A stretch of 64,000 bases of DNA from Planctomycetaceae bacterium (lineage in GTDB: Bacteria > Planctomycetota > Planctomycetia > Planctomycetales > Planctomycetaceae). Position 1 is the stretch's first letter. Each line of letters begins with the position of its first letter. Shown here one piece after another: positions 1-64,000 of the stretch. Made by a program: the position numbers and the translations under genes. The stretch is from NCBI GenBank assembly GCA_021732415.1, contig JAKFVC010000034.1, forward strand, positions 1 through 64,000, read 5' to 3'. The notes beneath the pieces are model-generated. The model did not search any database and was not told the DNA's origin. It saw only the letters and a program-made list of their open reading frames with translations.

Positions 1-204
1 AGTCGGGCCAAGACTGCTTTTACCCTCATTGTGAGTGCCTGATCCTTAGGTATTCCCTGGTGAGAACTCCATCAGTTTGTGCCGCGGCGATTGCGAATTC
101 ATATCGTTATTCTATTGCAAAGTACTACGACTTCTTTTGGGTCAGAACATCTCGCAGCGTAGACGGATGCTACGCTGCATTCCGCAAATAGAAGGATCGC
201 CATC
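1..204. other. Upstream region of the first gene
   Basis: No gene is recognised in this stretch. It ends with GAAGGA about eight bases before the ATG at 205, a good ribosome-binding site. I do not see a promoter I can defend. An antisense reading frame that runs from the first gene into this region is a shadow of the coding strand. Confidence 0.5.
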
Positions 205-2196
205 ATGAGACATTATAGTCTCTCCGCTGCAGTGCTTCTGGCGTTCGCCGCTGGATCGCTGAGCGGTTGCGCCACAACGGGAGTTGGGGGCTTCGCCGCT
301 TCGAAGGCTCACAAGATTGAAGCGCAATACGATATGGCCCGCTTGGCTGAGTCCGAGGGGCATAACGACAAGGCGCGGGAAGTCTACGAGGGGATCTATA
401 AGAAAGATCCCCAGAACGCTCAGGTTTGTCATCGCCTGGGAATTGTCCACGCCAAGCAATCCAACTATGAAGCAGCGAAACGCTACTTCAACGAGGCTCA
501 CACGCTGCGACCGTCCGACCCGGAAATCTTGAACGATCTGGGTTACACTTCCTACCTGTCCAACGATCTGGCGCAGGCGGAAGAGGCCTTGGGGAAGGCG
601 ATCAAGTTGGATCCCCGCAACCATCGGGCGACCAACAATCTGGCGCTGGTCGTCGGCACACAAGGCCGTCTCGACGAGAGCTATCGCTTGTTCCGGATGG
701 TCAACAAAGAGGCCGAAGCACACTCCAATGTGGCTTACCTCTATGCCCAGCAGGGCCAGGGGAAGCAGGCTCTGGAGCATTACAGCCAGGCCTTGAACAT
801 CGATCCCCAAATGAAAAATGCCGGTAATGCGATGATCGAAATCGCTCGCCTGCAGCAGAAGATGGAAGCTGATCGCAGCAGTGATCGGACGGAACTGGCG
901 AATCGGTATCAGCCGACTCCCGCTGTGCAACAAGTCTCTGTGGCGACGCCCGCTGTCGCCCCGGCAATGCCTCAGTTGAATGACGTGATCGCCGATGCCC
1001 GGGCCGCTGAACGGGCTCCCGCGGTGGAAATCGTGGCCGAACGTCCTGCCCGCTCGGTCGCCGCAATTGAGCAACAACCGGCGACCCCGGTGGCTGCTGC
1101 CCCGGTCATCGAAGAAACTCCGGCTGCTCCGGTTGAAACCGAGACTGAAGTGGCGGGGACGGAAGAGAACCCGTTCCTGCCGCCAACAACACCTGAAATC
1201 AAGCCGGCCGCCAAGCCCGAAGTGGCGGTCGCGGTTGTCTCACCGGTGGCGACCGCTGCCAAGCCCGTTCCTGCTAAGGCGAACGAATTCTTCGAAGAAG
1301 TGGAAGAACGCGATGTCGACGAGAAGGATTTTGAAGTCGCCACCGAGAAACCAGTAGCCCAGCCGGTCATCACCCCTGCTCCTCGTGTCCAGCCCTTGGC
1401 GAATGTTGCCGACAACGTCAATACTTCGGAACTCAAGACCCCGGAAATTACAACGGTGGACTATGTGGCGCTCTGTCCGCAAGCCGGTGATAAGGTCAAG
1501 TTGCTCCTCGTCAACATGAATTCGAACGATGTCAGCCAGATCAAGCCGGCGTTGCACAAGCTGGGTGAACTGGCTGATGAGGGAACCGGATCAGAGCCCG
1601 CAATTCGAGCGGCCTTGAAGCACACGGACTCGTATGTGCGGATCCATGCTGCCCTGGCTCTCTGGCGAATCAAGCAAAACACCGAGGAGACTCTGCCGGT
1701 CTTCCTGGAAGGTCTGCAAAGCACAGACGCCGGTGTGCGATCATTCGCGGCGACGGCTCTGGCGATGGGACCCCAAACGGATTCCGTAATCGAACCTTTG
1801 ACTGCGGCGTTGACCGATTCCAATCCCTTCGTCCGGTTGCATGCGGCTGAGACGCTGTATCAATATGAAGGACAGGAAGAGGCCGCCACTCAAGTCATCG
1901 TGGCCCAGTTGAACGACAAGGAAGCCAATGTTCGCTGGCTGGCCACGTTCATCCTGGGCGAGATTCATCCCGAGTCGGAAGTGGCCGTGAAAGCTCTGAC
2001 CGACGCGTTGAAGGACAGCGACAACCGGATTCGCGCCGGAGCCGCCTTCGCCCTGGGGGGATTCGGGGCTCAAGCTTCGCCCGCGTTGCCAGAACTGAAA
2101 AAGCTGACGAGCGATGCTCAAGCGGACGTTCGCAAAGCGGCTGAAGAAGCGGTTCGCGACATCGAACACAGCTCGGTGCAAGCCAGTTCGAAATAG
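205..2196 (+). CDS. TPR and HEAT-repeat lipoprotein
   Basis: This is a 663-residue exported lipoprotein. The N-terminus is a hydrophobic signal ending in a lipobox (LSGC, Cys near residue 22), so it is probably membrane-anchored on the periplasmic face. Residues about 40-220 contain tetratricopeptide repeats, with helix pairs that include DPQNAQVCHRLG and DPRNHRATNNLA. Residues about 225-430 form a Pro/Ala/Glu/Val-rich low-complexity linker. Residues about 450-655 are HEAT-like repeats, with recurring VRxxAAxAL-type helices. Both repeat types are protein-binding scaffolds, so an assembly or scaffolding role is an inference and no catalytic motif is visible. GAAGGA lies about eight bases upstream of the ATG, and a strong terminator follows the stop codon, so the gene is probably transcribed alone. 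Confidence 0.85.
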   Translation: MRHYSLSAAVLLAFAAGSLSGCATTGVGGFAASKAHKIEAQYDMARLAESEGHNDKAREVYEGIYKKDPQNAQVCHRLGIVHAKQSNYEAAKRYFNEAHTLRPSDPEILNDLGYTSYLSNDLAQAEEALGKAIKLDPRNHRATNNLALVVGTQGRLDESYRLFRMVNKEAEAHSNVAYLYAQQGQGKQALEHYSQALNIDPQMKNAGNAMIEIARLQQKMEADRSSDRTELANRYQPTPAVQQVSVATPAVAPAMPQLNDVIADARAAERAPAVEIVAERPARSVAAIEQQPATPVAAAPVIEETPAAPVETETEVAGTEENPFLPPTTPEIKPAAKPEVAVAVVSPVATAAKPVPAKANEFFEEVEERDVDEKDFEVATEKPVAQPVITPAPRVQPLANVADNVNTSELKTPEITTVDYVALCPQAGDKVKLLLVNMNSNDVSQIKPALHKLGELADEGTGSEPAIRAALKHTDSYVRIHAALALWRIKQNTEETLPVFLEGLQSTDAGVRSFAATALAMGPQTDSVIEPLTAALTDSNPFVRLHAAETLYQYEGQEEAATQVIVAQLNDKEANVRWLATFILGEIHPESEVAVKALTDALKDSDNRIRAGAAFALGGFGAQASPALPELKKLTSDAQADVRKAAEEAVRDIEHSSVQASSK

Positions 2197-2224
2197 TTCG
2201 CCTGAGCAAGATGAGTTAGAACTT

Positions 2225-2265
2225 TAAAAACCCTCACCGGTGACCCAGCCGGTGGGGGTTTTTCT
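2225..2265 (+). terminator. Rho-independent terminator
   Basis: A GC-rich stem (ACCCTCACCGG pairing with CCGGTGGGGGT) with a short loop is followed by a run of T. It lies about 30 bases after the stop codon of the TPR/HEAT lipoprotein. Confidence 0.85.
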
Positions 2266-3085
2266 TTTGATATCGCGGCGGTGAACGCCGCTGTCTGCAT
2301 TCTTTGTGGGTTCGCGAGACGCCCCCAGTTGTTGCGGCATTTCATGGTACGTAGAGTCGAGGGGGCGCAACGCCCAGGCCGCACGATTGTTGTTGGTCTT
2401 CACCCCTGCCGGGGTGAAAATCGATTCGCGGCGTTCGGCTAAATTGATACCTGACCAGATGGATTGCCACGACCTGTCAACAATTGCCAAAAACTGGCCG
2501 TGTTTAAAGACGCGAGGCTGGTAATCGGAAGGTCTCCCGGGACAAGTCGCTGGTATGTTTGAGATTGATGCAGGAACGACCCCGGGCAAGGTCTATAACG
2601 AATTTGTCGCCAGAAGGATTGGAATTTCGGGACTTCGCATACGAATCGATCAACGATTTGAGCATTCGGAAGCGTGCTGAAAAACATTGCGATGCCGGCA
2701 TCGGGATTGACTCTTCGGAAGTAGCACTCGTTCGGAATGGAATCTGCAACTTGAGTTCTGAACCGCTGTGATGCCTCGCTCGTCAGAATCAAAATCACAA
2801 GATGCCGCACCTCGGAATTTGCGACAATCGTCCCTGAGAAAATTGCCCTCAGGCACTCTGTCTAGGACAGTTGTGTTGACACATGATGTGTTGCTCGTGT
2901 GATCGGAACTCATTTTTTGATCGAACCTTACGACATCGAAATGTTGGCCGTCGTTGGTTCGAACCCGAGGTTAATTACTTGAAAGCAACTATAGACGCGC
3001 GATGACGCAACGTAGAATCTGAACTAGAATCGCTATGCCGTACGGCATGGTTTGAGAGTCATCTTAGGTAAGGGAAGGTCATCGC
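2266..3085. other. Gene-free region with short palindromes
   Basis: No convincing gene is seen in these 820 bases. Short reading frames on both strands lack ribosome-binding sites and recognisable protein character. The first part holds small palindromes such as GCGGCGGTGAACGCCGC (near 2275) and an 8-bp-arm palindrome at 2399-2418 (TTCACCCC/GGGGTGAA). These resemble the intergenic palindromes seen elsewhere in the window. The last part precedes the efflux adaptor gene and may carry its promoter, but I cannot point to one. Confidence 0.5.
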
Positions 3086-4519
3086 GTGCCTGAAACTGCA
3101 ACTCGAACCGGTTGGTACTTGAAGACACTGACGGTCGTTGCTCTGGCTGCTGCCGCCGGATTCGGAGGCTTCAAGCTGGGGCACAACGAAGCGGTTGCGG
3201 TGTTGACCGTGAACGATAACGAGGACCCGCAAGTCGGTCGGCCGGTAACGCCGGGGGCAGAAGTCGTGGCGGGTGACAGCCCGACAGTGCGGCTGAGCTC
3301 TGAGGCCGAAGCGGCGCTGGGGGTCAAGACGGCCGCGGTGCGAACTGCTCCCCATAGCGACTCGCTGATGCTGACAGGATCGCTGTTGCTCGATTCGAAT
3401 CGCCTCGCATATGTCCATTCGCGATTCTCTGGTGAAGTTGTCTCGATCGGGACGATCGCCCCTCTGGCCCATGAATTCGCCGCTCAGCAGGGTGGTCTCC
3501 GACCCATTCGCGTCGGCGATGTGGTTAAGAAAGGCCAGCTTCTCGCCGTGGTGTGGAGCAAAGAAGTTGGAGAAAAGAAGAGCGATCTGGTCGACGCATT
3601 GTCCCGCGTGAATACGTCACGCACGACCTTGGAACGCTTGGAAGGCCTGGAACGAGGTGCCGTTTCAGTTCAGATCGTTCGCGAAGCACGCCGTACGTAT
3701 GAAGCTGATTTGATCGCCGTGGATCGGGCCGAACGGACGCTTCGTTCGTGGCGCGAGACCGAGGAAGAAATTCAAGAGGTTCACAAGGAAGCGGAACGCA
3801 TTCGCAACGGCGGAAAACAATGTGCCGATCATTACCGCGAAACTTGGGCGAACGTCGAAATCCGGGCTCCCCTGGATGGAACGCTATTAGAAAATAATGT
3901 CTCGCTGGGCGAAATTATCGACAGCAACATGGTGCTGTTTAAGGTCGCCGATCTGTCTCGTATGGGCGTTCTGGCCAATGTCTATGAAGAGGACTTGCCC
4001 AAGCTGACTTCATTGCCCGCGACCCAACGTCAGTGGCAGGTGCGATTGAAATCGGAACCCGAGATCGCCGCGATTGAAGGCAATTTTGAAGTCGTCGGCA
4101 ATGTGATTGATCCCGGTCAACACACGGCGGCCGTGATCGGATGGATTTCCAATCCGCAGGAAAAACTGCGAGTGGGCCAGTTCATCACGACAGAGATCAA
4201 ATTGCCCGCAGTTTCTGACGCGGTAGTCGTGCCCAATTCTGCGGTCATCGACGAGGGGACACGTGCCTTCGTCTTCGTCGCGGACAAGTCGGCCGAGCAC
4301 CAGTACCAGATCTGGCCAGTCGACGTACTCCGCCGCGGACGAGACTACGCGTTGCTCGCCAAGAACTCGACCGCGACATCGGAATCGGCAAAACAGCATC
4401 CGCCGCTGCAAGAAGGCGAGCGAGTTGTGACTGCTGGCAATTTGGAGTTGTATGGTGTCCTGCAGGATAAAGCAGCGACAGTTGCGGCCAGCAAGACAGC
4501 GACGACGAAGACCAACTGA
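3086..4519 (+). CDS. RND efflux periplasmic adaptor (HlyD/CusB-like)
   Basis: This 477-residue membrane-fusion protein should bridge the inner-membrane pump encoded next to an outer-membrane channel. One hydrophobic segment near residues 14-28 anchors it. A biotinyl-lipoyl half-motif follows (VGDVVKKGQLLAVVW, near residue 150). A charged helical hairpin occupies about 165-250, and the second lipoyl half follows (IRAPLDGTLLENNVSLGEII, about 257-276). Beta-barrel and membrane-proximal domains come after, with VVVPNSAVI near 385. The start is GTG at 3086, preceded by AAGGGAAGG at good spacing. Its neighbour is a CzcA/CusA-type pump, so the substrate is probably a metal ion, but no His/Met-rich metal-binding N-terminus is visible. 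The 290-base gap to the pump contains an inverted repeat. Confidence 0.88.
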   Translation: MPETATRTGWYLKTLTVVALAAAAGFGGFKLGHNEAVAVLTVNDNEDPQVGRPVTPGAEVVAGDSPTVRLSSEAEAALGVKTAAVRTAPHSDSLMLTGSLLLDSNRLAYVHSRFSGEVVSIGTIAPLAHEFAAQQGGLRPIRVGDVVKKGQLLAVVWSKEVGEKKSDLVDALSRVNTSRTTLERLEGLERGAVSVQIVREARRTYEADLIAVDRAERTLRSWRETEEEIQEVHKEAERIRNGGKQCADHYRETWANVEIRAPLDGTLLENNVSLGEIIDSNMVLFKVADLSRMGVLANVYEEDLPKLTSLPATQRQWQVRLKSEPEIAAIEGNFEVVGNVIDPGQHTAAVIGWISNPQEKLRVGQFITTEIKLPAVSDAVVVPNSAVIDEGTRAFVFVADKSAEHQYQIWPVDVLRRGRDYALLAKNSTATSESAKQHPPLQEGERVVTAGNLELYGVLQDKAATVAASKTATTKTN

Positions 4520-4532
4520 GAGATTTACGAAG

Positions 4533-4703
4533 AGTTTTTGCCACAGATTGACACAGATTAAACACGGATTGGGTCATCCTCTGCAGGAGATGACCTGAAT
4601 CTCCACGTTATCTTGCAGCTCATTGATTCGAGGATCAGGACCGGGTGAGATTGACTCTGTCTGAATCCGTGTTTCATCCGTGTTAATCCGTAGCTGAAAA
4701 AGC
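4533..4703. repeat. Inverted repeat, family F (ACACGGATT type)
   Basis: The left arm contains CACAGATTAAACACGGATT and the right arm contains AATCCGTGTTTCATCCGTG and TTAATCCGTAG, so the ends are imperfect inverted copies. The element fills most of the gap between adaptor and pump. A related pair lies at 39385-39516. Confidence 0.6.
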
Positions 4704-4810
4704 TTCGTCATCAGGCCGCTGTCGATCCTCAACGCGCTGGAATTGATGCCATCGCGCGCTCCCAACGCCCATTTCTCAATGGCTGTTTCCCCTACGCAAA
4801 GTGTATTGAG

Positions 4811-7800
4811 ATGATTCGTCGTTTAATCGCATGGGCAGTGGAAAGCCGGCTGGTTGTCATCCTGCTGTCTTTGTCCCTGGTTGCCATGGGAACTTATTCA
4901 TTCATCCATTTGAACGTCGAAGCCTACCCCGATCCGGCACCCGCCATTGTGGAAGTCATTACGCAGTATCCGGGTGCCTCCGCCGAGGAAGTCGAACGCG
5001 AAGTCACGATTCCCCTGGAAGTCGCCCTGGCGGGTATTCCCGGGATGAAGTCGACTCGCAGCAAGTCGCTGTTCGGCCTGTCGCACGTACGTAATCAGTT
5101 TGAATATGGCGTCGACTTCTTCCGAGCCCGCCTGGAAGTTCTGAACCGCATCTACACGGCGTCATTGCCCGAAAAGGTGAAACCCGAACTCGCCAATACG
5201 TCTCCGACTGGGGAAATCTACCGCTACATCTTGCGCGGCCCTAAAGACGCCGCCGGCCGAGATGTTTACAACTCGGCCGATCTGAAGGGGCTGCAGGATT
5301 GGGTTCTCGAAAAGGAGTTTCGCCGCATCCCGCGCATCGCGGATGTGGTTTCGTTTGGTGGAACTGTCAAACGCTACGAGGTGCAGCCAGACCCAGAACG
5401 CATGAAGGCCTTTGGCATCACCCTGAAGCAACTGTCCGAGGCGGTCGAACGCAACAATTCCAATGTCGGCGGCGACTTCGTAGTGGAAGGCCCGACCGTG
5501 CAGGCCGTTCGTGGATTGGGACTGGTCGGTGGTGGCCGCGATCCTTCTCGGACTTTCCCGCAGGATGCCGCTCCGCCAGTGGTTGCACTGCATCTGCGCA
5601 AGGGAGAAGACCGGCGACTCAAAGAACTGCGGAATATCGTTTTGTCGTCGACGAACAACGTTCCCGTCCGTGTCGGCGATGTGGTTGATGGCGGCGTGTA
5701 TTCGTCGAATACGATTTCCAAACAAACCGGTGTCGTCGTCGGGGCTCAACCGCGACAGGGGCAGGTCGCGGTCAGCCGCCCGTTACTGACGACGAACGGT
5801 GAGGAAGCTCGCGACGCCAAGGGGTTGCGTCTCTGGGAAGATCGACCCGATGTCGTGCAGGGAATCGTGCTCCTCCGCAAGAATGAGCAATCTCTCCCCG
5901 CGCTACTGGACGTGAAGGCCAAGATCGCGGAACTCAATGCGAATTCCGCGCGCTTGCTGCCCGGTGTGCAGGTCGAAACTATTTACGACCGCACCAAGCT
6001 GGTCGACCTGACCAGTCACACGGTAGAAGAAAACGTCCTCGTTGGTATCGGGCTGGTGACACTGATTCTGCTGGTCTTTTTGAATCACGTTCGCAGTGCC
6101 ATCATCGTGGCGATCAACATTCCACTCGCCCTGCTCTTTGCGTTGTCGGTGCTCTATTTCCGTGGCAAAAGTGCCAATCTGTTGTCATTGGGAGCGGTGG
6201 ACTTCGGCATTATTGTGGACTCATCAGTGATCATGGTCGAGGCCATCTACCGCTACGTCAGCAGCGGCGAACGCTCGGACCTACCCTTAAAGGACCGGAT
6301 CCTGAAGGCGTCTGGTGAGGTCGAACGGAGCCTGTTCTTCTCGACCATCATCATGGTCTTCGCGTTGCTGCCGTTGTTCACGATGCAGGGCCCGGAAGGT
6401 CAGATCTTCGGTCCAATGGCCGATACGTACGCGTTTGCCCTGGGCGGCGCGCTCATCATGAGCCTCACCTTGTCTCCGGTGCTGTGCCGGATGTTGTTTA
6501 CCAAGCTCAAACCGTCCAAGGACAATTTCCTCGTTCGGAATCTCAAGAATGTTTATCTGTGGCAGTTGCGCTGGGCGTTGAAGTACCGCGTCGTCAGCGT
6601 GGGCATCTTCCTGGGGCTGACTGTCGCCACGATCGCGATCCTGCCCTTCATGGGGGCTGAGTTCATGCCCGAATTGGAAGAGGGCAACGTCTATGTCCGC
6701 GGTACGTTCCCGGTGAATGCGTCGCTCGATGAGGTTGCTTCCAAGGCGGCGACGGCTCGCAAGATCCTGCAAAAATACCCGGAAACGACGCTCATTTTGA
6801 ATCAAATGGGACGTCCCGGCGACGGTACCGACCCGACCGGTTTCTACAACTGCGAGTTCTCCGTTCCGCTACGTCCCGCCGAAGAATGGCCCAAGGTCAT
6901 GCCGCAAACCGGGCTGGCTCGCTGGCTGCATGGACCGTTCCGAGCCCGCTCGAAACCGGAACTCGTCGAAGAGATGAATGCCGATCTGGCTGAGCAAGTC
7001 GTTGGAGTCGACTGGAACTTTTCGCAGTACATTCGCGACAACGTCCTCGAGACTTTGTCCGGTGTGAAGGGCGAGAACGCCATCAAGATCATTGGTCCCG
7101 ACCTCGATGAACTCGAACGGATCGCCGAGCAGTGTAAGACTCGCCTCAACAGCGTCCAGGGCATTGCCAACGTCGGTATCTTCCGTATCAAGGGGCAGGC
7201 GAATTTGGAGTTCGCCGTCGACCGCGAGAAGTGTGCCCAGTGGAACGTCGCGGTGGCTGACGTGCAGGACGTGCTGTCGACTGCGGTCGGCGGGCAGACG
7301 CTGACGCAGGTCGTCGAAGGCGAACGCAAATATGATGTGACCCTACGCTGGCCCGAGAAGCTGCGGCATAACGAGCAAACGATTCTCGACATCCCGGTGG
7401 AAGTTGTGAAGAACCGGTTGACGATTCGTTCGGCTGATTATTCCAATGGCAACTCGAACGACGCTGCGGCGGGAAGCCTCGACTTCGCCGGTGCCAACCG
7501 TGGACTCCCGGCACTCTCGGGAAGTAAGTCGACATCGGGGACCACCGAGATGACCCACGTGCCACGCCGCCGCGTGCGAGACCTCGTCAGTCCTCTGGGA
7601 CCTGACGGTGAACCGGTACAAAACGGTCAGTTTGTGCGTTCTGGGGCATCGACCATTTACCGCGAACAAGGCAATCGCCTGATCGCGGTGAAGTTCAGCG
7701 TTCGCGGTCGCGACCTGGCGGGTGCCGTCGCGGAAGCTCAAGAGAAAACCGCCGACTTGATCAAAGGCCCGTACCGCGTCGAGTGGAGCGGTGAGTTCCA

Positions 7801-8332
7801 GGAAATGCAGGAAGCCGTCCATCGCCTGACGCTGTCGGCCGCGTTGTCGCTGGTGTTGATCGTGGTGCTGTTGTATCTAGCCCTGCGGTCGTTGCTGGAT
7901 GTCGGCGTGGTCCTTTCAAATGTGGTCGTCATGTGCATCGGCGGCATCTGGGCCTTGATGCTGACCGGCGAGAATTTCAATATCTCGGCAGGTGTCGGGT
8001 TCATCTCCGTCTTGGGTGTCGGCATCATGAATGGGCTGTTGCTGATTTCGAGATTCAATCAAGCGAGATCGCATGATGTCCCGCTGCACGAGGCGCTGGT
8101 CGACGGCATCGACAAGTTGATCCGCCCCCTCACGATGACGGCCCTGGCGGCGATTTTCGGACTGTTGCCCGCGGCCATGTCGACCAAGATCGGATCCGAA
8201 ACTCAGCGTCCGCTGGCGATCGTTGTCGTCGGGGGCATGATCACGACGCTGTTCTTCGTGAATCTGTTGCCAGTGCTTTACAGCTACTATGGCGACCGCA
8301 AGCCACCGGAAGGCGCAGGCATCGGCCACTAA
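4811..8332 (+). CDS. RND efflux pump, heavy-metal (CzcA/CusA) type
   Basis: This 1173-residue inner-membrane proton antiporter is the pump of the tripartite system. It has the RND plan: TM1 at the N-terminus, a large periplasmic loop, TM2-6, a second loop, and TM8-12 at the C-terminus. The N-terminal porter sequence (PGASAEEVEREVTIPLE, then SLFGLSHV) matches the metal-efflux branch. TM4 carries DFGIIVDSS near residues 464-472, keeping the two family Asp residues; the usual DGAV is DSSV here. The protein is longer than the roughly 1040 residues usual for the family. The extra sequence lies mainly in the first periplasmic loop (about 240-345) and in a Gly/Ser/Asn-rich stretch near 875-920. The substrate is unknown. 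It is probably co-expressed with the adaptor, but the ribosome-binding site is weak. Confidence 0.9.
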   Translation: MIRRLIAWAVESRLVVILLSLSLVAMGTYSFIHLNVEAYPDPAPAIVEVITQYPGASAEEVEREVTIPLEVALAGIPGMKSTRSKSLFGLSHVRNQFEYGVDFFRARLEVLNRIYTASLPEKVKPELANTSPTGEIYRYILRGPKDAAGRDVYNSADLKGLQDWVLEKEFRRIPRIADVVSFGGTVKRYEVQPDPERMKAFGITLKQLSEAVERNNSNVGGDFVVEGPTVQAVRGLGLVGGGRDPSRTFPQDAAPPVVALHLRKGEDRRLKELRNIVLSSTNNVPVRVGDVVDGGVYSSNTISKQTGVVVGAQPRQGQVAVSRPLLTTNGEEARDAKGLRLWEDRPDVVQGIVLLRKNEQSLPALLDVKAKIAELNANSARLLPGVQVETIYDRTKLVDLTSHTVEENVLVGIGLVTLILLVFLNHVRSAIIVAINIPLALLFALSVLYFRGKSANLLSLGAVDFGIIVDSSVIMVEAIYRYVSSGERSDLPLKDRILKASGEVERSLFFSTIIMVFALLPLFTMQGPEGQIFGPMADTYAFALGGALIMSLTLSPVLCRMLFTKLKPSKDNFLVRNLKNVYLWQLRWALKYRVVSVGIFLGLTVATIAILPFMGAEFMPELEEGNVYVRGTFPVNASLDEVASKAATARKILQKYPETTLILNQMGRPGDGTDPTGFYNCEFSVPLRPAEEWPKVMPQTGLARWLHGPFRARSKPELVEEMNADLAEQVVGVDWNFSQYIRDNVLETLSGVKGENAIKIIGPDLDELERIAEQCKTRLNSVQGIANVGIFRIKGQANLEFAVDREKCAQWNVAVADVQDVLSTAVGGQTLTQVVEGERKYDVTLRWPEKLRHNEQTILDIPVEVVKNRLTIRSADYSNGNSNDAAAGSLDFAGANRGLPALSGSKSTSGTTEMTHVPRRRVRDLVSPLGPDGEPVQNGQFVRSGASTIYREQGNRLIAVKFSVRGRDLAGAVAEAQEKTADLIKGPYRVEWSGEFQEMQEAVHRLTLSAALSLVLIVVLLYLALRSLLDVGVVLSNVVVMCIGGIWALMLTGENFNISAGVGFISVLGVGIMNGLLLISRFNQARSHDVPLHEALVDGIDKLIRPLTMTALAAIFGLLPAAMSTKIGSETQRPLAIVVVGGMITTLFFVNLLPVLYSYYGDRKPPEGAGIGH

Positions 8333-8349
8333 TGCGAACGCAGTTCGCC

Positions 8350-8499
8350 GTAGCCCGACTCTCCGAGTCGGGTGAGTCGCCTTCAAGCGAAGCGCAGAAG
8401 GCGACATTTTCAAAAGCCAGTTGGAAAATGACTGCCGCAATTTACGTTGAGTTGGGAGATTTCTGAACGAAGATTACCCGACTCGGAGAGTCAGGCTAC
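8350..8499. repeat. Inverted-repeat element, family A
   Basis: Two inverted copies of a 24-bp unit (8350-8373 and 8476-8499) flank about 100 bases. Each unit is itself palindromic around GACTCTCCGAGTC. The element lies in the convergent gap between the pump gene and the outer-membrane factor gene. Other family A sites are 19200-19345, 32414-32486, 33715-33738 and 55546-55569. Confidence 0.85.
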
Positions 8500-8515
8500 A
8501 GGTTCGGCTGACGCC

Positions 8516-9871
8516 TCATTCCTTCGGCGGTACATCAGGCGCCGCCGGTGCCGCGGCCGGTTCAGGCTCGGGCAGAAACAGTGCCGGGTTCGCTGGGAAT
8601 TCATCCATCTGCAACAACCCGGCAATCTCCGCCGCTGAGAGTATCCGTGACTCCTGAGCGGTGATGTAATCCAAGTTCGCTTCGAAATACGTTCGTTGTG
8701 TCTGCAGTAGCCGCGAGATATCAAACTGGCCTCGGGCATAGGCACTTTGGACCAGCGTTAGAGTACGCTTCGCGTCCGGCAAGATCCCCTCTTCGTAGCG
8801 TTTCACCTGCTCGTTGGCCGCATGGAATCGGGCCAGTGCATCTGCAAGCTGTCTGGTCAGAGAGTTATGCAGCGTATCCCGTGCGGCCACCGTCCGTCGC
8901 ACGAACGCGTCGGCTGCGAGAATATTGCCCTGGTTCCTGTTCCAGATGGGAATGTCGACGTAGACACCGACCAGCCCAGCCGTATTGGGCGACTGCTGAG
9001 TGTATTGCACACCACCCTGCAGGGTGACGTTGGGTTTGGGTTCCAGTTCGGCTCGTTGCAGCAACAGCATTGCGCGGCTGATGTCGATGTTGGCGATCTG
9101 CACGAAGGGACTGTTCGTTACCACCTGGGTCAAGACTCCGGCGTCGTCGAATTCGGGCAAGGGAACTGCCAGGTCGCCGGTGACCTTATTGACAACCAGA
9201 TCGGGCACGCCCATGGTCGCGGGCAGTTGTTTCAAGCGACCGTTACGCAACATCCGCACGCTTTCCAATGAGGCTTCTGCCCGCTGCCGTTCGACTCGCA
9301 ACAACAAGAGATCGGTCTCGCTGACCTGATCGGCTTTGAACAGATCCTGGCTGGTCTTTTCCGAGCGTTTGGCGAGCTGCAGGATCATTTCCAGAATCGT
9401 GGTCCGTTGCTGAGCCGACAGAGCCGCGTAGAAATCTTGGCGCACCAGGGTGATGATCTCATAGCGCCGGCGCACCTGATCCCATTCGGTCTGTTTGACC
9501 GTTTCGTTGGCCGCGGCCATGTCCAGGCCGCGCTTGCCTCGACGCAGAATTTCCTGCGTAAAGCCCAGGCTATAGTTGCTGCCTGGTGTCCGGGTGATGG
9601 TTTGCGGATTACCGCTATCCATCCGCGGATTCGGGTACAGGCTGGACTGCACGTACTTGCCACGGGCCTCTTCTGTCTGAGCGTATCCCTCGGCCAGTTG
9701 CGGGTGGTGTTGGAGGGCAATGTTAACGCACTGATCCAGAGCGAACGCGGGATTGGCGACCGACAAGACCTCTGGCTGAGGCTCCTGGGCTTCAATGAAG
9801 GGAAGCGGTGCCGCAAATCCCGTGATGATGATCGCCAGCCAAACGAGTGGCTTCAAGTTGCCCTGAAACAT
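8516..9871 (-). CDS. Outer-membrane efflux protein (TolC/CzcC family)
   Basis: This 451-residue protein is the likely outer-membrane channel for the adaptor and pump encoded convergently. A signal peptide (MFQGNLKPLVWLAIIITGFA) is followed by two OEP repeats rich in long amphipathic helices. FALDQCVNIALQHHPQLAEGYAQ is typical of the first helix of the family, and SAYARGQFDISRLLQTQR of the late repeat. The C-terminus is Pro/Ala-rich. I chose the ATG at 9871, ten codons inside the longest frame, because GGAGGA precedes it at ideal spacing and the signal peptide begins there. Being on the opposite strand from its partners is unusual, so it has its own promoter. Confidence 0.88.
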   Translation of the reverse strand: MFQGNLKPLVWLAIIITGFAAPLPFIEAQEPQPEVLSVANPAFALDQCVNIALQHHPQLAEGYAQTEEARGKYVQSSLYPNPRMDSGNPQTITRTPGSNYSLGFTQEILRRGKRGLDMAAANETVKQTEWDQVRRRYEIITLVRQDFYAALSAQQRTTILEMILQLAKRSEKTSQDLFKADQVSETDLLLLRVERQRAEASLESVRMLRNGRLKQLPATMGVPDLVVNKVTGDLAVPLPEFDDAGVLTQVVTNSPFVQIANIDISRAMLLLQRAELEPKPNVTLQGGVQYTQQSPNTAGLVGVYVDIPIWNRNQGNILAADAFVRRTVAARDTLHNSLTRQLADALARFHAANEQVKRYEEGILPDAKRTLTLVQSAYARGQFDISRLLQTQRTYFEANLDYITAQESRILSAAEIAGLLQMDEFPANPALFLPEPEPAAAPAAPDVPPKE

Positions 9872-10251
9872 GATTCCTCCGTGAATCGTCTGCAGACACA
9901 AGTTGTCAGTGTCTTCATCGACTCCCGAGAATCGTCACCACAGGAACGCGCCGTAAGTTATTCTCAACCGTCATAGCAGCCAGAGTTTTCCTAGCCGGAC
10001 AGGTCGCAGGCGTCGAACTGGCGACGGCCAAAAGCAGACAGAGTGGCAAGTCTCGCCCGCAGAGGCGTTAGGACGGTAGATAAGTCTTATCAGACGCGCT
10101 ATTTAGACGCGACGTGGAGATCGTATGACTCGTCAAAGTTTGACGACACGCGGCGGATTTCCTGATGAGGTACTTTAGAGACTAAGCATCAAAATGCCTT
10201 GGCAAGCTGGAAATTTCAGGCGGAAACTTTCGACGTAGTAATCGATCGCTG
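9872..10251. other. Intergenic, nothing recognised
   Basis: This stretch separates the efflux protein from the 3' end of the large secreted protein, both on the minus strand. I see no coding region, repeat or strong hairpin. It should hold the promoter of the outer-membrane factor gene. Confidence 0.5.
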
Positions 10252-12588
10252 CTATTTCGCGTCGGGCTTCTTGATCTCGATCTGCAGGTTCGGCAGGTTG
10301 AGACTTTCCTCGTATTTGTTGACGAAGCCGGCGACCTGCATTCGGATGTCGTGGCGTCCCGGGTTGGTTTGCGGTTCGGCTTTGAACTCCACTTCCACGA
10401 ACGGCTGCCCTTTGGGGATGTCTACCGTCTCGGGGAACTTGAAGCCGATATGCGGTCCCATGGTCATCGTGATCGGGCCGTCAAACGTGGGAACCCGGTT
10501 CGCGAGAATCTTGACCTTCATCGTGCCCCCTGGAGCAATCATCGGTTGCCCGAGTTCGTACGTCGGTTGAAACGCGCTACGGACATCCAGCGTGAATGTC
10601 CTGGTCAAGTTAATGCGTTGACCATTCACTTCGGCTGAGGCCGTCAAATCCACGCGGTGTTTGGCGAGGTTCGTCAGGATGCGATTGAAGAAAGTCCCTG
10701 ATGCCTTCAGTTGTTCCGGTGTAGCGGGAGTAAACTTCGCATAGATCTGATTGCGTTCCTCTCTTTCGACTCCGATCTGACCTCCCTTAACGACGAAAGT
10801 AATCGGCGCGGCAAAGCCCGCGGTACGAGTCGTCACGATCGGAAAATCGGTCGTTTGAAAACGCGTCAGCTCGACCAGTTGTGTGGGCAGTTCAATCTGA
10901 AATGGCGTCGGTGGGGTGACCATTACGGCCAACTGATTGGTCAATGAGGGTGGCAAGAGCACCTGATCTTCGCGCAGAGCGTACAGGATCAAGTCGACGT
11001 TACGGAGCTGACGGTCCACCATTGGCTTGGTGCGGACAATAGCCTGAATCGGGCCGGCACCTTCGACGGACCCCGTTCCCACAATTTGCAGATTGGCGAG
11101 GCCTTCAGGAGTGGCCGCTGTCGTCGTCAGGTTGGCGACGAATTCCGTGGCGTTTGCCGGGATGACTGCAGGTTCGAGAGTCATTCCCGCCGGAGATCCT
11201 CGCAATTCCAGGCGGATTTCACCAGCGAATTCTGTGCGTGTCACCTTCAGCGGCAACGGTTGAAAAGTCCCTTGAGGGATCGTCAGATCGGGTACTTCAG
11301 CCAGCAGTTGAATTTGTGGTCCACCGGCGCGGACATCAATCCGATAGGCAAATTCCGGCCCGCCATCGCGAGCAATATCGCGCACTTCAAGTCGATGCAA
11401 GCCGGCCTTGCCCGCGTTGAAAGCAAAATTTCCTTCTTCCAGTTCGACGTCATCGACACGGCGCACTTCCCGGCCATCGGTATCGAACATGACAAGCTCC
11501 AGATCGGCGGCTCCACCCAGCACGCGTGAGATTCCGTTGAACTGCAATTTCTGGCCTTGAGTCAATTCGAACGCAAAATAATCAGTATCACCGGGCTTCC
11601 CGAGCACACCGTTTAAGGTGGCCGGCACTTTGACCGGTGTCGCCGTTTCGATCTTGTCGTTTGGTTCGACCTCAAGTTGAGGAGGCAGATCCGTGACGGT
11701 CAGTGGAATCCAGGTTGCAGGACTCGTGGGAGCGTTGCGGACTTCATGAAACACCGCGCCCAGCGGCCGATCTGCCGAGAATGTGATTGCCGATTGCAGG
11801 CCGGCCACTTGCGGGAAGGTCAACGTTGCGGCAACACCCGGCTGAATGGCGGAAGGGATCGATACCCGGGCTTCGGGGAAATCTCCCATTCGTAACACAT
11901 AGTGCCAGGTGGGATTCCCTTCGAACCGCGCTTCTCGCACTTCCACGGAATAGACGCCGGCTACGGCAAACGTGTGGCCAAACCTGCAATCCGCATACAG
12001 CCCGACCGAGTTATCACATTCCGCCACGAGCTTCCCGGCCGCATTTCGAATCTGCACCAGCGGGTCATAGTCCTTGCCGAACCGATTGCCGATGACCTCG
12101 AACGTGACTCGCTGCCGGGCTGCGACGGTGATGGCATATCGATCGACCGTTGCGGGGCGGCAAGGTGCGGTAATGCACGCCGGCAGCGTCACGGGCTGCG
12201 CGGCATCGGCGGGTAAGTCTACGGGCCGGACCGCGATGGGCAATTCGTCAACGGCGAAGAGATGGACGTTACTCAACCCACTCCGGGTCGCCAGGCGGAG
12301 ACCATAGATCCCCAATGGCGCGTTGGCCGCCAACTCGACTTCGACTTCGGATTTGCTCGCATCGCCGGGTCCGACGGACTTCACGCGGAGCATTGCTGGC
12401 GGCAGGGAACTCCACAAGCCAACTGCCCCGCCCGTTTCTGTCCCCAGAAGTTGCAACTTGGTCACCGCCCCACGTTGCAGGATGGGGGGCGACAGGTGCT
12501 CGACAAAGGCCTGCGAATAGGCGAGGTTGGGAGCTCCCCAGGCGACGCATGTCACAAGTAGAATATATCTTACGGCGAATCTAGACAT
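10252..12588 (-). CDS. Large secreted protein with PPC-type domains
   Basis: This 778-residue exported protein has a signal peptide ending near AYSQA. The body is all beta. Two stretches resemble bacterial pre-peptidase C-terminal (PPC) domains: about 145-240 (DRYAITVAARQRVTFEV, then YSVEVREARFEG) and about 330-430 (DYFAFELTQGQKLQFNG, then HRLEVRDIARDGG). The rest looks like tandem Ig-like or cadherin-like strands. Planctomycetes commonly encode such proteins beside DUF1501 proteins and planctomycete cytochromes, and a DUF1501 gene is divergent from it here. No catalytic motif is seen, and binding of polymers or surface proteins is only an inference. The start has a weak ribosome-binding site. 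Confidence 0.75.
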   Translation of the reverse strand: MSRFAVRYILLVTCVAWGAPNLAYSQAFVEHLSPPILQRGAVTKLQLLGTETGGAVGLWSSLPPAMLRVKSVGPGDASKSEVEVELAANAPLGIYGLRLATRSGLSNVHLFAVDELPIAVRPVDLPADAAQPVTLPACITAPCRPATVDRYAITVAARQRVTFEVIGNRFGKDYDPLVQIRNAAGKLVAECDNSVGLYADCRFGHTFAVAGVYSVEVREARFEGNPTWHYVLRMGDFPEARVSIPSAIQPGVAATLTFPQVAGLQSAITFSADRPLGAVFHEVRNAPTSPATWIPLTVTDLPPQLEVEPNDKIETATPVKVPATLNGVLGKPGDTDYFAFELTQGQKLQFNGISRVLGGAADLELVMFDTDGREVRRVDDVELEEGNFAFNAGKAGLHRLEVRDIARDGGPEFAYRIDVRAGGPQIQLLAEVPDLTIPQGTFQPLPLKVTRTEFAGEIRLELRGSPAGMTLEPAVIPANATEFVANLTTTAATPEGLANLQIVGTGSVEGAGPIQAIVRTKPMVDRQLRNVDLILYALREDQVLLPPSLTNQLAVMVTPPTPFQIELPTQLVELTRFQTTDFPIVTTRTAGFAAPITFVVKGGQIGVEREERNQIYAKFTPATPEQLKASGTFFNRILTNLAKHRVDLTASAEVNGQRINLTRTFTLDVRSAFQPTYELGQPMIAPGGTMKVKILANRVPTFDGPITMTMGPHIGFKFPETVDIPKGQPFVEVEFKAEPQTNPGRHDIRMQVAGFVNKYEESLNLPNLQIEIKKPDAK

Positions 12589-12834
12589 GAGTTTTCAATC
12601 CCGAGCGGGCGCCGCTGGTGAATTCTGTCCCGAAAATGGTAACTGCAGGCGTGTTACGGCAAATCTGTAGTGGCAGGCAACCGATGGCTATTATCTTAAT
12701 AGTATTTGCCTCCAATAGACGATCTGGTTACACTGGAAAGATTACATCAAGAGATTGACACTCATCAATGTCTGTCGCTTGTGATTCTCGGAATTGACTG
12801 AAATCTCGGCCGTCGGCAGCTCAAGAGGCTCAGC
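12589..12834. promoter_or_regulatory. Divergent promoter region
   Basis: This 246-base gap lies between two divergent genes (PPC-type protein on minus, DUF1501 on plus), so it must hold promoters for both. It includes an AT-rich stretch near 12690-12720. I could not assign -35/-10 boxes with confidence. Confidence 0.4.
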
Positions 12835-14241
12835 ATGCTCAGTTTACTCGGACCCCAATTTCCGACCAGCAATGGATTGACTCGCCGCGAAATGATTCGC
12901 GTCGGTGGCTTGTCGATGGGGGGCGTCGCCCTGTCCGATCTGCTGGCCCGTCCAGCCGCCGCGGAATCCGCATCGAAGGCCGCGCACGGTCCCGGATTCG
13001 GTCGTGCTAAGCGCGCCATTATTCTCTACCTGTCGGGCGGCCATTCGCAGCACGACATGTTCGATCCCCGGCCCGATGCCCCCGCTGAAATCCGCGGCGA
13101 ATTCAACACCATCGAGACCTCCGTCCCGACGATCCGGTTTGGCGAGCATTGCCCGCTGTCGGCCAAGTTGATGAATCAGATGGCCCTGATCAAGTCGATG
13201 AATCACACCCACAACGATCACGGGCGTGGTTCCTATTGGATGTTTACCGGCTACATGTATCCGGGTTCGGTCCCCGACGTGAATTCGATGTCGCGGCAGG
13301 ATATGCCCCACTTGGGTTCATGTCTGTCGAAGTTGGCTCCCGGACAGGGACCGATGTTCCCGTTCATCATCGTGCCGCATCGGATGGATGTGGCCGGTGG
13401 TCGCCGGGCCGGTCAGTTTGCCGGCATGCTGGGACCGAAGTATGACCCGATGCTCACCGGTGGCAATCCGAACGATGATGGATTCCGTCTCGAACACGTG
13501 CCGCTCGTGCCGAACGAAGATCCCGCTGTAATTCGCCGTCGCGTCGGCCTAGTGGACCAACTGAATCAGCAAGTCGATTACCTGCGCGAAGGCCAGTTGG
13601 CTCAATCGTTGAAGGACAATCAACTTAAGGCTTTGGATGTCGTCGGTTCCGATAAGGTCCGCAAGGCGGTCGATTTGTCGATCGTCGATTCTGCAGTTCG
13701 CGACCGCTATGGCCGCAACTTGTTTGGCCAGTCAGTGCTGCTTGGCCGGCGTCTGCTGCAAGCGGGAACTCGCCTGGTGCAGTGCAACTGGCAGCGGACT
13801 CAGGGCAAGAACGGCTTCGCCTGGGATACGCACTGGAACCACTTCACGGCGTGTAAAGAAGAACTGATTCCCGCCTACGATAAGGCCTTCTATGCGTTGA
13901 TGACCGATCTCGCTGAGACCGGTGAATTGGACGAAACGCTGGTCGTGGTGGCGTCCGAATTCGGCCGTTCGCCCAAGATCACGCTGCGTAACGGCGGCCG
14001 TGAACACTGGCCGGAATTGTACAACGTGGTGCTCGCCGGGGCAGGAATTCAAGGCGGCCAGGTTTACGGCAGCGCCGACAAGCTGGGAGCGTACCCGGCC
14101 GACAACCCCGTCGGTCCAGCTGACTTCGTGGCGACACTCTATCACCTGCTGGGCATCGATCCCCATCTGGAGACGTACGATCAACAAAATCGTCCGTTCC
14201 AACTCACCAAGGGGAATCCTTTCCCGTTGCAGATGACATAA
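12835..14241 (+). CDS. DUF1501 protein, first of three
   Basis: This is a 468-residue DUF1501 protein. The N-terminus has a twin-arginine-like leader (LTRREMIRVGG, then a hydrophobic stretch and a site near ARPAAAE), so it is probably exported folded. The body has the family hallmarks: an early strand with SGGHSQHDMFDP, GEHCPLSAKLMNQMALIKSM, a middle Ser/Asp-rich region, and the late VVASEFGRSPKI plus HWPELYNVVLAGAG. The fold belongs with the alkaline phosphatase/sulfatase superfamily but the activity is unknown. In planctomycetes the usual partner is a DUF1549/DUF1553 cytochrome; here the neighbour is a divergent PPC-type protein instead. GAGG lies eight bases before the ATG. Confidence 0.9.
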   Translation: MLSLLGPQFPTSNGLTRREMIRVGGLSMGGVALSDLLARPAAAESASKAAHGPGFGRAKRAIILYLSGGHSQHDMFDPRPDAPAEIRGEFNTIETSVPTIRFGEHCPLSAKLMNQMALIKSMNHTHNDHGRGSYWMFTGYMYPGSVPDVNSMSRQDMPHLGSCLSKLAPGQGPMFPFIIVPHRMDVAGGRRAGQFAGMLGPKYDPMLTGGNPNDDGFRLEHVPLVPNEDPAVIRRRVGLVDQLNQQVDYLREGQLAQSLKDNQLKALDVVGSDKVRKAVDLSIVDSAVRDRYGRNLFGQSVLLGRRLLQAGTRLVQCNWQRTQGKNGFAWDTHWNHFTACKEELIPAYDKAFYALMTDLAETGELDETLVVVASEFGRSPKITLRNGGREHWPELYNVVLAGAGIQGGQVYGSADKLGAYPADNPVGPADFVATLYHLLGIDPHLETYDQQNRPFQLTKGNPFPLQMT

Positions 14242-14245
14242 GACG

Positions 14246-14313
14246 CCCGTGGCAGACGCTGCTAGCGTCTGTTTGAGCGCCGAAGCCGACGCTGGCAGCG
14301 TCGGCCACTGGGG
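14246..14313. repeat. Inverted repeat, family B
   Basis: CAGACGCTGCTAGCGTCTG and GCCGACGCTGGCAGCGTCGG form two adjacent palindromes, flanked by GTGGC and GCCAC. It starts five bases after the DUF1501 stop codon and could also act as a transcript-end hairpin. Confidence 0.8.
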
Positions 14314-14360
14314 CGTGGTCGTTCCAATGCGGACGGGCAAGAGCGCCCTCGTACAGAAAT

Positions 14361-14385
14361 ACGACGGCCGGGGCGGCCATCCTAC
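14361..14385. repeat. Palindromic repeat, family I, copy 1
   Basis: A GC-rich 25-bp unit around GGCCGGGGCGGCC. Its exact reverse complement occurs at 34453-34477, so it is a dispersed repeat rather than chance sequence. Confidence 0.65.
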
Positions 14386-14408
14386 GATCTCACCGATAGG
14401 CTTCTACC

Positions 14409-14843
14409 ATGTTGAATACTGCTGCATCCAATTCAGGCCGCCTCACGTGGGGTGCTTGTGCCATCCTCGGATCTTTGCTGATTGCCGGCATCATGTCACA
14501 GACTTCAGCCGCAGACAAAGCCGCCGCCAAGCCCGAAAAGCAGTTGCGGCACGTCGTCCTCTATAAGTTCAAAGCCGAGACGACGCCGCAGCAAATTCAG
14601 GAAGTGGTTGATGCCTTTTCCGCTCTGCCCGGCAAGATCAACACGATCACCGGGTTTGAACGGGGCACCAACGTCAGTGAAGAGAACAAGTCCGAAGGTT
14701 TCACCCATTGCTTCGTCGTGACCTTCCGAGACATCGCCGGCCGCGCAGTCTATTTGAAGCATCCTGCTCACGATGAGTACGTGAAGGTCGTCAAAGATCG
14801 CCGCGAGAAGGTGATCGTGTTTGACTATTGGGCCGAAGGCTGA
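14409..14843 (+). CDS. Exported Dabb-family protein
   Basis: This 144-residue protein has a signal peptide (about residues 1-38, ending near SQTSAAD) and a Dabb (stress-responsive A/B barrel) domain. The domain is recognised from LRHVVLYKFKAE at its start, the central FERGTNVSEENKSEGFTHCF, and the late YLKHPAHDEYV. The family forms ferredoxin-like dimers; some members are cyclases or stress proteins, and secreted planctomycete members have no known role. The likely ribosome-binding site is weak (ATAGG about nine bases upstream). It stands between two family B repeats and does not look like part of an operon. Confidence 0.88.
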   Translation: MLNTAASNSGRLTWGACAILGSLLIAGIMSQTSAADKAAAKPEKQLRHVVLYKFKAETTPQQIQEVVDAFSALPGKINTITGFERGTNVSEENKSEGFTHCFVVTFRDIAGRAVYLKHPAHDEYVKVVKDRREKVIVFDYWAEG

Positions 14844-14849
14844 GGCTGC

Positions 14850-14909
14850 CCCCCGTGGCCGACGCTGCCAGCGTCGGAAATGCAGACGCTGGCAGCGTCT
14901 GCCACGGGG
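14850..14909. repeat. Inverted repeat, family B
   Basis: CCGACGCTGCCAGCGTCGG followed by CAGACGCTGGCAGCGTCTG, flanked by CCCCGTGGC and GCCACGGGG. It fills the gap between the convergent Dabb and beta-propeller genes. It is nearly identical to the copy at 19256-19315. Confidence 0.88.
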
Positions 14910-14915
14910 CCGCAA

Positions 14916-16223
14916 TTACTTCGCTTCTGCCAGATTCACGCGGATGATCTCTTTGTCGTTGCGGGCGAAGACGCTCTTCATGGCAAAGGCCGGATGCGAC
15001 CAGATCGTCATGCGGCGTTGCACGGGGCGAGTTGGTTCGATCAGCTTCGCGCGGGAAATCTCTTTGTAGCCGGTCGGGGTCAAGTCGGCGATAATCAAGT
15101 CACCCTGCTCATTGTGCAGGAAGACCTTGTCGCCGTTCGGAATCAAGAAGGCGTTCCACCAGCGACCCAGGCCGGTCGCATCGAGGGTTTCCCATTGTCG
15201 TTTGCCCGTCTTGGCGTCCAGGCAACGGAGCTGGCCGTGGCTGCAGACTCCGTAGATATGTGACTCCGTAAAGATCGGGGTCGACATGATGGAATGCAGG
15301 CCGTCGGTCTTGATCTCGCTATCGCTGGTTCCCTTCCAGACGACTTTCGGTTTGGGTCCCTGGCTGAAGTCCAGCATCATCGGGCCGTTATAAAACGAAG
15401 TCAGAAAGAGTCGGTCACCGACCTTTTGAGGCGTGGGAATAGACAGCCCCGCCTGGATCGGGAAGGGGACTTCCCACATCTGCTCGCCGGTCCGTGGGTT
15501 CAATCCGGTGACGGCTTCAGGGTGCCAGATCACCAGATGCTCGACTCCACCGAATTCAAACAGCATCGGCGGGCAATAGCCAATCTGCGGATCATTGAGC
15601 GCGCGCCAGATTTCCTTGCCCGTGGTCTTATTGAAACTGACCACCGTTGCTCCGTCCGCCCCGCCGACCAGAGTGATCAATTGGTCGCCGATCACCAGCG
15701 GTGATGCCGCCATACCCCAGGTGGGGAGCGAAGTCTGATATTCCTTTTGAAAATCCTTTTGCCAGACGATCTTGCCGTCGGCCACTTCAAAGCAGAACAT
15801 CTGGCCGGTGGCCCCGATCGTGTAGACCAGATTGCCGTCGACCACAGGGGTCGCCCGCGGCCCGGCGGGATAGCTGATGTCATACTTGACCGGATGGGAG
15901 TGAGACCATTTCACCTCGCCCGTTTCGGCGTCGAGGCACTGGATTCGCTCTTTGTTCTGAGCCGTCTGGCGGTCGAGAAAATCGGTGATGAAGACTCGGC
16001 CGTCGGCGACTGCGGGACCGGCATAGCCCTCACCGAGTGGTGTCGCCCAGACGCGTGGCAGCAGACCTTCCGGCAGCTTGCGGACGATCCCCGTTTCACG
16101 CCAGGCACAATCCCGTTGCGGCCCGCCCCATTGCGGCCAGTCATCTCCATGAGCTTGCGATTCAATTCCACACAGCAGACAGATACCAGCCAACCACACA
16201 ACAGAACGACTCACCGCAGACAT
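14916..16223 (-). CDS. Exported PQQ-type beta-propeller protein
   Basis: This 435-residue protein has a signal peptide (AVSRSVVWLAGICLLCGIES) and then an 8-bladed-type propeller of PQQ-like (WD40-resembling) repeats, for example CLDAETGEVKWSHSHPV, VSFNKTTGKEIWRAL, CLDAKTGKRQWETLD. The recurring A-x-T-G-x-x-x-W tryptophan-docking motif is clear. Family members include outer-membrane assembly factors and quinoprotein dehydrogenases. This one lacks other dehydrogenase domains, so a structural or binding role is as likely as catalysis. I chose the ATG at 16223 because AGGAGAG precedes it at good spacing and the signal peptide starts there; the longest frame runs 41 codons further upstream. Confidence 0.87.
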   Translation of the reverse strand: MSAVSRSVVWLAGICLLCGIESQAHGDDWPQWGGPQRDCAWRETGIVRKLPEGLLPRVWATPLGEGYAGPAVADGRVFITDFLDRQTAQNKERIQCLDAETGEVKWSHSHPVKYDISYPAGPRATPVVDGNLVYTIGATGQMFCFEVADGKIVWQKDFQKEYQTSLPTWGMAASPLVIGDQLITLVGGADGATVVSFNKTTGKEIWRALNDPQIGYCPPMLFEFGGVEHLVIWHPEAVTGLNPRTGEQMWEVPFPIQAGLSIPTPQKVGDRLFLTSFYNGPMMLDFSQGPKPKVVWKGTSDSEIKTDGLHSIMSTPIFTESHIYGVCSHGQLRCLDAKTGKRQWETLDATGLGRWWNAFLIPNGDKVFLHNEQGDLIIADLTPTGYKEISRAKLIEPTRPVQRRMTIWSHPAFAMKSVFARNDKEIIRVNLAEAK

Positions 16224-16421
16224 ATAGCTCTCCTGAAAGCATGATTTCATCGGTCTTTCGGCATATTGGTTGATGAGACCAATATCGACCGCGTTGGTTC
16301 CTCGGAAGTCCGAGAGATTCGGCGCAGAGGCTGAGCCGCTCGCCACTGACGTTGGGCGATTATACGCAAACCGTACGGACGTGGCAGATCGATCTGGCGG
16401 CTTTGTAAGATTGTGGTTCCC

Positions 16422-16515
16422 GTAGGATAGGCATCCTGCCTGTCCTTGTTACGATGGGCGAGAGACGGAAAGTGGGCCCTACGAATCACATGACAGGCAG
16501 GATGACTATCCTGCG
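16422..16515. repeat. Inverted repeat with AGGCATCCTGCCTGTC arms
   Basis: Left end TAGGATAGGCATCCTGCCTG and right end CAGGCAGGATGACTATCCTG are inverted copies separated by about 60 bases. It lies just upstream of the radical SAM gene and ends about 11 bases before its ATG, so it could affect expression of that gene. Confidence 0.65.
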
Positions 16516-16526
16516 AATCTCCCCAG

Positions 16527-17468
16527 ATGTTCTCCGCACCAAGGATTTCCGATCGAGATATCATCGCGGCGCGAGGCGAGAAGCAGCCCGTCGATCCGTG
16601 GCAGCCCTACGCCTACCTGGTCGAGCCGGAACACACGGCCGCAGGGCTTGTCGAGGATGTGGCGACACTTTTTTTAACGAATCGTGAATGTCCATTTCAT
16701 TGTCTGATGTGCGATTTATGGAAAAACACGCTGGACACTCGCGTGCCGATCGGAGCCATCCCCGCGCAACTTGATTTCGCCTTGCAGCGATTGCCCGCCG
16801 CACAACACATCAAGCTCTATAATAGCGCGAACTTCTTCGATCCCCAGTCAATTCCGCGTGAGGACTGGCCAGCGATCGCCGAACGAGTACGGTCATTCAA
16901 AACGGTGATCGTCGAAAATCATCCCCGGCTGTGTACCGACGACTGCCGCATCTTTCGAGATCTGATTGGAACGCAACTCGAAGTCGCCTTGGGACTGGAG
17001 ACAATTCATCCTGAAGTCTTACCACGCTTGAACAAACAAATGACGACGGATGATTTTGAATCCGCGGTCGCGCGATTGAGAGGTTGGAACATCGCAACGC
17101 GGGCGTTCATTTTGTTGCGGCCGCCGTACCTCACCGAAGAAGAAGGGATCGAGTGGGCGTGTCGCTCGATCGACTTCGCGTTCGACAGCGGAGTGAATTG
17201 TGCCAGTGTGATTCCTGTGCGCGACGGCAATGGCATTATGGAACAACTGGCTGCCGCGGGGCTCTATTCCCCCCCGAGTCTGCGTGCATTAGAAGAAGTG
17301 CTGGAATATGGACTGAAACGGAATCGAGGCCGAGTTTTTGTCGACCTGTGGGATGCAGAACGATTTGCGACTTGTCCCGAGTGCGGTCCGCAACGTCGAG
17401 CACGATTGAGGCGGATGAATCTCTCGCAGGTATCGGAGCCTCAACTGACTTGTCAGAATTGCGGTTAG
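16527..17468 (+). CDS. Radical SAM enzyme, ELP3/RaSEA-like (TIGR01210-like)
   Basis: This 313-residue radical SAM protein has the 4Fe-4S motif CPFHCLMC at C55, C59 and C62. The middle follows the TIGR01210 pattern: IKLYNSANFFDPQSIP, VENHPRLC, LEVALGLETIHPEVLPRLNK and LLRPPYLTEEEGIEWA. The C-terminus ends in a zinc-ribbon-like set, CPEC (283-286) and CQNC (309-312). TIGR01210 relatives include the archaeosine radical SAM enzyme RaSEA, but the substrate here is unknown. No obvious Shine-Dalgarno precedes the ATG, and an inverted repeat ends just upstream. The next gene, 219 bases downstream, encodes a halogenase-like flavoprotein on the same strand. That pairing suggests a small-molecule or modification pathway, which is an inference. 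Confidence 0.85.
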   Translation: MFSAPRISDRDIIAARGEKQPVDPWQPYAYLVEPEHTAAGLVEDVATLFLTNRECPFHCLMCDLWKNTLDTRVPIGAIPAQLDFALQRLPAAQHIKLYNSANFFDPQSIPREDWPAIAERVRSFKTVIVENHPRLCTDDCRIFRDLIGTQLEVALGLETIHPEVLPRLNKQMTTDDFESAVARLRGWNIATRAFILLRPPYLTEEEGIEWACRSIDFAFDSGVNCASVIPVRDGNGIMEQLAAAGLYSPPSLRALEEVLEYGLKRNRGRVFVDLWDAERFATCPECGPQRRARLRRMNLSQVSEPQLTCQNCG

Positions 17469-17505
17469 ACCCTGTGACGGGATTGGAGATGGTCATTGCG
17501 ACAAC

Positions 17506-17633
17506 TGGGAGGGCGAGGCTCCCGCCGAGCCTGAGCGAGCTTTAGCTCGGCGTCCGCCGGAGGCTGAAACGATGCCTCCGGCGGACGCCGACCTAGGGTC
17601 GTCTTTTGGCTCGGCAGGAGCCTCGCCCTCCCA
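17506..17633. repeat. Inverted repeat, family C
   Basis: An approximately 128-base element with inverted ends GGGAGGGCGAGGCTCC and GGAGCCTCGCCCTCCC. Inner arms are GTCCGCCGGAGGC and GCCTCCGGCGGAC. Long stems could form. It separates the radical SAM and halogenase-like genes. Close copies occur at 55611-55751 and 63889-64000. Confidence 0.9.
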
Positions 17634-17687
17634 TTTCCTCGGTCCGGCATATTTAAGTTGAAACGCAATAGCTCAACGAGTTTCTGA

Positions 17688-19202
17688 ATGACTTACGATG
17701 TCGCCATAATCGGTGCCGGGTTTGGTGGCAGCTTGATGGCACTGATCCTGCAGCGGCTGGGGTTAAATCCGGTCTTGATCGATCGGGCCAGTCATCCACG
17801 GTTTGCGATTGGGGAATCGGCCACGCCGATTGGGGATCTGATTTGGGCTCGGCTGACCGAACAATATGACCTGCCGCGCTTGCGGCCACTGGCGGAATAC
17901 GGTTCATGGCAACGGTCGTATCCGCAATTGCCCTGTGGACTGAAACGGGGTTTCAGCTATTTCCTGCACCGTCCCGGACAACGATACGTCCCTTCGGCAC
18001 GACATCAGGACGAAATGCTGGTGGCCGCTAGCCACGGTGTGGATGATGCCGACACTCACTGGTACCGAGCCGACTACGATGCCTTCATTGCTAACGAAGC
18101 TCAGCGCGAAGGGGTCGCCTATTTCGACCACACGCAGCTCACGGAACTGCAGGGAGGGAATGTTTGGAAACTTACCGGAACGCGGCTCGGTCAGCCCATT
18201 TCGTTTGCGGCCAGATTCGTGATTGATGCCTCGGGCGAGAGAGGCTTCTTAGCCCGGCATCTGGGGCTCACAAATCACGTCGCTCAGATGCAGACCAATT
18301 CGCGACCCTTGTTTGCTCACTTTCGCGATGTGCCGGCGTGGGGCATGCTGCAGGGCTTTGATGCTGCCCATCCTGATGCCCATCCGTTTGCCGACCACCC
18401 GTATCCGTGTGATGACGCTGTGTTGCATCATCAATTCGACGGTGGCTGGATGTGGGTGATTCCTTTCAACAACGGAATCACCAGCGTTGGGTTCGCGCTG
18501 GATCAGCGAATGTTTCCTCTAGACGAAACGGTCTCGCCGGCTGAAGAATGGCGGTCGCTGCTGCGGCGCTATCCGTCGATCGGCGATCATTTGCGGGACG
18601 CCCGGATCTGTGGTCCCGGCGAACATCTGATTCGGGGAGGTCGGATGCAACGCTGGTTGAGTCCCGCTGCTGGACACAATTGGGCTTTGCTTCCGACGGC
18701 CGCTACGTTTCTGGATCCGTTGCACAGCACTGGCAATGCCCACACGCTAAGCGGAATAGAACGCTTGGCTGGAGTATTTGCCGGCCACGTGGGCAGTTGG
18801 GATGCTCCTCAGTTTCACGCCGAGTTACAGGCTTATGACGCCACTCTGCAGGCCGAATCGCAGTTGCTGGACCGTGTGATTCACGGCTGCTTTCTGGCCT
18901 TGGGGGACATGGAGTTATTCGGTGCCATGTCGGCGTTTTATTTCGTCGCGGCCATTTGGGCGGAACATCGCCGGCGGAGTGGACTCTGGCAGCCGCAGGA
19001 CGCATTTTTGGGGGCGAATGACCCGGAATGGGTAGGGATTGTCGAAACTTCTTACTCGGAACTTGTCGAACTGACCCTCTCGGGACCTTTCGACAGGGAT
19101 ACGAAACAGCATTTTATCGCGCGGGTGCGACAGCGGATTGCCCCCTACAATCTGGCCGGGCTGTGTGATCCGGGGAGACGCAATCTGTATCCGTATCCGT
19201 AG
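17688..19202 (+). CDS. Flavin-dependent halogenase-like oxidoreductase
   Basis: This 504-residue FAD protein begins with a Rossmann motif (GAGFGG at 9-14) and has GESATP at 42-47, both typical of the PHBH/halogenase superfamily. WMWVIP at 254-259 matches the WxWxIP signature of flavin-dependent halogenases. Lys86, in GLKRG, sits where those enzymes carry their catalytic lysine. A second FAD segment reads FVIDASG near 177-183. The substrate, and whether halogenation occurs at all, is unknown; a geranylgeranyl-reductase-like role is the alternative. Halogenases need a flavin reductase, and none is seen nearby. The gene follows a radical SAM enzyme on the same strand across a family C repeat, so co-transcription is plausible but unproven. 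The ribosome-binding site is weak. Confidence 0.78.
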   Translation: MTYDVAIIGAGFGGSLMALILQRLGLNPVLIDRASHPRFAIGESATPIGDLIWARLTEQYDLPRLRPLAEYGSWQRSYPQLPCGLKRGFSYFLHRPGQRYVPSARHQDEMLVAASHGVDDADTHWYRADYDAFIANEAQREGVAYFDHTQLTELQGGNVWKLTGTRLGQPISFAARFVIDASGERGFLARHLGLTNHVAQMQTNSRPLFAHFRDVPAWGMLQGFDAAHPDAHPFADHPYPCDDAVLHHQFDGGWMWVIPFNNGITSVGFALDQRMFPLDETVSPAEEWRSLLRRYPSIGDHLRDARICGPGEHLIRGGRMQRWLSPAAGHNWALLPTAATFLDPLHSTGNAHTLSGIERLAGVFAGHVGSWDAPQFHAELQAYDATLQAESQLLDRVIHGCFLALGDMELFGAMSAFYFVAAIWAEHRRRSGLWQPQDAFLGANDPEWVGIVETSYSELVELTLSGPFDRDTKQHFIARVRQRIAPYNLAGLCDPGRRNLYPYP

Positions 19203-19345
19203 CCTGACTCTCCAGAGTCAGCCGCATTTCCTAGGTGGGCAGCATAGGATCTTCGCCCCCGTGGCCGACGCTGCCAACCTCGGAAATGCAGACGCTGGCA
19301 GCGTCTGCCACGGGGATTCGCCCGACTTCTGGAGAGTCAGGCTAC
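19200..19345. repeat. Nested element: family A flanking family B
   Basis: Family A units at both ends (19200-19224 and 19321-19345, inverted) enclose a complete family B element (19256-19315). The left unit overlaps the stop codon of the halogenase-like gene. This is the clearest case of one dispersed repeat inserted inside another, or of a composite unit. Confidence 0.85.
19256..19315. repeat. Inverted repeat, family B, inside a family A pair
   Basis: CAGACGCTGGCAGCGTCTG on the right pairs with itself, and CCGACGCTGCCAACCTCGG on the left is slightly degenerate. The ends are GTGGC and GCCAC. It is nearly identical to 14850-14909. Confidence 0.85.
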
Positions 19346-19545
19346 AGATGAAGGGCTATGGATTTGGGTAATCCCGGTTGAATGCGTAGAGTTCTTGACG
19401 TCCCGATGGCGTGGAGTCAGGGGAATTTGTCGGCGAACGGGATCGTTAGCCGGTTAAGTCTTGATCTCTGGAACACCAATTGGCCGATGGGTTTGATACA
19501 GGTCAGTTTAATACGGGGAAGTCAGCTTCTATTCACAAATCTGAT

Positions 19546-19571
19546 AGTAACCAGCCCCCGGGTCGGTTACT
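19546..19571. promoter_or_regulatory. Small inverted repeat upstream of the BON gene
   Basis: AGTAACC and GGTTACT form 7-bp arms around a 12-base GC-rich centre, about 48 bases before the BON gene start. It could be an operator or a transcript hairpin. A 74-codon reading frame around it has no supporting features. Confidence 0.4.
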
Positions 19572-19618
19572 CTATAGTAGACGACGGGTTTGATTTTGGT
19601 CCCTGAGGGGTCTTCGAT

Positions 19619-20374
19619 ATGGACAGCCGGTTAAGTCGACGATTGCTGTTGGCTGCGATTGCGGTCGGAGCGATGGCGTCTGGTCCCCAGGCGATCTTCG
19701 CTCAAGGGAGCGGACTGTTTACAGGTAGCGGCTTGACCAAGGGCGGAACCGGTGGGATCACCGGAGGGATGACCGGGACGGGTTTTGGATCGATGACGGC
19801 CGGTAAAGCCGGAACGACCCCGTTGATGGGTGGTACGACCGGACCCATTAATCCCTTTGCACCTGCAGGTGCGGGGGGAAATCCGGCTCAAGGTGGAATG
19901 GCGGGGGCCATGGGCGCCGCAAATTCAGGTTTCATCGGCCGGAATAGCGGTGCGTTTGCGGGGAACTCACGGGCTGGCCAGACAGGCGCCGGTGCCGCTA
20001 GCGGGGCTGCTCGAAACTTTAGAAACAGCGGCAACAACGCCGCGAACGATCCGCGAAATTCCGATTTCGCTAACGGTGGCAACGCGCGTAAGACGAGTCA
20101 GGTGCGTCCGCGTCAGAAGGTCGCTTTCGAATATAACGCGAAAGCCGCGGAAACCGTCGCCAGAACTGCCGCTGTGCGGTTGGATCGTGTGACCCTCAAG
20201 AATCCTTCGCTGAAGGGTGTCAATGTGGCCGTTCTGGACAACCAGATTGTCCTGCGAGGCAGGGTCAAGACTCCGGAGCATGCGCGGCTCGCGGAGAATC
20301 TGGTGCGACTTGAGCCCGGTGTCCGCTCGGTTCGCAACGAACTCGAGGTCGAGCAACCCGCGGTTGTGGAGTGA
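19619..20374 (+). CDS. Exported Gly-rich protein with C-terminal BON domain
   Basis: This 251-residue protein has a signal peptide (about 1-29, ending IFAQG). Residues about 30-135 are Gly/Thr/Ala-rich low-complexity sequence (GGTGGITGGMTGTGFGS and similar). The C-terminal part (about 175-246) is a BON domain, recognised from the beta strand GVNVAVLDNQIVLRGRV and the following helix HARLAENLVRLEPGVRSVRNELEV. BON domains bind membranes or protein partners, so a role at the cell surface or periplasm is likely. GAGGGG lies nine bases before the ATG. It is convergent with the EF-hand gene, 26 bases away. Confidence 0.85.
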   Translation: MDSRLSRRLLLAAIAVGAMASGPQAIFAQGSGLFTGSGLTKGGTGGITGGMTGTGFGSMTAGKAGTTPLMGGTTGPINPFAPAGAGGNPAQGGMAGAMGAANSGFIGRNSGAFAGNSRAGQTGAGAASGAARNFRNSGNNAANDPRNSDFANGGNARKTSQVRPRQKVAFEYNAKAAETVARTAAVRLDRVTLKNPSLKGVNVAVLDNQIVLRGRVKTPEHARLAENLVRLEPGVRSVRNELEVEQPAVVE

Positions 20375-20400
20375 GAGTCGCTCGCCTGTAGTTGGTCGGC

Positions 20401-21480
20401 TCATTTCTGTTGCCGCAGCACCATCAAATAGTTGCCGCGTTCCGTCGCCATGGATTGCGGTCGTTGGCGGCCTCGATTGGAGACGCACCACTTCAGGACT
20501 TCTCCGTCGAATTCGTAGATGCCCTGAAAGCTGCGACCTTCTTGAGGGCCGCTGGTCCCTTCGGCATCCAGATTGCCAGTGCGGCCATCGCCCGTGCTGA
20601 TGAACGTGCCTCCGCCAATTCCCTCCGGAGCCCGGCGGCTTCCCACCTCCCGGCCGGTGATGCGGTTGCCTTCCACCGTCAGTTCAATTTCCATTTGGCC
20701 CGAGTTCGGATTTTCGCCGCGGCCATCGACAATCCAACCGCGCCAGACGCCAGCGGGAATGGACCGCGTGGCGTTGCGTCCGGCGGTGGCGCTGCCGGTT
20801 GTGCTCGAGGAGCGGGACTTGGAGGCCGGGCGGTCCTCCGATTCTGTCGACGTGGTTTTCGAGGTGCTACTCGCGCTACGCGGTGCCTTCGTACTGGCTT
20901 TCGGCTTCGTGTCAGACTTCGGCAGACTGCCGGCGGAGCGGATTTCTTCGGCGGTTAAGGCACCGTCTTTGTCGGAATCGAGTTGCTCAAACAACTGCGT
21001 CAGCCGCTGCAATTCTGATCGTGTGAGACGCCCGTCGCCGTTCCCATCCAATTGAGCCAGAATCGGTGGCAGCCCGTCCATGTCAGCGGGGGCTTCCTCT
21101 TCCGCGGCCGGACGACCGCCTGCGGGGGAATTCGGTTGGCCTGCCGGAGGACTATTGGGACGACCGCGCCCCCCTGCCCCGGCCTTATGTTTGTCAAACA
21201 CCGCCTGGAATTCTGCTCGTGAAACAGTTCCACCAGGCTGCTTTCCCGCCATCTCGAAGATGTTTTTCATCAAGCCGCTGGCACTCGGGCCACCTTCATC
21301 GATCTTCAGGTTGCCATCTCGATTGGTGTCGAGGTTCTGAAACATTTGATCGGCCTCCCTGGAGGCATCCGTCTTCCCTTGTGCAGAAGCCATGCTCCCG
21401 ATCCCAATGCCAAGTCCAGCTACTGAGGCCAATACAGCCATCTGGTGCCAGCGCCAACAACCGCGATGAAATGACGACAT
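20401..21480 (-). CDS. Exported EF-hand protein with TIGR03067-like C-terminus
   Basis: This 359-residue protein has a signal peptide (about 1-34) and three EF-hand loops: DTNRDGNLKIDE (51-62), DGNGDGRLTRSE (145-156) and DSDKDGALTAEE (168-179). All keep the calcium-binding Asp/Asn and Glu positions. Between and after them are Gly/Pro-rich and Ser/Thr/Lys-rich linkers. Residues about 248-355 look like a TIGR03067-type domain, with GIYEFDGEVLKWCVSN resembling its conserved core. Calcium binding is probable; the overall role is unknown. AAGGGA precedes the ATG at good spacing. Secreted EF-hand proteins are common in planctomycetes. Confidence 0.83.
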   Translation of the reverse strand: MSSFHRGCWRWHQMAVLASVAGLGIGIGSMASAQGKTDASREADQMFQNLDTNRDGNLKIDEGGPSASGLMKNIFEMAGKQPGGTVSRAEFQAVFDKHKAGAGGRGRPNSPPAGQPNSPAGGRPAAEEEAPADMDGLPPILAQLDGNGDGRLTRSELQRLTQLFEQLDSDKDGALTAEEIRSAGSLPKSDTKPKASTKAPRSASSTSKTTSTESEDRPASKSRSSSTTGSATAGRNATRSIPAGVWRGWIVDGRGENPNSGQMEIELTVEGNRITGREVGSRRAPEGIGGGTFISTGDGRTGNLDAEGTSGPQEGRSFQGIYEFDGEVLKWCVSNRGRQRPQSMATERGNYLMVLRQQK

Positions 21481-21823
21481 GTCTATCCCTTTTGAGCCAT
21501 GTGCGAGTGACTAGCGATATGATTTCACTGCTCACTCAACACCGCTGGGGACCAGTCGTTTCGCGGATATTCTTCCAATCTGAAAGACAAAATTGGACTA
21601 TTACGGGCCGAGGATGGTCGGAAGGATTGAATGTGTCGTGCCGTCATTGCTGACCAAGGAGCCTCAAAGTGTGCCACAAAGTAAAGTGAAGTTAATGGAC
21701 TTCAGTTTGAAGTGGGTCGCCACAAACGTTAATCAAGATAGTTATCTGGCGTACCTCAAGCGCCCCATCTGAGGTTCGATTTTTTGACGAAGTCGATTAG
21801 CGGTCGACATTGGGAGACATGAG
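21481..21823. other. Divergent intergenic region
   Basis: Lies between the divergent EF-hand and small-protein genes and should contain promoters for both. I see no repeat element and no small gene that I can support. Confidence 0.45.
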
Positions 21824-22273
21824 ATGAAGAAATCAACGGGATTTGTCGTAGTTCTTGCCCTGCTGACGGTGGCTTCAATGCTGTATGCCGACAAGGGGCG
21901 AGGCAAAGGTGGCAAGGATCGTGGACGCGAGAAACCGGAAGCGGCCGAAGCGGAAGACGAAGAAGCCGAGGTCGCTTCGATCGTCATCGCCGAAGGGAGC
22001 AAGTCATTCGAAGTCTCGAAAACCGACATCGTCCGACTGACGGGTAAAGGGATCGCGGGCTCCAAGGCGACAGCCACCATTACCGGGCCGGCGAAGATCG
22101 AACAGCAGGCGACCATTCGGCGGATCGTCAATGGTCAGCCATTGATTGGGGCCGGAGATACCGAATTTGATATTGAACCAACGGGCAAGGGGCAAGTAAC
22201 CGTGACAATTTCTGTCAAATTCCCCAACAGCGAAAACCCCGAAGTGAAGGTCTATTCGTTTACTGTGAAATAG
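21824..22273 (+). CDS. Small exported protein with charged linker
   Basis: This 149-residue protein of unknown family has a signal peptide (MKKSTGFVVVLALLTVASML, cleaved near YADKG). A highly charged Lys/Gly/Arg then Glu/Ala stretch covers about 24-50. Residues 50-149 are a beta-rich domain ending VKVYSFTVK, with strands such as IVRLTGKGI and KGQVTVTISVKF that suggest an Ig-like or BACON-like sandwich. GGGAG lies eight bases before the ATG. Divergent from the EF-hand protein, so a shared upstream region is likely. Function unknown. Confidence 0.75.
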   Translation: MKKSTGFVVVLALLTVASMLYADKGRGKGGKDRGREKPEAAEAEDEEAEVASIVIAEGSKSFEVSKTDIVRLTGKGIAGSKATATITGPAKIEQQATIRRIVNGQPLIGAGDTEFDIEPTGKGQVTVTISVKFPNSENPEVKVYSFTVK

Positions 22274-22352
22274 ATATGGGGACGGTCGATCGCCCAATGA
22301 CTGAAACAATTCTTGCACTCGGGCGAGCAGAGTGGTTCGAATTGGGTATTAT

Positions 22353-22393
22353 AGAGGGTAGCCTTCAGGTGCAGCCTGAAGGCTACCTTCTAC
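22353..22393. repeat. Hairpin, family H-like (GTAGCCTTCAG)
   Basis: TAGAGGGTAGCCTTCAGG pairs with CCTGAAGGCTACCTTCTA around a short loop. It lies between the small protein gene and the fusion protein and ends 20 bases before the latter's ATG. Related TAGCCTTCAC hairpins lie at 31965-32072 and 53310-53336. Confidence 0.75.
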
Positions 22394-22413
22394 AAAATCA
22401 GGTCCTTTGAAGG

Positions 22414-24432
22414 ATGCTTTCTGATATGTCCTGGCACAAGTCTTTGCCCCTCATGCTGGCCTGCCTGATCGTGGTGGCCGGAGTTGTGTGGGGTGCTGAG
22501 GGAACGGCTCGAGCCGAGGTTCAGACCGTTGCTGGATTCCAGTTGAAGGACGCTGCAGGCAAAGTGACCGAGGTCGCTCCGCAAGCGAAAAAGCAGCTCA
22601 CCGTAATCTGCTTTCTCGGTACAGAATGCCCGCTGGCTCGGCAGTATGGGCCGCGTTTGAATCAGTTGGCCAAGGAATTCGCGGCGCAAAATGTCCGGTT
22701 TATTGGGGTGAACAGTAATTCGCAAGACTCTCAAAAAGAGGTGGCAGAGTTTTCCCGCGAGTATGCAATTGAAGAATTTCCAATCCTCAAGGATCCGGGA
22801 AACAAGATTGCCGACCAATTCCGTGCGCGCTACATGGCCGAGGTCTTCGTCCTGGATCAAACACTGGCGATTCGGTATCGCGGTCGAGTCGACGACCAAT
22901 ATCAGCCGGGGGTGACGCGTGGGCAAGCGACTCGACACGATCTGCGTATCGCGCTGCAAGAGTTATTGACTGGCAAGACGGTCAGTGTGGTACAGACGGA
23001 AACGACTGGCTGTGCGATTGGCCGAGTTAAGACGCCCGCGGCCGAATCCAAAATCACGTTCTGTAATCAAGTTTCGCGAGTCTTGAACCAGCACTGTGTC
23101 GAGTGCCATCGGCCGGGTGAAATCGGACCGTTCTCGTTGACGGACTACGACGAAGTCACCGGTTGGGGTGAGACGATTCTGGAGACGGTGGACTCCGGCC
23201 GGATGCCTCCCTGGAATGCGAATCCTCAGCATGGGCATTTCCGGAACTCGCGGCTCATGCCCGAGGCGGACAAGCAAGTTTTGCGCGACTGGATCAAAGC
23301 CGGCATGCCCTACGGCGAGAAGTCCGAATTGCCGCCGCCGCAAGTTTATTCCTCCGGCTGGCAGTTGCCTCGCGAGCCCGACATGGTACTGAAGATGCGC
23401 GACCGGCCGTACCATGTCTCGGCGACAGGGACCGTCGAATATCAATACTTTGTCGTGGATCCGCACTTGGAAGAAGACCGTTGGGTTTCCGCGTCGCAGG
23501 TGATTCCGGGCAGTCGGCCGACCGTCCACCATTGCATCGTTTTCGTGCGACCGCCGGACGGATCAGATGTGCGTGGTGTGGGTTATTTGACCGGCTATGT
23601 CCCCGGCCAACGCAGCTTTAGCCTACCGCCCGGTCATGCCAGAAGAGTTCCCGCCGGTTCGAAGTTTGTGTTTCAGATGCATTACACGCCGAATGGTATT
23701 GCGCAGGATGATCTGACTCAGATTGGAATCACGTTTATCCCCGAGTCGGAGGTAACTCACGAGTGCTTCACCTTGCTGGGGATCGATCAGGAGTTTGAGA
23801 TCCCGCCACACACGCCGGACTTCCCTGTCCATGGGAATGTTGGTTGGTTTCCGAAGCGGGCCGAACTGCTCGCCATTGTGCCTCACATGCATGTCCGCGG
23901 GAAAGCCTTTGAGGTGACCAGTCGCCAGGGGAGTTCGACCGAGATTCTGTTGGATGTCCCGCGTTACGACTTCAACTGGCAGCATGTGTATGAACTATCG
24001 AAGCCGCTGAAGTTGGATCGCATCGACAAGTTGGAATTCACGGCGAGATTTGACAACTCGCAGAAAAATCCGGCCAATCCAGATCCCTCGCAAACGGTCA
24101 CCTGGGGCGATCAGACTTGGGAAGAGATGGCCGTCGCATTTTTCGAAGTTGCGGAGCCGCGAAATGGTCCGGCGGAGCCAGAACCGCAACGCAACAAGCA
24201 GAAGCTGATTGTTAAATCTGGTCCTGACGAAGAAAAACAGGAATCGGCCGAGAAGTTTGTGGGCGAGTTTTTCACGCGATTTGATAAGAACAGCGACGAT
24301 GTCGTCGAAACTCATGAAACGCCGTTGGCATTCCGCAAGTATGGATTTCGGGAATACGACTCGAATCGTGACGGGAAGTTGAGCCGTGATGAAATTCAAT
24401 CGGCGGCTGAACGGTCTCGCAAGAAACGTTGA
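22414..24432 (+). CDS. Redoxin / cytochrome c / copper monooxygenase-like / EF-hand fusion
   Basis: This 672-residue exported protein joins several modules. After a signal peptide (about 1-34) comes a thioredoxin-fold redoxin domain (about 36-185) with a single Cys at GTECPLARQY (C72), so it lacks the usual CxxC. A CxxCH heme motif follows (HCVECH, about 228-233). Residues about 330-585 resemble the copper type II ascorbate-dependent monooxygenase (PHM) fold, with HHCIVF (372), MHYT (421) and HMHVRGK (490) supplying candidate copper ligands. Two EF-hand-like loops end the chain (DKNSDDVVETHE, DSNRDGKLSRDE). Heme and copper redox chemistry in the periplasm is likely; the substrate is unknown. 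ATGs at 22414 and 22426 are both possible, and the GAAGG spacing does not decide between them. Confidence 0.83.
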   Translation: MLSDMSWHKSLPLMLACLIVVAGVVWGAEGTARAEVQTVAGFQLKDAAGKVTEVAPQAKKQLTVICFLGTECPLARQYGPRLNQLAKEFAAQNVRFIGVNSNSQDSQKEVAEFSREYAIEEFPILKDPGNKIADQFRARYMAEVFVLDQTLAIRYRGRVDDQYQPGVTRGQATRHDLRIALQELLTGKTVSVVQTETTGCAIGRVKTPAAESKITFCNQVSRVLNQHCVECHRPGEIGPFSLTDYDEVTGWGETILETVDSGRMPPWNANPQHGHFRNSRLMPEADKQVLRDWIKAGMPYGEKSELPPPQVYSSGWQLPREPDMVLKMRDRPYHVSATGTVEYQYFVVDPHLEEDRWVSASQVIPGSRPTVHHCIVFVRPPDGSDVRGVGYLTGYVPGQRSFSLPPGHARRVPAGSKFVFQMHYTPNGIAQDDLTQIGITFIPESEVTHECFTLLGIDQEFEIPPHTPDFPVHGNVGWFPKRAELLAIVPHMHVRGKAFEVTSRQGSSTEILLDVPRYDFNWQHVYELSKPLKLDRIDKLEFTARFDNSQKNPANPDPSQTVTWGDQTWEEMAVAFFEVAEPRNGPAEPEPQRNKQKLIVKSGPDEEKQESAEKFVGEFFTRFDKNSDDVVETHETPLAFRKYGFREYDSNRDGKLSRDEIQSAAERSRKKR

Positions 24433-24484
24433 ACAGCACCCCTGCGGAAGATAATTCCTGCCGAGTTTGTAGAACGAGGGCCCG

Positions 24485-26845
24485 TTGTCGATTTCTCGTA
24501 ATTTCGGTCGTTCGACCGCCTGGATTGTGGATCGTCCTGCGTGGGCCTATCTCTTTCTGTTCGTGATGAGTTCGATTGCCAGCGTCGGCTATATTGCTCC
24601 CGAACGTGTCCGACACTTCTTTCAACCTCCGCCAATACCAGAAGCCGCGCCCGCGCCAGTTGCAGCCGCGCCCGCTGCTGCGGCTAAGCCTGACAAGAAG
24701 CCTCGGCCGGATGTTCAGGCACTGGATCTCACTCGGTCGGACGCGATCCTGGTGATTGAATCTGAGGAGATCTTCACGCCAACCGGTGCCCGCGCGCTGC
24801 GGCACATGATCAGCTCGCTGGAGTCGCTCCCTTACATTCGCAACGTCCTGTGGATGGACCGAGTTCCGGTTCTCAATATCTTTGGTCTGCGCGAGCCGCT
24901 CTTTCCCAAGTCGCAAGCCTCGCCGGCGCGCTTTTCAGCGGCACGCGAGCAAGCATTACATCATCCTCTGGTCAAGGGGCAACTGTTGTCTCCCGACGCC
25001 AGGACGCTGATCGTGCTGGTCAACTTCGACTGGCTCTACATTACCAGCGATGAGGACTGCACCATTCATCTGAGACAAGCTGCAGAAGCGGCATTGGCGG
25101 AATTTCCGAGTGTGAAATTCACGGTCGGCGTCACGGGGCAAGTTCCCATCCGCTTGACGATGATGCAGACTCACGAACGGGACAACCTCAAATTCCGGAT
25201 CATCGGCTACGCCGTCGTGCTGATCATGGCCGCCATCCTATTTCGTGGTGTCGTCTCGGTGATCATCCTCTCGATGGGACCGGCGCTCGGGATCTTCTGG
25301 ACGCTGGGTATCCTGAATTTTTTCAACTTTCAAGACAATCCTTTCAATGACGTCGTGCTACCCGTCATGCTGAGCCTGGTCGGCCTGGCTGATGGCGTGC
25401 ATATGATGGTGCAGATTCGGAGGTTTCATGCGTCAGGCATGAACGAACGAGACGCTGCACGTGATGGCCTGGAGGAAGTGGGCCTCGCCTGCTTTCTGAC
25501 CGCAGTCACCACCGGCATTGGTTTTTGGTCGCTCTCATTGGCCCAGCACGAAATCGTCCGCGAGTTCGGCTGGAGTTGCGTGCTGGGCGTCTCCTTAACG
25601 GTGCTGGCCATTTTGGTCGTGATTCCGCTCGCCTACTTTTCCAAACCGGTCAAGTTCTTGAGAAGCGTGTTCACCCGCAAGATCCTGGGCGTGCGTCTGG
25701 AACCGATCGAACATCAAGCGGGATTGATCGAGCATCACCTGCACCGTGTGACGTACCTGGTCGATCTAATCTTACGGCGACCCAAACCGGTGGCCTGGGT
25801 GGGCATCGCGGTGACGTTGGTGTGTGCGGCGATCGCGGCGCAGCTCCGACCGGACGAGCGTCGTTCGAGCTTCCTGCCGGAAAGTGCGGAAGCGACCAAG
25901 GCACTCCACCAGATGGATCGGGCGTTGGGCGGCCTCGAGTTTTCTGAAGTTCAGATTCGCTGGTCCGAGAAGGTGCAATCCGATTCACCTGAAGTCCTCA
26001 AGGTCGTCGCGGAGGTTGATGACCTGTTAAAGTCCGAGTCGCTGATTGGGACTCCGATTTCTCTGCGTAGCTTGCTGGACGCTCTTCCGGGTGACAGTCC
26101 CACCGAAGAGCGTGCCTCGATGATCGAATTGCTGCCGCCTCCTCTTAAGCGGGCGTTCTATAAACCCGAGGATCGGTTCGCGACAGTGACATTTCGCGTG
26201 CAGGATATTGGGATCGCGCAATACAGCAAGGTCTTCCAGCGCATTCAGACTGGGCTGAACCAGATAGTCAGCAAGCATCCAGACTTCGGTCTCAACCTGG
26301 CGGGATCGGCCATTCATCGCTGGCAGGACCTCTATCGCATCACACTGGATCTGGGATCCAGTCTCGGGAGCGAGACCGTCATTATCATCTGCGTTCTGGG
26401 GCTCGTATTCCGTTCGATACGCATTGCCCTGATCGCGATGATTCCAAACATCTTTCCCCTGGTCCTCTGTGCGACCTGGATGGTGTTCACGGGACAGCCA
26501 CTCGAAATTGTTACCGTGTGCAGTTTCACGATTTGCCTGGGAATTGCCGTGGATGACACGATCCATTTCCTGACTCGATTCCAGGAAGAGCTGCCACGAT
26601 CAACCAGTCGCAAGCAGGCCATTCGCAGCACGTTTGAGGCGGTTGGAACATCGATGCTCATGACGACGATGGTGCTGGTGGTCGGGTTCTCCACGGTCAC
26701 TTTCAGCGATATGCGCGATCAACGCATCTTCGCCAGTATGGGGGTGCTGACGATGATCACAGCGATGATCGGGGATCTGGTGATCTTACCCGCGCTCCTC
26801 GCGGTCTATGCCCTGCCGGCTGCCGGGGAAACGGCGGCAAAATAA
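24485..26845 (+). CDS. RND-superfamily MMPL-type transporter
   Basis: This 786-residue membrane protein has two halves, each with a periplasmic domain followed by a five- or six-helix bundle. The TM motifs include SLVGLADGVHMMVQIRRF in the first half and CLGIAVDDTIHFLTRFQ in the second. These match the GxxxDD/H-type proton-relay region of MMPL and other two-fold RND permeases. A Pro/Ala-rich linker follows TM1 near residues 45-70. Substrates in this group range from lipids to hopanoids and drugs; none can be named here. The start is TTG at 24485, five bases after GAGGG, and it lies 52 bases after the fusion-protein gene, so co-transcription is possible. Confidence 0.87.
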   Translation: MSISRNFGRSTAWIVDRPAWAYLFLFVMSSIASVGYIAPERVRHFFQPPPIPEAAPAPVAAAPAAAAKPDKKPRPDVQALDLTRSDAILVIESEEIFTPTGARALRHMISSLESLPYIRNVLWMDRVPVLNIFGLREPLFPKSQASPARFSAAREQALHHPLVKGQLLSPDARTLIVLVNFDWLYITSDEDCTIHLRQAAEAALAEFPSVKFTVGVTGQVPIRLTMMQTHERDNLKFRIIGYAVVLIMAAILFRGVVSVIILSMGPALGIFWTLGILNFFNFQDNPFNDVVLPVMLSLVGLADGVHMMVQIRRFHASGMNERDAARDGLEEVGLACFLTAVTTGIGFWSLSLAQHEIVREFGWSCVLGVSLTVLAILVVIPLAYFSKPVKFLRSVFTRKILGVRLEPIEHQAGLIEHHLHRVTYLVDLILRRPKPVAWVGIAVTLVCAAIAAQLRPDERRSSFLPESAEATKALHQMDRALGGLEFSEVQIRWSEKVQSDSPEVLKVVAEVDDLLKSESLIGTPISLRSLLDALPGDSPTEERASMIELLPPPLKRAFYKPEDRFATVTFRVQDIGIAQYSKVFQRIQTGLNQIVSKHPDFGLNLAGSAIHRWQDLYRITLDLGSSLGSETVIIICVLGLVFRSIRIALIAMIPNIFPLVLCATWMVFTGQPLEIVTVCSFTICLGIAVDDTIHFLTRFQEELPRSTSRKQAIRSTFEAVGTSMLMTTMVLVVGFSTVTFSDMRDQRIFASMGVLTMITAMIGDLVILPALLAVYALPAAGETAAK

Positions 26846-26920
26846 CGGCGGATCAATGCGTATTTAATTCACGGTAACAGTTTCGCCAAATGAAGTAGTA
26901 ACACTTTCCAATTTAATCGT

Positions 26921-27008
26921 CTTCGTAATCTTCGTGTCCTTTGTGACCTTCTGTTCCAATCTTTTATTTTGAACAGAAGGTCACAAAGGACACGAAGAAG
27001 GACGAAGA
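26921..27008. repeat. Perfect inverted repeat, family E
   Basis: Arms at 26931-26956 and 26971-26996 are perfect 26-bp inverted copies around a 14-base AT-rich loop. The core is AAGGTCACAAAGGACACG. It lies between the MMPL gene and the PVC-type cytochrome gene. Diverged family members are at 41276-41365, 54536-54672 and 60075-60135. Confidence 0.9.
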
Positions 27009-27135
27009 TGGGAAGTGGTAGTTGCTCACTCTCGTTGTTCGGCTTAGAGTGATGCTCCGGATCAGAAGTTTTGTTCTGGGAACGTCAGTACGACGAACTT
27101 GGAATGTCGCCATCACGAACCCCTGTGAGATCACC

Positions 27136-30048
27136 ATGACCAAAGCGACTTTTGTGCTGGCGATAATGTTCGTAGCCCAGTCGATCTCCCCAGCGGTCGG
27201 GGATGATTGCATGTGGATCTGGTCTCAGGCTGAACGACAGCGCCCCATCGCAGCCGACTTTCACAAGTCGTTCATCGTCAAACAGGACGTGACCTCCGCG
27301 GTGCTCCGAGGCGTGGGCGAATCGGCCGGCATTGACATCTTGCTCAATGGCACCATGCTGGCCGAAGTCGAGCCGTACGACCCGTTGCTGCACATCGACG
27401 TGACCGATCGATTGCGAATCGGGGATCACCAGTTGAGTGTGCGTGGCAGGAGTGTTCCGGGACCGGCCGCGTTTTTCCTGCAGCTTGATCTGGTCTTCGC
27501 GGATGGCTCGCGGCAATCGATCGTCACCGACGGCACCTGGCAGGTCACATCAGGAGCCGTCAAAGCGACGTCACCCGCAGTCAGTTTCGGAACCGTCGGC
27601 TCGCGATTGTTGATCCCTCGGGAATGGCAGGTTGGCACGAGTGCATTTGATAACTACGAACAATGGCGGCAGGCTCAAGGAGCGAAAACCGGTAGCAATC
27701 CCGCTTCTTTTCTGGTCTCACCGGGATTTGAAATTCAATTAGTGCGGTCGGCTCAAGAGGGTGAGGACTCCTGGATCAGTCTGGCGTTTGATCCCCAAGG
27801 GCGAGCGGTGATCGCGAAGGAAAAGATGGGGCTGCTGCGGATGTCATTGTCTGCCGACGGCACACAGGTGTCCCAGGTCGAAACGATCAATAACACGCTG
27901 CTGGAATGTCGCGGCTTGTTGTTTGCTCAAGGCGATCTCTTTGTCGACGCAAACAATGCGAAGGGGCTGTACCGGTTGCCCGGTCAGGGCACCGACAAGT
28001 TTGGCGAACCGCAATTGGTTTACGCCAGCGAGGGTGGAGTCGGGCACGGCCGCAATGATCTGGCGCTAGGTCCCGACCAGCACATTTATGTGATTCACGG
28101 CGATTCGGTGACCTTGCCTGCTGATAGTGTCGACCATACGTCGCCGTTTCGAGATGCTCGCAAGGGTCAGAAGACCAGCGAAGGCCACTTATTGCGGATC
28201 AATCCCCAAGGGGGGAAGGTCCATGTCCTCGCGGCCGGTCTACGGAATCCGTTCGGAATCGATTTCAACCCAGACGGGGAAGTCTTTACGTACGATGCCG
28301 ATGCCGAACACGACATGGGAGCCCCCTGGTATCGACCCACGCGAGTTAGCCATCTGGTGACCGGCGGAGATTTTGGCTGGCGCGGTGTCACGGGTGCGTG
28401 GCCTCCCTACTACCCCGATCATCCAGACAATGCTCTGCCCAACTTGGACATCGGAAAAGGATCGCCCACCGCGGTGAAGTTCGGGACACGCAGCAACTTT
28501 CCCGACAAGTTCCGCCGAGCACTCTTCATTCTCGATTGGGCCTACGGTCGCATCCTCGCCGTCCATCCCACTCCACGAGGCAGCAGCTACTTGATGGCCG
28601 CCGAGACGTTCTTGAAAGGACGTCCGCTCAATGTGACCGATTTGGATTTTGGTCCGGACGGTTCGATGTACTTCGTGACCGGTGGTCGAGGAACTCAATC
28701 GGCGCTGTATCGAGTGCGGTACGTCGCGTCACCACCTGAAGTGTCCGCGACGAGTCAGCAGGAGATCGATCGCACCGAATTTGCTCGCCAGTCACGAGAA
28801 AATCGTCGCCGATTCGAATCGATGTTGCTGCAGGAAAACCTCGACGAGGCAACCCTAACCAATGTGTGGAACGGACTGGGTGATGACGATCCGTGGATCC
28901 GCCATGCTGCGCGTAATGTCCTGGAACGGCAGTCGCTGCAACGCTGGCAGGATCGGGCCTTGACTGAACCCAATCGCACGATCGGTCTGAACGCTCTGTT
29001 GGCGCTATCGCGGGCCAATCAGCCGGAGGTGCGCATTCGCATTCTGTCGCGACTTAACGAATTGAATTGGGAAGCTGGCCCACAGTCGGATCGATTCGCT
29101 GCGACTTATATTTACCAGCTTTGCTTGCCAGCGAATCCTGATGTTGTCGAACCGCTGTTCCAGTCCGTGGCAACCAAACTGCAACAGGTGTTTCCCGATC
29201 GTTCCCCTGCAGTAAATCAACAGTTGAGCGGACTCGTTGCGAAGTTCGATTCACCAAAAAGTATCGCCAAGACGATCGATTTGTTAAGAGCAACGACTCA
29301 ACAGGCGGAGACGTTGCATTACCTGTTCACGCTCCGACATCTGAAGGTCGGATGGACGCCGGAGCAACGCAGCGTGTACTTCGAAGCCTTGGCCAACGCA
29401 CAAAGCTATCTAGGCGGAGCCGGCATGCCCGACTTCCTCAAGAAAATCCGCCAGGAAGCCGTCGCGACATTGACCGAGTCCGAGCGAACGGCCTTGGGAA
29501 AACTCGTGGACGGTACCCCAGACGAAGCCGTGGCTGAAGCCGCGTCCACGCGAACGCACGTTCGAAAATGGACCATCGACGAACTCGTCGATTCGCTCGC
29601 CGAAGTGGGCAAACAACGAGATGTGACGCGCGGACAGGCGATGTTTACCGCGGCCGGTTGCATCAAATGTCATCGGCTGCGAGGTCACGGACGATTGATC
29701 GGGCCCGATTTAACTTCGGTCCCCAGTCGATTCAGTCGGCGCGATATCGTCGAGTCGATCATTTCACCATCGAAGGTCATTCCCGAAGCCTACAGAAATC
29801 TTCAAGTCGTGACGACCGATGGGAAATCGTACGTCGGTCGAGTCGCGCTCGGTGGTGACTATCGCTCAGAAACACTGCACTTGGCCACCGATCCCCAGAA
29901 CCCCTACAAGACGATCGCGATCTCCAAGAAAGACATCGAGCTCGAACAACCGTCAGCGACATCGTTGATGCCGGAAGGAACATTGGACACGCTGACCAGG
30001 GATGAAATCCTGGACCTGTTGGCGTTCATCGAACGTCAGGGGGCTTAG
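27136..30048 (+). CDS. PVC-type membrane-bound dehydrogenase with C-terminal cytochrome
   Basis: This 970-residue exported protein matches the TIGR02604/TIGR02603 architecture common in Planctomycetes and Verrucomicrobia. A signal peptide (MTKATFVLAIMFVAQ) leads into a beta-sandwich (about 25-190). A six-bladed glucose/sorbosone-dehydrogenase-like propeller follows (about 200-530), with GLRNPFGIDFNPDGEVFTYD and DLDFGPDGSMYFV. Residues about 540-780 are helical, HEAT-like. The C-terminus has a cytochrome c domain with CIKCH at about 841-845 and the family tail (GRLIGPDLT, then ESIISPSKVIPEAY). It probably oxidises a sugar or other carbon compound and passes electrons to the heme. I chose the ATG at 27136 because the signal peptide starts there, although the longest frame begins 38 codons earlier. 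Confidence 0.88.
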   Translation: MTKATFVLAIMFVAQSISPAVGDDCMWIWSQAERQRPIAADFHKSFIVKQDVTSAVLRGVGESAGIDILLNGTMLAEVEPYDPLLHIDVTDRLRIGDHQLSVRGRSVPGPAAFFLQLDLVFADGSRQSIVTDGTWQVTSGAVKATSPAVSFGTVGSRLLIPREWQVGTSAFDNYEQWRQAQGAKTGSNPASFLVSPGFEIQLVRSAQEGEDSWISLAFDPQGRAVIAKEKMGLLRMSLSADGTQVSQVETINNTLLECRGLLFAQGDLFVDANNAKGLYRLPGQGTDKFGEPQLVYASEGGVGHGRNDLALGPDQHIYVIHGDSVTLPADSVDHTSPFRDARKGQKTSEGHLLRINPQGGKVHVLAAGLRNPFGIDFNPDGEVFTYDADAEHDMGAPWYRPTRVSHLVTGGDFGWRGVTGAWPPYYPDHPDNALPNLDIGKGSPTAVKFGTRSNFPDKFRRALFILDWAYGRILAVHPTPRGSSYLMAAETFLKGRPLNVTDLDFGPDGSMYFVTGGRGTQSALYRVRYVASPPEVSATSQQEIDRTEFARQSRENRRRFESMLLQENLDEATLTNVWNGLGDDDPWIRHAARNVLERQSLQRWQDRALTEPNRTIGLNALLALSRANQPEVRIRILSRLNELNWEAGPQSDRFAATYIYQLCLPANPDVVEPLFQSVATKLQQVFPDRSPAVNQQLSGLVAKFDSPKSIAKTIDLLRATTQQAETLHYLFTLRHLKVGWTPEQRSVYFEALANAQSYLGGAGMPDFLKKIRQEAVATLTESERTALGKLVDGTPDEAVAEAASTRTHVRKWTIDELVDSLAEVGKQRDVTRGQAMFTAAGCIKCHRLRGHGRLIGPDLTSVPSRFSRRDIVESIISPSKVIPEAYRNLQVVTTDGKSYVGRVALGGDYRSETLHLATDPQNPYKTIAISKKDIELEQPSATSLMPEGTLDTLTRDEILDLLAFIERQGA

Positions 30049-30065
30049 AACTTAAGGTGTTCACT

Positions 30066-30122
30066 CCCGTGGCCGACGCTGCTAGCGTCGGATTCGCAGA
30101 CGCGAGCAGCGTCTGCCACGGG
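30066..30122. repeat. Inverted repeat, family B
   Basis: CCGACGCTGCTAGCGTCGG followed by CAGACGCGAGCAGCGTCTG, flanked by CCCGTGGC and GCCACGGG. It occupies the convergent gap between the cytochrome gene and the EthD gene. Confidence 0.83.
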
Positions 30123-30136
30123 ATTTAACCATTTGA

Positions 30137-30463
30137 TCACGCCAGCGAACAAGGAATCAGGACGACCTCATCGTCGAACAGGAAGGTACAGCCGCCGGAT
30201 GCGAATTTTGGGACATCGGCAATCGCGGCCTGTCCCTCGGGCGAGGCCAGAATCGCGTCCAGATCGGCGCGGGTCTCGGTGTAGAGCCCCACGATCATGT
30301 AATATGGGGCAGGTTGGCCGGGTGTGGCTGACTCACATTTCCCGATGGTCCAGCCCTTAAATCCCTTCATTTTCTTCGCAATGGGGATGTGGACTTCATG
30401 GTAATAGCGGTCAAATTCCGCCGGGTCCTGCGGGTGTCCGTATAATACTGTGAGGCGATACAT
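30137..30463 (-). CDS. EthD-family protein
   Basis: This 108-residue cytoplasmic protein (no signal peptide) is a complete EthD domain. It starts with YRLTVLYGHPQDPAEFDRYY, followed by HIPIAKKMKG and a late region with ILASPEGQAAIADVPKFASGG. EthD is named from ethyl tert-butyl ether degradation, but most members are dimeric ferredoxin-like proteins of unknown role. AGGGGGA sits just before the ATG. It is divergent from the VOC-like gene, 99 bases away. A similar dimeric alpha-beta barrel fold is used by the Dabb protein at 14409, though the families differ. Confidence 0.88.
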   Translation of the reverse strand: MYRLTVLYGHPQDPAEFDRYYHEVHIPIAKKMKGFKGWTIGKCESATPGQPAPYYMIVGLYTETRADLDAILASPEGQAAIADVPKFASGGCTFLFDDEVVLIPCSLA

Positions 30464-30562
30464 AGCTCCCCCTTTTGGCAGCGGCTGAAGATTTGTTGCT
30501 CGGGATGTGCGTTATCTGACTGAGAGAATTCTGCTCGCACTTTTAACTCAGGGGTTCGAAGA

Positions 30563-31963
30563 ATGCCAGTTACCACAACTCCGTCGGACGACAACGCACT
30601 GGCCGACCTGCAAGCTTACCGCTGGACTCCGCAGCCCGAGGCCGCCAACCTCATTCAGTCATTGCTGGATGAAAGTCTGCGAGGCTCTCCATTTGCAGCC
30701 AGCCTCACCCAACGGATGCTCGATGACACCGGTACGCGGCTGGTCGACTGGCTGGATCATTGCGGGTTGCCGGCCGATCATCCCGCAGTCTCGCAATTGA
30801 AGGGTGTCGGTTACGAAGCGGTCGCCTTGCCCAGTTCTGAAGCTTGGGAACATCGCGCGGGATTGTTACCGCGAGTCCGAGTTCATTCAGGCGCCTCGCG
30901 ACAACTGGCGATCAAAGTCGATTCGGTCGTGGACTTCCTGGTTGCCCATCGCTTGAATCGCGTTGAGATTGTTGGTCAACCCTGTTCTTCCGTCCGAAAG
31001 GCGTTGGTCGCGAGCGTAAACAACGTCGAGGTCTGGATTGTCGAGCGTCATGGCTCGCTCGCATTCGATGCTGATCCACAGGAGGTCGTGCCGTTCCTGG
31101 CGCTGGCCCATCATGTGGAGGCATTCCGACTCCGCCATCGAGACTTCCCAACTGACGAGGAAGGTTATGCTCAGGCGGGGCAACTCGTTGAAGCGGCGAT
31201 TGCCGATCTGGGACGGGATCGTGCCTGCGAGTTGTTCTTCGCTGCGGAACGCGAATACTGGCTCCGACGCAACCGTGCCGGACAGATTCAAAAGGCGCGA
31301 CAAGACACGTTGGGGCTCGGCTGGGCGAATCACGATCATCACACCTATCGGTCCAGCCGCCATTGTTTCTCGCGGCTGATTGCGTTTTTGGAGCGACTCG
31401 GCTTCGTCTGCCGAGAACGGTTTTATGCTGGACGCGAGGCCGGATGGGGGGCACAGGTCATCGAGCACCCGGTGACCGGAGTCACGATCTTTGCCGATGT
31501 TGACCTGTCTCCCGAAGAGTTGTCGCATGACTTCTCACACGAACCGCTGTCACCGCGCAACGAACTGGGTACGGTCGGTCTGTGGTGCGGCTTGCACGGT
31601 GAATCATTCCTGCAGGCCGGAATGCATCATCTCGAGTGCCAGTTCGATTTCAGCGCGACGCGCGATCAACTGAGCCGGGCCGGTATCGAGACGATGCCTC
31701 CATTCACCGATTACCCTTATCTGAAGCAAGCCTTTACTAAAGGCGAGATCTGGCCGGTCAATCCGGCGCGTGTGGAACGTCTGCGAGATACAAAGCTCAT
31801 CAGTGCCGAGCAGGCTGAGAAATTCTTGACGTCGGGCGCCTTGGGATCGCACCTCGAGATCCTGCAGCGCAACGACGGCTTTAAGGGATTCAATCAGGCC
31901 GGAATTAATCAGATCATCGCGGCCACCGACCCACGTCGCGCAGTGTCGCTCGCGGGAGATTAA
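30563..31963 (+). CDS. Unrecognised protein, possibly VOC/DUF1338-like
   Basis: I do not firmly recognise this 466-residue cytoplasmic protein. The first half (about 1-200) is mostly helical. The region about 252-320 looks like a vicinal-oxygen-chelate module: an ANHDHHTYRSS start, then FSRLIAFLERLGFVCRERFY, then AGWGAQVIEHP and TIFADVDL. That layout resembles DUF1338 (2-oxoadipate dioxygenase/decarboxylase, HglS-like), which uses His, His and Glu to bind iron. A second module-like stretch starts at GMHHLECQFDFS near residue 352. A metal-dependent oxygenase or related enzyme is thus possible, but this is inference from pattern only. The gene is divergent from the EthD gene and is followed by a repeat. 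Confidence 0.6.
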   Translation: MPVTTTPSDDNALADLQAYRWTPQPEAANLIQSLLDESLRGSPFAASLTQRMLDDTGTRLVDWLDHCGLPADHPAVSQLKGVGYEAVALPSSEAWEHRAGLLPRVRVHSGASRQLAIKVDSVVDFLVAHRLNRVEIVGQPCSSVRKALVASVNNVEVWIVERHGSLAFDADPQEVVPFLALAHHVEAFRLRHRDFPTDEEGYAQAGQLVEAAIADLGRDRACELFFAAEREYWLRRNRAGQIQKARQDTLGLGWANHDHHTYRSSRHCFSRLIAFLERLGFVCRERFYAGREAGWGAQVIEHPVTGVTIFADVDLSPEELSHDFSHEPLSPRNELGTVGLWCGLHGESFLQAGMHHLECQFDFSATRDQLSRAGIETMPPFTDYPYLKQAFTKGEIWPVNPARVERLRDTKLISAEQAEKFLTSGALGSHLEILQRNDGFKGFNQAGINQIIAATDPRRAVSLAGD

Positions 31964-31964
31964 T

Positions 31965-32072
31965 GTAGCCTTCACGCTCCGCGTGAAGTAAGCCCAGCGC
32001 GCGGTGAGCGCTGAATGCCTCCGGCGTTTGTCAGTGCGCTCGGCCATCTTCATGCGGAGAGTGAAGGCTACA
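31965..32072. repeat. Inverted repeat, family H
   Basis: GTAGCCTTCACGCTCCGCGTG at the left and AGTGAAGGCTAC at the right are inverted ends around about 75 bases of GC-rich sequence. It lies in the convergent gap after the VOC-like gene. Confidence 0.7.
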
Positions 32073-32088
32073 ATCCTGCAATCGACGA

Positions 32089-32376
32089 TTACATCGGCGG
32101 CACGGCTGGTTCTGAAGGACTGCCGAATGCTCCGCGTTGTTCCATGTAACGTCGTTCGTGGTGATACATAAGTCCCAGGAACGCGATACCGACGCCGGTA
32201 ATTAGACCGGCAATCAATACGACGAGAATCAGGATCAGCGAGGGAACGCCATACATCTGATTGCTAGTCGGGTTTAAATTGACAAAACCTTGATAACGAA
32301 TTCCATAGGCCAACGCCGTCAGTCCCAGGCCGATCAGCGCTCCTGCCGTGATGATTGCTCCACAGAGTGCTCGCAT
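32089..32376 (-). CDS. Small membrane protein with two TM segments
   Basis: This 95-residue protein has two hydrophobic segments: about 4-24 (AIITAGALIGLGLTALAYGI) and about 46-71 (SLILILVVLIAGLITGVGIAFLGL). The loop between them and the Pro-rich C-terminus are polar. No family is recognised. The ATG is preceded by AAAGAG at usable spacing. It lies downstream of, and on the same strand as, the apparently frameshifted small gene at 32519-32672, but a family A element sits between them. Confidence 0.65.
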   Translation of the reverse strand: MRALCGAIITAGALIGLGLTALAYGIRYQGFVNLNPTSNQMYGVPSLILILVVLIAGLITGVGIAFLGLMYHHERRYMEQRGAFGSPSEPAVPPM

Positions 32377-32413
32377 TGCTTGATCTCTTTCAAATAGGTG
32401 ATTCGTGCCTCAT

Positions 32414-32486
32414 GTAGCCTGACTCTCCAGAGTCGGGCGGGCAGCGGACCAGCGGAGTGCGCCCGACTCTGGAGAGTCCGGCTACA
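32414..32486. repeat. Inverted-repeat element, family A
   Basis: Two inverted family A units (32414-32438 and 32461-32486) are separated by only 22 bases, giving a compact hairpin-forming element. Each unit contains GACTCTCCAGAGTC. Confidence 0.87.
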
Positions 32487-32518
32487 ACGGAAGATCACAG
32501 TTCTTGTGGGCCAGAGCG

Positions 32519-32672
32519 TTACTGGCCCAGCATCCGCAGACAGCCGCTCATAACGAGCATCATCCCGGCCAGGATCATCAGAATGCTGCTGCAACCACAG
32601 CCCAGCCAGGGGCCGCGCGGTCCTTGAGGTTGATAATAGCCACCACCGCCCAACAGGGGTCCAAAACTCATC
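32519..32672 (-). pseudogene. Small membrane protein, apparently frameshifted
   Basis: An ATG at 32672 with GGAG about nine bases upstream opens MSFGPLLGGG. That frame then continues with no recognisable character for about 110 codons. If one G is removed near the GGTGGTGGG run (about 32641), the frame reads GGYYQPQGPRGPWLG, a hydrophobic Met/Leu-rich segment (ILMILAGMMLVMS) and a stop at 32519. The 154-base length is 51 codons plus one base, which fits a single-base insertion. A sequencing error or a start at one of the in-frame GTG codons could also explain it. Confidence 0.45.
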
Positions 32673-32728
32673 GTGGTATCTCCGTCGCTCGTTAAAGAGG
32701 GGAATCGTGATTACTGAGGTGACGATGA

Positions 32729-33496
32729 CTAACGTCGGCTGATGGGCAGAATTCGCCCCTCGTCCAGGGCCTGCTTAGCGCCCTTGGCTGGACCTACCCA
32801 GGCCTGTAACTGCTGCATCCGGCGATTGTCGTTCGGATGGTCAGAGATGATTTCCGGCAGATGCAAGTGACCATGGTGTGCGCTCTGCATCTCTTTCCAA
32901 AACTCGACCGCTTCGTCGGGGTCATACCCTGCGAACGTCATCAAGAAGAGACCGATGTGATCGGCTTCTGTTTCCTGTTGACGGTTATAGGACAAACTCA
33001 ACAACCCATGTCCGACGGTCCGTTCCCGAGCGATTCGTTCGCTGGCGTGATGGGCCAAAGCATGAGCGACTTCGTGAGCGATCACAGCGGCGAGTTGGTC
33101 ATCGCTTTTCACAAGATCAAGCAGTCCCGTGAGAACGACAATTTTGCCCCCCGGCAGGCAAAAGGCATTCGCCTGATTGTCTTGCACGACGTTGTATTCC
33201 CATTCGAACTCATAACCCTCAAGCCGCAGATTGATTTCGCGCTGTAAGGGCTCGATCTCCACGGCCTTGGCGATTTGCTCACTCACCCGCCGGACTCGAT
33301 CAACCTGAGGCCCGGATTTCACGACAGGAGCCTTCCCGAGAATCTCGCGGTAGGCTTCACGGCCAACCTGTAGCTCTTGCGAAGGAGTCAAAGCTAAATG
33401 CTGTTCGCGCCGCCCTGGCCCTGTTCCTTGCGGACCCTCAGAACATCCCGAATTGACCACGAGACAGATTAGCGCAATGCTAATCGTTGACTTCAT
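32729..33496 (-). CDS. M48-family metalloprotease lipoprotein
   Basis: This 255-residue peptidase has a signal peptide with a lipobox-like end (VNSGC, Cys18), so it is probably anchored in a membrane facing the periplasm. The zinc motif is HEVAH at 141-145. The family Glu lies in ETEAD at about 175-179. LPGGKIVVLTGLLDLV precedes the motif, as usual in the M48C (LoiP/YcaL/BepA-like) group. These proteases act in envelope protein quality control. I chose the ATG at 33496, where the signal peptide begins; the longest frame extends 41 codons further but has no better leader. Confidence 0.87.
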   Translation of the reverse strand: MKSTISIALICLVVNSGCSEGPQGTGPGRREQHLALTPSQELQVGREAYREILGKAPVVKSGPQVDRVRRVSEQIAKAVEIEPLQREINLRLEGYEFEWEYNVVQDNQANAFCLPGGKIVVLTGLLDLVKSDDQLAAVIAHEVAHALAHHASERIARERTVGHGLLSLSYNRQQETEADHIGLFLMTFAGYDPDEAVEFWKEMQSAHHGHLHLPEIISDHPNDNRRMQQLQAWVGPAKGAKQALDEGRILPISRR

Positions 33497-34105
33497 CGTT
33501 GCAGCGAATGTGTGAGGACGACAGCCCTCAGTCGGCGACATGTCCGTTCGCAAGCTGGCGTCTGGAATGAGCCGCATGGATGTTGTCCGTTCAACTACTG
33601 ATCGCCGGGCGATCATCATTGGGGGATGAATGGGGATTTCTCTGCAACTGCAGATATCTAAACTCCCTAAGGCAAAAATGGTGCCGTGACTTGTGAGCGA
33701 TTCGCGGCAAACCTGTAGCCCGACTCTCCGAGTCGGGTTCTCATATTCTTAAAGCCGTTCTGACGGAGTTAGATCATCAATTCTCAATTCGCGCTCCAAA
33801 CAGCCACAGAGTGTGTTGGACGATCAGAAGCGATTCGCGAAGTCAAAACGACAAGCGGCGCAACATCGACGAGTTCACCGTCAGAGCTTGGAAAAACACG
33901 AGTGATTTGCGCCCCTGTGAGATGCTGGTCCCACATCGAATCGACGACCGATTCAGCGCGGTATAGCGTTTGCATTGCTGCGATTCTGGCTGCCTGCTAC
34001 TTAATGATTGGTCGTTTACCAATGGTTGCGGCAGTACCAGTTCAAAGAGCTTGAGGCATCCGCGTCGTGTGACCGGATTTCTCACTTTTTCATGGAGAGT
34101 CGAAA
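33497..34105. other. Gene-free region with one family A unit
   Basis: No supportable gene is seen in these 609 bases. A single family A unit lies at 33715-33738. Short reading frames on both strands lack ribosome-binding sites and protein-like composition. The start of the next gene is preceded by GGAG at 34094. Confidence 0.5.
33715..33738. repeat. Single family A unit
   Basis: One 24-bp unit around GACTCTCCGAGTC without an inverted partner nearby. It is identical to the unit at 8350-8373. Confidence 0.8.
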
Positions 34106-34291
34106 ATGTTGAAACGCACAATTGGGGCATTCGTGGTTGTTGCCATGGGGATTGCAGGCTTGTCTGGTTGCGCCGAGAAGGCCTCGGTGACGACCAAAAC
34201 CGAGACCACCACTCCGGGTGGAACGACCACCGAAACGCATACGACCGAAGTGAAAAAGACCGGTGAGAACCCGCCGCCCGCCGCTCCGTAA
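34106..34291 (+). CDS. Small Thr-rich lipoprotein
   Basis: This 61-residue protein has a lipoprotein signal with lipobox LSGC (Cys22). The mature part is only about 40 residues, rich in Thr, Glu and Lys (VTTKTETTTPGGTTTETH) and ending in Pro/Ala. Such small Thr-rich lipoproteins are common planctomycete hypotheticals with no known role. GGAG lies eight bases upstream of the ATG and a strong terminator follows, so it is a single-gene unit. Confidence 0.8.
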   Translation: MLKRTIGAFVVVAMGIAGLSGCAEKASVTTKTETTTPGGTTTETHTTEVKKTGENPPPAAP

Positions 34292-34370
34292 AGTGCTCGC
34301 GACTTGGCAGCCTATCAATCGGCACATTGGCTTGATTGTCCCGGGGCTGCAGTATTCAGAGCCGCAGTTG

Positions 34371-34428
34371 AAACGCGCGGCGACACGAACGGTTGATGAA
34401 ACGGACAATTCGTGCCGCGCGTTTTTTT
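34371..34428 (+). terminator. Rho-independent terminator
   Basis: ACGCGCGGC...ACGAA pairs with TTCGTGCCGCGCGT, with a three-base bulge on one arm, and a run of seven T follows. It terminates the small lipoprotein gene. Confidence 0.88.
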
Positions 34429-34452
34429 AGGTCATCCCATAATCGCATGCCT

Positions 34453-34477
34453 GTAGGATGGCCGCCCCGGCCGTCGT
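34453..34477. repeat. Palindromic repeat, family I, copy 2
   Basis: Exact reverse complement of the 25-bp unit at 14361-14385. It starts 25 bases after the terminator and ends just before the hydrolase stop codon. Confidence 0.65.
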
Positions 34478-34484
34478 CTTCGGC

Positions 34485-34952
34485 TCACTCCGCTGTGGCG
34501 TTAATACACGCCTGCAACATTGCCGCGAGCGGCTCAGGATCTGCCAGCCGATGGTCCGTGCCCACCTCGATCAAAGACTCTGTTGGCAGCCCGCTAACTT
34601 GGGTCAGTTCCCTGCTTTCCTCATATGGAATCACATCATCCAATTGCGAATGCAGGATCACCGTGCCTGCTTTGACCGTTTTCGCGGCTCCCCATCGTTT
34701 CCACGCCGGGCACAAGAGAACCAGAGGCACACCTCCGCAATCAATATTCATCGCCTCGGCCCCGCCCCTCGACGATCCGACCACGACCTCTGGCCGATGG
34801 AGATTGAACTCCACTTGCGCAATCCTGACGGCCTCGCCAAAATCGTCATCCGGTAGTTGCGGGTTCAGCACCGTGTGGCCGTGCTGGGCAAGATAGGTTG
34901 GCTTCACGCCGCCGGGTATCGATTTCCAACCATGCAAGAATAGGATTTTCAT
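34485..34952 (-). CDS. Small alpha/beta hydrolase (YqiA/RBBP9-like)
   Basis: This 155-residue protein has the short alpha/beta-hydrolase plan of the YqiA/RBBP9 group. It opens with MKILFLHGW (oxyanion-hole HG), and the nucleophile elbow is GSSRGG near residue 65-70. The late IPYEES and [11 protein letters not shown] parts give candidate Asp and His residues. Likely a small esterase or related hydrolase with unknown substrate. I chose the ATG at 34952, where the fold begins; the longest frame starts 28 codons earlier. It is divergent from msrA, 159 bases away. Confidence 0.8.
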
Positions 34953-35111
34953 TGGCTCGACCAAATCCAAAGTTTCAGTAGATGGCTCGGCGTGGCGAGT
35001 GAATTTGGAACCAGAACGCGTCACCCCATCCCCCAACCGGCATCTCAGAGTATAATGAGATCAATTCCCGAACCGACAGTCGGGGCGACAATCAAGAAAA
35101 AGGATCATCAG

Positions 35112-35576
35112 ATGGCTAAAGCAACATTTGGAGCGGGATGCTTCTGGGGTGTCGAAGCCGAGTTTCGCCGCACGAACGGAGTCACTGCGACCGCAGTCGG
35201 CTATCAGGGTGGAGCCACGGAAAACCCGACCTATAAAGACGTCTGCCGCGGCGACACGAATCACGCCGAGGTCGTCGAAGTCGAGTTTGATCCCGCGTTA
35301 GTTAGCTACGAGGACTTGCTCGAAGTCTTCTGGAAGAACCACAACCCGACGACGAAAGACCGCCAGGGACCGGACTACGGCACGCAGTATCGTTCGGTGA
35401 TTTTCTTCCACACGCCGGAACAGGAAGCGCTGGCACGCGCTTCCAAGGCGAAAGCCCAAGCCAACTGGAAGGCCCCGATCGTGACGGAAATCGTCCCGGC
35501 CCCCACTTTCTGGAAGGCCGAGGAATATCATCAGCAGTACCTCGAAAAACGCGGCCAGGCGTCCTGTCACATCTGA
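35112..35576 (+). CDS. msrA: Peptide-methionine (S)-S-oxide reductase MsrA
   Basis: This 154-residue enzyme repairs oxidised methionine by reducing Met-S-sulfoxide. The catalytic motif GCFWG is at residues 9-13 (Cys10). Other family blocks are present: [28 protein letters not shown], then the [26 protein letters not shown] core. The chain ends CHI, offering a possible resolving Cys. I chose the ATG at 35112 because AAGGA lies eight bases upstream; the longest frame starts 40 codons earlier. No thioredoxin or msrB is next to it. Confidence 0.93.
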
Positions 35577-35598
35577 CACTGATGCGATCTCCGGAATT

Positions 35599-35629
35599 CC
35601 GTGACCGACGTTAGTAACGTCGGCCACGA
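35599..35629. repeat. Half family B unit
   Basis: GTGACCGACGTTAGTAACGT followed by CGGCCAC is a diverged single palindrome of family B, 22 bases after the msrA stop codon. Confidence 0.6.
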
Positions 35630-35667
35630 AATCCACTTGGCTTTCTTGGGAAGGCATCCAGACAAAG

Positions 35668-36063
35668 ATGTTGATCGGTGCTGCAGTCTACTTGGGCGTC
35701 ATCGTTGTGATGAGCCTCATCTGCTTCATGGCCTATGGTTTCGACAAGCGACGGGCTCAGCGAGGTGGGCGTCGCATCCCCGAACGGACTCTGCACTTCA
35801 TGGCGTTCATGGGGGGCTGGCCCGGTGCGTACCTTGGGCAGCAATACTTCCGTCACAAGACGCAGAAACTGGCATTCCTCAGGGTCTTCTGGCTGGACGT
35901 TTTTCTGCACATTGTCATTGTCGGAGCAGTGATTTCCGTAGTTGCCGGTCCGGGATACACAGCGTTGTGCAGGGCCGTCAACTTCGTGGAAGACGCATTA
36001 ATGCGAGCAACTCCGAAAGCCGAGGAAGATACAGGCATTCGGATTACGCCGTTGCGAAAGTAA
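35668..36063 (+). CDS. DUF1294 membrane protein
   Basis: This 131-residue protein has an N-terminal TM segment (about 3-24) and a second one near 82-102. Between them is the DUF1294 signature: YGFDKRRAQRGGRRIPE, then ALMGG-type FMGGWPGAYLGQQ and FRHKTQKLAFLRVFW. Function is unknown; family members are sometimes fused to cold-shock domains, which is not the case here. A clear terminator follows the stop codon. Confidence 0.9.
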   Translation: MLIGAAVYLGVIVVMSLICFMAYGFDKRRAQRGGRRIPERTLHFMAFMGGWPGAYLGQQYFRHKTQKLAFLRVFWLDVFLHIVIVGAVISVVAGPGYTALCRAVNFVEDALMRATPKAEEDTGIRITPLRK

Positions 36064-36072
36064 CTGTTAGCG

Positions 36073-36110
36073 AAAAACCCCTGAGAAACGCGAGCTCCTC
36101 AGGGGTTTTT
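36073..36110. terminator. Rho-independent terminator between convergent genes
   Basis: AAAAACCCCTGAG and CTCAGGGGTTTTT pair around a short loop. A-rich on one side and T-rich on the other, it could end both the DUF1294 transcript (plus) and the tRNA transcript (minus). Confidence 0.88.
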
Positions 36111-36116
36111 ACCAAT

Positions 36117-36198
36117 TGCGAGTGACAGGAATCGAACCTGCACGCCTTGCGGCACCAGATCCTAAGTCTGGCGCGTCTGCCAATTCCGCCACACTCGC
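36117..36198 (-). tRNA. tRNA-Leu (anticodon UAG)
   Basis: An 82-nt cloverleaf reads on the minus strand. The acceptor stem is GCGAGTG with CACTCGC and discriminator A. The anticodon arm is CCAGA-CTTAGGA-TCTGG, giving UAG. A long variable arm (TGCCGCAAGGCGT) fits leucine. The T arm contains GGTTCGAATCC. The 3' CCA is not encoded. A bidirectional terminator lies just downstream. Confidence 0.96.
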
Positions 36199-36316
36199 TA
36201 ATGTTGGTTTTGCTCTGCTTCGGAATTGTAACGAAGTCGCTCGTGCGGATGAAGGGGTTTCGGATCGGGAAAACGGCGCGAATTCTCAGTTCGGATCGGT
36301 TCGTTCTGGTATGCAG

Positions 36317-37213
36317 TCAAAATCGCGCCTTCCGCTGCGACAAGTACTCCAACAGCGCTTTGTCGAACGGCTGACTCGTGTTGATGGGGACGTAATCGAC
36401 CCCGGCGTTGGAACATTCGCGCTTGTAGGTCTCACGCAGTTCCTGCATGGCGTCGAGGTAGTCCGATCGCATGCCATCTGCGTCGACGACCAGGTTTTCT
36501 CCTGATTCGGGGTCTTTCAGATCGACCATCCCGTCGAACGGAAAACTTACCTCGGCTTCGTCGAGAACGTGAAACAGGATTACGTCGTGGCCTCGATGAC
36601 GGAGCAGATGCAGACTGTTGATGACAGGTTCAGGGTCGGCGAGCAAATCGGAGAACAACATCACCAGACTGCGGTGCTGCATCATCGACGCGATTTGCCG
36701 CAGGTTGCGCGCAATCTCCGTCGGGCCGGTCGGTTTCAGCTTGGCCAGGAGGGCGAGAATGCTTCCCAGTTGAGCCCGTTTACTTTTGGCCGGCAGACTG
36801 TTGCGGATCTTGTCGTCGAAGGTGATCAGGCCGACCGGGTCCTGTTGATGGATCATCAAGTAACCGAGGGCCGCGGCCAGGCAAATGCTGTATTCGAATT
36901 TCGTCAGTTGCTGGCGATAGGTGTAGGCCATGCTCTCGGAGAGGTCCATTACCAGGTAGCCGGTAATGTTGGTTTCGGCCTGATACTTCTTGATGTAGAA
37001 GCGGTCGGTCTTGGCGTAGACCAGCCAGTCGATATCCTTGGGATCGTCCCCGGAGGCGTAGCGGCGATGTTCGCTGAATTCCACGCTGAAGCCGTGGTAC
37101 GGACTCGCGTGCAGACCGCTCAAAAAGCCTTCGACGATGAACCGGGCGCGCAGATCAAGCCGGGCAACAGTCTGGATGACGTCTGGCTTCAAGTATTGTT
37201 CTGCGCCCGGCAT
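36317..37213 (-). CDS. DUF58 (vWA-like) protein
   Basis: This 298-residue protein is a DUF58 member. The N-terminal signature reads FSEHRRYASGDDPKDIDWLVYAKTD, followed by a vWA-like domain with the metal site MDLSESM (about 88-94). No TM segment is seen, as in shorter family members. DUF58 proteins usually work with MoxR ATPases encoded beside them, and a MoxR gene lies immediately upstream on the same strand, 114 bases away. The gap contains a family B unit. The joint role is probably chaperone-like maturation of protein complexes. Confidence 0.92.
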   Translation of the reverse strand: MPGAEQYLKPDVIQTVARLDLRARFIVEGFLSGLHASPYHGFSVEFSEHRRYASGDDPKDIDWLVYAKTDRFYIKKYQAETNITGYLVMDLSESMAYTYRQQLTKFEYSICLAAALGYLMIHQQDPVGLITFDDKIRNSLPAKSKRAQLGSILALLAKLKPTGPTEIARNLRQIASMMQHRSLVMLFSDLLADPEPVINSLHLLRHRGHDVILFHVLDEAEVSFPFDGMVDLKDPESGENLVVDADGMRSDYLDAMQELRETYKRECSNAGVDYVPINTSQPFDKALLEYLSQRKARF

Positions 37214-37278
37214 AAGGACAACCTAAATCAGCCGCAGGGCGCTAGCCCCCGGTTTGAATGCTGACCGATCGCTTCGAT

Positions 37279-37315
37279 CCCCCGTGGCCGACGCTACCAG
37301 CGTCTGCAACGGGGC
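37279..37315. repeat. Short family B unit
   Basis: GTGGCCGACGCTACCAGCGT followed by CTGCAACGGGG. A compact, single-palindrome member of family B, located between the MoxR and DUF58 genes of one likely operon. Confidence 0.7.
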
Positions 37316-37327
37316 GTTTAATGACAC

Positions 37328-38413
37328 TCACGCATACTTCGGCACCGGCGGCTCCGGTACTTCTTTAATCAGTCGGCGAATAATATCGTCCGTCGACAAG
37401 CCCTCCGCTTGAGCCTGGAAATTCGTGGAGATACGGTGTCGCAACACGGGGATGGCAACCTTGCGGATATCGTCGAGAGAAACACTCGGCCGTCCATCCA
37501 TCGCGGCCATGGCTCGACCGCCGGTGATCAGGAACTGGCCGGCTCGAGGCCCTGCTCCCCAGTCGATCAGTTCGCGAGCAAACTTGGGAGCCGAGACATC
37601 TCCAGGACGAGTCGCCCGCACCAGTCGTGCGACGTAGGTGACCGTGTAAGGCGTGACCTCGATCTGGCCGATTCCCGTCTGCACCTGGGTGATGCCGCGG
37701 GCTGACAGGACCTTGTTGACCTCGGGCTTTTCCGACGCCGTCGTGCTGGTGAGGATGCGTTCCTCTTCGTCGAAGGTTGGATAGTCGACCTTGATATTGA
37801 ACATGAACCGGTCGAGCTGCGCTTCGGGAAGCGGGTAGGTGCCTTCCTGCTCAATCGGATTTTGCGTGGCGATGACGAAGAAGGGTTCGGCGATCGGATA
37901 AGTCGTCTGGCCGATCGTCACTTCGCGTTCCTGCATCGCCTGCAAGAGGGCCGCCTGTGTCTTGGGGGGCGTACGGTTGATTTCGTCCGCCAGCAGGATG
38001 TTCGTGAAGACCGGGCCCTGCACGAACCGGAATTCGCGGCGGCCTGATTCGTTTTCATCGAGCACGTTGGTGCCGGTAATGTCTGACGGCATCAAGTCGG
38101 GGGTGAACTGGATGCGTTTGAATTGCACATCCAGAATCTTCGCGAGTGTGCTGACCAGCAACGTCTTCGCCAGACCCGGTACACCTTCGAGCAAACAGTG
38201 TCCGCCGGTGAAGATGGCCGCCATGATTTGTTCAATGACGGCATCCTGGCCAATGATGACCTTATGCAGTTCCTCGGTCATGAGGTCGCGTCGGCGCTTG
38301 AACTGGGTCAGGAAATTATCAAAACTCGGTGGTTGTTCAGCGGCCAAGATATGCCCTGTATTTTGTGAGATTATTTCAAACGGGCTGTCACGTTGTTCGC
38401 GAGTAGTCGCCAC
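37328..38413 (-). CDS. MoxR-family AAA+ ATPase
   Basis: This 361-residue ATPase has Walker A GVPGLAKT (77-84), Walker B LADEINR (141-147) and the family blocks FTPDLMPSDITGTNV, FVIATQNPIEQEGTYPLPEAQLDRF and GPRAGQFL. MoxR ATPases act with DUF58 and vWA proteins as chaperones. The gene is upstream of the DUF58 gene on the same strand. The start appears to be GTG at 38413, with a G-rich stretch (GGGGG) close before it; later in-frame starts would still leave the AAA+ core intact. Confidence 0.93.
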   Translation of the reverse strand: MATTREQRDSPFEIISQNTGHILAAEQPPSFDNFLTQFKRRRDLMTEELHKVIIGQDAVIEQIMAAIFTGGHCLLEGVPGLAKTLLVSTLAKILDVQFKRIQFTPDLMPSDITGTNVLDENESGRREFRFVQGPVFTNILLADEINRTPPKTQAALLQAMQEREVTIGQTTYPIAEPFFVIATQNPIEQEGTYPLPEAQLDRFMFNIKVDYPTFDEEERILTSTTASEKPEVNKVLSARGITQVQTGIGQIEVTPYTVTYVARLVRATRPGDVSAPKFARELIDWGAGPRAGQFLITGGRAMAAMDGRPSVSLDDIRKVAIPVLRHRISTNFQAQAEGLSTDDIIRRLIKEVPEPPVPKYA

Positions 38414-38638
38414 CGGACCCCCATCACCGTCTCGCTGATTCTAGGGTTGACGTGACCGGCATTCAAGAAGGGGTGCTGCCAACGTTTGGCCTTTCAGAAA
38501 TCCCATGTGTCCCATCCGTCCCATATGTCCAATCCCTTTCGTAAACTTGACCTCCCGCAAGGTGGATGATCCGCCTGGTTCACGTTAGTCTGCACATCAC
38601 AGACTTTTACGAATTGCGCATCACAACAAAGTGAAATC

Positions 38639-39328
38639 ATGGCCAAAAGTAAGCAAAAAGAACGGGAATTGCACCAGCGAGCGCTCAACATCTCGGTTGG
38701 CTTGGCGAAGCAGTACGGCAACGCGGAATGTGCGTTGATTCACAAGAACCCGTTCGAGTTGCTCGTGGCGACGATTCTCTCCGCCCAATGCACCGACGAG
38801 CGGGTCAACGCGGTGACGCCCAAGCTGTTCGCCAAATATCCCACCGCTCAGAAACTGGCCAAATCTGAACAGGAAGACGTCGAAACGATCATCCATTCGC
38901 TCGGCTTCTTCCGGGCCAAAGCCAACAATATCCGCGGCATGGCCCAGAAACTCTTGGAACTCTATAAGGGAGATGTCCCCGCCGATCTGGACCAACTGGT
39001 CGCACTACCCGGGATCGGTCGCAAGACAGCCAACGTAGTTTTGGGGACGGCGTTCGGCATTCCCAGCGGCGTGGTCGTCGATACACACGTCAAGCGACTG
39101 ACACGGTTGATGGGGCTGACGACTTCGACCACGCCCGAGAAAATCGAACTCGATCTGATGCAACTCCTCCCTCCCGAGGAATGGGTAAATTTCGCCCATC
39201 GGTTGATTCATCACGGCCGCCAGATTTGCGTCGCGCGGCGACCTCAATGTACGAAGTGTCCGTTGATCAAAGATTGCCTGCGAGTCGGACTGCCGCCGTT
39301 GTCCGTCGACAGTGAGCAATCGGCCTGA
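38639..39328 (+). CDS. nth: Endonuclease III
   Basis: This 229-residue DNA glycosylase/AP lyase removes oxidised pyrimidines in base excision repair. The helix-hairpin-helix is [14 protein letters not shown] (123-136) with catalytic Lys129. The catalytic Asp is D148 in VVVDTHVKR. The 4Fe-4S cluster is supplied by C197, C204, C207 and C213 in the standard C-x6-C-x2-C-x5-C spacing. Length is normal for the family. It is divergent from the MoxR gene. The ribosome-binding site is weak. Confidence 0.96.
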
Positions 39329-39700
39329 TTAACGGCGGAGGAAATCCGCAACTTCGAAATCAGTCGGCGCGCCAGAATTCGATTTTTGGAACACTGATCT
39401 ACGCTAATCTTCGATAATTCAGACAAGCGGCAGTGGTGGGGCGCAGTAATAGACGGCGACTCAATTCCTGTCTTTATCAGTGTTAATTAGCGCAGATTAG
39501 TGTTCCAAAAAAGAATTTAATCGTCTTTCAAGTGTCATGAAAATCATGAGCGATGTTTTGAATGTTTGACTGGTTCCACAACGTTCGAACTGAAGTTTTA
39601 TGCCCCAGATTGATCAACGGGCATTGATGTGATGGCAGATTGGATTACACTTGAAGGAAATGCTGATTGTGCGAAAACAAAATCGCGTCCAGGTTTCTCT
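39329..39700. other. Intergenic region with family F repeats
   Basis: No gene is supported here. A diverged inverted repeat of family F spans about 39385-39516: AACACTGATCTACGCTAATC on the left, GCGCAGATTAGTGTTCC on the right. The rest precedes the second DUF1501 gene and should contain its promoter. Confidence 0.5.
39385..39516. repeat. Inverted repeat, family F-like
   Basis: GGAACACTGATCTACGCTAA and TTAGCGCAGATTAGTGTTCC are imperfect inverted ends. The pattern is similar in kind to 4533-4703. Confidence 0.65.
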
Positions 39701-41152
39701 ATGAAAAAAACTTCATTTTGCGGGCAGCCTCGGCGAGAGTTCCTGTGGGAGACCGGTTTCGGATTTACCGGGACGGCGCTCGCGGGGATGCTGGCCGCGG
39801 ATGGGTTCTTTCAACAGTCGGCGGTTGCGGCGGAACTGGAGGCGGCGAATTCTCCCCTCGCGGTGAAGAAGTCACACTTTCCGGCGAAGGCCAAGTCGGT
39901 CATCTTTCTTTTCATGTATGGCGGCGTCAGTCAGGTCGATACCTTCGACCCCAAGCCCGAGTTGACCAAGCACAACGGCCAGCCGATCCCGAACCTCGAT
40001 CAGGATCCGCTGTTCAAGGTTCGTAATCCGGGGAAGTTGCTGGCGAGTTCGCGGAAATTCACGCCCTGTGGACAGAGCGGTTTGCCGATCTCGGACCTCT
40101 ACCCCGAATTGAGCGGGCAGGCTGATAACCTATGCGTGATCCGATCGATGTACGCGGATAGCTTTGCTCACGGTGGCGGGCTCCTGCAGATGAATACGGG
40201 CTCGCTGCGACTGGGGTATCCGTGTGTCGGATCATGGGCGACTTATGGACTGGGGACCCAGAACCAGAATCTGCCTGGGTTCGTGGTGATGCTCGATCCG
40301 CGCGGCGGTCCGATTGGTGGAGCTCCCAACTGGGGCAGTGGCTATATGCCTGCGACCTACCAGGGGACCCAGTTCCGCACGGCAGGTAGCCCGATCATCG
40401 ATCTGCAGCCGCCCACTGGCACGACCCGGGAACGGCAGCGCGAGCAACTCGATCTGTTGGCCTCGTTGAACGGCAAGCATCGTGATGGCCGGCCGGGAGA
40501 ATCGGAACTGCAGGCACGGATTGATTCGTATGAACTCGCCTTTCGCATGCAGCAGTATGCGCCGGAAGCGGTCGACTTGGCGCAAGAATCGGCCGCGACA
40601 CAAAAGTTGTACGGGATCGATCAGCCGCCGACTTCCCATTTTGGCAAACAGTGTTTAATGGCCCGGCGATTGGTACAGCGGGGAGTGCGATTCATCCAGA
40701 TTTATTCCGGGGGAGGCCACAGCGATCAGAACTGGGACGCTCACGGTAACGTGAATTCCAATCACGAGCTGCATGCCAAGGAGACCGACCGTCCGATCGC
40801 CGCGTTGATTCAGGATCTCAAGTCACACGGTCTGCTGGACGAGACATTGATCGTCTGGACGGGCGAGTTCGGCCGCACGCCAACGGCTCAAAATGGAGTC
40901 GGCCGCGATCACAGCCCGCGCGGGTTTACCTCGTGGATGGCGGGAGGCGGAACCAAGGGCGGCCAGGCCATTGGCGCGACAGATGACTTCGGCTTCAAGT
41001 CCGTCGAAAACGTGGTTCACGTGCACGATCTGCATGCCACGATTCTGCATTTGATGGGCCTCGATCACGAACTGCTGACTTACTTCCACGGCGGCCGCGA
41101 CCTGCGGTTGACGGATGTCAGCGGACGGATTGTGAAGGAAGTCCTGCGATAG
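39701..41152 (+). CDS. DUF1501 protein, second of three
   Basis: This is a 483-residue DUF1501 protein. The leader (PRREFLWETGFGFTGTALAG) is twin-arginine-like. Family blocks include FMYGGVSQVDTFDPKPEL, QSGLPISDLYPELSGQADNLCVIRSM, then GFVVMLDPRGGPIGG, and the late TLIVWTGEFGRTPTAQ with HSPRGFTSWMAGGG. It belongs to the longer DUF1501 type, which contains the GxGYMPATYQGTQF segment. In planctomycetes this type is usually encoded after a DUF1549/DUF1553 cytochrome, which is absent here. I chose the ATG at 39701, where the leader begins, although the longest frame starts 24 codons earlier. Confidence 0.9.
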   Translation: MKKTSFCGQPRREFLWETGFGFTGTALAGMLAADGFFQQSAVAAELEAANSPLAVKKSHFPAKAKSVIFLFMYGGVSQVDTFDPKPELTKHNGQPIPNLDQDPLFKVRNPGKLLASSRKFTPCGQSGLPISDLYPELSGQADNLCVIRSMYADSFAHGGGLLQMNTGSLRLGYPCVGSWATYGLGTQNQNLPGFVVMLDPRGGPIGGAPNWGSGYMPATYQGTQFRTAGSPIIDLQPPTGTTRERQREQLDLLASLNGKHRDGRPGESELQARIDSYELAFRMQQYAPEAVDLAQESAATQKLYGIDQPPTSHFGKQCLMARRLVQRGVRFIQIYSGGGHSDQNWDAHGNVNSNHELHAKETDRPIAALIQDLKSHGLLDETLIVWTGEFGRTPTAQNGVGRDHSPRGFTSWMAGGGTKGGQAIGATDDFGFKSVENVVHVHDLHATILHLMGLDHELLTYFHGGRDLRLTDVSGRIVKEVLR

Positions 41153-41154
41153 GT

Positions 41155-41210
41155 TCGTGGCCGCCGCTGCCAGCCTCGGAGCACAGACGCTGGCAGCGTC
41201 TGCCACAGGG
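41155..41210. repeat. Inverted repeat, family B
   Basis: CCGCCGCTGCCAGCCTCGG followed by CAGACGCTGGCAGCGTCTG, flanked by GTGGC and GCCAC. It begins three bases after the DUF1501 stop codon. Confidence 0.82.
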
Positions 41211-41275
41211 CGATTTGTCCCAATCATCAACTTATCAACTGGGGTGCCCTTTAGCAGGGTACGGCGGGCGGGCTC

Positions 41276-41365
41276 CTTTTCTTGCTCCTCGTACTTCTTC
41301 GCGTCCTTTTAGTTCCGTTTGATTGAAAGGGACGTAAAGGACAGAAGGGACATAAAGGACCGACG
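41276..41365. repeat. Inverted repeat, family E, diverged
   Basis: CTTCTTCGCGTCCTTTTAG and AGGGACGTAAAGGACAGAAG, then GGACATAAAGGACCG, form imperfect inverted ends. It lies upstream of the exopolysaccharide locus. Confidence 0.6.
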
Positions 41366-41593
41366 CGACCACATCAACCGACAATTTCGGACAATCGTCG
41401 GACGCGGACTAATCGTTCAATTCGCTATCGTCGTTAAGACTTATTGTTCCCCCTCATTTCGCTTCGATCGACTGGGGGGCGATAAGTCTCGTCCTCGACT
41501 TCGTGACCTAGATTTCAATGCGGTGTTCTCTCCACGCGACGCGGGGAGGGTGTGCATCAATAGAAACATGTTGCGAAAAGAGGACTCGACTGC

Positions 41594-43009
41594 ATGTCGT
41601 CGGCCGCGCTGACTCCGATGAGCTCGAACTGGAACGCACCGTGGATGCGCAGCAATGCGCCACGGGTTGTCTTCGGTGATCAGCCGCGCACATCGCCGAT
41701 TGCCTTCTTCTTGTTTCAGCTCGTCAATGCGACCGTGTTTCTGCGACCGGCCGAGATTGTTCCCGAATTGCTGGGACTGCCGATCTACGAGGGACTGATT
41801 GGTGCCTGCCTGTTGCTGTCGGTTAATGTCGTCCGTAACGAAGTGACCCCACGACAGTTGTATCACAATCCCATCACGATCTGCGTGTTGGGAGTGTTGG
41901 TCGGATGCACGATGTCGCACGTCACGCATGGCTATCTGGGAGGCGTACTGGCGTCGACCGAGCTCTTCTTCAAGACGGCGCTGTATTTCCTGCTACTCAT
42001 TTCCTGTGTCGATACGCCCGGGCGTTTTCGTTGGTTTCTATTTGGAACCGTGTTCTGCTCGGTGGTCATGATCTCCTGCTGCGTCGTCGACTATCTGGAA
42101 TGGGTGGATTTCGTCTTCGTCACGCACGTCGTAGATCGCGATGGAGAAGATCTGACCGGTGCCACCGAACTCGTCTTGCGTATGCGCGGTACAGGCATCT
42201 TTGCCGATCCGAATGACATTTCATTACTCATCGTCGCCTCAACGATTTTGTGTTGCTATTTCCTGACAGACCAGTCGTTTGGCTTTTTGCGTTGGCTGTG
42301 GTTCATACCGATCGGGATTGTGATAACGGCCCTGATCTGCACACGCTCACGTGGCGGCATCCTGGCCGGCGGGGCGGCGTTCTTAACCTACATTCTGCTG
42401 CGTTTTGGTCGCGGCTGGAGCGTTCTGGCAGGGGCATTGGCACTTCTGGCACTTCCCGTTCTGGCAGGACGCCAAGGCGAAATCGATCTGGAAGGGGGAA
42501 CCGGCCAGGAACGCATCCAGATGTGGGCGGAAGGTTTCGATGCCATCAAGTCTCCGGATATTTTGTTCGGGATTGGTCAAAACACCTATCAAGACCTGGC
42601 CGGACTGGTGGCCCATAACTCTTATGTACATTCGTACGTAGAACTGGGTTTTTTCGGAGGAACGTTCTTTTTTGGATGTTTCTTTTTTGCGGCGCTGGCG
42701 TTGTTCCGCGTGACTGACCCGAAACTCGAAATTCGACATCCCGAACTCCGACGATTCGCTCCGTACCAGGCGGCACTTCTCGCCGGGTGGGGTGTCGGTC
42801 TGTTTTCGTTGTCTCGATGCTATATCGTTCCGACTTATATGATCATCGGAATGGCTGCAAGTTTTATTGCGCTCGCCGGTCCGCAGCTCACGACTGCCTG
42901 CTGGCTGGTCGCCTGGAATCGACAGCACGTTTACAAGCTGCTGATGAGCAGTGCGGGATTGCTGGCGTTTCTCTACGTGTTTGTGAAGGTGTTTGCCCGA
43001 TTTGGCTGA
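41594..43009 (+). CDS. O-antigen ligase/polymerase-like membrane protein
   Basis: This 471-residue polytopic protein opens the exopolysaccharide locus. It has about ten to twelve TM segments. The family motifs are CTRSRGG near residue 251 and AHNSYVHSYVELGFFGG near 340-356, typical of Wzy/WaaL-type proteins that polymerise or ligate lipid-linked glycans on the periplasmic side. Whether it polymerises or ligates cannot be decided from sequence. It is followed 154 bases later by the first acyltransferase gene. The ATG at 41594 is preceded by a weak site; the hydrophobic part begins only near residue 35. Confidence 0.87.
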   Translation: MSSAALTPMSSNWNAPWMRSNAPRVVFGDQPRTSPIAFFLFQLVNATVFLRPAEIVPELLGLPIYEGLIGACLLLSVNVVRNEVTPRQLYHNPITICVLGVLVGCTMSHVTHGYLGGVLASTELFFKTALYFLLLISCVDTPGRFRWFLFGTVFCSVVMISCCVVDYLEWVDFVFVTHVVDRDGEDLTGATELVLRMRGTGIFADPNDISLLIVASTILCCYFLTDQSFGFLRWLWFIPIGIVITALICTRSRGGILAGGAAFLTYILLRFGRGWSVLAGALALLALPVLAGRQGEIDLEGGTGQERIQMWAEGFDAIKSPDILFGIGQNTYQDLAGLVAHNSYVHSYVELGFFGGTFFFGCFFFAALALFRVTDPKLEIRHPELRRFAPYQAALLAGWGVGLFSLSRCYIVPTYMIIGMAASFIALAGPQLTTACWLVAWNRQHVYKLLMSSAGLLAFLYVFVKVFARFG

Positions 43010-43163
43010 CGTGTCGAACAGGTCCTACCCACGAAGTCAGAACGTGTAGTCTCGATGAATAATTTCTGCGGATTTGCGAGGATTCGCTGGAATATTAGGG
43101 ACTTCTGCGTGACGACTTAGGCTCGTTCGAATTGCGCGTCGTAACGACGAGGAGTTAGAAGCT

Positions 43164-44300
43164 ATGCCGCTACAAGCAGTGAATTCCACATTGCCCGCAG
43201 TCAGTTGCTCGTCTGCCCGAGCGACTCTGGACAGCGTACGCATTGTCGAGTTCTCACTGGAATGGATGAGTGAATGGGCCGCTCTGGAGAACCGTTTGCA
43301 GTCGCCGTATTTGACATGCTCGTACGAGTGGACGCAAACTTGGATCAACCACTATGGCGATCTCATTCCCCATCGATTTGCAGTTGCCACCCACGCTAAT
43401 GAAATAGTAGGCATGTGTCTCATCACGAACGGCGTCCAGCAGTACGACGGGCCGTTTGAAATCAAGACTCTGCACATTGGCACGGCCGGAGAACCGGACC
43501 TGGAGAGTGTTTGTGTCGAATACAACCATTTGCTGGTGGCGCCGGAGTTTCTATCGCAGTTTGTCCGCCAGCTCACTCAATTGATTGCGAAATGTGAGGT
43601 CTGTGAATGCGTGCTGGTTGAAGGTATGGCCGATCGAGAATCGTTGGAATTCCTGGACGGCGAAACACCCACCAGTGTCGATGAAGTGCCTTCCTACTAT
43701 TGTGATTTGAATTTGTTTCGGTCAGCACCGTCCGAGCCGTGGAGAATCTTCGGCGAGTCGACGCGCACTAATCTGCGTCGCAGTTTGCGAGACTTGGGCA
43801 ACCTGGAAGTCGACTGGGCTGACGAACCCGAATTTGCGTTGGGCCTCTACGACGAAATGGTGGACTATCACCAGGCGCGTTGGAAGGCTGTCGGTAAACC
43901 GGGCGTTTTTTCGAGCAACCGCTTTCACCACTTTCATCGCGACTTGATTGAAACATTAGTCCCTCAACAACGGGCCGTGCTGATTCGCGTCCGACAAGGG
44001 AAGCGTGTACTAGGCATCCAATATCTGCTGATCGAGCAGAATCGACTGTGGTATTACCAGGGCGGATTGCCGGACTATCAATCGAAGCACAGCCTCGGAA
44101 ACGTGACGCAGTACATGGCGATGCTGGAAGGGGCGCGTCGGGGATACGACGCGTTCGATTTCCTGGCGGGGGATGATCAATACAAGCGTGTACTGTCGAC
44201 ACATCACAACGTTGTGTATTGGATTCACTGGCGCCGACCGAGCTTGAAGTTTCGACTTCTGGACGGAATCCGAGCGCTCCGCAAACGTGCACGGAAATGA
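43164..44300 (+). CDS. FemAB/BioF2-like acyltransferase 1
   Basis: This 378-residue cytoplasmic protein is a GNAT-type acyltransferase of the BioF2/CelD (Acetyltransf_6) kind. It begins SLEWMSEWAALENRLQSPYLTCSYEWTQTW, and the C-terminal half has the recognisable VLIRVRQGKRVLGIQYLLIEQNRLWYYQGGLPDY followed by YMAMLEGARRGYDAFDFLAGDDQYKR. Such proteins add acyl or aminoacyl groups to sugars or peptides and often sit in exopolysaccharide loci. The acceptor is probably the polymer or an intermediate. GAGGAG precedes the ATG. The GT4 gene follows 43 bases later. Confidence 0.82.
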   Translation: MPLQAVNSTLPAVSCSSARATLDSVRIVEFSLEWMSEWAALENRLQSPYLTCSYEWTQTWINHYGDLIPHRFAVATHANEIVGMCLITNGVQQYDGPFEIKTLHIGTAGEPDLESVCVEYNHLLVAPEFLSQFVRQLTQLIAKCEVCECVLVEGMADRESLEFLDGETPTSVDEVPSYYCDLNLFRSAPSEPWRIFGESTRTNLRRSLRDLGNLEVDWADEPEFALGLYDEMVDYHQARWKAVGKPGVFSSNRFHHFHRDLIETLVPQQRAVLIRVRQGKRVLGIQYLLIEQNRLWYYQGGLPDYQSKHSLGNVTQYMAMLEGARRGYDAFDFLAGDDQYKRVLSTHHNVVYWIHWRRPSLKFRLLDGIRALRKRARK

Positions 44301-44343
44301 ACTAGACGCAGAATGTCGTTAGCGAGATTCACAAAGCACTAAG

Positions 44344-45534
44344 ATGACTCAACGAACGATGACGTTACCCCTGACCGACGCCGCTCACAGCGAGCAGATC
44401 TCGTCCGGCACGCTGCAGACGACTGCCAGCGCGAGCGGCAGTGTGCGGCGTCGCGTCTGTCACGTCAGTCTGGGGTTGTGTACGGGGGGCATGGAACGGT
44501 TGCTCGTCGAGTTCGCTCGTTGTTACGACCAAACTCAGTATGAGCTGCATTTTGTCGCGTTACACAATGTCGGCCAGCCGGCAGAAGACATTCGCGCGAC
44601 AGGGTGTACCGTTCATCTATTGCCGGATCGCCGCGGGCGTCCTTGGGCGCAGTGGCGAGAGCTGGTTCGCTTTTTAACTAAATTAAAGCCGGATGTTGTC
44701 CACACGCATAACGCATATCCTCACTTCTACGCGACACTGGCAGCCCGCTGGTGTCGAGTTCCCGTTGTCATTAATACCCGCCATGGCCGCCGCATTGGTA
44801 CGACCTGGAAAGCGCGGACCTGGTTTTGGTTGGCAGGATTGCTGGCTGATCGAGTGGTTGCGGTCTCCGACGATGCCGCGAATCTTTGTCATGTTGACTC
44901 AGCGCTGCCGCGTCGGAGGATTGCTCGTATTTGGAACGGAATCGATCTCGGTCGCTTCACGTTTCGTGGACCAGCTACTACCCCGGTTGCGATCTCGGTT
45001 GCCCGACTCTCTCCCGAGAAAGACTTTCCCACGTTAGTACGCGCGGTGGCGTTGGCTGCCGAAGTCGTGCCGGAGTTGAGACTGAAGATCGTGGGTGATG
45101 GGCCGGAACGATCGAAAATTGAGCAAGTGATCCGCGATCTGGGCCAGACCAAGCGAATTGAATTGCTGGGTGAGCGGCAAGATATTCCTGATCTCCTGGC
45201 AACTGCGGGATTTTTCGCGACTGCCACGTTGACAGAGGGCATCTCGCTAACGCTGTTGGAAGCAATGGCGTGTGGGTTGCCTGTGTTGGCGACACACGTC
45301 GGCGGCAATCCCGAAATTGTAGAAGAGGGCGTAACCGGTTATCTCGTTCCGTCCGCCGATGTTGACGCTTTGGCTGCCGCACTGGTCCGCATGGTTCAGT
45401 CGGCGGCTCGCTGGCCCGAACTTGGGCGACAGGGACGCCAGCGAGTTGAGCGACATTTTACGAATACGAAAATGGTGGGTGACTACGAACATCTCTATCA
45501 AGAGTTGTTAGTCGCTCAGAAAGTCCGGCACTAG
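44344..45534 (+). CDS. GT4 glycosyltransferase 1
   Basis: This 396-residue GT-B-fold enzyme belongs to family GT4. It starts with CHVSLGLCTGGMERLLVEFA, the donor-side loop of TIGR03088-like sugar transferases. The nucleotide-sugar half contains ISVARLSPEKDFPTLVRAV, LKIVGDGPERSKIE and the E-x7-E-type TLTEGISLTLLEAMACGLPVLATHVGGNPEIV. It is cytoplasmic and should add a sugar to the lipid-linked repeat unit. Which sugar is unknown. It lies between the two acyltransferase genes. Confidence 0.9.
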   Translation: MTQRTMTLPLTDAAHSEQISSGTLQTTASASGSVRRRVCHVSLGLCTGGMERLLVEFARCYDQTQYELHFVALHNVGQPAEDIRATGCTVHLLPDRRGRPWAQWRELVRFLTKLKPDVVHTHNAYPHFYATLAARWCRVPVVINTRHGRRIGTTWKARTWFWLAGLLADRVVAVSDDAANLCHVDSALPRRRIARIWNGIDLGRFTFRGPATTPVAISVARLSPEKDFPTLVRAVALAAEVVPELRLKIVGDGPERSKIEQVIRDLGQTKRIELLGERQDIPDLLATAGFFATATLTEGISLTLLEAMACGLPVLATHVGGNPEIVEEGVTGYLVPSADVDALAAALVRMVQSAARWPELGRQGRQRVERHFTNTKMVGDYEHLYQELLVAQKVRH

Positions 45535-45615
45535 TTGTTGCGGTTGATGATCGTTTCGAGCGCGTGTCTCGAAATGACTTCCATGTTGTTAAGTGGGCAA
45601 TTAAGGACGAACGAC

Positions 45616-46869
45616 GTGTCTGTACTCAATACGACGATCACCACTTCCGAATTGACGACCAACAAGACTGCCGGCAATGGCAGTTTGACGGTGGAAGTCA
45701 TCCAATTGCAGGACGAACTCAACAATCCCATCTCGAGAATCCGCCACGAATGGCTGCAACTGTATGAGTCGGATTTGGCAGCCACGATTCTTGAACACCC
45801 CGACTACACATTGGCCGAGGTACCATTTCTCCCGTCGAGCCATTTGCCGAACTTACTGATTGTGTGTCGAAGCAAGGGGCGTCTGGTCGGATTAGGAACA
45901 CTGTTGTGCAAGGTCTCCAAGTCGAAACATGTAGGAGGAATTGGTCCGAGCATGATGCTGCATGGTTATCGATTGGCAGGCAGTCGATTTCTTACCACCG
46001 GCGAGATTGAGATCCAGACATTATTGATGGAAGCGGCGACTCAAGAAGTTGTTCGCCGTGGCGCGCAATACTTGCTGATTGAAGATTTGGATGAACAGTC
46101 CTCACTATTGCAGTTGGCGAAGACTTATCTTGAGCGGGATTATGAAATGTATTCCCCAACCTCGTTTCAAGTGCGGCTGAAGATCGATCTGCCGCGTACC
46201 AGCGCCGAGTACTTTAGTAAGTTCTCATCGAAGACCCGCAACACATTCAAGCGGAAAGAGAAAAAGCTAGGTCAGATCAAGGTGGTTCGCTGCTCGACGT
46301 TGGATCAGATTCCCGATTTCCTCCGCGACGCTCACCAGATTTCGTTGAATACGTGGCAGACGGATCAGTTTGGCATCCGCGTCGAGGATGACGAGCGCAC
46401 CCTAAGATTGTTTACGTTTCTTGCGCTGCAAGGAGCACTGCGTTCGTACGTGCTCTACCAGGGTGAGACTCCCATGGCCTTTATTATCGGCAATCAGCAT
46501 CGAGGCTTATACCGCTACGAAGAGGTCGGCTTTGATCGGAAGTTCCAGTCACTGTCACCGGGGCAGGTACTGCTGCTGAAAGTCCTCGACGACATGTTTG
46601 CCGACAATCCACCGGAACGTTTTGATTTTGGCATGGGTGACGCGGACTACAAGAGAATGCTGGCGAATGTTGAAACGACCGCGGGCAATATCTGGCTCGT
46701 ACCGCCGGGAATCCGAGGGCGCGCGCTGGTTGCCTATCTCAATACATCGCGATCGATCCGGCAAGTGGGTCGGAAGGTGGTGAAGATGCTGGGACAGTAT
46801 CGCAAGCTACGTAGTATGTCGCGTGCCGCAAAAACGACGAGCACCCCGGACGCGGCCGCAGAGGACTAA
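45616..46869 (+). CDS. FemAB/BioF2-like acyltransferase 2
   Basis: This 417-residue protein resembles the first acyltransferase in plan: a first domain with LYESDLAATILEHPDYTLAE, then KTRNTFKRKEKKLGQIKVVRC, and a late QHRGLYRYEEVGFDRKF with FDFGMGDADYKRML. The two proteins are related in fold but clearly diverged. I chose GTG at 45616, which has AAGGA eight bases upstream, rather than the TTG at 45535 that touches the previous stop codon. Its acceptor is unknown. A repeat-like sequence follows the stop codon. Confidence 0.8.
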   Translation: MSVLNTTITTSELTTNKTAGNGSLTVEVIQLQDELNNPISRIRHEWLQLYESDLAATILEHPDYTLAEVPFLPSSHLPNLLIVCRSKGRLVGLGTLLCKVSKSKHVGGIGPSMMLHGYRLAGSRFLTTGEIEIQTLLMEAATQEVVRRGAQYLLIEDLDEQSSLLQLAKTYLERDYEMYSPTSFQVRLKIDLPRTSAEYFSKFSSKTRNTFKRKEKKLGQIKVVRCSTLDQIPDFLRDAHQISLNTWQTDQFGIRVEDDERTLRLFTFLALQGALRSYVLYQGETPMAFIIGNQHRGLYRYEEVGFDRKFQSLSPGQVLLLKVLDDMFADNPPERFDFGMGDADYKRMLANVETTAGNIWLVPPGIRGRALVAYLNTSRSIRQVGRKVVKMLGQYRKLRSMSRAAKTTSTPDAAAED

Positions 46870-46892
46870 GCGTCCGAACTACAGTTTTGATT

Positions 46893-46922
46893 AGGTGAGC
46901 CGGGTGCCGTAAGGCCCCGGCC
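46893..46922. repeat. Family D repeat inside the polysaccharide locus
   Basis: GTGAGCCGGGTGCCGTAAGG followed by CCCCGG, a member of the GAGCCGGGCGGCGTAAGC family. It is located between the second acyltransferase and the second GT4 gene. Confidence 0.72.
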
Positions 46923-46950
46923 AATTCGTTACGTCGACAAGTACTTGAGC

Positions 46951-48198
46951 ATGAAAATACTGTTTGTTTCTAACGTGCATCCCAATCCATTAGCCCCCGG
47001 CAAGGGGACGTTTAATGGTGCGTTAATTCGCGCGCTGGGGCAACAGCATGATGTGCACGTTGTTTGTCCGGTGTCGTGGGTCGATCGGTTGCGTGGTAGG
47101 AAGACCGTGTTGCCTAAGACTCCGATTCTGCTGCAACCGACCGTCACTGCGTCCTATCCCACATTTTGGTATCCGCCCAAGGTACTGCGATCTCAATATG
47201 ATCGCTTTTTGGAATGGAGCATTCAGGGTCGAGTCGAACGTGATTTCCGATCCGCTCGTCCGGATGCCGTATTGTCGTATTGGGCTCATCCGGATGGTGC
47301 GGTGGCTCTGAGAATTGCTCGCCGGCTGGGGGTGCCTGCCATTTCGATGGTCGGTGGTTCCGATGTCCTGCTGATTGGAAAGCATGGTACGCGGCGGACT
47401 GCGATTCTGAATACGTTAGTAAACTCCGATGCGGTGATTGCCGTCAGCTCCGATATCGCCCAGCAGATTATCGCGGACGGTGTCGAAGCCGAGAAGGTGT
47501 TTGTTGTGCGGCGTGGCGTCGACGAGAAGCTCTTCTATCCTGGTGATAAGGATGCAGCCCGGCGGAAACTGGGGTTGCCGCTGAATGCGCGGATCCTGGT
47601 CGGAGTTGGGCGACTTGTGCCGGTTAAAGACTGGCCGACTCTGGTCGCGGCCTGCGGTCAGCTGCACCAACAAGGATCGGGTGTCCGGTGTTATGTTCTA
47701 GGGGATGGTCCCGGCCGATCGGCACTCGAGCAACAAATCGTCAACCTGGGGTTACAGGGGCGAGTCGAACTGCGTGGTGGTCAGCCGCAAGCAGATCTAG
47801 GTGATTGGTATCGCGCTGCGGATTTGGTCGTGTTGCCGAGTCTGTCTGAAGGGATCCCAAACGTCTTGTTAGAAGCGATTGCTTGCGGTGCATCATTTGT
47901 CGCCAGCAATGTCGGAGGGATCCCGGAAATCGCCGATCCCGTCAGCGACCTGTTGGTGCCAGCAGGCGAGCCGCAACAACTTGCGGCAGCGATTCAGACG
48001 CGATTGGAGACCGAGCCGTCTCAACATCGACAGCGCGTTAAGCCTCTGTCATGGATGGCTTCGGCCGAGCAAGTTTCCAACATCATCCAAAAGTGTCGCT
48101 CACAGCGGAATCAGGTATTCGCTGAAGGAATCCCCGAGCCGTCCGATCTTTCCAGCGATCAAGTTGAGTCTCACTATACTGAAACAATTTCCACCTGA
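46951..48198 (+). CDS. GT4 glycosyltransferase 2
   Basis: This 415-residue GT4 enzyme begins KILFVSNVHPNPLAPGKGTFN. Its donor half contains GVGRLVPVKDWPTLVAAC, YVLGDGPGRSALEQ, and SLSEGIPNVLLEAIACGASFVASNVGGIPEI, the E-x7-E retaining-transferase signature. The N-terminal half has WAHPDGAVALRIARRLGVPAISMVGGSD, typical of the acceptor side. The ATG at 46951 starts the fold; a TTG two codons earlier is less likely. The deacetylase gene follows 22 bases later, so translation may be coupled. Confidence 0.9.
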   Translation: MKILFVSNVHPNPLAPGKGTFNGALIRALGQQHDVHVVCPVSWVDRLRGRKTVLPKTPILLQPTVTASYPTFWYPPKVLRSQYDRFLEWSIQGRVERDFRSARPDAVLSYWAHPDGAVALRIARRLGVPAISMVGGSDVLLIGKHGTRRTAILNTLVNSDAVIAVSSDIAQQIIADGVEAEKVFVVRRGVDEKLFYPGDKDAARRKLGLPLNARILVGVGRLVPVKDWPTLVAACGQLHQQGSGVRCYVLGDGPGRSALEQQIVNLGLQGRVELRGGQPQADLGDWYRAADLVVLPSLSEGIPNVLLEAIACGASFVASNVGGIPEIADPVSDLLVPAGEPQQLAAAIQTRLETEPSQHRQRVKPLSWMASAEQVSNIIQKCRSQRNQVFAEGIPEPSDLSSDQVESHYTETIST

Positions 48199-48220
48199 GT
48201 CAGTAATCACGGAACAGTAT

Positions 48221-48952
48221 ATGAATCCTTTCCGCCAAGGGATGAAGACGATGATGTCGGCCGTGCTGCCACGTGAGCGTTGGCTGACGCGCGGCCCGGA
48301 TACGGCTACGGGTATCGCGCTGACGTTCGACGACGGACCGCATCCTGAGTACACGCCGCGCTTATTAGATGAATTACAGAAATTCCAGATTCGCGCGACG
48401 TTTTTTGTCGTCGGTGAGGCCGTGGAACGCTTTCCACGTCTCGCGAAACGGATCATTGCCGAGGGGCACACACTTGGAGGGCATACGTATACTCATTCGG
48501 AGCCGACGGAAACGTCTGCTCGGAAGTTAATGGACGAGGTCCGACGCTCGCTCGATCTGATTGAAGACTTGACCCTGCAGCGACTGTCGTTGTTTCGTCC
48601 GCCGAAAGGCAAGTTGTCTCTGGCCAAGACAATCGGGATGTGGAAGCTTCAACAGACGATTGTGCTCTGGAACTGCGATCCACGAGATTACCGAGCCGAC
48701 GCGGTGCAGGGAATTCAACCGTGGGTGCAGGACTACCGACCCGAGCGTGGTGACATCGTGTTGCTGCACGATACGCATCCACATTGTATTGCTGCCATTG
48801 AGCCGATCGTGCAGCGCGTCGCGGATCAGGGGCTGGGTGATTTTCAAACCATCGATCAATGGCTGTCATTAAATAAGCGAATTGCACGATCAGAGAGCGA
48901 CGAACTGCTCCTGGAGACATCGTCAGTCGGAGCCGTTCACGACGCGAAATAA
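48221..48952 (+). CDS. NodB-type polysaccharide deacetylase
   Basis: This 243-residue carbohydrate esterase family 4 enzyme has the NodB motifs in order: TFDDGP (motif 1), GGHTYTH (metal His pair), FRPPKG (motif 3), WNCDPRDY and LLHDTHPH (motif 5). It should remove N- or O-acetyl groups from a glycan. No signal peptide is visible, so the enzyme may work in the cytoplasm on a precursor. I chose the ATG at 48221; the longer frame overlaps the GT4 gene by more than 300 bases and has no domain in the extension. GGAA precedes the start. Confidence 0.9.
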   Translation: MNPFRQGMKTMMSAVLPRERWLTRGPDTATGIALTFDDGPHPEYTPRLLDELQKFQIRATFFVVGEAVERFPRLAKRIIAEGHTLGGHTYTHSEPTETSARKLMDEVRRSLDLIEDLTLQRLSLFRPPKGKLSLAKTIGMWKLQQTIVLWNCDPRDYRADAVQGIQPWVQDYRPERGDIVLLHDTHPHCIAAIEPIVQRVADQGLGDFQTIDQWLSLNKRIARSESDELLLETSSVGAVHDAK

Positions 48953-48963
48953 GGATCTTCGGA

Positions 48964-50364
48964 ATGAGTTCAAGCGTTTCCTACAATCAAGAGACCGCAG
49001 CCCCGTTAGCTGATCATTGCAGCAAACGGCTGCTGTTGATCAGCTATCACTTCCCGCCAGTGGGTGGTGCCGGGGTCCAACGCCCACTGAAGTTTGTGAA
49101 ATACCTGCGGCAATTTGGCTGGGATGTCTCGGTCTTAATGGCGGCGAATCCTTCCGTTCCCGTATTTGATGAAAGCCTGTGTCGCGACCTGCCGGACGAT
49201 CTGGTGATTGCCAAGGCACGGACCTGGGAGCCAGACTATCGACTTAAGCAACAACTCGGCCAGCAGCAGACGGCCAAGTCGGGAATTGCGGCGAAGCTCA
49301 AGGGATTCGCGAAAGGGGCCGCCAAGAGTGTGGCGAGTGTTGTGTTGCAACCCGATCCGCAGATGTTATGGGTCCCCAATGCACTGAAGGCCGCGAAGCA
49401 GTTGCTCGCGCGTTTGCCTCACGATGCCATCCTGGCCACGGCGCCGCCGTATTCGAATCTCGTCCTGGGAACGATGTTAAAGAAGCGGACGGGGCTGCCG
49501 CTGATCGTCGATTATCGCGACGAATGGGACTTGAGCAGTCAGTATCTGGAAAATAGTCGGCGGGACTGGTTTTCGCGGGTGGTTCAAGAACGCATGCAGC
49601 GTTCAGTGTTGCGGCGAGCGGATGCCATCGTTGCTACGACCCGGGGCAGCACCGCCCGTCTGCAGGACCGAGCGAAACAAGCCGGAAGCCGAGCTCCCGC
49701 CTATTGCATCTTTAATGGGTTCGATACGACCGATTTCGAAGGACTAGTGAATCAGTCGCAGGTGTCGGCTGCGGAGCGGTCTCGATTCCGAATTGTTTAT
49801 ACCGGGACATTGTGGAATCTGACTAATGTGCTACCGGTCGTCGAAGCCGTCGAACGCTTGCAACAGGATAGTCCGGAGTTGCTCGACCGACTGGAACTGG
49901 TCTTCGTAGGTCGGAAGACTCCTGAGCAGGTTGCAATGCTGAATCGATTGCTGGCGACTCGGTGCAAGGTTGATATCCGGGACTATTGCGATCATGCGGT
50001 CGCGTTGCAGTTAATGTCGGACGCGGACGCACTCTGCCTGCTGTTGAGTGCCGTGCCGGGAGCTGAACGGGTCGCGCCGGCCAAGTTGTTCGAATATCTG
50101 GCCCTGAGAAAGCCCATCCTGGCAATTACTCCTGAGGGGGAGACTGCAGGAATCGTGCGGCGCTATTTCCCCAGAAATCATTTTGCGCCGCAGGATGTGT
50201 CCGGAATTGCGAATTGGCTGTGTGATCAACTGGCGGTGTTTCCGGGGACGGGCCGCGGTGATCTGGAGTCGTCTGCCGATGTCGATTTGACCGAATTCAC
50301 GCGAGTGCATCAGGCGGGTCAGTTGGCTGACGTTTTAAATAGTGTGGTGAGTCGGGTTCAGTGA
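48964..50364 (+). CDS. GT4-like glycosyltransferase 3
   Basis: This 466-residue GT-B enzyme starts with LISYHFPPVGGAGVQRPLKFVKYL, the Gly-rich loop of the WbuB/WcaI-like GT4 branch. The middle has ILATAPPYSNLVLG and LIVDYRDEWDL, and the donor half contains RIVYTGTLWNLTNVLPVVEAV and APAKLFEYLALRKPILAI. Probably cytoplasmic. AAGGA lies eight bases before the ATG, and the gene follows the deacetylase by 11 bases, so both are likely on one transcript. Confidence 0.88.
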   Translation: MSSSVSYNQETAAPLADHCSKRLLLISYHFPPVGGAGVQRPLKFVKYLRQFGWDVSVLMAANPSVPVFDESLCRDLPDDLVIAKARTWEPDYRLKQQLGQQQTAKSGIAAKLKGFAKGAAKSVASVVLQPDPQMLWVPNALKAAKQLLARLPHDAILATAPPYSNLVLGTMLKKRTGLPLIVDYRDEWDLSSQYLENSRRDWFSRVVQERMQRSVLRRADAIVATTRGSTARLQDRAKQAGSRAPAYCIFNGFDTTDFEGLVNQSQVSAAERSRFRIVYTGTLWNLTNVLPVVEAVERLQQDSPELLDRLELVFVGRKTPEQVAMLNRLLATRCKVDIRDYCDHAVALQLMSDADALCLLLSAVPGAERVAPAKLFEYLALRKPILAITPEGETAGIVRRYFPRNHFAPQDVSGIANWLCDQLAVFPGTGRGDLESSADVDLTEFTRVHQAGQLADVLNSVVSRVQ

Positions 50365-50374
50365 GATCACAGTT

Positions 50375-50953
50375 ATGTTACGACTATTTATCGAAGACGT
50401 CCGTCAAAAGGCAGTCTGGTGCTATGGCTCATCCAGCATGAGCGCCGTCGTGCAGACCTTGTTGACCGATGGGACCGCGGCCATGTTCTGGTATCGCGCC
50501 ATGCAGTGGTCACAACGGTGGCGACTGGTGCCGCTGAGCATGATCTTCAACAAGATCAACGCCATTTGCTGTCAGTGCATCATTGGCCGGAACGCCGATT
50601 TCGGTCCGGGGTTTGTCCTGATCCACAGCCAGGGTGTGGTGATTAACAGCAATGTCCGTGGTGGGCGGCAGATTTTTGTCGAACATCAGGTCACTATCGG
50701 TGCTGAGAAGAATCAAACTCCCATATTGGCCGACAATATTTTTATCGGAGCGGGAGCCAAGATTATTGGTCCCGTGCGTATTGGAAAGTTTTCGCGCATT
50801 GGGGCGAACGCGGTTGTGGTCCATGATGTGCCAGAAGGCGCGACAGTGGGAGGCATACCCGCCAAAGTGCTCCGGCAGCGAGACGTCACTCAGGCGGACT
50901 CTCTGACCGCCGATGATGAGAACCTTGTCTCCAGTTCAGGAGCTGCAATATGA
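50375..50953 (+). CDS. Hexapeptide-repeat acyltransferase (CysE-like)
   Basis: This 192-residue protein resembles serine O-acetyltransferase and colanic-acid-type acetyltransferases. The N-terminal half is helical. The left-handed beta-helix (about 70-180) shows hexad repeats such as IGRNADFGPGFVLIH, VFVEHQVTIGAEKN and IFIGAGAKIIGPVRIG, and ends GATVGGIPAKVLR. In a polysaccharide locus the substrate is more likely a sugar than serine. The gene starts 10 bases after the GT4 stop codon and its own end overlaps the next start by four bases (ATGA). Confidence 0.87.
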   Translation: MLRLFIEDVRQKAVWCYGSSSMSAVVQTLLTDGTAAMFWYRAMQWSQRWRLVPLSMIFNKINAICCQCIIGRNADFGPGFVLIHSQGVVINSNVRGGRQIFVEHQVTIGAEKNQTPILADNIFIGAGAKIIGPVRIGKFSRIGANAVVVHDVPEGATVGGIPAKVLRQRDVTQADSLTADDENLVSSSGAAI

Positions 50954-52134
50954 CCAGTCTGGAGTCGATATTCTGGATCTGTGCGAGTGGTGTGCTTTAC
51001 GCGTACGTCGGGTTTCCGATCGTCGTGTGGGGCGTGTCACGCTTTTATAAGAATCCCGTTGATCTCGCTAATTCGTCGCCGTTGCCTACCGAGTGGCCGA
51101 TGGTGTCATTAGTCATTGCGGCCTATAAAGAAGAAAAGGTGATCCTGCCGCGGCTGGTGAATGCGACTCTGCTGGACTATCCGGCAGAAAAGCTGGAGAT
51201 CTTAATTGGTGTGGATGGCAGCGAAGATTGTACCGGAGACCTGGTCCGCGAGTTCGTCGATTCTCGAGTGAGACTTATTCAATATCCCGTGCGGCGTGGT
51301 AAGGCGTCGGTGTTGAATGATACGGCGCCTCAGGCACGCGGCGAAATTATCGTGTTTTCCGATGCGAACACGATGACTCAGCCCAATTCCATTAAGCAGC
51401 TCGTGCGGCACTTTGTGGATTCGCAGGTTGGCTCGGTGTGTGGGAAATTGGAGTTGATTGATCCGGCCAGTGGTCAAAATGTCGATGGCATTTACTGGAA
51501 GTACGAGAATTTCTTAAAGGGCTGCGAAGGTCGGATTAATGCGCTGCTGGGAGTGAATGGCGGCATCTATGCGTTGCGGAAGGAACTCTATGAGCCGATT
51601 CCGACGAACGCGATTGTGGATGATTTCCTGATTGGGATGCGGGTTCATTTGCGAGGCCGGCGTCTGATTTATGATCCGACCGCCGTCGCACTGGAAGAGA
51701 CCCCCGATACGATCGGCCAGGAATTTCAGCGTCGATCCCGAATCGGTGCGGGTGGATTTCAGAGCCTGCAATGGCTGTGGCCGCTGCTGAGCCCGACTTA
51801 TGGCTGGGTGTCATTCGCGTTCTGGTCGCACAAGATTTATCGCTGGATGTGTCCGCTGCTGATGGTGGGTGCATTGGTGACGAATATTGCGTTGGCGAGT
51901 CAGCCGTTCTATTTGACGTTGCTGTTATGCCAATTGGCGTTCTATCTGATTGCTGCGGTGGGGCTGGGCTGGTTGACCGGGAACCGGATGCCGCGTGCTC
52001 TGCGGTTACCGGCGATGTTTGTCAGTATGAATGCGGCGTTACTGGTCGGGTTGTGGCGTTCACTCCGCGGAATTCGCGGCGGCACCTGGAAACGGACCGA
52101 GCGGACTCAGCCCCTGGAGGTGGTCTCGAAATGA
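50950..52134 (+). CDS. GT2 membrane glycosyltransferase
   Basis: This 394-residue inner-membrane enzyme has a TM segment at the N-terminus (about 5-24) and three near the C-terminus. The GT-A motifs are [30 protein letters not shown] (the D-x-N metal/donor site, about 137-142) and [11 protein letters not shown] near 260, equivalent to the QxxRW motif of processive transferases. It could extend a beta-linked chain or add one sugar; that cannot be decided. The start overlaps the preceding stop by four bases, and AGGAG lies eight bases before the ATG. Confidence 0.9.
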
Positions 52135-53309
52135 GTGCAATCTTCTGGGGGATATTGGTTGCTGGTGTGTTGGTGATTGGAGTGGCTGCAGGTGGTTACT
52201 GGTATGCGTTGCGCAAGCGGCACATGCACTTGTGGCTGGGGGCCTACTACTTCACTCCACGTCCCAAGGCGAATCGATTGTCGGACGACGAATCCATGCA
52301 TGTGTTTATTGCGGTTTGCGATCATTACGAACCGGAGTGGGGGAAGCCATCCAAGAGTACCTCGATCGCTCGGGTGCAGCGCTGGGTGGATGAGTACCCT
52401 CGCCTGTTTGAGAAATATCGTGATTCCAGCGGGCGAGCTCCGCAGCATACGTACTTCTATCCGCAGGATGAGTACCAGCCCGAGTATCTGGACTTGTTAG
52501 CCGAGCTGGTTCACAAGGGGCTGGGGGACGTTGACGTCCATCTGCATCACGACGGTGATACGGCCGATTCACTGCGTCAGAAGTTGCACGAATTCAAGCA
52601 CACATTGCATGACAGACATGGTCTGTTGCGACGGGATCCGATTACGAATGAACTGGTCTACGGTTTCATTCATGGAAACTGGGCGCTGTGCAATTCACGT
52701 CCCGATCGACGCTGGTGTGGAGTTGATCAAGAGCTGACTGTCCTGCTCGAAACTGGTTGTTACGCTGACTTCACGTTGCCCTCGGCACCTAGTGACACGC
52801 AGACGCGGCTGGTGAATAGCATTTACTATGCGCGGGACATTCCTGGCCGGTGCGGTTCGCACAACTGGGGGATTCCTGCCCGGGTCGGGAATGCGGCTCC
52901 GGAAGATCATTTGTTAATGATTCAAGGGGCACTCCTGCCTGATTGGCGGAATCGCAAACTGGGGATTTTTCCGCGGATAGAAAACAGTGATATTCATGGT
53001 GGCCGTCCGGCGAGCTGGAAGCGATTTCAGGATTGGACTCGGGCGGGCGTGCATGTGGCGGGGCGGCCGGATTGGTTGTTTGTGAAGCTGCATACTCATG
53101 GTTGTAAGGATGGGAATATCGATACGTGGCTGGGGCCGGAGTCGCAGCGTTTTCATGAAGACTTGGCTGCTCACGCGAAGCGGAATTCCAACTTTCACTA
53201 TCACTATGTGACGGCTTGGGAGATGGCTCAATTGGTGCATCAGGCGGAACGTGGTGAGACCGTGCCGATGATCGGGTGCGGATTCAGCACAAGTGTTGGA
53301 CAAAGATAG
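52131..53309 (+). CDS. Unrecognised membrane-anchored protein of the polysaccharide locus
   Basis: I do not recognise this 392-residue protein. A single TM segment ([20 protein letters not shown], about 3-22) anchors a large soluble domain. That domain has [33 protein letters not shown], then [11 protein letters not shown] and [12 protein letters not shown]. Clusters of His and Asp hint at a metal-dependent polysaccharide deacetylase-like or hydrolase fold, but no standard motif set is complete. Translational coupling is likely: the ATG overlaps the GT2 stop codon and GGAGGTGGT precedes it. A frame extending 120 codons upstream overlaps the GT2 gene and is not credible. A hairpin follows the stop codon. 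Confidence 0.75.
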
Positions 53310-53336
53310 TAGCCTTCACGGGGAACGTGAAGGCTA
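53310..53336. terminator. Hairpin, family H, possibly a terminator
   Basis: TAGCCTTCACG and CGTGAAGGCTA pair around a short loop, followed by TTTT. It begins right at the stop codon of the unrecognised protein. It may end or attenuate the transcript, and it resembles other family H copies. Confidence 0.65.
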
Positions 53337-53350
53337 TTTTGGAGACGCTC

Positions 53351-54457
53351 ATGTTTGGCCCAGCGACGAATCAAGCTTATCCCGGATACGGAACCGCTCC
53401 GCTGTCAGCGGCTCCGCAGCCGTCGTCGGCTGCGAAGTGGATGACTTATCTTGCGTGGCTGCACTTTGCGGCGATGTGGGGCGTGATCGCGTTGATTCAT
53501 GGGGTATCGGAAGGCTGGTGGCTGGGGACGATGGTGGTCTACCTGCCGCGAGCTCCCTGGGTGGTTCCGGCATTGATTCTCGTGCCCCTGTCGATGTGCT
53601 GGGGGTGGAAGCCGACGGTGATCAATCTCGCGGCGGGGCTGCTGGCCCTGGGACCGGTGATGAACTGGCAGACTGGCGGGTTCTTCCGACCGGCCGTTGA
53701 TCGAGAGGCGTATCGTCTCACCGTCGTCAGTTGCAACGTGCAAAGCTTTCGGCCGAAGTTCGATCAAGTGGTCCAAGAAATGGATCGCATCGATGCGGAT
53801 GTCGTGCTGTTTCAAGAGGCGTTCGAAGATCACGCTTTGTTGGCAACTGTGTTTGATGGCTGGAATGTGCATCGCGTCGACGAGTATCTCGTGGCGTCGA
53901 AATTTCCTTTGAAGTTCATCGGCACAGCGTTTGTTCCCGGTTTTGAGCGTGTGACGGCGGTGCGTTATGAAGTCGAGACTCCGATGGGGCCGGTGGCCGT
54001 GTTCAATGTGCACCAGACCTCGCCGCGCCAATCGTTGACGCAGTTGAAGCCGTGGTCGCCGTTGACCGGTACGGGAGTCGAAACGGTTGAGCAACTGACG
54101 ACATTACGGGATGTTGAAGCGATGAGGACTCGAGCGTTTACGTCGCCAGAAGGAATGGATCAGCCCGTCGTGATTGGGGGCGATTTTAACATGCCGAACG
54201 ACAGCAGCCTGTTCCGCAAACATTGGGGAAGTTTTCAAGATGCGTACGCGCTGTCGGCGGTGGGGTATGGTTATACCAGTCCCTGCAGTGCGAACAAGCT
54301 GTGGCCGGCGAACACTCCGTGGGCCCAGGTGGATCACATTCTGGCGAACCAGGATTGGCAGGTGGAACGCTGCTGGATTGGAACGAGTGCGGGGTCGGAT
54401 CACCGATTGATTGCGGCTCAGTTGCGGTTGCCGCGGCGGATTGCACCGGGAAAATAA
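53351..54457 (+). CDS. Membrane-anchored EEP-family protein
   Basis: This 368-residue protein has three hydrophobic segments (about 33-130) and a C-terminal endonuclease/exonuclease/phosphatase (EEP) domain. The EEP motifs are VVSCNVQSF, VVLFQEAFED, VFNVHQTSP, GGDFNMPND, then QVDHILAN and SAGSDHRLI, which supply the metal-binding and catalytic residues. Similar membrane EEP proteins are found near cell-wall and polysaccharide genes, but the substrate is unknown. I chose the ATG at 53351, with GGAG seven bases upstream. The longer frame overlaps the preceding gene. Last gene of the locus. Confidence 0.86.
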   Translation: MFGPATNQAYPGYGTAPLSAAPQPSSAAKWMTYLAWLHFAAMWGVIALIHGVSEGWWLGTMVVYLPRAPWVVPALILVPLSMCWGWKPTVINLAAGLLALGPVMNWQTGGFFRPAVDREAYRLTVVSCNVQSFRPKFDQVVQEMDRIDADVVLFQEAFEDHALLATVFDGWNVHRVDEYLVASKFPLKFIGTAFVPGFERVTAVRYEVETPMGPVAVFNVHQTSPRQSLTQLKPWSPLTGTGVETVEQLTTLRDVEAMRTRAFTSPEGMDQPVVIGGDFNMPNDSSLFRKHWGSFQDAYALSAVGYGYTSPCSANKLWPANTPWAQVDHILANQDWQVERCWIGTSAGSDHRLIAAQLRLPRRIAPGK

Positions 54458-54484
54458 GTTGGGCTAGTAGCTTATCCGCTCGAC

Positions 54485-54703
54485 CAGGCGAGCCGGGCGG
54501 CGTAAGCTCCCGGATTGTTCGCTCGATACAAATTTGGAAACACAGAGGCACAGAGAACACAGAGAAATTTCCCCACTCTGTTTCCTCTGTGTCTCGGTGT
54601 TTTCTTCTTCGTGTCCTTTGTGAGCGGTTGTTGAATAATTCTTAAACAGAAGGTCACAAAGGACACGAGGAATCCGGGGGCTCACGCCGCACGGCTCGCC
54701 TGG
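54485..54703. repeat. Composite element: family D ends around family E
   Basis: Inverted family D units at 54485-54515 and 54671-54703 (GAGCCGGGCGGCGTAAGC type) enclose family E-like inverted sequence, including CACAGAGGCACAGAG and AAGGTCACAAAGGACACG. It lies just after the polysaccharide locus. It is the second nested example in the window. Confidence 0.82.
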
Positions 54704-54747
54704 TCTTTTTGGGGGGACACGAATCACATTCTAGTAGGCAGGAAATG

Positions 54748-54776
54748 CAAGAACCGACCACGAGGGTCGGTTCTTG
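54748..54776. terminator. Hairpin at the 3' end of the peroxiredoxin gene
   Basis: CAAGAACCGACC and GGTCGGTTCTTG form 12-bp arms with a five-base loop. It lies about 30 bases after the peroxiredoxin stop codon. There is no T-run, so termination is plausible but not certain. Confidence 0.55.
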
Positions 54777-54805
54777 GGGCGTTCGGTCTCTTCTTACCTT
54801 TGTGA

Positions 54806-55399
54806 CTATTTCTTTTCAGCGAGGACCTTCAAAATCGCCTTGCTGTCGTCGGCGGCTTTGACTTCGGTATTCTTGAGAGCAATTTTGCCCTCTTTGTCGA
54901 TCACGAAAGTCCAGCGGGCGGCGGATACTCCGCGGGTCAGCTTGACCTCTTTGCCTTCGACATTTTGGGTGATCGTGCCGCCCGGCTTCAGAGGAACTCC
55001 GAAGGCCTTGGCGACGTCGCCTTTCTCGTCAGCGAGCAATGTGAAGTTCAGTTCGTGGACGCGCTTGAAGATGACGTGATTCGCGACGGAATCACCGCTG
55101 ACTCCAACGACCTGGACGCCTTGTTCTTTCAACTTGGCCATATCGTCGCGGAAACCACAGGCTTGCTTGGTGCAGCCACCGGTCAGATCGGCGGGGTAGA
55201 AATAAACCACGATCTGGTGCTTGCCGACGTGGTCTTCCGACTTCCAGGCTTTGCCGGAGTCGTCGACAGCTTCGAATTTCGGTGCGGCATCGCCGACTTT
55301 CAGGTCCACTTTGTCCTCCGCGAACAACACACTGCTACTCCACACGGCAGACACGGCGAAAGCCAACAGTCCCATCCACGCTTGTTTCAAGTGCATCAT
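54806..55399 (-). CDS. Exported peroxiredoxin, BCP/PrxQ type
   Basis: This 197-residue thioredoxin-fold peroxidase has an N-terminal signal peptide (about 1-27), so it is probably periplasmic. The domain starts VGDAAPKFEAVDDSGK. The active site is LTGGCTKQACGFRDD with the peroxidatic Cys76 and, five residues on, the PrxQ-type resolving Cys81. The late DEKGDVAKAFGVP region is also typical. I chose the ATG at 55399, where AGGAG precedes it and the signal peptide begins; the longest frame starts nine codons earlier. A plausible electron donor would be the DsbD/thioredoxin-like protein encoded at 57515. Confidence 0.9.
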   Translation of the reverse strand: MMHLKQAWMGLLAFAVSAVWSSSVLFAEDKVDLKVGDAAPKFEAVDDSGKAWKSEDHVGKHQIVVYFYPADLTGGCTKQACGFRDDMAKLKEQGVQVVGVSGDSVANHVIFKRVHELNFTLLADEKGDVAKAFGVPLKPGGTITQNVEGKEVKLTRGVSAARWTFVIDKEGKIALKNTEVKAADDSKAILKVLAEKK

Positions 55400-55545
55400 C
55401 AGAGCTCCTACAGGTTCCTCGGGCACGGCGAGTGAACACCCACATCGCGGCGGTCCGAAGATTTTTTGAAGTTAACAGGTGTTGGTATATCAGATTGAAG
55501 ATGAATCAGCGACTCCCGATGGATATTTGGTGGATGAGAATTTCT

Positions 55546-55569
55546 GTAGCCTGACTCTCCGAGTCGGGT
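55546..55569. repeat. Single family A unit
   Basis: One 24-bp unit around GACTCTCCGAGTC without an inverted partner, 42 bases before a family C element. Confidence 0.78.
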
Positions 55570-55610
55570 GTGTGTCGTAGCCAAGCAGTTCGGACCTCGG
55601 ATCGAAAGGA

Positions 55611-55751
55611 TGGAAGGGCGAGGGACCCAGAGGGTACCCCGCCGAGCCTAAAGCGAGCATAATCTCGGAGTCCGCCGGAGGCATCGAATGGGGCCTCCGG
55701 CGGACGCCGACCTGCGGTCGCCTTAGGCTCGGCGGGAGCCTCGCCCTCCCA
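55611..55751. repeat. Inverted repeat, family C
   Basis: Ends GGAAGGGCGAGGGACCC and GGAGCCTCGCCCTCCC, with inner arms GTCCGCCGGAGGC and GCCTCCGGCGGAC. About 140 bases. It lies upstream of the third DUF1501 gene and is closely related to 17506-17633 and 63889-64000. Confidence 0.88.
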
Positions 55752-55857
55752 CTTAATGGTTCTGCTACGACGAAAGTTGCATGTTGTCCATCGTGAGGTG
55801 GCAAGTTATGATTGAACCGATCCAAAGCGCTGGAGTTCCCCAATACCGAGGTCCGCG

Positions 55858-57273
55858 ATGTTTGGTGTCAATCGTATTGAGTCCGGCCTGAATTCGTGGA
55901 CGCGCCGCCAGTTGCTGCGTGTGGGGGCGTTGTCGTTCTCGGGGTTTGGGCTGACGGAATTATTGCGGTGGCGGCAACTGCAGGCTGCTGAAGAGCGCGA
56001 GATCCGACCGCGGGCGAAATCGTGCATTCTGATTTACCTGTTTGGCGGTCCGTCGCAGCTGGAGACGTTCGATCTAAAGCCTCTCGCTCCGGCTGATTTT
56101 CGCGGTGAGTTTCAGGCGATTCCCACCAATGTGCCGGGAATTTCCATCAGCGAACATTTACCGCTGTTGGCTCAGCAGGCCGATAAGTACGCGATCATTC
56201 GGTCGATGAATCACGAACATCCGCGGCATGGGTGGGGGTTGTATCACGCGTTTACGGGCAAGCGGCATAGCCGGCCCGACCTAGATGCTCCGCCGACGCC
56301 CGATGATCACCCGGGGTTGGGTTCCATCGTCAATTATTCGCTGTCTGGACGTGGGGGACTGCCGGCCGCGGTGACGCTGCCGCGCTGGAACAAGTTCAAT
56401 GATCTGCCGGATGAATATGCCGGCGAGAAAGCGGGATTTCTGGGGAAATCGTTTGATCCGTGGTTGATCAGTGCGGACCCGAATGCGCCTGATTTCGGGA
56501 TCTCGGGCATCGACTTGCCGGCAGGATTATCGATCGGGCGATTTGCCGAGCGGAACATGCTGCGGCAGCAATTGGGGAACCGCCTGGATGCCATGCTGGC
56601 ATCGGGTTTGTCGCAGCAGCATGACCTGTTGTATCGACAAGCGGTGGAACTTGTCGCTTCCCAGTCCGCCCGGCGGGCTTTTGAAATGGAGCGAGAATCG
56701 GCAGGCCTGCGTGAGCTTTACGGGCGCCATCCGATGGGCCAGGGGTTGCTGCTGGCTCGGCGGCTGATTGAGGCGGGCACGACGCTGGTCACGGTGAATT
56801 GGCACAATGACGCCAGCGATGTGAAGTCGCCGTTCTGGGATACTCATCGCGATAATTTCAATTCGCTCAAGCAGCGCTTGTTACCTCCGACTGACCGAGC
56901 TGTGGCTGCCTTGTTGCAGGACCTGAGCGATCGCGGGTTGCTTGATTCCACTCTGGTCGTGGTGACGGGTGAATTTGGCCGGACACCGCGGATCGGTCGC
57001 ATTGTCATGAATGCCGCGACCGATGCGACGGGGCGCGATCACTGGCCGCACGCGTATTCGGCGCTCATTGCCGGCGGGGGTGTGCGAGGTGGCCAGGTTC
57101 ACGGAGCGTCCGATGATCGGGCGGCATATGTCTCGCGCGATCCGGTCAGTCCCCCGGATCTGGTGGCGACGATTCTGTGGAGTCTGGGGATCGACCGGGA
57201 GACTGTGATTCAGGATCGATTGCGGCGTCCGCAGATGCTGTGCGAAGGGGAACCGGTTACGGCGTTGTTTTAG
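55858..57273 (+). CDS. DUF1501 protein, third of three
   Basis: This is a 471-residue DUF1501 protein. The leader WTRRQLLRVGALSFSGFGLT is twin-arginine-like. The body has LFGGPSQLETFDLKPLAPADFRG, EHLPLLAQQADKYAIIRSM, PRHGWGLYHAFTGKRH, then VVVTGEFGRTPRIG and HWPHAYSALIAGGGVRGG. Closest in style to the protein at 12835, not to the longer type at 39701. No cytochrome partner is adjacent. GAGG precedes the ATG at seven bases. Function unknown. Confidence 0.91.
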   Translation: MFGVNRIESGLNSWTRRQLLRVGALSFSGFGLTELLRWRQLQAAEEREIRPRAKSCILIYLFGGPSQLETFDLKPLAPADFRGEFQAIPTNVPGISISEHLPLLAQQADKYAIIRSMNHEHPRHGWGLYHAFTGKRHSRPDLDAPPTPDDHPGLGSIVNYSLSGRGGLPAAVTLPRWNKFNDLPDEYAGEKAGFLGKSFDPWLISADPNAPDFGISGIDLPAGLSIGRFAERNMLRQQLGNRLDAMLASGLSQQHDLLYRQAVELVASQSARRAFEMERESAGLRELYGRHPMGQGLLLARRLIEAGTTLVTVNWHNDASDVKSPFWDTHRDNFNSLKQRLLPPTDRAVAALLQDLSDRGLLDSTLVVVTGEFGRTPRIGRIVMNAATDATGRDHWPHAYSALIAGGGVRGGQVHGASDDRAAYVSRDPVSPPDLVATILWSLGIDRETVIQDRLRRPQMLCEGEPVTALF

Positions 57274-57514
57274 CGGCCCCGGTCTGTTGGGAATTTGGTT
57301 CGCGAGAATCAACGTAACTTCAAGCCTGCGAGAGCAATCCGCCTTGTGCTGGATGTTCGTGGTGCTGCATCTGATGGAGTTACAGACACATACCTTGGTC
57401 CGGTTCTGTCTGGAAGTTACAATCAGGGTCGCGTGCGGCTGCCGGTGACTGGGCGAGTGAATCGTGCATCACCATCGCCGGCAGTAAGAAGGACTGTTCA
57501 CAGGGAAGTCGATT

Positions 57515-60055
57515 ATGTCTCGTCCGATTTCGGCAGGTTGGCGTGTGGCGCTGGTCTTGTTGGTCTCGATTGGTATCTGGGGCTGCGGAGGCCAGGGTTA
57601 TTCGGCCAAGGCGCAGGATAAGGCTCACAAGGGACCGGCGAATCGACTGGCCAAAGAGACCAGCCCGTATCTCTTGTTGCATGCTCATAATCCTGTCGAC
57701 TGGTATCCGTGGGGGCCGGAAGCGTTTGAGAAGGCCAAGCGGGAAAAGAAACTGATCTTTCTGTCGATTGGCTATAGCAGTTGCTACTGGTGTCATGTCA
57801 TGGAGCGATTGGTCTTCACCCGGACCGACATCGCCAAGTACATGAATGAGCACTTCGTTAACATCAAGGTGGATCGCGAAGAACGTCCGGATGTTGACGA
57901 CATCTACATGACTTCGCTGCAGATCTATTATCGGGCGATTGGAAATCCGCAGGCGGGTGGCTGGCCGTTGTCGATGTTCTTGACCCCGGACTTGAAGCCG
58001 TTGGGAGGCGGGACCTACTTTCCTCCCGAGGACAAAGAGGGGCAACAGGGATTTCCGTCGGTGCTGCAGCGGATTCAAAAGGCGTGGACTGACACCCCCG
58101 AGGATTTGCTGAAGAACGGCGAAGCGCTGGCGAACATGTTGAAGACGACCGTGCGCGTGCGTCCGTCGCTGGTGCCCATCAAGTTGGACCAAGAGTTGGT
58201 GACGACGGCTGTGGACGAGCTGAAGGCGACGTTTGATACCGAGTTTGGCGGCTTCGACTATAACCCCGAGCAACCGAAGCGGCCGAAGTTTCCGGTACCT
58301 GTGAAGTTGAGTTTGCTCCAGAAGCATCTGCTGCAGCACCCCAAAGACCAGGGGGCTGAGATGTTGTATTTCACCCTGGACCATCTGGCGGCGGGGGGCA
58401 TTCATGACCAGTTGGGAGGTGGTTTTCATCGCTATAGCACCGACCGGTTCTGGCGCGTGCCTCATTTTGAGAAGATGCTGTACGACAACGCCCAGTTGGC
58501 GGACGTGTATGTGGCGGCTTTCAAAGCGACCAACAATCCGCTGTATAAGTCAGTCGCCGAGGACATTTTTACGTTTGTGTTGCGTGATCTGACCGACGAC
58601 CAGGGGGGCTTCTATTCGGCCTTGGATGCGGAGACGGATGGCGTTGAGGGTCAGTATTACGTCTGGTCGCGTGATGACGTGAAGAAGGCATTGGAGCCTG
58701 AGGATGTCCGGCTGTTTGGTCAGCATTATGGCATGCATCGCGAGCCAAATTTTGAACATGGCTATGTGCTGGAGGTCGTCCGGCCGATCTCGAAGTTGGC
58801 AGAGGAATTCAAGCTGACCGCGACTGAAGTGGATCAGCGACTGCGGGGCATTAATGCCAAGCTGCTGGCCGTTCGGGAGAAACGCGAGCCGTTGCTACGT
58901 GATGATAAGGTGCTGACCAGTTGGAATGGATTGATGATTCGGGCACTAGCCCACGGTGCGACTGCCTTGAATCGTCCTGAATATCTGCACGCGGCGGAGA
59001 AGGCCGCTACGTTTATCCTGTCGAAAATGCGGGATGACAACGGGCGATTGCTGCGGACCTACCGAGCTCAGGTGGCCAAGGTGCCGGCGTATCTGGATGA
59101 CTTTTCATTCTTGATCGAGGGCCTGCTGGCATTGCACACTGCGAGTGGTGACGAGAAATGGTTGAATGCGGCGATACGATTGCAGGATCAACAGCAGAAG
59201 CTGTTCTGGGATGAACGTCAGCATGGCTACTTCTTCATGGGGACTGATCACGAGGAGTTGCTGGTCCGCATCAAGGATATGCACGATTCCGTGCTGCCGT
59301 CGGGGAATAGTGTCGCTGTCCGTAATTTGCTGCGTTTGGCCAAATTGGCGAACAAGCCGGAGTACCGTCAGCATGCCGAGCAGACTCTGGAAGCGGGGTC
59401 GCAGGTCTTGAAGGAGACGCCGCGGAGTGCCGTCAACATGGCCGTGGCGCTGAGTGAGTTTTTGATGGTGCCGGCCGCCAAGCTCGATGACAAGCAATCG
59501 AGCGTCGACGAAGACGCAGACGAATCGGATACGGCAAAAATTATCCTTGTTGCTGGCCAGGAACCGGCTGCTGAGCCTCCCGCAAAGAAAAAGAAGGCTC
59601 CCGAATATGTGAAGGGGCAGGCTTTTCTGGAGTTCGACAAGTTGCCCTCGGACGGCAGTTGCGAGTTCTGCATTGTGCTGGATATTCAAGACGGCTGGCA
59701 CATCAATCCGAATCCGGCTCAGGACGAAGCGGTGGCGACCGAGTTGACGTTTAAGTCGAAACTGAAATCGACGATCGATCAAATCATCTATCCGGAGCCT
59801 GAAGAGCACGAGGTCCCGGGGCTGAAGAAGAAGGTCCTGTATTACACCAAGCAGGTTGAGATTCGCGGGTTGGTTGAAGCGCCAGTCTCGGCTTTGGGGA
59901 AGGACGAGGAGCTGGAATTCCTCGTCAAGTATCAGGCCTGCAATAAAGATCGCTGTTTGCGTCCGGTGATCATGTCGCTCAAGGTGCCGGTTGCTGTTGC
60001 GAAGAAGGGCGAGAAGGTTAAGCCGATCAATAAGAAGGTGTTCCCGCCGCAGTAG
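57515..60055 (+). CDS. DUF255 thioredoxin-like protein fused to a DsbD N-terminal-like domain
   Basis: This 846-residue lipoprotein-like protein (signal ending IGIWGC) has three parts. The first (about 45-215) is a DUF255/thioredoxin-like domain with [10 protein letters not shown], giving redox pair C90 and C93. The second (about 220-660) is an alpha/alpha six-barrel-like region as in YyaL and SPATA20 proteins, with [14 protein letters not shown] and [14 protein letters not shown]. The third (about 700-835) resembles the DsbD N-terminal domain, with [12 protein letters not shown] and [16 protein letters not shown]255 proteins are usually without the DsbD part, so the fusion suggests a periplasmic disulfide-exchange role. 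GGGAAG precedes the ATG. Confidence 0.88.
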
Positions 60056-60285
60056 ACGCGATCTGCATTGCTATTTGGTGTCCTTCAATTCAAAGAAAAG
60101 AATTGGAACAGAAGGTCACGAAGTTCACAAAGCTTTGGGATCGGTAGTTGGTCCTCGCGCTTGCCCGTCCCGACGAAGAATCCAGGGGCTTACGCCGCCC
60201 GGCTCGCCTGATCAAGTTTTTCTACGCGTTTCTTTTTGTGCAAACCGGACGCTAGCGCGTGCCGGCTGATGGAAGGTTCAGGATA
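60056..60285. other. Intergenic region with diverged family E and D repeats
   Basis: Contains a diverged family E sequence (about 60075-60135) and a family D unit (about 60179-60210, GGGGCTTACGCCGCCCGGCT). No gene is seen. The next gene starts at 60286. Confidence 0.65.
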
Positions 60286-61164
60286 ATGCAGCGGTTGCAG
60301 ACGGGGATTCCCGGGTTGGATGAGATGCTGGGTGGAGGCTTGATTCCGGGAACTCTCACTGTGGTTTGCGGTGCGACAGGGATCGGGAAGACTCAACTGG
60401 GACTGCAGTGGTCGTACAACGGCAAGCACCAGGAAAATGAGCCTGGGATTTTGTTCGATCTAACGTCGCGCGGGGACTCGCAAAATCACCGGGACTATGC
60501 CCGGCGGTTGTTTGACTGGACTCCGACTGAGCGATCTCCGGAGGATCCTGTGGAGGCGTTGGATGTCTTTATTCGCGAGAAGACTCGTCGCGACTATTTG
60601 CATATTTTCCAGCAGAGTGGCCGGCGTGTGACGCGACGCGATCTGGATGTCGATGGCTGGCGGGAATGGAAGATTGAGCTGGCTCGCAAGCTGGATTCGG
60701 CCATCTATTTCTTCTATGGCAACTTTGTGCATGGCGTCCGGCGTGTGATCATCGACGGTGTCGAGCCGACCGAACGCGAGAGCGAATCGTTTCAGTTTCA
60801 TTTGTTCGAATATGTCTATCACCAGATCCTGCACAAGGATTTTGACTGGGTCGCGCGCGATCTGTTCCGTGTGCACTATCGAGCTAACGAGCCGCAGATC
60901 CTGCAGCACAGTTACAAGCACCAGGACATCGGTTGTTTGTTGCTCTATACGACTCATGAGGTCATGTTGGATGACATGCTGGAACGGCCCATTGAGAGCG
61001 GTGATGTGCTGGCCAATGCGAACACGATTATCCTGATGGGGAAGACTCGTGAGGGGGGGAAGATGGGGCGCGCCCTGCAAATTGCCAAGCATCGCGGGAG
61101 TGCCTGTGATGAATCGATTGTGCCCTATGAGATTACCACCAGCGGGTTGAGGTTGCTGCGCTAG
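60286..61164 (+). CDS. KaiC-like RecA-superfamily ATPase
   Basis: This 292-residue protein is a single-domain KaiC/RadA-like ATPase. It opens [21 protein letters not shown] and has Walker A GATGIGKT at 29-36 and a likely Walker B in [10 protein letters not shown] near 165. Bacterial single-domain KaiC-like proteins act in signalling or recombination-related roles, but this one has no identifiable partner. It lacks the second ATPase domain of circadian KaiC. I chose the ATG at 60286 because the domain begins at once; AGGATA is close before it. Confidence 0.82.
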
Positions 61165-61307
61165 ATTTGGACTGCGGTGATTCATCACCGCTTTCTAATT
61201 TGGAGCGAGGTCGAACCATCAGCGAGTCGAGTTCGTGCTCGATGTTGAGCTCTGGTTTGCCGATTTACCGGCATGGGAAAGCGGTGATGAATCACCGCAG
61301 TCCAAAT
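61165..61307. repeat. Inverted repeat, family G
   Basis: Arms at 61165-61194 and 61277-61307 are near-perfect inverted copies of about 30 bp, and each contains the self-palindrome GCGGTGATTCATCACCGC. It lies in the convergent gap between the KaiC-like and DUF4392 genes. Confidence 0.85.
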
Positions 61308-61314
61308 GAAATGC

Positions 61315-62328
61315 CTACGCGTCCCAGCCGAGCAAATGTCGCATGCCGAGCCACGGTTGGATGTACGTCAGGAACGGCAGGCCATCGACCGTGGGTTCGC
61401 GCAGTCGTGTTACTCCATCGACTGCGGGGCCGTGTTGCACGACGTGTTTGAGCAGCTTTTCCTCGTGTTCTAACGTCAGCGGGTGCAGGATGTCGATCTG
61501 GCCTCGCAATAACAGGGTCGCTGCGGCGAGGGCATAGCCGCCCCAGTTGCTGGTGCCGGCGACGATGTTCCAATCGGTCGCGATGCGGCAGGGGATCCGC
61601 GCGGAGTGGTCACCTTGCAGCCGGCGTGTCAGTTCTTCCCATGGGACGCAACCCATCCCGATTTCGTTGCCTCCGTCGCCGATGCCGATTTTTTTGATAT
61701 CGGAATGCGTGGCCTGGCTGGCTTCGAACAGGCGATGCAACGGAGCGGTGTGCGCGTCGATGATTTCGCCGCGCATGTTGTGGCAGTGGTTCCAGGTTGA
61801 ACTGGGGACAGATTGCAAAAACGCCGATTCCGGGACCTCGCCCCCACGCGATTGAGCGGTGAGAGTTTCCAGCGTGTGACTGGGGCCGACTCGTTCCAAG
61901 GCGATCAGATGTGTCAGCTCACGTCCCGCGGAGGTCTTCCAGAATTCGGAGGTCCATTCGTCAGATCCCAGCGGGCATTCCAGGACGTCGGTCTGAGGAA
62001 AGTCGAGCATCGACGCTGCGGCTCGAATTGCGGGGGCGCATAGAGTGTCGGTAATGACAACGACGCGGATACCGGACTGAGCAAACGCCGCCGCCAGAAA
62101 GAGTGAGCCCAGTGGTCCGTCGGTCTCGGCCGCCGGGGGATCGCCGCGCGGGATATAAAAGCCGGTCACGATGCCGACGCACTTGGCGTGTCCCGCCAGG
62201 TGGGCCGCTGCCGCGTGCAGATGGCCCGGGCAGAGTGGACCAAACTGCTCCTCTGAACTGATGAGGCCACGGCGCGCCGGGTCACGGCGAATCAGGGCAT
62301 CGAAATGAGAGATCAGTTCCGAAGACAA
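61315..62328 (-). CDS. DUF4392 protein (D-glutamate cyclase-like)
   Basis: This 337-residue cytoplasmic protein is recognised as DUF4392, the domain of mammalian D-glutamate cyclase. Key blocks are GIVTGFYIPRGDPPAAETDGPLG near residues 52-74 and IGIGDGGNEIGMGCV near 217-231. The reaction in bacteria is not established; D-glutamate to 5-oxo-D-proline is the animal precedent. The start codon appears to be TTG at 62328, with GGGAG about nine bases upstream. Convergent with the KaiC-like gene across a repeat. Confidence 0.87.
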   Translation of the reverse strand: MSSELISHFDALIRRDPARRGLISSEEQFGPLCPGHLHAAAAHLAGHAKCVGIVTGFYIPRGDPPAAETDGPLGSLFLAAAFAQSGIRVVVITDTLCAPAIRAAASMLDFPQTDVLECPLGSDEWTSEFWKTSAGRELTHLIALERVGPSHTLETLTAQSRGGEVPESAFLQSVPSSTWNHCHNMRGEIIDAHTAPLHRLFEASQATHSDIKKIGIGDGGNEIGMGCVPWEELTRRLQGDHSARIPCRIATDWNIVAGTSNWGGYALAAATLLLRGQIDILHPLTLEHEEKLLKHVVQHGPAVDGVTRLREPTVDGLPFLTYIQPWLGMRHLLGWDA

Positions 62329-62414
62329 CGCCGGTTACTCCCGACTGGTTGGATTTAGTGCTGTCTTTCGGATTGTCATCTGCCTTCGCTGGAAAATCAA
62401 CGAGCTCGGATGGG

Positions 62415-63821
62415 TCATTTCGCGGGCTTCTCGGACTTCAGATTCGAAACGAACGGGCCGCCGTATTGATCGCGGAGTGCGGTGGTTCGTTTTCGCAGTA
62501 GTTCGAGCGTCTCGGAATACTTCGGATCATCGATGAGATTATGGACCTCATCGGGATCGGCCTGATGATCATAGAGTTCTTCGACGAGCGGTTTTTGTTC
62601 GAACCAGCGGATGTAGGCGAACCGCTCGTTGCGGACCCCTTCGCTCTTAGGGATGTTCGCGCGTTCGAAGAGGTGTTCGTAGAAAAAGTCGGTTCGCCAT
62701 TCACTGGGTTTGTCGCCGTTCAGAAACGGTCGCAAGCTGCGGCCCTGATAGCCATCGGGAATTGTGAGACCGGCCAGATCCACGATCGTGGGAGCCAAGT
62801 CGACGTTGAGGCAGGTCTGATCGACCGTTTTGCCGAGTTGTTCGGATTTGGCTCTCGGATCAAAGACGATGAGTGGTACGCGAACGGAGGGCTCATAGAG
62901 ATACCACTTATCGGCCATGCCCCGTTCGCCCAGGAAATATCCATTGTCTGCGGTGAAGAGGATGACGGTTTGCTGGTCCAGGCCTCGTTGTTGGAGAGTT
63001 TCTCGGAGCCGGCCGACGACGCGATCGATGTCGCTGATCATGCGGTAATAGCCGCGAACCATCGTCTGATATTTTTGCGGCTCATCGAATCGCCAGTGAA
63101 ATCGGATTCGGCTTTCGGACTCCTTTAAGAACTTCGGCTGTCGCTGGAAGAACTCGTCCGTCATCGTTTTCGGGACGGGAAAAACCGCGTCCTTGTAGAG
63201 TCCGTCGCTGGCTGGTGTCCAGAAATACTGTTGCGGTGCGCCGTCGGTGGCGTGGGGAGCGTTGAAGCTGAGCGAGAGACAGAACGGCTGCTTGGCGGTG
63301 CAGGAATTTACGAACTCGATGGCGCGGTCACCTTCGATGTCGGTGAGATGCTTTTGAGATCCATCCGCTTGTTTCTTGAAATAGGGGTTCTGATCGAGCG
63401 GGGCGAAATTGTCGAAGGCTTGAGACGTGGCTCCATCCTCGACGCCGACCCCAAACTTTCCGACGAAGCCCGTGCGATACCCGGCCTGCTTGAGCAACAC
63501 GGGATAGCTGTGCCTCCAATGTTTGGCCGCGATCGGGTTATTGCGAAACGTGTAGCCGTGAGTCCGCTCATAGAGACCGGTGAGGATGGAAGCCCGGCTG
63601 GCGGCACAGATCGCCGTGGTGACGAACATGTTGCGAAAACGCGTGCCGTCGCGTGCCAGGGCATCGAGGTTGGGGGTCTGGATGACTCGGTTTCCGGCGG
63701 CGCCGAGCATGTCGTACCGCATGTCATCGGCGACGATTAGGATGATGTTCGGTGGAGGTGCGGCTTGGACATTGCTGAATGTGCCGCAGAGGATCAGGGC
63801 GAGAGTGATGCGTTGAATCAT
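62415..63821 (-). CDS. Secreted sulfatase
   Basis: This 468-residue enzyme has a signal peptide (about 1-21). The N-terminal metal site is IVADDMRYDML, with D32 and D33. The formylglycine signature is CAASR at 72-76 (C-x-A-S-R). The late DNGYFLGERGMADKWYLYEPSVRVP block supplies further metal and sulfate ligands. Planctomycetes encode many such sulfatases for algal or other sulfated polysaccharides; the substrate here is unknown. Maturation of Cys72 needs a formylglycine-generating enzyme, not seen in this window. The gene lies 86 bases upstream of the DUF4392 gene on the same strand. Confidence 0.93.
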   Translation of the reverse strand: MIQRITLALILCGTFSNVQAAPPPNIILIVADDMRYDMLGAAGNRVIQTPNLDALARDGTRFRNMFVTTAICAASRASILTGLYERTHGYTFRNNPIAAKHWRHSYPVLLKQAGYRTGFVGKFGVGVEDGATSQAFDNFAPLDQNPYFKKQADGSQKHLTDIEGDRAIEFVNSCTAKQPFCLSLSFNAPHATDGAPQQYFWTPASDGLYKDAVFPVPKTMTDEFFQRQPKFLKESESRIRFHWRFDEPQKYQTMVRGYYRMISDIDRVVGRLRETLQQRGLDQQTVILFTADNGYFLGERGMADKWYLYEPSVRVPLIVFDPRAKSEQLGKTVDQTCLNVDLAPTIVDLAGLTIPDGYQGRSLRPFLNGDKPSEWRTDFFYEHLFERANIPKSEGVRNERFAYIRWFEQKPLVEELYDHQADPDEVHNLIDDPKYSETLELLRKRTTALRDQYGGPFVSNLKSEKPAK

Positions 63822-63888
63822 GTGGGGCTCGCTTGGATATCTTGTATCAACCAGTCTGAGGGCGGGCGTTCAAATTCGCTGCACGGGT

Positions 63889-64000
63889 TGGGAGGGCGAG
63901 GCTCCCGCCGAGCCTAAAGCGAGCTTTAGCTCGGAGTCCGCCGGAGGCTGAAGGTATGCCTCCGGCGGACGCCGACCTGCGGTCGCTTTAGGCTCGGCGG
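63889..64000. repeat. Inverted repeat, family C, cut by the window edge
   Basis: Starts GGGAGGGCGAGGCTCC, contains GTCCGCCGGAGGC and GCCTCCGGCGGAC, and ends in GGCTCGGCGG at the last base. It is the third family C copy and its right end is probably outside the window. It lies upstream of the sulfatase gene. Confidence 0.88.

Follow-up and report, generated by a model that had tools for sequence, protein, structure and literature searches.

The locus under study raises the question of whether a gene encoding a radical SAM enzyme and the following gene encoding a flavin-dependent-halogenase-like protein serve one pathway and, if so, what kind of reaction sequence they carry out. The two genes had been picked out in a sequence-only reading of the window, that is, the whole analyzed stretch of 64,000 nucleotides from a Planctomycetaceae bacterium. 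The positions given there proved right for the two ORFs, for every motif named, and for the repeat between the genes. The ORFs can be regarded as genes because they are conserved across relatives. The flanking genes are ordinary for a planctomycete and encode DUF1501, Dabb domain, PQQ propeller, BON, and EF-hand proteins. The following features were considered:

16527..17468, + strand: RaSEA-like radical SAM enzyme, 313 aa (ORF list, TIGR01210, fold model, 46-member alignment)
16689..16712, + strand: CPFHCLMC, the CxxxCxxC [4Fe-4S]/SAM motif, C55/C59/C62
17373..17462, + strand: C-terminal zinc-ribbon-like CxxC...CxxC, C283/C286/C309/C312, putatively metal-binding
17503..17636, no strand assigned: 134-bp hairpin of the dispersed "family C" repeat, in the gap between the genes
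17688..19202, + strand: flavin-dependent-halogenase-like flavoprotein of the PltM/CtcP type, 504 aa
17712..17729, + strand: GAGFGG (residues 9-14), FAD-binding GxGxxG; G9, G11, and G14 invariant
17943..17945, + strand: Lys86, at the catalytic-Lys position of halogenases by alignment; 59/59 homologues
18447..18464, + strand: WMWVIP (W254-P259), at the WxWxIP position; Pro in 9/59 homologues
18723..18734, + strand: HSTG (346-349), at the position of the halide/flavin loop; halide role presumed from tryptophan halogenases

Radical SAM protein

The CxxxCxxC motif together with a predicted partial TIM-barrel fold places the first ORF in the radical SAM superfamily. The motif cysteines C55, C59, and C62 were each found in 104/104 homologues, and in the C-terminal ribbon C283 and C286 are conserved in 99/104 homologues and C309 in 95 of 96. 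An alignment of 46 homologues contained 45 invariant residues. The search of the AlphaFold model (pLDDT 95.2) in the Foldseek program gave Elp3, HydE, and RimO as the best matches with modest significance (E ~1e-6), nearly all matches being radical SAM enzymes. No usable match was obtained in a sequence search of the PDB, and the score against the Pfam Radical_SAM model (23.8) was under the gathering score of 29.5.

As for the family, the protein had been described as matching a RaSEA-like pattern. RaSEA is the nearest named family (TIGR01210, E 3e-29), but the kinship is distant, since the 102 bits obtained are half of the curated cutoff of 212. All 46 homologues match the RaSEA family, and the ones given individual scores are under the cutoff, which was passed by three archaeal controls and by none of the six related genomes. 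The protein also matches TIGR01212. Due to this distant kinship with RaSEA, the lyase analogy may not transfer to the protein studied here.

Flavoprotein

The second ORF passes the Pfam Trp_halogenase model (PF04820; 53.1 versus a gathering score of 21 bits). Its nearest PDB sequences are those of CtcP (E 2e-48) and PltM (E 1e-44); in a profile search of the PDB, PltM and CtcP were again the best (1e-74), and QhpG (7ctq) also appeared. The predicted model (pLDDT 94.7) matches the PltM/CtcP fold with TM 0.82-0.86 over 504 residues. The flavoprotein thus shares with these phenolic/polyketide halogenases the FAD fold, an invariant catalytic-type Lys, and the C-terminal helical region, which is included in the structural match; however, it is only ~25% identical to them, the Pro of WxWxIP is mostly Arg in its family, and no polyketide synthase was seen in its context. 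The maturases QhpG, GoxB, and LodB belong to the same flavoprotein superfamily and give weak profile matches, as do geranylgeranyl-reductase models, but the flavoprotein is far under the cutoffs of the three maturases, and no quinohemoprotein or oxidase partner was seen nearby.

An alignment of 43 homologues contained 34 invariant residues. Lys86, which had been considered well placed, was borne out as an invariant residue aligned with the catalytic Lys87 in the CGIKLGF segment of PltM. The K87A mutant of PltM is inactive (PMC6424973), and in CtcP Lys98 occupies the catalytic-Lys position (PMC12400496). In the HSTG loop of the flavoprotein, S347 and G349 are found in 59/59 homologues and T348 in 50/59. 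We take S347 and G349 to mark the loop that bears the halide site of tryptophan halogenases. The WMWVIP sequence, previously read as a halogenase signature, is indeed present in the window protein, but it is not the motif of the family: residue 259 is Arg in 44/59 homologues, Pro in 9/59, and another residue in 6/59, and the commonest form of the motif is WMWQLRF. The Pro forms are scattered over the tree. The catalytic Glu of tryptophan halogenases (PrnA E346) is absent from the flavoprotein, which has His346 there, as in 53/59 homologues. PltM is likewise without the PrnA-type Glu in the profile alignment, so the missing Glu rules out the tryptophan class only. Since the family as a whole departs from WxWxIP, halogenation is no more than plausible, with odds that are about even; the main alternative is another flavin-dependent oxidation.

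Hairpin repeat at the gene junction

The repeat said to separate the two genes is real. It consists of near-perfect nested inverted repeats with outer arms at 17503-17531 and 17608-17636, and its predicted fold (MFE -121.8 kcal/mol, z -14.5) is far better than that of shuffled sequence. Related intergenic copies were found in the window at ~55638-55754 and 63889-64000, and further copies are located elsewhere in the genome (L181, L183). A consensus scan indicated a terminator-like short stem inside the repeat (17589-17601), which is weak evidence of termination. The gap between the radical SAM and flavoprotein genes is 219 bp here (17469-17687), which is among the longer ones, most linked relatives having 11-100 bp. 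Since the hairpin also has copies at other sites of the window and genome, the most natural reading is that it was inserted into a junction that used to be tight.

In the close relative G072 (C247; L002:4488-5795), an alpha/beta-hydrolase-like ORF with apparent membrane segments is located between the radical SAM and flavoprotein genes, which indicates that the junction tolerates insertions.

Co-occurrence of the genes and a third member of the set

The distribution of the genes was analyzed in 101 genomes of the window's family and in 246 phylum-wide genomes. Among the 101 genomes, the radical SAM gene was found in 56 and the flavoprotein gene in 60; both were present in 54, the radical SAM gene alone in 2, the flavoprotein gene alone in 6, and neither in 39 (p 4e-19 in the Fisher test, which, here and below, treats related genomes as independent). 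A control gene from the window (Dabb) showed only a weak association (p 0.03). In the phylum-wide set, the radical SAM matches and the flavoprotein matches with E<1e-100 fall in the same 10 genomes; three additional flavoprotein matches were much weaker. The sequence-only reading had held that a shared pathway would lose support if homologues of the two genes were rarely adjacent. Adjacency turned out to be frequent, the two genes being no more than 5 kb apart in 33/54 genomes, usually with a gap of 11-100 bp, and presence and absence are tied even where the genes are unlinked. In addition, a search with the radical SAM protein yielded 80 public loci, which were examined by a tblastn scan. The flavoprotein was detected nearby in 27 of them, nearly always directly downstream (immediately downstream of the radical SAM gene in 21/80); the loci with a nearby flavoprotein belong to Planctomycetota, Rhodothermota, and Acidobacteriota.

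As a whole unit, the proposed pair proved incomplete. An AsnB-like ligase, overlooked by the earlier reading, co-occurs with the radical SAM gene just as tightly (54/56). This third gene encodes a 443-aa asparagine-synthetase-like protein with an Asn_synthase domain and is present in 57 of the 101 family genomes; it occurs together with the radical SAM gene in 54, the radical SAM gene stands alone in 2, the ligase alone in 3, and neither is found in 42 (p 2.5e-22). All three genes were detected together in 52/101 genomes. In the window genome, the ligase gene is not on the window contig; it is located on another one (G000:C285, ~3.2-4.5 kb, 73% identity). The distance between the ligase and radical SAM genes is 5 kb or less in 22/54 genomes, and in 48 of 75-80 public loci the ligase gene, which is the commonest upstream gene there, directly precedes the radical SAM gene. 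In the public locus L080 (Aporhodopirellula aestuarii ICT_H3.1, a culturable planctomycete), the three genes stand side by side.

The ligase is strongly conserved, with 59-76% identity to the reference across phyla. It retains the SGGxDS ATP-pyrophosphatase loop and DGDGGDE, and no N-terminal glutaminase Cys was found within the first 12 aligned residues in 95/97 homologues. With SGGxDS kept and the N-terminal Cys missing, the protein should act ATP-dependently without a glutaminase of its own. It shares the SGGxDS ATP-pyrophosphatase core and a degenerate class-II amidotransferase N-terminus with AsnB, peptide-amidating enzymes, and the nitrile synthetase PesC. It differs from the AsnB-type ligases in lacking the glutaminase Cys, in scoring under the AsnB cutoffs (40 bits against TIGR01536, cutoff 267), and in having no adjacent conserved precursor peptide; small-ORF clustering revealed no conserved small precursor ORF (RiPP) near the genes beyond close relatives. 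AsnB-like enzymes are also able to form amides and nitriles on peptides (PMC13060819, preprint); the substrate of the ligase may accordingly be either a peptide or a small acid.

Seventeen genomes retain the complete three-gene set although the genes are dispersed. In the genus g29, one genome (G028) has the three genes on separate contigs, and in the closed genome G070 all three are missing. Such dispersal and co-loss are hard to explain by linkage or shared ancestry alone and soften the objection that kinship of the genomes inflates the statistics. Because planctomycetes keep or lose the genes together even when these are scattered, the ligase, the radical SAM enzyme, and the flavoprotein very probably belong to one pathway. 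This pathway is apparently undescribed: the parts belong to known superfamilies, and no described pathway matching the three-enzyme combination was found in the literature searched, which also fits the earlier statement that no described pathway uses the original pair.

CRTAC1-like proteins and the loci of Bacteroidetes

In Bacteroidetes, the ligase and radical SAM genes are preceded by a gene for a periplasmic binding protein and two CRTAC1-like genes, one encoding a TPR/FG-GAP/UnbV_ASPIC protein of ~1187 aa and the other a protein of 555 aa. The flavoprotein was detected in 0/25 Bacteroidetes genomes with the ligase and radical SAM genes, and it is therefore a tailoring addition rather than part of the core, so that halogenation cannot be what the core does. 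Of the 56 family genomes that contain the radical SAM gene, 54 also encode a homologue of the 1187-aa CRTAC1-like protein; the other two are assemblies with completeness of 79% and 64%. The homologue also occurs in 15 genomes in which the radical SAM gene was not detected, which makes the dependence one-way. The homologue in the window genome (1285 aa, L182:7180-11037, G000 C139) contains TPR, FG-GAP, UnbV_ASPIC, and a long conserved C-terminal region.

CRTAC1-like homologues from system-positive and system-negative genomes were compared in a residue scan, and no lost modification site was revealed. At Q942 of the C-terminal region (L059 numbering), Gln is found in 89% of system-positive versus 25% of system-negative homologues and in all Bacteroidetes homologues; this difference could be due to chance among several hundred columns. 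No function for CRTAC1-like (FG-GAP/UnbV_ASPIC) proteins was found in the literature searched.

In one locus (L019:10678-14116), the ligase and radical SAM genes are followed by genes encoding a CRTAC1-like protein, an HZS_alpha-domain protein, and a propeller/MauG-like cytochrome protein. A CRTAC1-like gene is also next in the Bacteroidetes ligase/radical SAM loci L030, L062, L070, and L077, and members of the L019 protein clusters are encoded in these four loci as well. Previously, in a 2025 study, hydrazine-synthase-like clusters were found to flank CRTAC1 genes (PMC12758564); the arrangement in L019 resembles these clusters, and some Bacteroidetes loci join CRTAC1-like, HZS-alpha-domain, and MauG-like genes to the ligase and radical SAM genes. 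The text of that study contains no mention of radical SAM, asparagine synthetase, or halogenase.

Proposed pathway

Homology, motif conservation, neighbourhood, and co-occurrence were observed; the chemistry of each step, the sequence of steps, and the product in the scheme given here are inferences. In the full reading, a ligase, then a radical SAM lyase/oxidase, and then a flavin halogenase/oxygenase would act in one undescribed pathway; we assign it a probability of roughly 45%. The ligase would adenylate a carboxylate and join it to an amine, giving an amide-type conjugate. The RaSEA-like enzyme would then generate a 5'-deoxyadenosyl radical and oxidise or cleave this conjugate. The order of these two steps is tentative and is suggested by analogy with archaeal RaSEA, which acts after ArcS attaches lysine to preQ0 and forms complexes with ArcS (PMC11298593). 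The radical SAM protein studied here is likewise paired with a group-transfer/ligase enzyme, but it is bacterial, and its partner is an AsnB-like ATP-pyrophosphatase, whereas ArcS is an ArcTGT homologue. A third step would follow in Planctomycetota and a few additional phyla: with FADH2 and O2, the flavoprotein would act on an electron-rich ring of the product, the likeliest reaction being halogenation with HOX guided past Lys86, and the alternative oxygenation. The pathway may yield a small molecule or a cofactor connected with the secreted CRTAC1-like (FG-GAP/UnbV_ASPIC) proteins.

Strong conservation of the ligase and radical SAM pair extends over Planctomycetota, Bacteroidota, and several more phyla. 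Ordinary secondary metabolism seldom shows this, and such wide conservation suggests a product with a basic role. A broader version of the scheme would see here a widespread cofactor or signal pathway in which the ligase conjugates, the radical SAM enzyme cleaves or rearranges, the product serves secreted CRTAC1-like FG-GAP proteins, in certain lineages beside hydrazine-synthase-like redox complexes, and planctomycetes add halogenation or oxidation; this broader proposal is rather unlikely. The three-gene set offers a concrete route towards the function of CRTAC1-like proteins, of which these bacteria have many. The flavoprotein represents a family of halogenase-like proteins whose signature motif is altered and whose activity is open to direct in vitro testing.

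Alternative explanations

The pathway could be the same and the flavoprotein a monooxygenase or oxidase rather than a halogenase, with hydroxylation or desaturation of whatever the ligase and radical SAM enzyme produce. The degenerate WxWxIP (WMWQLRF in its commonest form), the weak matches to QhpG, GoxB, LodB, and geranylgeranyl-reductase models, and the appearance of QhpG in the PDB profile search are consistent with such an enzyme, whereas invariant Lys86, aligned with the PltM K87 needed for halogenation (PMC6424973), and the fact that halogenases are by far the nearest solved structures argue against it; overall, this possibility is a serious one, somewhat short of even odds. It is unlikely that the enzymes mature the CRTAC1-like protein itself (~1200 aa, TPR/FG-GAP/UnbV_ASPIC) by side-chain modification or cofactor installation. 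Two such genes do stand directly upstream of the ligase and radical SAM genes in Bacteroidetes, the homologue accompanies the radical SAM gene in nearly all family genomes, and GoxB, LodB, and QhpG are protein maturases. However, the 15 genomes with the CRTAC1-like protein and no detected radical SAM gene do not fit this role, the protein is predicted to be secreted while the enzymes are without an evident signal, and the residue scan gave the modest Q942 difference and no lost site. With only this one weak candidate, the modified-protein model is treated as a rival and not as the main reading.

The radical SAM protein could also point to a system modifying tRNA or another RNA, given its matches to TIGR01210 and TIGR01212 (RaSEA and MnmL kinship), its zinc-ribbon-like C-terminus, and the presence among the top Foldseek matches of the tRNA- or ribosome-acting enzymes Elp3, RimO, and MiaB. 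The patchy distribution and the co-loss in sister species speak against this, as do the neighbours: instead of RNA genes, there are genes for a periplasmic binding protein and for FG-GAP proteins that are secreted. To our knowledge, a phenolic-halogenase-type flavoprotein has no RNA precedent, and the RNA explanation seems decidedly improbable. As for a chance neighbourhood of genes with unrelated functions, it could be suggested by the repeat in the 219-bp gap and by the unlinked state of the genes in many genomes. Presence and absence are nevertheless near-perfectly matched across the family and phylum, and adjacency with gaps of 11-100 bp recurs, also in Rhodothermota and Acidobacteriota. 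The co-occurrence data contradict a chance pairing, which is thus extremely improbable.

A minor observation concerns one of the public loci, L021 (CAMAXD010000001.1), labelled Candidatus Kuenenia stuttgartiensis. Its flavoprotein and the neighbouring genes are nearly identical to those of the Planctomycetales MAG L025, and it looks as if the label is wrong or the bin is mixed.
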